Assembly: GCA_903933765.1 (NCBI GenBank)
Contig: CAIZLI010000075.1
Location: forward strand, 1 to 10,863
DNA length: 10,863 nt
Source: an uncultured Bacteroidota bacterium
GTDB taxonomy: Bacteria > Bacteroidota > Bacteroidia > Chitinophagales > Chitinophagaceae
Reading direction: 5' to 3'
The first letter of the stretch is position 1; each line of letters opens with the position of its first letter. Made by a program: the position numbers and the translations under genes. The notes below the pieces were generated by a model. That model ran no database searches and was not told the DNA's origin. It saw only the letters and a list, made by a program, of their open reading frames with translations. This document shows, in pieces, positions 1 to 10,863 of this stretch.

Positions 1-1
1 C

Positions 2-310
2 AGCAAAAAGAATAATTTTAAAGCAATTCATGAAACTCACTTCTAATTCAAATAACTTGATTCCTATAAAAAGAACCATTGCGGTAACACTGTATTTTAT
101 AGTATTAACAACTGGCAATAGTATATATGTCAGCCATTCATTTTTTTTATTGAGATTAATAAGCTCTTCAATTCTTTTAATGGACAAAATATTTTCAAGT
201 GATACAAAATAAAATGTTTCTGTGATAATGATATTGTTAGCTACCCATGATATTGCTATATAAAAAAGTGAAATTAAAATAACACATAAGAATGATTTTA
301 TATTTATCAT
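2..310 (-). CDS. Partial multi-pass membrane protein, unknown function
   Basis: An open frame runs from ATG at 310 leftward to the window edge without a stop: 103 codons visible, C-terminus missing. I translated it by hand on the minus strand. Hydrophobic segments lie at about residues 6-24 and 59-83, and a third begins near 95. A polar, lysine- and glutamate-containing loop (about 36-58) separates the first two. No motif names a family. It starts 17 bases after the stop of the 68-residue membrane protein, so the two are probably co-transcribed, downstream of the bacteriocin-like peptides. GC is very low (about 22% in sampled lines), as in its neighbour and unlike the core genes to the right. 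Inferred roles are immunity or accessory membrane protein of the peptide system. The gene is fairly certain; the role is a guess. Confidence 0.6.
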   Translation of the reverse strand, partial: MINIKSFLCVILISLFYIAISWVANNIIITETFYFVSLENILSIKRIEELINLNKKNEWLTYILLPVVNTIKYSVTAMVLFIGIKLFELEVSFMNCFKIILFA

Positions 311-327
311 AATAATTAAGGAAAGAT

Positions 328-534
328 TTATTTGTTTTGATTAATTATTTTCAGCTCTTTATAAAAACATATAACAAAAAATAAAAAAGATAAAAACCAA
401 GTACATGCAATAAATAGTAAAATGATTCTTTTTGTTAAATTTTCTTTAGGAACTTGTACTAATTTATCAATTGTCATAAAAAACAAAGACAATTGAAACA
501 AACCAGCTATAGTATGTGAAATTAAATTTTTCAT
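328..534 (-). CDS. Small two-helix membrane protein, candidate immunity protein
   Basis: 68 residues from ATG at 534. Hydrophobic segments at about residues 5-22 and 37-58 predict a helical hairpin in the inner membrane, with a basic/polar connecting loop (KLVQVPKENLTKR) and a lysine-rich tail. There is no signal cleavage site and no conserved motif I recognise. It follows the two glycine-zipper peptides on the same strand, separated from them by a perfect inverted repeat. Its own start lies 21 bases after that hairpin. Small membrane proteins downstream of bacteriocin structural genes are often immunity proteins, so that is the preferred inference; homology is not shown. GC is extremely low (about 17% over 361-420). 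Confidence 0.6.
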   Translation of the reverse strand: MKNLISHTIAGLFQLSLFFMTIDKLVQVPKENLTKRIILLFIACTWFLSFLFFVICFYKELKIINQNK

Positions 535-555
535 AATGTATATATTTATGTATTT

Positions 556-598
556 AATAATAGAAAGTTGTAAAAATTATTTACAACTTTCTATTATT
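556..598 (-). terminator. Perfect 19-bp inverted repeat between peptide genes and immunity candidate
   Basis: Positions 556-574 are exactly complementary to 580-598, with a 5-base loop (aatta). The stem is AT-rich. It begins 8 bases beyond the stop codon at 606 of the second peptide gene and ends 21 bases before the start of the 68-residue membrane protein. No clean U-tract follows on the minus strand, so it could be a partial terminator or a 3'-end stabiliser of the peptide mRNA as well as a full terminator. The pairing is seen directly; the function is inferred. Confidence 0.6.
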
Positions 599-605
599 TT
601 AGAAG

Positions 606-824
606 TTAGTCAAAGCAACCACCTACGGCAGCACCTGCTACTGCACCAACAATTGCTCCAATTGCAGTTCCCCATCCAATTCCAAATGGGGTCCAAGTTC
701 TTACACCGAGTTTAAACCCTATGGATGCACCTCCTACTAGACCGGACAAAGCACCTCCGAGACAACTTGCATCTGCTCTGCCGCCATTAAATTCTATCAT
801 ATGTTCTTTTGAAATCTTTTTCAT
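606..824 (-). CDS. Double-glycine-leader glycine-zipper peptide B (class IIb bacteriocin-like)
   Basis: 72 residues from ATG at 824. Residues 1-15 (MKKISKEHMIEFNGG) look like a double-glycine leader of the sort cut by C39 peptidase domains of ABC exporters. The predicted mature peptide of 57 residues begins RADASC. It has repeated GxxxG/AxxxG spacing (GGALSGLVGGASIGF, GTAIGAIVGAVAGAAVGG) typical of glycine zippers that pack membrane helices. Cysteines are at 21 and 70 only, close to both ends of the mature part. The upstream peptide gene on the same strand ends 18 bases before this start, and its product shares leader length, cysteine placement and zipper pattern, so I infer a paralogous two-peptide pair. 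An A-rich leader lies upstream and there is no Shine-Dalgarno site. Killing activity and processing are inferred; a peptide signal is the alternative. Confidence 0.75.
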   Translation of the reverse strand: MKKISKEHMIEFNGGRADASCLGGALSGLVGGASIGFKLGVRTWTPFGIGWGTAIGAIVGAVAGAAVGGCFD

Positions 825-842
825 ATTTTTTTTTTAGAAAAT

Positions 843-1064
843 TTAATTCATACAATGTGATGATGATAATCCTGCACCTACTCCACCTAGATATAATCCA
901 AATGCCATTCCAAGTGCAGTCCCATATCCTGGGAAAAATGCAGTTCCTATTGCAAAACCAGCTTCAGCCCCTCCAATCATTCCTCCTGCGACAGTATATG
1001 CACATTTCCAAAAATTACCACCACCTTCAACTAATTCCATTTGATTTAATGTTATTGTTTTCAT
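843..1064 (-). CDS. Double-glycine-leader glycine-zipper peptide A (class IIb bacteriocin-like)
   Basis: 73 residues from ATG at 1064. The frame stays open to a GTG at 1100, but the ATG is preferred: it opens directly on the leader and is preceded by an A-rich Bacteroidota-style leader. Residues 1-15 (MKTITLNQMELVEGG) fit the double-glycine leader pattern, with the hydrophobic and acidic spacing L..MELVEGG. The mature part (about 58 residues, starting GNFWKC) is hydrophobic with dense glycine-zipper spacing (GGMIGGAEAGFAIGT, GMAFGLYLGGVGAG). Its only two cysteines are at 21 and 71. It aligns with peptide B through GGA..GF..G, a central proline, and GT..G...G...G. This is the first gene of the presumed peptide operon. 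No strong TAnnTTTG promoter was seen close upstream. Confidence 0.75.
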   Translation of the reverse strand: MKTITLNQMELVEGGGNFWKCAYTVAGGMIGGAEAGFAIGTAFFPGYGTALGMAFGLYLGGVGAGLSSSHCMN

Positions 1065-1100
1065 TTTGTTTATTTTAATTTTTCTTACCCCAATAACCAC

Positions 1101-1272
1101 TGTGGAGTAAATTCAGCGGATTTTTTCACTTTCTTCTCTGAAAGGTTCCATGTTCGCATTTACATACTCGGCTGTTGACAAGTCCCGAAGTAGTATCGAT
1201 CTCTACCAACGTCCAATTATTTAACCGCGGCCGCAATCAGGGGAATTGAAAAACCCTTTTGGTACCAAATCC
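1101..1272. other. Non-coding stretch with locally raised GC and palindromes
   Basis: It separates the peptide operon from the 69-residue lipoprotein gene; both are read leftward. GC is about 43-45% over 1141-1260, against about 20% in the membrane protein genes just left. It holds an 8-bp palindrome gcggccgc (1227-1234) and a perfect 12-bp palindrome tttggtaccaaa (1258-1269) ending 3 bases from the lipoprotein stop codon. On the minus strand two short frames look protein-like (residues such as LSTAEYVNANMEPFREESEK and LNNWTLVEIDTTSGLVNSR), but each is closed by stops within 40 codons. It may be a decayed gene, the end of a mobile element, or a 5' untranslated leader for the peptide operon. 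Confidence 0.4.
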
Positions 1273-1482
1273 TTATTTAAGTAGGTAATCATATCTAAAA
1301 TCACCTGTTAGCTGTGCTTGATTGCTGGTGTCATTAATAGGAGTTAGGTCTTTATGTGACTTCAAACCCTTTAATTGATCAATAATTATATCCTTTCCAT
1401 TCAATGTAATATTGCCTTTTAAAGTACATGCACTAAAAGCAACAATCATCAATAAAACTAGACTCAATTTCAATTTTTTCAT
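1273..1482 (-). CDS. Small lipoprotein, unknown function
   Basis: 69 residues from ATG at 1482 (a TTG at 1500 would add six residues, but the ATG starts a clean signal peptide). The N-terminus is KKLK followed by a hydrophobic stretch and the lipobox AFSAC, with the lipidated cysteine at residue 19. This predicts SPII cleavage and membrane anchoring. The mature part is only about 50 residues (TLKGNITLNGKDIIIDQLKG at its start) and matches no family I know. Most lipoproteins are much longer, so it may be a stand-alone small lipoprotein, an entry-exclusion or immunity-like factor, or a truncated gene. It is read in the same direction as the peptide genes, 208 bases upstream of peptide A, but no shared transcript is evident. 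Confidence 0.55.
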   Translation of the reverse strand: MKKLKLSLVLLMIVAFSACTLKGNITLNGKDIIIDQLKGLKSHKDLTPINDTSNQAQLTGDFRYDYLLK

Positions 1483-1518
1483 AGCATACTTTTTAATCAA
1501 CGTTTAATTAGAAGAACC

Positions 1519-1553
1519 AACAGGACGACCATGGCTAAATGACACGTCCTGTT
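1519..1553. other. 9-bp stem hairpin upstream of the small lipoprotein gene
   Basis: Positions 1519-1527 (aacaggacg) pair exactly with 1545-1553 (cgtcctgtt) around a 17-base loop. On the plus strand it runs into tttttg, the shape of an intrinsic terminator, but no plus-strand gene lies to its left that would need one. On the minus strand it would sit 36-71 bases before the lipoprotein ATG, as a leader hairpin. Confidence 0.45.
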
Positions 1554-1866
1554 TTTGTTCCTCTTCACTTTGGGGACAATTCAATAAAACTAAAAAACAA
1601 CCCATCTATATACTAATAACAATACAACAATAGTTAGCACATTTAAAACCAACTAAGTATGCTTGTACTCCTAAGTGAATTTTTAAAAAAACTTTTTAAA
1701 ATGAAAATTATTACACTAGAAAAAACGACAAATCACATCCATTTCATTTCATAATTAATATTAGAATTAATTTTTGAAATAAAATCAAATGCAAAAATTT
1801 ATTAAAATAGTTTAACGGAGTAAATTCGTAGAGAAATTTCGAATCTACAATACTTGTAAATAAAGG

Positions 1867-1884
1867 CTTACAGAAGATTGTAAG
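1867..1884 (-). terminator. Possible terminator hairpin after the DUF983 gene
   Basis: A 6-bp perfect stem (cttaca / tgtaag) with a 6-base loop lies 42 bases beyond the DUF983 stop on the minus strand. It is followed there by the T-rich cctttattt. The stem is short and low in GC, so this is a weak call. Confidence 0.3.
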
Positions 1885-1925
1885 TTTTAGAAAAAAGGCA
1901 ATAAAATTTAGAGTAAATACTAAAT

Positions 1926-2369
1926 TTAAATTTCTTTCATATGCTCGTCCATGCGCTCATTGTATTCCAATGGCTCATTTTTCCAATTCTTGTTATAAGA
2001 AACAAACCAGCCTAGCCAAATAGAACGAGATAGGCGCATTAAAATAGGTTGTATCAAAATCAATAAAAATATTGTGGTACCTAACCAGTAAAACATTCTG
2101 TTATCATCTAGTTCCCATGTCATACCAATTAATACTTTCCATGCAACAAACATAGAAACAAAATAGGCTACAGTCAATGCATAGCTTACATATCCAGTCC
2201 CATAATAAAAGCCTACTTCAATTTCAGTTGGCTGTCCACATACTGGACAGTGATCATTCATTTTTGTGATATTGGATAAATCGTAGGGATTGGAACTAGT
2301 GAACAGTTTACCTTCTCTACATCTTGGACACTTATTGGTGATTGTGCTGTACAGGTAGCTATTTTTCAT
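1926..2369 (-). CDS. DUF983 family membrane protein with zinc-ribbon-like N-terminus
   Basis: 147 residues from ATG at 2369. Two CxxC pairs, CPRC (14-17) and CPVC (41-44), followed by GFYYGTGYVSYA (53-64), match the DUF983 pattern as I know it. Two hydrophobic segments follow at about 59-83 and 93-111, then a basic and acidic tail ending HMKEI. The four cysteines could bind zinc; this is inference from the motif. The family function is unknown, although such proteins are widespread in Bacteroidota and Alphaproteobacteria. The gene follows murF by 19 bases on the same strand but has its own well-formed promoter overlapping the end of murF. The -7 box is only 4 bases from the ATG, so the transcript would be leaderless or nearly so. 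Confidence 0.85.
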   Translation of the reverse strand: MKNSYLYSTITNKCPRCREGKLFTSSNPYDLSNITKMNDHCPVCGQPTEIEVGFYYGTGYVSYALTVAYFVSMFVAWKVLIGMTWELDDNRMFYWLGTTIFLLILIQPILMRLSRSIWLGWFVSYNKNWKNEPLEYNERMDEHMKEI

Positions 2370-2373
2370 GTCG

Positions 2374-2403
2374 CAAAGATACCGAAAATTAAGGAGCTAT
2401 CAA
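2374..2403 (-). promoter_or_regulatory. Bacteroidota sigma-type promoter for the DUF983 gene
   Basis: On the minus strand, TTG (2401-2403) is followed after 19 bases by TATCTTTG (2374-2381), an exact match to the Bacteroidota TAnnTTTG -7 box at normal spacing. The -33 part lies inside the last codons of murF. The start codon follows the -7 box by 4 bases, which implies a leaderless or near-leaderless mRNA. Confidence 0.6.
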
Positions 2404-3687
2404 TTGCTCCATCTGTATGCCTCTAGAACCCTTTATAAGTAGGGTATAGCCTTTCAATTGTTGTGCAACTAACCAGGCTTTAGCTTCAACCACTGTATCA
2501 AAAAATAGATAGGAATGCGCACATGGCTTAAACTCCGATCCTACAAGTATGACTTGCTCCCAATTGCTTTGTTTCAATTGATCAATCAACGCTTGATGTT
2601 CCATTAATGTATCAACGCCTAATTCTCGCATCCCGCCCAAACAAACCATTTTATTGTCCTTATTTATTTTAGCAAAATTCTCTACTGCTAATTTCATGCT
2701 CGAAGGATTGGCATTGTAAGCATCTAAAATGACTTCGTTGTTATTCCAGGTCAATAATTGTGAACGACTATTGGTTGGGACATAATCTTCAATGGCTGAC
2801 TTTATTTTTTCATTAGGTACTTTAAAGTATTGACCAATTGTAACAGCCGCTAATACATTGGGTAGATTAAAATTGCCCACTAAATGTGTTTGGATGGATG
2901 CTATATCAATACCTTTTTTAAATTGGACAGACAACATACCATTTTGATCTATCGCTTCTCCTTGAATTTGTCCTTGTTCTTTTCCATATGCAATGACATC
3001 TTGAATGCCTTGCGCCATTTCTACTAAGTAGTCAAAATCTTCCATCAAAAACACGGTGCCATTATTAGCTCTTAAAAAATCAAACAGTTCTCCTTTTCCT
3101 TTTTTCACACCTTCCACGCCGCCAAATCCTTCTAAATGTGCTTTACCACAATTGGTGATCATACCATGTGTGGGCAGGGTATAGGCACAATAACTTTCGA
3201 TTTCTTTTTGGTGATTCGCGCCCATTTCAATCACTGCTATTTCAGCATCTTTAGGGATGCTTAATAAAGTCAATGGCACACCAATATGGTTGTTTAAATT
3301 TCCTTGTGTGGTAAATGTTTTAAAATGGCTTGCTAACACAGCATAGACCAGTTCTTTCGTCGTTGTTTTTCCATTGCTACCAGTGATCGCAATGAATGGG
3401 ATATTGAATTGTTGACGATGGTATTTTGCTAAAGCTTGTAGGGTAGTTAATACATCTTCTACAAAAATAATTTGGTCTTGATATGCGCTACTTTCAGCAA
3501 TTTCCTCATCTACAATAGCAAAAGCAGCTCCAGCTTCCAATGCAGCCAATGCAAAAAGATTGCCATTGAAATTAGGGCCTTTTAATGCAAAGTATAAATC
3601 ACCTGCTTTTAACTTTCTGGTATCTGTTACGACAGATGGATGTGTGGTGTAAATGGAATATAATGCCTCGATTGATCCAAGCTTCAT
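2389..3687 (-). CDS. murF: UDP-N-acetylmuramoyl-tripeptide--D-alanyl-D-alanine ligase
   Basis: 432 residues. MurF joins D-Ala-D-Ala to UDP-MurNAc-tripeptide with ATP in the cytoplasm, the last soluble step of peptidoglycan precursor synthesis. Seen in order: N-terminal TDTRK (21-25) for the UDP-substrate domain, the ATP-binding loop GSNGKTT (103-109), GNLNNHIGVP (129-138), EMGANHQKEI (154-163), GNFNLPNVLAA near 271-281, and DAYNANPSSM (322-331) of the C-terminal domain. The length is normal for the family. I chose ATG at 3687: the frame extends to 3723, but only to a TTG that would overlap ispF by 25 bases, whereas the ATG leaves an 11-base gap and opens with a family-like MKLGSIEALYSIY. It is third in the gldJ-ispF-murF operon. 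Confidence 0.95.
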   Translation of the reverse strand: MKLGSIEALYSIYTTHPSVVTDTRKLKAGDLYFALKGPNFNGNLFALAALEAGAAFAIVDEEIAESSAYQDQIIFVEDVLTTLQALAKYHRQQFNIPFIAITGSNGKTTTKELVYAVLASHFKTFTTQGNLNNHIGVPLTLLSIPKDAEIAVIEMGANHQKEIESYCAYTLPTHGMITNCGKAHLEGFGGVEGVKKGKGELFDFLRANNGTVFLMEDFDYLVEMAQGIQDVIAYGKEQGQIQGEAIDQNGMLSVQFKKGIDIASIQTHLVGNFNLPNVLAAVTIGQYFKVPNEKIKSAIEDYVPTNSRSQLLTWNNNEVILDAYNANPSSMKLAVENFAKINKDNKMVCLGGMRELGVDTLMEHQALIDQLKQSNWEQVILVGSEFKPCAHSYLFFDTVVEAKAWLVAQQLKGYTLLIKGSRGIQMEQLIAP

Positions 3688-3698
3688 AGCAATTGAGT

Positions 3699-4181
3699 TT
3701 AGCTTTTTGCCATCAATAAACAAGTAGCAGTTGCTACAAGCCCTTCTTCTCTACCTGTAAAGCCCATCGTTTCTGTAGTCGTTGCTTTGATAGAAATATC
3801 CTTATTACCAATATGTAAAATGGAAGCGATACATTCCTGCATTGCAATTACATAAGGCTTAATTTTTGGTGCTTCTAAACAAAGTGTGGCGTCTATATTG
3901 ACAATTTGATAGCCTTCTGCAGTGATTAAATCGTAAGTTCTTTGCAATAAAATTTTACTATCAATATTCTTAAATGAATTGTCAGTGTCAGGAAAATGTG
4001 TGCCAATATCGCCTAAACTTAAAGCACCTAATAGCGCATCGCAAATTGCGTGAAGTAATACATCTGCATCGCTATGTCCTAAAGCGCCTTTGTGGTGTGG
4101 GATAAGAATGCCGCCAATCCATAAATCTCTACCCTCTACCAATTGATGAAAATCGATGCCTGAACCTATGCGTAAATTCAT
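3699..4181 (-). CDS. ispF: 2-C-methyl-D-erythritol 2,4-cyclodiphosphate synthase
   Basis: 160 residues, the usual length. IspF converts CDP-ME 2-phosphate to ME-2,4-cyclodiphosphate with loss of CMP, step five of the MEP isoprenoid pathway; the family is a homotrimer with a divalent metal. The metal ligands are visible: D10 and H12 in SGIDFH, and H44 in the segment GHSDADVLLHAICDALLGA. The GDIGTHFPDTD loop (58-68) and the C-terminal block TTTETMGFTGREEG (134-147), with the conserved threonine/glutamate of the active site, are also present. Its ATG shares a single base with the gldJ stop (TAATG), which suggests translational coupling. murF follows 11 bases later. Confidence 0.96.
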   Translation of the reverse strand: MNLRIGSGIDFHQLVEGRDLWIGGILIPHHKGALGHSDADVLLHAICDALLGALSLGDIGTHFPDTDNSFKNIDSKILLQRTYDLITAEGYQIVNIDATLCLEAPKIKPYVIAMQECIASILHIGNKDISIKATTTETMGFTGREEGLVATATCLLMAKS

Positions 4182-5545
4182 TAAAAGATATTTTTAAATT
4201 TCTGCCATAAATTAGGCTGCTCTTCTTTGGCATCTGGCGTATCCATTCCAAAAGCAGAAATCGCACATCTAAAACCAATTGTATTGGTAGCTTTATCTTG
4301 ATCTAAATACCTTCTTGTTCCAGGGTTCAACCAATATGGACGGTCTTTCCAGCTTCCTCCTTTATATACTCTAGATTTATTGGAGATCATTGTATTTGTT
4401 CCTGTCTCATAACTAGAAGTGTTGGTATCATCACCATCCAACACATTATTGCCTCTGTATGGATTAAAATCATCCATGTCGATGCTATTCATTGGGCGAT
4501 AGATATCCGCAACCCATTCATTGACATTACCACTTAAATTATATAAGCCCAATGGATTTTGTAAAAAACTATTGATTTTACTTGGAAAACCAGCACCATC
4601 ATTTGAATAGCCTACCATGCCCATATAGTCGCCACTTCCATTTTTAAAATTGGCCATGAACATCCCGCGTTTGCTTCCTTCCTTTTTATCAATCTTTCCT
4701 GTTGGGTTGTTTCTTAGGCCATCATTCCCATTTGAGCTCCAAGGATAAGGCGAATTAGATGTGATGATACTCGCATTGGGCGTGCCTGAGTTAGGTCCAG
4801 CTTTTGGATTATTGAAATTCGAAATATAGTTCTTGCCACTAGATACTTTTGCTGCATATTCCCATTCCGCTTCTGTAGGTAATCTAAAATCAGGAATTAA
4901 TACATAATCTCCCAAGTTTTTGTTCTTCACTTTTGAAGTAGGCGTGAATGTAGTCGTTTTTTTATTGCTATCAACCAGACTATTACTGGCTTCCATCTTC
5001 CCTAAATAGGGTTTAGTTGGATCAATTAAACCATATTTGATTAATGTTTTCTCATTGGCTCTATCCGTTCTCCACCTGCAATAAGCATTGGCTTGTTCCC
5101 AACTTACACCAATCACAGGATAATCATCAAATGCTTTATTTCTAAAATAACCCTCCACCATTGGTTCATTGTAAGCAAGATCGGTCCTCCAAACTAATGT
5201 GTCTGGAAGTGCCGCTTTCACAATTGAATCTTTCCCTAATGGTAAAAATACACGTTCAAGCCATTTTACATAATTTCTGTATTGTTTATTACTAACCTCA
5301 TATTGGTCAATTCTAAAAGAACTCACAGTGACTCTACGCAAATTATTGTTCCAATCACCCATGATATTTTCCTGGTTCATGCCCATGGCAAATGTGCCAC
5401 CTCTAATTAAAATAGTGCTATCATAGGGGTCATCTTTGTCGGCAAATGCAACTTGATTGCTTTGTTTGCTATCGAATTCAGAGATCATTTTAGGGCCTAA
5501 AAAAAGTACCGCAAAAAATAATAATATGCTATTGATAAAATTCAT
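4181..5545 (-). CDS. gldJ: GldJ-like SUMF1/FGE-fold protein of the gliding and type IX secretion machinery
   Basis: 454 residues. Sulfatase-modifying-factor fold motifs in order: IRGGTFAMG (47-55), IDQYEVSNKQYRNYV (79-93), YPVIGVSWEQANAYC (142-156), RLPTEAEWEYAA (221-232), GLYNLSGNVNEWV (333-345), KGGSW (395-399), GFRC (424-427). The segments GDWNNNLRR (63-71) and LPDTLVWRTDLAYNE (113-127) point to GldJ and not its relative GldK. In Flavobacterium johnsoniae GldJ is a lipoprotein needed for gliding and for stability of the T9SS, and gldJ lies next to porU and porV, as here. The oddity is that the hydrophobic N-terminus (SILLFFAVLFLG) has no cysteine; the first cysteine is C156, and an in-frame stop 12 bases upstream rules out a longer start. 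So it is not a conventional lipoprotein and may be held by an uncleaved anchor. It is the first gene of the operon with ispF and murF. Confidence 0.88.
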   Translation of the reverse strand: MNFINSILLFFAVLFLGPKMISEFDSKQSNQVAFADKDDPYDSTILIRGGTFAMGMNQENIMGDWNNNLRRVTVSSFRIDQYEVSNKQYRNYVKWLERVFLPLGKDSIVKAALPDTLVWRTDLAYNEPMVEGYFRNKAFDDYPVIGVSWEQANAYCRWRTDRANEKTLIKYGLIDPTKPYLGKMEASNSLVDSNKKTTTFTPTSKVKNKNLGDYVLIPDFRLPTEAEWEYAAKVSSGKNYISNFNNPKAGPNSGTPNASIITSNSPYPWSSNGNDGLRNNPTGKIDKKEGSKRGMFMANFKNGSGDYMGMVGYSNDGAGFPSKINSFLQNPLGLYNLSGNVNEWVADIYRPMNSIDMDDFNPYRGNNVLDGDDTNTSSYETGTNTMISNKSRVYKGGSWKDRPYWLNPGTRRYLDQDKATNTIGFRCAISAFGMDTPDAKEEQPNLWQKFKNIF

Positions 5546-5581
5546 CTGTTTTGTTTAATCAGTGCTGTTTAAAATCTTCTG

Positions 5582-5615
5582 CGAATATACTTGCTTTTTC
5601 ACTCAATTATTCAAA
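5582..5615 (-). promoter_or_regulatory. Candidate promoter for the gldJ-ispF-murF operon
   Basis: On the minus strand, TTTG (5612-5615) is followed after 22 bases by TATATTCG (5582-5589), one mismatch from TAnnTTTG. This would leave a leader of about 30 bases before the gldJ ATG. It lies in the 112-bp divergent region shared with porU. The spacing is at the long end, so confidence is low. Confidence 0.35.
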
Positions 5616-5641
5616 TGCAAATAGATTCTTATGTTAGTAAA

Positions 5642-5657
5642 ACCCTAATTTTAGGGT
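5642..5657 (+). promoter_or_regulatory. Palindrome abutting the porU start codon
   Basis: accctaa (5642-5648) pairs exactly with ttagggt (5651-5657) around two bases, and the ATG follows at 5658 with no gap. As RNA it would be a tight hairpin over the ribosome landing site; as DNA it could be an operator. No Shine-Dalgarno at normal spacing is present. Confidence 0.4.
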
Positions 5658-8600
5658 ATGAGACTTCTGGTTTTAACATTTTTTTTAATTGGATGCTGCT
5701 TTCCTGTTTTGGGATGGGGACAGGTAGGCATGCTTTCGAAAGGAAATTGGGTTAAAATAGCTGTGCCAAACGAGGGGGTGTATCAGTTGACTGGTGCACA
5801 ATTTAAAGCGATGGGATTTGCAAGTAAACCAAATGCCAATCAAGTGCAATTATATGGAATGGATTTGGCGAAACTGATCGAAAAAGTGCCAAATGCATTG
5901 CCAGATAGTTTAACAGAAATGGCTATTGAAATGCAAGATGGGGGAGATGGAATTTTTGACGACCAAGATAAATTTTTATTCTATGCGCAAGGACATTATA
6001 AATGGGTCAAGTCAGCTTTGGATGAAGCGCCCATTCGTCAAAAAATCACCAGCAATGATTCTTTGTATTTTTTTCTACGTATTGGAACAAATGGAAAAAG
6101 AATTAACAGTGTAAACAAGACAGGCGCTGCTTCAAAAAAAGTACAAACCTATGCAGCCAAGTGGTTGATCGAAAAAGATACAATCAATATTTTAAGTAGT
6201 GGTAAAATTTGGTTAGGGGATCCTATGGGGACTGGTCTTGGCAAAAAAACAACACAGTCCTTCCCACTTAATATGGAAGGCTTGCAGTTCAATGCACCGA
6301 TCATTTTTCAGAGCCAATTGGCTGCTTCGGCTTATCTAAAAAACGCTTCATTTGTAATAAAGTTGAATGATCAAATATTGGGTACTAAAATAGTAGATTC
6401 TGTTACTGGAAATATTTTTGAGGATGCCTATAAAATACTATTTGATAGTAGTACCATTTGGTTAGATAAAACTAAGGTGCAGAAAGCAGGACAAAGCTTA
6501 AACAACATTAACCTTCAGGTCGATTTTAATGCAACAACTGGCTCAACGGGTTGGATTGATTATATGGTATTGCATGGACAAAGAACAATTGGGTATTGGG
6601 GCAATACAGGATTTGGATTTGACTATCAAACTACAAAACCAATGGATCAATTGGTTGAATTTGAAATTCAAAATGCAACCACTCAAACCAGGGTATGGGA
6701 TTTGAGCCAATACTTTCAGCCTGTAGCATTGCCTACACAAATGGGTCAAAATGTAAATGCTACATTTAAAGTTGAGGATGCTGCACAAAAATATTTCTAT
6801 GCCTTTGAAGCCAATAAAATTAATTCAGCACAGCTTTCTAGTGTGCTCCTCAATGACAGTAGTTTCTCTGCAAGCCCGGTAGATTATATCATTATTTCGG
6901 CACCAGATTTTCTTCCTGCGGCAAAGGCCTTACAATCTTTTCATGAAAAACAAAATGGATACAAAGTGGGTTTGTTCAATGCGACCCATGTATACAATGA
7001 AATGGCAAGTGGACAAACCTCACCTATAGCCATTCGAAATTTTATAAAATACATCATTGAACAATCCAAGTTAAAAAAACAACTTAGCCCTGCGTATATT
7101 TTATTATTTGGGATGGGCAATTTCAATCCACAAAAAATTCAAATCAATAAAGAATTGCCAGTATACACTAGTGAGGTGTCCAATGCGATTTTAACTTCCT
7201 ATAGTTCCGATGATTTTTACGCAATACAACAACCAGGCAATCAAATTCAGTTCACACAGTCGATTGATTCTATTCATTTGGCTATTGGCAGGATTCCGGC
7301 AAGAACCATTGCCGAAGCCAATAAAATGGTGGAGAAATTAATTCAATACCAGTCCAATAAAAAAATGGGACTTTGGCAGAATCAATTGACTTGGGTTGCA
7401 GATGATGCGGACTTTAATTTACACCTTCAGGATGCAGAGGAAATCATAAGCAATTTGAAAACAAAAACAGCTAATTGGAATCATAAAAAATTGTATTTAG
7501 ATTTATTTAAAGCGAGTCAAACATTGACTGGCAATACCTATCCAGATGTCAACAAAGCAATACAAGAGTCGATACAAGCGGGCACATTGGTCTTGAATTA
7601 TACAGGTCATGGAAATTATTTGCGTTTAACAGAAGAGGCTGTGATTTCTAAATCAGAAATGCAGTCCTGGAATAATACTGGAAAATTACCTATTATGGTG
7701 ACAGCCTCTTGTGATTTTGCACCTTATGACCAACCTGGCTCTGCGCCTATTGGTTTTGATGCTTTGATGCAAAATGACAAAGGCATTATTGCATTGGTTG
7801 CGGCCAACCGACTTGTGTTTGCATATAGCAATAAACAAATCAATGATGCATTCATGCAAGCATTATTGTTGCCCAATTCAAATGGCCAATTTAAGACCAT
7901 CGGGCAAGCTTTACAAGCAGCAAAAAATTATAATTTTAACAGAAATGGGGATCGCTTAAATGCATTCAAGTTTGGCTTAATGGGGGATCCAGCCATGCGC
8001 ATCGTGCAGCCAAAATATCAAATTAATTGCACGGAGTTGAATGAAACACCTTGGACGGACACCTTAAATTTAAAAGCTGGAGGAAAGTATACGATAAAAG
8101 GTAATTTGTCAGCAAAAAATCAAATCCTTCAAAATTTCAAAGGCGTTCTAGAAATGGTTTTATGGGATGCGCCAACTACAAAAAAAACCTTAGCGAATCA
8201 AGTGAATAGTCAATCTGTTTCCATCGAAACACAGGAACAGCCGCTATTTAAAGGGAAAGCAACAGTGCAAAATGGACAATTTGAAATCAGTTTCATCCTA
8301 CCCGGTAACCTGCCTTCTTCCAATTTGGCAGCACTAAAATTACAACTCTATGCATACAATGATACTGCAGATGCGAGTATGCAATTTCAATCCATCTTCA
8401 TACAAGGTACTACCACTCAAAATAATCAAGATACCATTGGTCCAATCATCAAGACTTATGTGAACGATACGTCTTTCAAATCTGGAGATTGGGTGAGCAC
8501 ACCTTCTACTTTATTTGTGCGTTTAAAAGATAGTTCTGGAATTCAGTCTTCGGGCAACGAATTGGGACATGATTTAAAATTAATCATCGATGATTCCGTA

Positions 8601-9083
8601 GTAAAAAATTACAACCTGAATGCTTTTTTCACTTACAATGAGAATCAATATCAGTCGGGTGAAATTCAATATCCTTTACCTGTTTTGGAAGCTGGTAAAC
8701 ATCAACTCATCCTCAAAGCCTGGGACTTGTTAGGCAATGTTTCCAAAGACACTATTTTGATAGAAGTGCCAAGTAAAAAAAATAGGAATATTCGCAATTT
8801 AAGTATTAGTCCAAATCCTGTGCAGACCAATGCCAAGTTTAGTTTTGAGCTCAATAATAGTGTAGACCCAATATTGGTACAATTAGAGGTATTTGATGCC
8901 AGTGGGAGAAGACATTTTTCTACAAGTCAACAAATACAACCTAAGGGCAATAAAATTGTCATGGATTGGGGTGGCCATACCAGTAATGGAGGCCTTTTAC
9001 CACCTGGAAAATATTATTTCAAAGTCATTGTTCAGCAAAATGGTTTAATAGAACAAATGTTAAATGGATTTTTAAAATTTTAA
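5658..9083 (+). CDS. porU: Type IX secretion system C-terminal signal peptidase/sortase
   Basis: 1141 residues, close to the roughly 1150 of Porphyromonas PorU. PorU is a surface cysteine protease of the gingipain (C25) family that removes the C-terminal sorting signal of T9SS cargo and links the cargo to a surface anchor. A signal peptide ends around 13-21. The peptidase domain spans about 408-782: DYIIISAP, LLFGMGNFNP, SDDFY (517-521), IGRIPAR (543-549), catalytic His651 in NYTGHGNY, catalytic Cys685 in MVTASCDFAPYD, and MGDPAMRI (775-782). The His-Cys spacing of 34 fits gingipains. A C-terminal beta domain from about 1048 (LSISPNPVQTNAKFSF) ending GFLKF is a T9SS-type sorting domain, which PorU itself is known to keep. 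The signal also reads as a lipobox (LIGC, Cys13). It is divergent from gldJ and porV follows after 53 bases. Confidence 0.93.
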   Translation: MRLLVLTFFLIGCCFPVLGWGQVGMLSKGNWVKIAVPNEGVYQLTGAQFKAMGFASKPNANQVQLYGMDLAKLIEKVPNALPDSLTEMAIEMQDGGDGIFDDQDKFLFYAQGHYKWVKSALDEAPIRQKITSNDSLYFFLRIGTNGKRINSVNKTGAASKKVQTYAAKWLIEKDTINILSSGKIWLGDPMGTGLGKKTTQSFPLNMEGLQFNAPIIFQSQLAASAYLKNASFVIKLNDQILGTKIVDSVTGNIFEDAYKILFDSSTIWLDKTKVQKAGQSLNNINLQVDFNATTGSTGWIDYMVLHGQRTIGYWGNTGFGFDYQTTKPMDQLVEFEIQNATTQTRVWDLSQYFQPVALPTQMGQNVNATFKVEDAAQKYFYAFEANKINSAQLSSVLLNDSSFSASPVDYIIISAPDFLPAAKALQSFHEKQNGYKVGLFNATHVYNEMASGQTSPIAIRNFIKYIIEQSKLKKQLSPAYILLFGMGNFNPQKIQINKELPVYTSEVSNAILTSYSSDDFYAIQQPGNQIQFTQSIDSIHLAIGRIPARTIAEANKMVEKLIQYQSNKKMGLWQNQLTWVADDADFNLHLQDAEEIISNLKTKTANWNHKKLYLDLFKASQTLTGNTYPDVNKAIQESIQAGTLVLNYTGHGNYLRLTEEAVISKSEMQSWNNTGKLPIMVTASCDFAPYDQPGSAPIGFDALMQNDKGIIALVAANRLVFAYSNKQINDAFMQALLLPNSNGQFKTIGQALQAAKNYNFNRNGDRLNAFKFGLMGDPAMRIVQPKYQINCTELNETPWTDTLNLKAGGKYTIKGNLSAKNQILQNFKGVLEMVLWDAPTTKKTLANQVNSQSVSIETQEQPLFKGKATVQNGQFEISFILPGNLPSSNLAALKLQLYAYNDTADASMQFQSIFIQGTTTQNNQDTIGPIIKTYVNDTSFKSGDWVSTPSTLFVRLKDSSGIQSSGNELGHDLKLIIDDSVVKNYNLNAFFTYNENQYQSGEIQYPLPVLEAGKHQLILKAWDLLGNVSKDTILIEVPSKKNRNIRNLSISPNPVQTNAKFSFELNNSVDPILVQLEVFDASGRRHFSTSQQIQPKGNKIVMDWGGHTSNGGLLPPGKYYFKVIVQQNGLIEQMLNGFLKF

Positions 9084-9086
9084 ATA

Positions 9087-9117
9087 TTGATTTCTAGGAT
9101 TATCTTTACTAATATTG
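9087..9117 (+). promoter_or_regulatory. Candidate internal promoter for porV
   Basis: TTG (9087-9089) is followed after 20 bases by TAATATTG (9110-9117), one mismatch from the Bacteroidota TAnnTTTG box at ideal spacing. It lies wholly in the porU-porV gap and would give a leader of about 12 bases. porV may thus be made both from here and by read-through from porU, which would suit a higher need for the barrel protein. Confidence 0.45.
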
Positions 9118-9136
9118 AATATTAAAGCATTTAAGT

Positions 9137-10270
9137 ATGATTAAAATTGCCTCTATCAAAACAGCCTTATTTGTAGTTTTATTTTTTGTTGCGAATTCAA
9201 TTTCAGCACAAAGAACACTTAAATTACAAAGTACTGCTGTACCATTTATGATGATATCTCCGGATGCAAGATCTGGTGGTATGGGTAATTTATCTATTGC
9301 CATGTCTCCAGAAGCGAATGATCTTTTTGGCAACACTGCTAAAATTCCATACTTAAAAGATAACCGAGGTTTTTTAATTAATTATACACCCTGGTTAAAA
9401 GACTTAGGATTGAATGATGTGTATTTAGCGAGTGCAGGTTATTATAAAAAATTAAATAGTTTTAGCGGGATCAATAGTTCCTTGCGTTTTTTTAGTTTAG
9501 GTAATATTGATTTCACAGATGAGTCTGGACAATCTACTTTACCTTCTCAAAGGCCTTCTGAATTTAGTTATGATTTTGGTTACAATATTTTATTATCTGA
9601 TGCCTTGAGCATGGGTGTGACATTAAGGTATATCAATTCAAGATTAGTGCAGGGTTCATATGGCACCAATGGCACCAATTTCAAAGCTGGTAATACTTTC
9701 GCAGGAGACATTAGTTTATTCTACAAACAAAACGAAGACTTAGAAGGCTTTCATGCAGGTTTGGTTTTATCAAATTTAGGGGGTAAAGTGAGCTATTCTA
9801 ATGAGTCAAAAAATAAATATTTTATTCCAGCAAATATTGGATTAGGCCTGGCCTATTTAAGTAAATTTGATACAGAGAATTCATTAGAAATGGGTTTGGA
9901 TATCAATCGTTTAATGGTACCTGCTAGTCCAAGTAGTAGTGATGCTCAAGTGGTTGATCAGTATTTTTCTCAATCCGTTGTATCCAGTTGGTTTAATTCT
10001 TTCTCGAATAAATATGGCATGCCTTTATCTGAATCCTTAAAAGTGTCTCTTGGTGCTGAATACAATTATGCAGACCGATTTCATTTGAGGGCTGGCTATT
10101 TTATAGATAATAATAAGAACCTAGGCAGCATGCAATATTTTACAGTGGGCTCTAGCTTCCAATACCAACAGTCTAAATTCAATATTTCCTATTTGGTCCC
10201 TACAGGGGGTGGTATTACAAGAAATCCATTGTCAAATACCTTGCGTTTTGGCTCCATATTTTACTTCTAA
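9137..10270 (+). CDS. porV: Type IX secretion outer-membrane barrel protein PorV (LptO)
   Basis: 377 residues. PorV is a FadL-type outer-membrane beta-barrel that binds the sorting domains of T9SS cargo after translocation and hands them to PorU. Seen: a cleavable signal peptide (1-24, cut after SISA), then the family block near 36-50 (PFMMISPDARSGGMG), and a long run of alternating polar and hydrophobic strands with many aromatic and glycine turns (YNYADRFHLRAGYF, FNISYLVPTGGG). The chain ends LRFGSIFYF with a terminal phenylalanine, the usual signal for outer-membrane barrel assembly. Length and ending match the PorV family. ATG at 9137 is the only sensible start. It is placed after porU as in other Bacteroidota. 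Confidence 0.93.
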   Translation: MIKIASIKTALFVVLFFVANSISAQRTLKLQSTAVPFMMISPDARSGGMGNLSIAMSPEANDLFGNTAKIPYLKDNRGFLINYTPWLKDLGLNDVYLASAGYYKKLNSFSGINSSLRFFSLGNIDFTDESGQSTLPSQRPSEFSYDFGYNILLSDALSMGVTLRYINSRLVQGSYGTNGTNFKAGNTFAGDISLFYKQNEDLEGFHAGLVLSNLGGKVSYSNESKNKYFIPANIGLGLAYLSKFDTENSLEMGLDINRLMVPASPSSSDAQVVDQYFSQSVVSSWFNSFSNKYGMPLSESLKVSLGAEYNYADRFHLRAGYFIDNNKNLGSMQYFTVGSSFQYQQSKFNISYLVPTGGGITRNPLSNTLRFGSIFYF

Positions 10271-10320
10271 ATTATTTGTTAACTAAGGCATTCTAGCTTC
10301 AATTTACCTGCTTTTTTAAC

Positions 10321-10328
10321 TACTTTTG
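10321..10328 (+). promoter_or_regulatory. TAnnTTTG -7 box directly upstream of dut
   Basis: tacttttg is an exact match to the Bacteroidota -7 consensus and ends 6 bases before the dut ATG at 10335, so transcription would begin at or next to the start codon. No TTG at the usual 17-23 base distance was found, which lowers confidence. Confidence 0.45.
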
Positions 10329-10334
10329 TGGCAC

Positions 10335-10775
10335 ATGTCTACCATCATTCCCATTGTGAACCACAGCCATCATCCTTTGCCTGCCTATGCAACGCAAGGG
10401 TCTTCTGGTCTAGATCTTCGTGCTTTTATCACTGCACCTGTTCAGTTAGCGCCATTAGAGCGCGTTTTGATCCCTACTGGAATACATATTGCGATGCCAA
10501 ATCATTTAGAGGCACAGATCCGACCAAGAAGTGGACTCGCGATTAAACAAGGGTTGACTTGTTTAAATACGCCTGGCACCATAGATGCAGATTATAGAGG
10601 AGAGATCAAAGTTATTTTGATCAATTTGTCCAATGAAATACAAGTGATTCAAGACGGGGATAGAATTGCGCAAATCGTGTTTCAACAAGTTGAAAAAATG
10701 GAATGGCAATTGGTAGAAAATCTGGAGACAACCCAAAGAGGTGAGGGAGGATTTGGGCATACAGGTAAAATATAA
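10335..10775 (+). CDS. dut: Deoxyuridine 5'-triphosphate nucleotidohydrolase (dUTPase)
   Basis: 146 residues, normal for the trimeric dUTPase family. It hydrolyses dUTP to dUMP and pyrophosphate, keeping uracil out of DNA and supplying dUMP for dTMP synthesis. All five family motifs are present in order: GSSGLDLRA (22-30), PRSGLA (64-69), [11 protein letters not shown] (81-91) with the catalytic aspartate region and the base-stacking tyrosine, GDRIAQIV (108-115), and [10 protein letters not shown] (135-144), the arginine/glycine-rich tail that closes over the triphosphate. ATG at 10335 is used: an upstream in-frame TTG at 10326 overlaps the -7 box and adds only three residues. A lipoprotein gene starts 9 bases after its stop, so the two are likely co-transcribed. 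Confidence 0.96.
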
Positions 10776-10784
10776 AACCACCAC

Positions 10785-10863
10785 ATGCGAATTGTAAAAC
10801 ATTGTTTTTATTTGATTTTGTTCCTTTTAACTGCAGCATGTGCGAATGTCAAAAAGGTACAAG
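10785..10863 (+). CDS. Lipoprotein, N-terminal fragment cut by the window end
   Basis: ATG at 10785, 9 bases after the dut stop, opens a frame that runs off the window after 26 codons. It encodes a basic start (MRIVKHC), a hydrophobic stretch and a lipobox LTAAC with the lipid cysteine at residue 19, followed by ANVKKVQ. Too little is visible to name a family. In many Bacteroidota the genes after dut encode a tetratricopeptide-repeat protein and a DUF4292 lipoprotein before an EnvC-type peptidase; either of the first two would fit, but this is recalled context and not evidence from the sequence. Confidence 0.65.
   Translation, partial: MRIVKHCFYLILFLLTAACANVKKVQ

Follow-up and report, generated by a model that had tools for sequence, protein, structure and literature searches.

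The 10,863 bases analysed here (the window, which is an entire contig of a source bin of 1.64 Mb in 325 contigs) quite probably contain the first half of an operon for a bacteriocin of the bacteroidetocin type, which encodes two glycine-zipper peptides and is headed by a structured RNA leader. The gene anatomy and its conservation, the covarying structure of the leader and the exporter of the relatives were established by sequence comparison. According to the mechanism that we favour, the mRNA would begin with the pseudoknotted leader, which would set translation of the peptides in response to a signal. A C39 ABC exporter would recognise the precursors B and A by their leaders of 15 residues, cut after the leader and move the peptides to the periplasm, and a thioredoxin-like CxxC protein would help to close one disulfide between the end cysteines, giving a stapled helical hairpin. 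A multi-TM accessory protein (TM2) would assist. Once mature, the pair would insert into membranes of bacteria related to the producer, which would itself be guarded by the two-TM protein of the next gene. Such a locus would represent an operon type of Bacteroidota in which the glycine-zipper peptides come as a pair and are probably Cys-stapled, and which also contains a candidate immunity gene and a small bacteroidetocin-like export set.

Two glycine-zipper peptides with double-glycine leaders

The pair of adjacent minus-strand genes described in an earlier note on this DNA was recovered among the ORFs as peptide B (73 aa, 843..1064) and peptide A (72 aa, 606..824). As that note had it, each carries a leader of 15 residues ending in GG (MKTITLNQMELVEGG in B and MKKISKEHMIEFNGG in A), and this is followed by a glycine-zipper core of 57-58 aa with cysteines at core positions 6 and 56 in B and 6 and 55 in A. 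The proposed resemblance between the two also held, as they align end to end and are identical in 32% of 73 columns (E 3e-07, a single comparison), and so did the repeated GxxxG spacing, since the number of such pairs was above that of composition-preserving shuffles both in A (9 vs 3.5, p 0.0004) and in B (8 vs 3.4, p 0.005). Their relatives at locus L009 gave 11 vs 5.2 for A and 8 vs 5.0 (p 0.056) for B. The cysteines near both core ends, the structured leader at 1085-1212 and the flanking genes go beyond what had been described.

A contig scan of genomes with B gave one locus, L009, which belongs to G525, a genome of the same genus. There the orthologues adjoin each other as well (B 67% identical, A 53-54%) and dN is below dS (0.24 / 1.11 for B and 0.47 / 1.76 for A). 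Because these orthologues have dN well below dS and B has 11 further relatives (P0001-P0011), we consider A and B to be real genes and not chance frames. P0001 is a near-identical metagenomic copy of B (95% identity, 12 member sequences), and A alone as query found no homologue at E <= 0.001. The adjacency of the genes, the mutual similarity of their products and their joint conservation in L009 might reflect a two-peptide system in which both are needed for activity.

A leader not conserved in relatives had been named as counting against the bacteriocin reading, and on this point the outcome was mixed: GG is present in 6 of the 12 relatives of B (P0001-P0011 and L009) and absent from the other 6, which include L009, whose genome carries the exporter. 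P0011, another of these 6 and a metagenomic sequence devoid of the leader, has a TM2-like N-terminus (by eye) and the B core as C-terminus, and is either a fusion or an assembly chimera. The cysteines near the start and the end of the core are kept in A and B of L009, and the pair of B is invariant across the 11 rows of its alignment. An AlphaFold model of B (pLDDT 65, low confidence) is a helical hairpin of residues 18-43 and 47-71 with a turn at Pro-Gly, a hint that its cysteine-bearing ends could meet.

The Pfam profile PF10439 (Bacteriocin_IIc) matched B with 33.2 bits, above the cut-off of 27.1; A alone scored 23.1 bits, below this cut-off, and reached 27.1 when the neighbours in frame were included. 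In L009 the same profile gave 12.0 bits for A and no match for B, and TIGR03949 (lactobin A/cerein 7B; NCBIfam cut-off 21.5) gave 13.4 bits for A and no match for B of the window. Because PF10439 had a match in only one of the 147 genomes of the genus (G000), this profile misses the other peptides that were found via the RNA leader. Like the class IIb bacteriocins of these families, A and B have double-glycine leaders and Gly-rich cores and come as a pair; unlike their members, A stays under the Pfam cut-off, both peptides stay under the NCBIfam one and the host is Gram-negative. The Pfam match, together with the conserved operon, the C39 exporter in relatives and the candidate immunity genes, supports that A and B are exported GG-leader bacteriocin-like peptides, which would be cleaved, may contain a disulfide, could be toxic and might act jointly.

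A likeness in form to class IIb bacteriocins and to the Cdz toxins of Caulobacter had been pointed out, but the bacteroidetocin loci match more closely. CdzB is the periplasmic adaptor of the Cdz system. As in the available part of the Cdz description (PMC5380434), two tandem glycine-zipper peptides are followed here by a small membrane gene, there an immunity gene, but that system has CdzA/B type I secretion and surface aggregates of CdzC, whereas a thioredoxin-like/TM2 cassette and Cys-bracketed cores are found here.

Downstream genes and the export cassette

Between A and the next gene there is a 19-bp hairpin (556..598, minus strand; z -8.3 vs shuffles), a candidate attenuator or processing hairpin, and L009 has at the equivalent place a hairpin of 14 bp followed by a U run. 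Such a strong hairpin 3' of A in both loci suggests that the peptides would be made in excess over the immunity and export proteins. The next gene (328..534, minus strand) encodes a candidate immunity protein of 68 aa, for which two TM segments are predicted and which is found in the same place in L009 (42% identity, dN well below dS). It is followed by the TM2 gene, of which the window holds the N-terminal 103 aa (2..310, minus strand) before the gene runs off the contig.

L009 has the short lipoprotein first, followed by B, A and the two-TM protein, and its contig ends soon after TM2 has begun; the flanking genes are other than in the window. Another contig of G525 (C23, locus L027) starts in the C-terminal part of TM2, which directly precedes the genes for a thioredoxin-like protein (membrane-anchored, motif CEHC) and a C39 ABC exporter of 726 aa, and then comes a gene on the opposite strand; the G525 cassette is read over two separate contigs, one ending and the other beginning within TM2. 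The window TM2 is 49% identical over 55 aa to that of L027 and is also matched by the TM2 of L017. TM2 is the break point of the contigs in both genomes (position 1 in the window), and strain variation or a repeat at this point may be the reason.

In the case of G010, a genus mate assembled as a single contig of 3.7 Mb, a peptide with another core, the two-TM protein, TM2, the thioredoxin-like protein and the C39 exporter (61% identity to its G525 counterpart) follow each other unbroken, and its TM2 is a 100% match to record P0013, named Asinibacterium sp. OR53. A TM2 search in 294 genomes of the family gave matches in 7, the source and G010 included. TM2, thioredoxin-like protein and C39 exporter are in line in 4 of the 5 newly found genomes (L035, L037, L038, and L039), and the cassette of the fifth (L036) is without the thioredoxin-like gene. 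One or two GG/GA-leader peptides lie upstream in 4 of these 5 loci; L039 presents TM2, thioredoxin-like protein and C39 only, with no GG/GA peptide seen upstream. Thioredoxin-type Pfam families scored above their cut-offs in 6 of the 10 proteins scanned and below them in L038, L039, L105, and L110.

The complete TM2 proteins have five predicted TM segments in two cases out of three and four in the other, and no PDB entry matched a model of TM2 (mean pLDDT 84) better than with E 5. A widened search gave at least 1137 homologous proteins, the named ones among the matches listed being from Bacteroidota and two of them called Yip1; with so wide a set of homologues, the TM2 family may extend beyond bacteriocin loci. 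TM2 was also considered as the immunity protein and dropped, because it goes with the exporter and not with a given peptide. The gene between peptide and TM2 does vary, being a small two-TM protein in L017, L038, and probably L035 and an ABC-like pair in L037 and L097. This is the pattern expected of immunity, a role that the two-TM protein of the window may well have.

GG leaders are also found on pheromone precursors, and A and B could be exported pheromones that control their own operon instead of toxins. This would agree with the response-regulator-like gene lying divergently upstream at three loci (L035, L037, and L038) and with the conserved-tail short lipoprotein ahead of the leader, but the cores are long (57-58 aa), membrane-like glycine zippers that differ between loci, and the small TM proteins or ABC-type pairs after the peptides are those expected of immunity. 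Known pheromones are short and unlike glycine-zipper cores, and we consider a pheromone function unlikely. The divergent genes (L035:6366-7031, L037:5019-5693, and L038:7495-8133) look like those of response regulators. The lipoprotein-like ORF of the window (1273..1482, minus strand, upstream of the RNA leader) has the conserved C-terminal tail GDxRYDxxL; its L009 relative is 28-29% identical overall, and those at the same site in L096 and L047 are 84% and 51% identical. This lipoprotein, which is ahead of the RNA leader in L009, L096, and L047 as well, might act as a signal or in immunity.

Returning to the bacteriocin reading, the earlier note had held that a genome devoid of a C39 exporter would speak against it. 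The exporter search found none in the source bin, where it gave ABC matches of 23-31% identity only, and the relative G525 has one. With a bin at 77% completeness and a contig that ends one or two genes short of the expected place, we do not take this result as a refutation. The missing exporter would also be compatible with A and B being fossils, the degenerate remnant of a system that has lost it, but A, B and the two-TM gene all have a dN well below dS, and this, the near-identical metagenomic copies and the incompleteness of the bin make such a decay very improbable.

The HlyD-type adaptor that had been expected as well was not seen by eye within a few kb of the exporters of L017, L027, L035, L037, L097, and L102; the exception is L036, with an HlyD-like protein 0.8 kb downstream beside an apparent RND pump. 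An exporter without adaptor would reach the periplasm only, and the ORF lists, with no HlyD gene beside the thioredoxin-type exporters, would suit self-directed peptides that are kept in the cell's own envelope for programmed lysis or envelope modulation. However, the bacteroidetocin cassettes, in the available part of their description, also list no adaptor and yet yield active toxin from E. coli (PMC6671954), and we grant the self-directed role a small chance.

For bacteroidetocins A/B (Coyne et al. 2019), a five-TM protein, a GG peptide, a thiol oxidoreductase and a C39 exporter suffice for toxin in E. coli, according to the same part of that article (PMC6671954). As far as described there, our loci share with them a GG leader of 15-16 aa, the thiol oxidoreductase, the C39 ABC exporter, a Cys-bearing peptide, the Bacteroidota host, a set of four genes with no adaptor and a multi-TM protein, this last likeness being drawn from gene content (PMC6671954). 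Unlike the bacteroidetocin described, one basic 42-aa peptide with four Cys, there are here two cores, glycine zippers of 57-58 aa that carry two Cys each; a candidate immunity gene is present, none having been found for bacteroidetocins in that text, and the multi-TM gene is placed after the peptides with an RNA leader in front (PMC6671954). Because it departs from the 42-aa/four-Cys form, we do not file the window pair as a bacteroidetocin but only as working like one. The four-gene cassette is complete in L017, L035, L037, L038, and, over two contigs, in G525, and the window has the peptides and the start of TM2 only.

A structured RNA leader ahead of the peptides

The leader was first seen as a conserved stretch before peptides of different cores when the upstream regions of the window, L017, and L035 were compared. 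It is about 125 nt long (1085..1212, minus strand; models R1 and R2, covariation on 47 homologues) and its 3' end lies 21 nt ahead of the ATG of B. On the minus strand it comprises the helices P1 (1203-1207/1189-1193), P2 (1185-1188/1168-1171), P3 (1140-1144/1129-1133), P4 (1114-1118/1098-1102) and P5 (about 1104-1110/1085-1091); P5 forms a pseudoknot with P4, and P6 together with P2 makes a second one. A long-range CAGC/GCTG helix considered at first gave way to the P4 of RNAalifold and to P6.

The covariance model R1 was built on four sequences. In the alignment of 47 matches, which is fitted to the model and hence biased towards it, the 19 modelled pairs were paired in 94.0% vs 72.3% when shuffled and 30-42% when slid. 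All 19 change on both sides, with 135 cells vs 29.6 in shuffles, a number reached in 0 of 500 shuffles. Beyond the model, three pairs of P6 reached 83% and the fourth named pair 22%, and six pairs of P5 reached 69%, the inner two being formed in 42/43 and 40/43 sequences and an outer one in 15/44. From a MAFFT alignment of 23 sequences that was not fitted to the model, RNAalifold recovered four pairs each of P3 and P4 only; with the structure named, 83.6% of the cells of this alignment were paired (77.3% when shuffled and 34-48% when slid), and changes on both sides numbered 44 vs 16.5. The window leader alone folded no better than shuffles (z +1.1).

Among four copies of the leader searched against Rfam 15 (window, L017, and two in L035; to E 5, 5 and 2) none reached a gathering score, and the best overlapping match (E 0.073, 15.3 bits vs 180 needed) was taken as chance. 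Judged by titles and abstract openings, none of the papers listed on such RNAs names the element. It resembles the riboswitches and structured leaders of Rfam 15 in being a two-module 5' leader with pseudoknots, conserved unpaired stretches and a narrow spacing to the start codon, and it differs from them in that its copies come nowhere near gathering and its cargo consists of exported-peptide genes. We regard the leader as probably a new cis-regulatory RNA that may regulate the genes behind it. Since the start codon comes 21 nt after the end of the P4/P5 pseudoknot and there is no terminator U run, this control would be exerted at translation.

A second type of leader, unlike the first, stands before GG peptides at L037:6470-6695 and L038:8348-8573. 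In a comparison of these two sequences, the hairpin around AAGTACAA was compensated and CAAGACGAG was invariant, and the L038 copy had no Rfam match near threshold.

Cargo of the leader and exporter types

The leader was searched for with R1, whose E-values are per genome and rough. At E <= 0.1 it was found in 44 of the 147 genomes of the genus, at 60 places, and 38 of the genomes have it at E <= 0.001; in the family it was found in 26 of 394 genomes (17 at E <= 0.001). R2 found it at E <= 0.01 in 12 of 396 genomes of the order, a set that includes family genomes, and all 12 are of the same family. According to loose patterns, with an ORF minimum of 38 aa, the first gene after the 49 copies of at least 32 bits is of GG type in 22, a lipoprotein in 15 and another protein with hydrophobic N-terminus in 8, with no ORF in 4 and no gene of other kinds; the control ORFs of the same loci (n=236) divide into 20, 21, 73 and 122 (other). 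In this survey L066 (B of L009) was counted as GG by a later GG, and two upstream starts were skipped by hand (L056, L057, and L059). The 7 of 56 R1 matches below 32 bits, before other genes in 4 cases and no ORF in 3, were left out as likely chance; two of the genes behind them look to us like trpS. Lipoprotein-like proteins of 250-310 aa are encoded just downstream of the leader in L056, L059, L060, L068, and L073.

The ATG lies 17-25 nt past the element in 32 of 45 copies, and L035 has two copies, each ahead of a peptide gene. Furthermore, 20 neighbourhoods were examined: in 13 of the 17 with GG-type cargo and in none of the 3 others, a gene for a Pfam-C39 exporter starts no more than 3.8 kb downstream, on the same strand; among the 4 misses, L106 offers only 1.75 kb, L108 has a fragment at its edge, and L096 and L107 have none in 9.5 and 7.3 kb. 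The leader could serve as a searchable mark for further exported-peptide genes in the family, mostly missed by the bacteriocin profile, and it raises the question of which signal triggers the making of these peptides; if it were a riboswitch, a metabolite or stress would be linked to bacterial competition. More tentatively, and with slightly less than even confidence, we propose that it represents a new class of cis-regulatory RNA of Chitinophagaceae, possibly a tandem-pseudoknot riboswitch, that sets a shared regulon of exported peptides, made up of GG-leader bacteriocins with small secreted lipoproteins, and is also the fixed upstream half of a cargo-exchange site.

The loci reached through the RNA also revealed a second type of C39 exporter, grouped by similarity to that of L018 (53-82%) and with an HlyD adaptor by Pfam in both loci scanned (L098 and L104). 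Of its 13 peptides, 12 have a leader of 24-27 residues (the other has 38 as annotated), and the peptides of the thioredoxin type have 15 residues in 11 of 15, three having 16-20 and L009 B being mis-cut by the pattern. At least two Cys are present in 14 of 15 peptides of the thioredoxin type vs 1 of 13 of the second type (Fisher p 8e-06, the related sequences not being independent); the window pair was scored as thioredoxin-type on the basis of its relatives, and L112 (a third exporter type) and L036 (without oxidoreductase) were left out. This enrichment ties the oxidoreductase to the Cys pairs, a link likewise proposed for bacteroidetocins in the available part of their description (PMC6671954).

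Finally, we have compared sites that share a flank with the window. Positions 1111-9519 are 84.6% identical in DNA to L096 (G436), and in a global alignment identity drops from 0.88 to 0.47 within the leader, after which L096 encodes a different GG peptide. In L051 (G503) and L047 (G461) the DUF983/MurF flank and the leader are common with the window up to 1072 and 1080, respectively, and the cargo that follows is a lipoprotein of 220 aa in the former and a secreted-like protein of 99 aa in the latter. Except for the A/B pair, BLASTP among the cargos of the four genomes gave no similarity at E 0.1. This comparison covers one flank only, yet a common flank with different cargo and a junction in or just past the element in four genomes is what would be expected if the conserved leader were a DNA recombination site that swaps cargo, and no regulatory RNA. 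However, the compensatory changes in the stems, the 17-25 nt spacing to the ATG and the two copies of L035, each before a peptide, fit a cis-acting RNA, and homologous recombination at any conserved leader would swap cargo too, so that we see little chance that the element is a recombination site alone. The right-hand part of the window contains mostly housekeeping-like genes, plus a peptidase C25 protein (Pfam) that, like the gene next to it, we take to resemble parts of type IX secretion.
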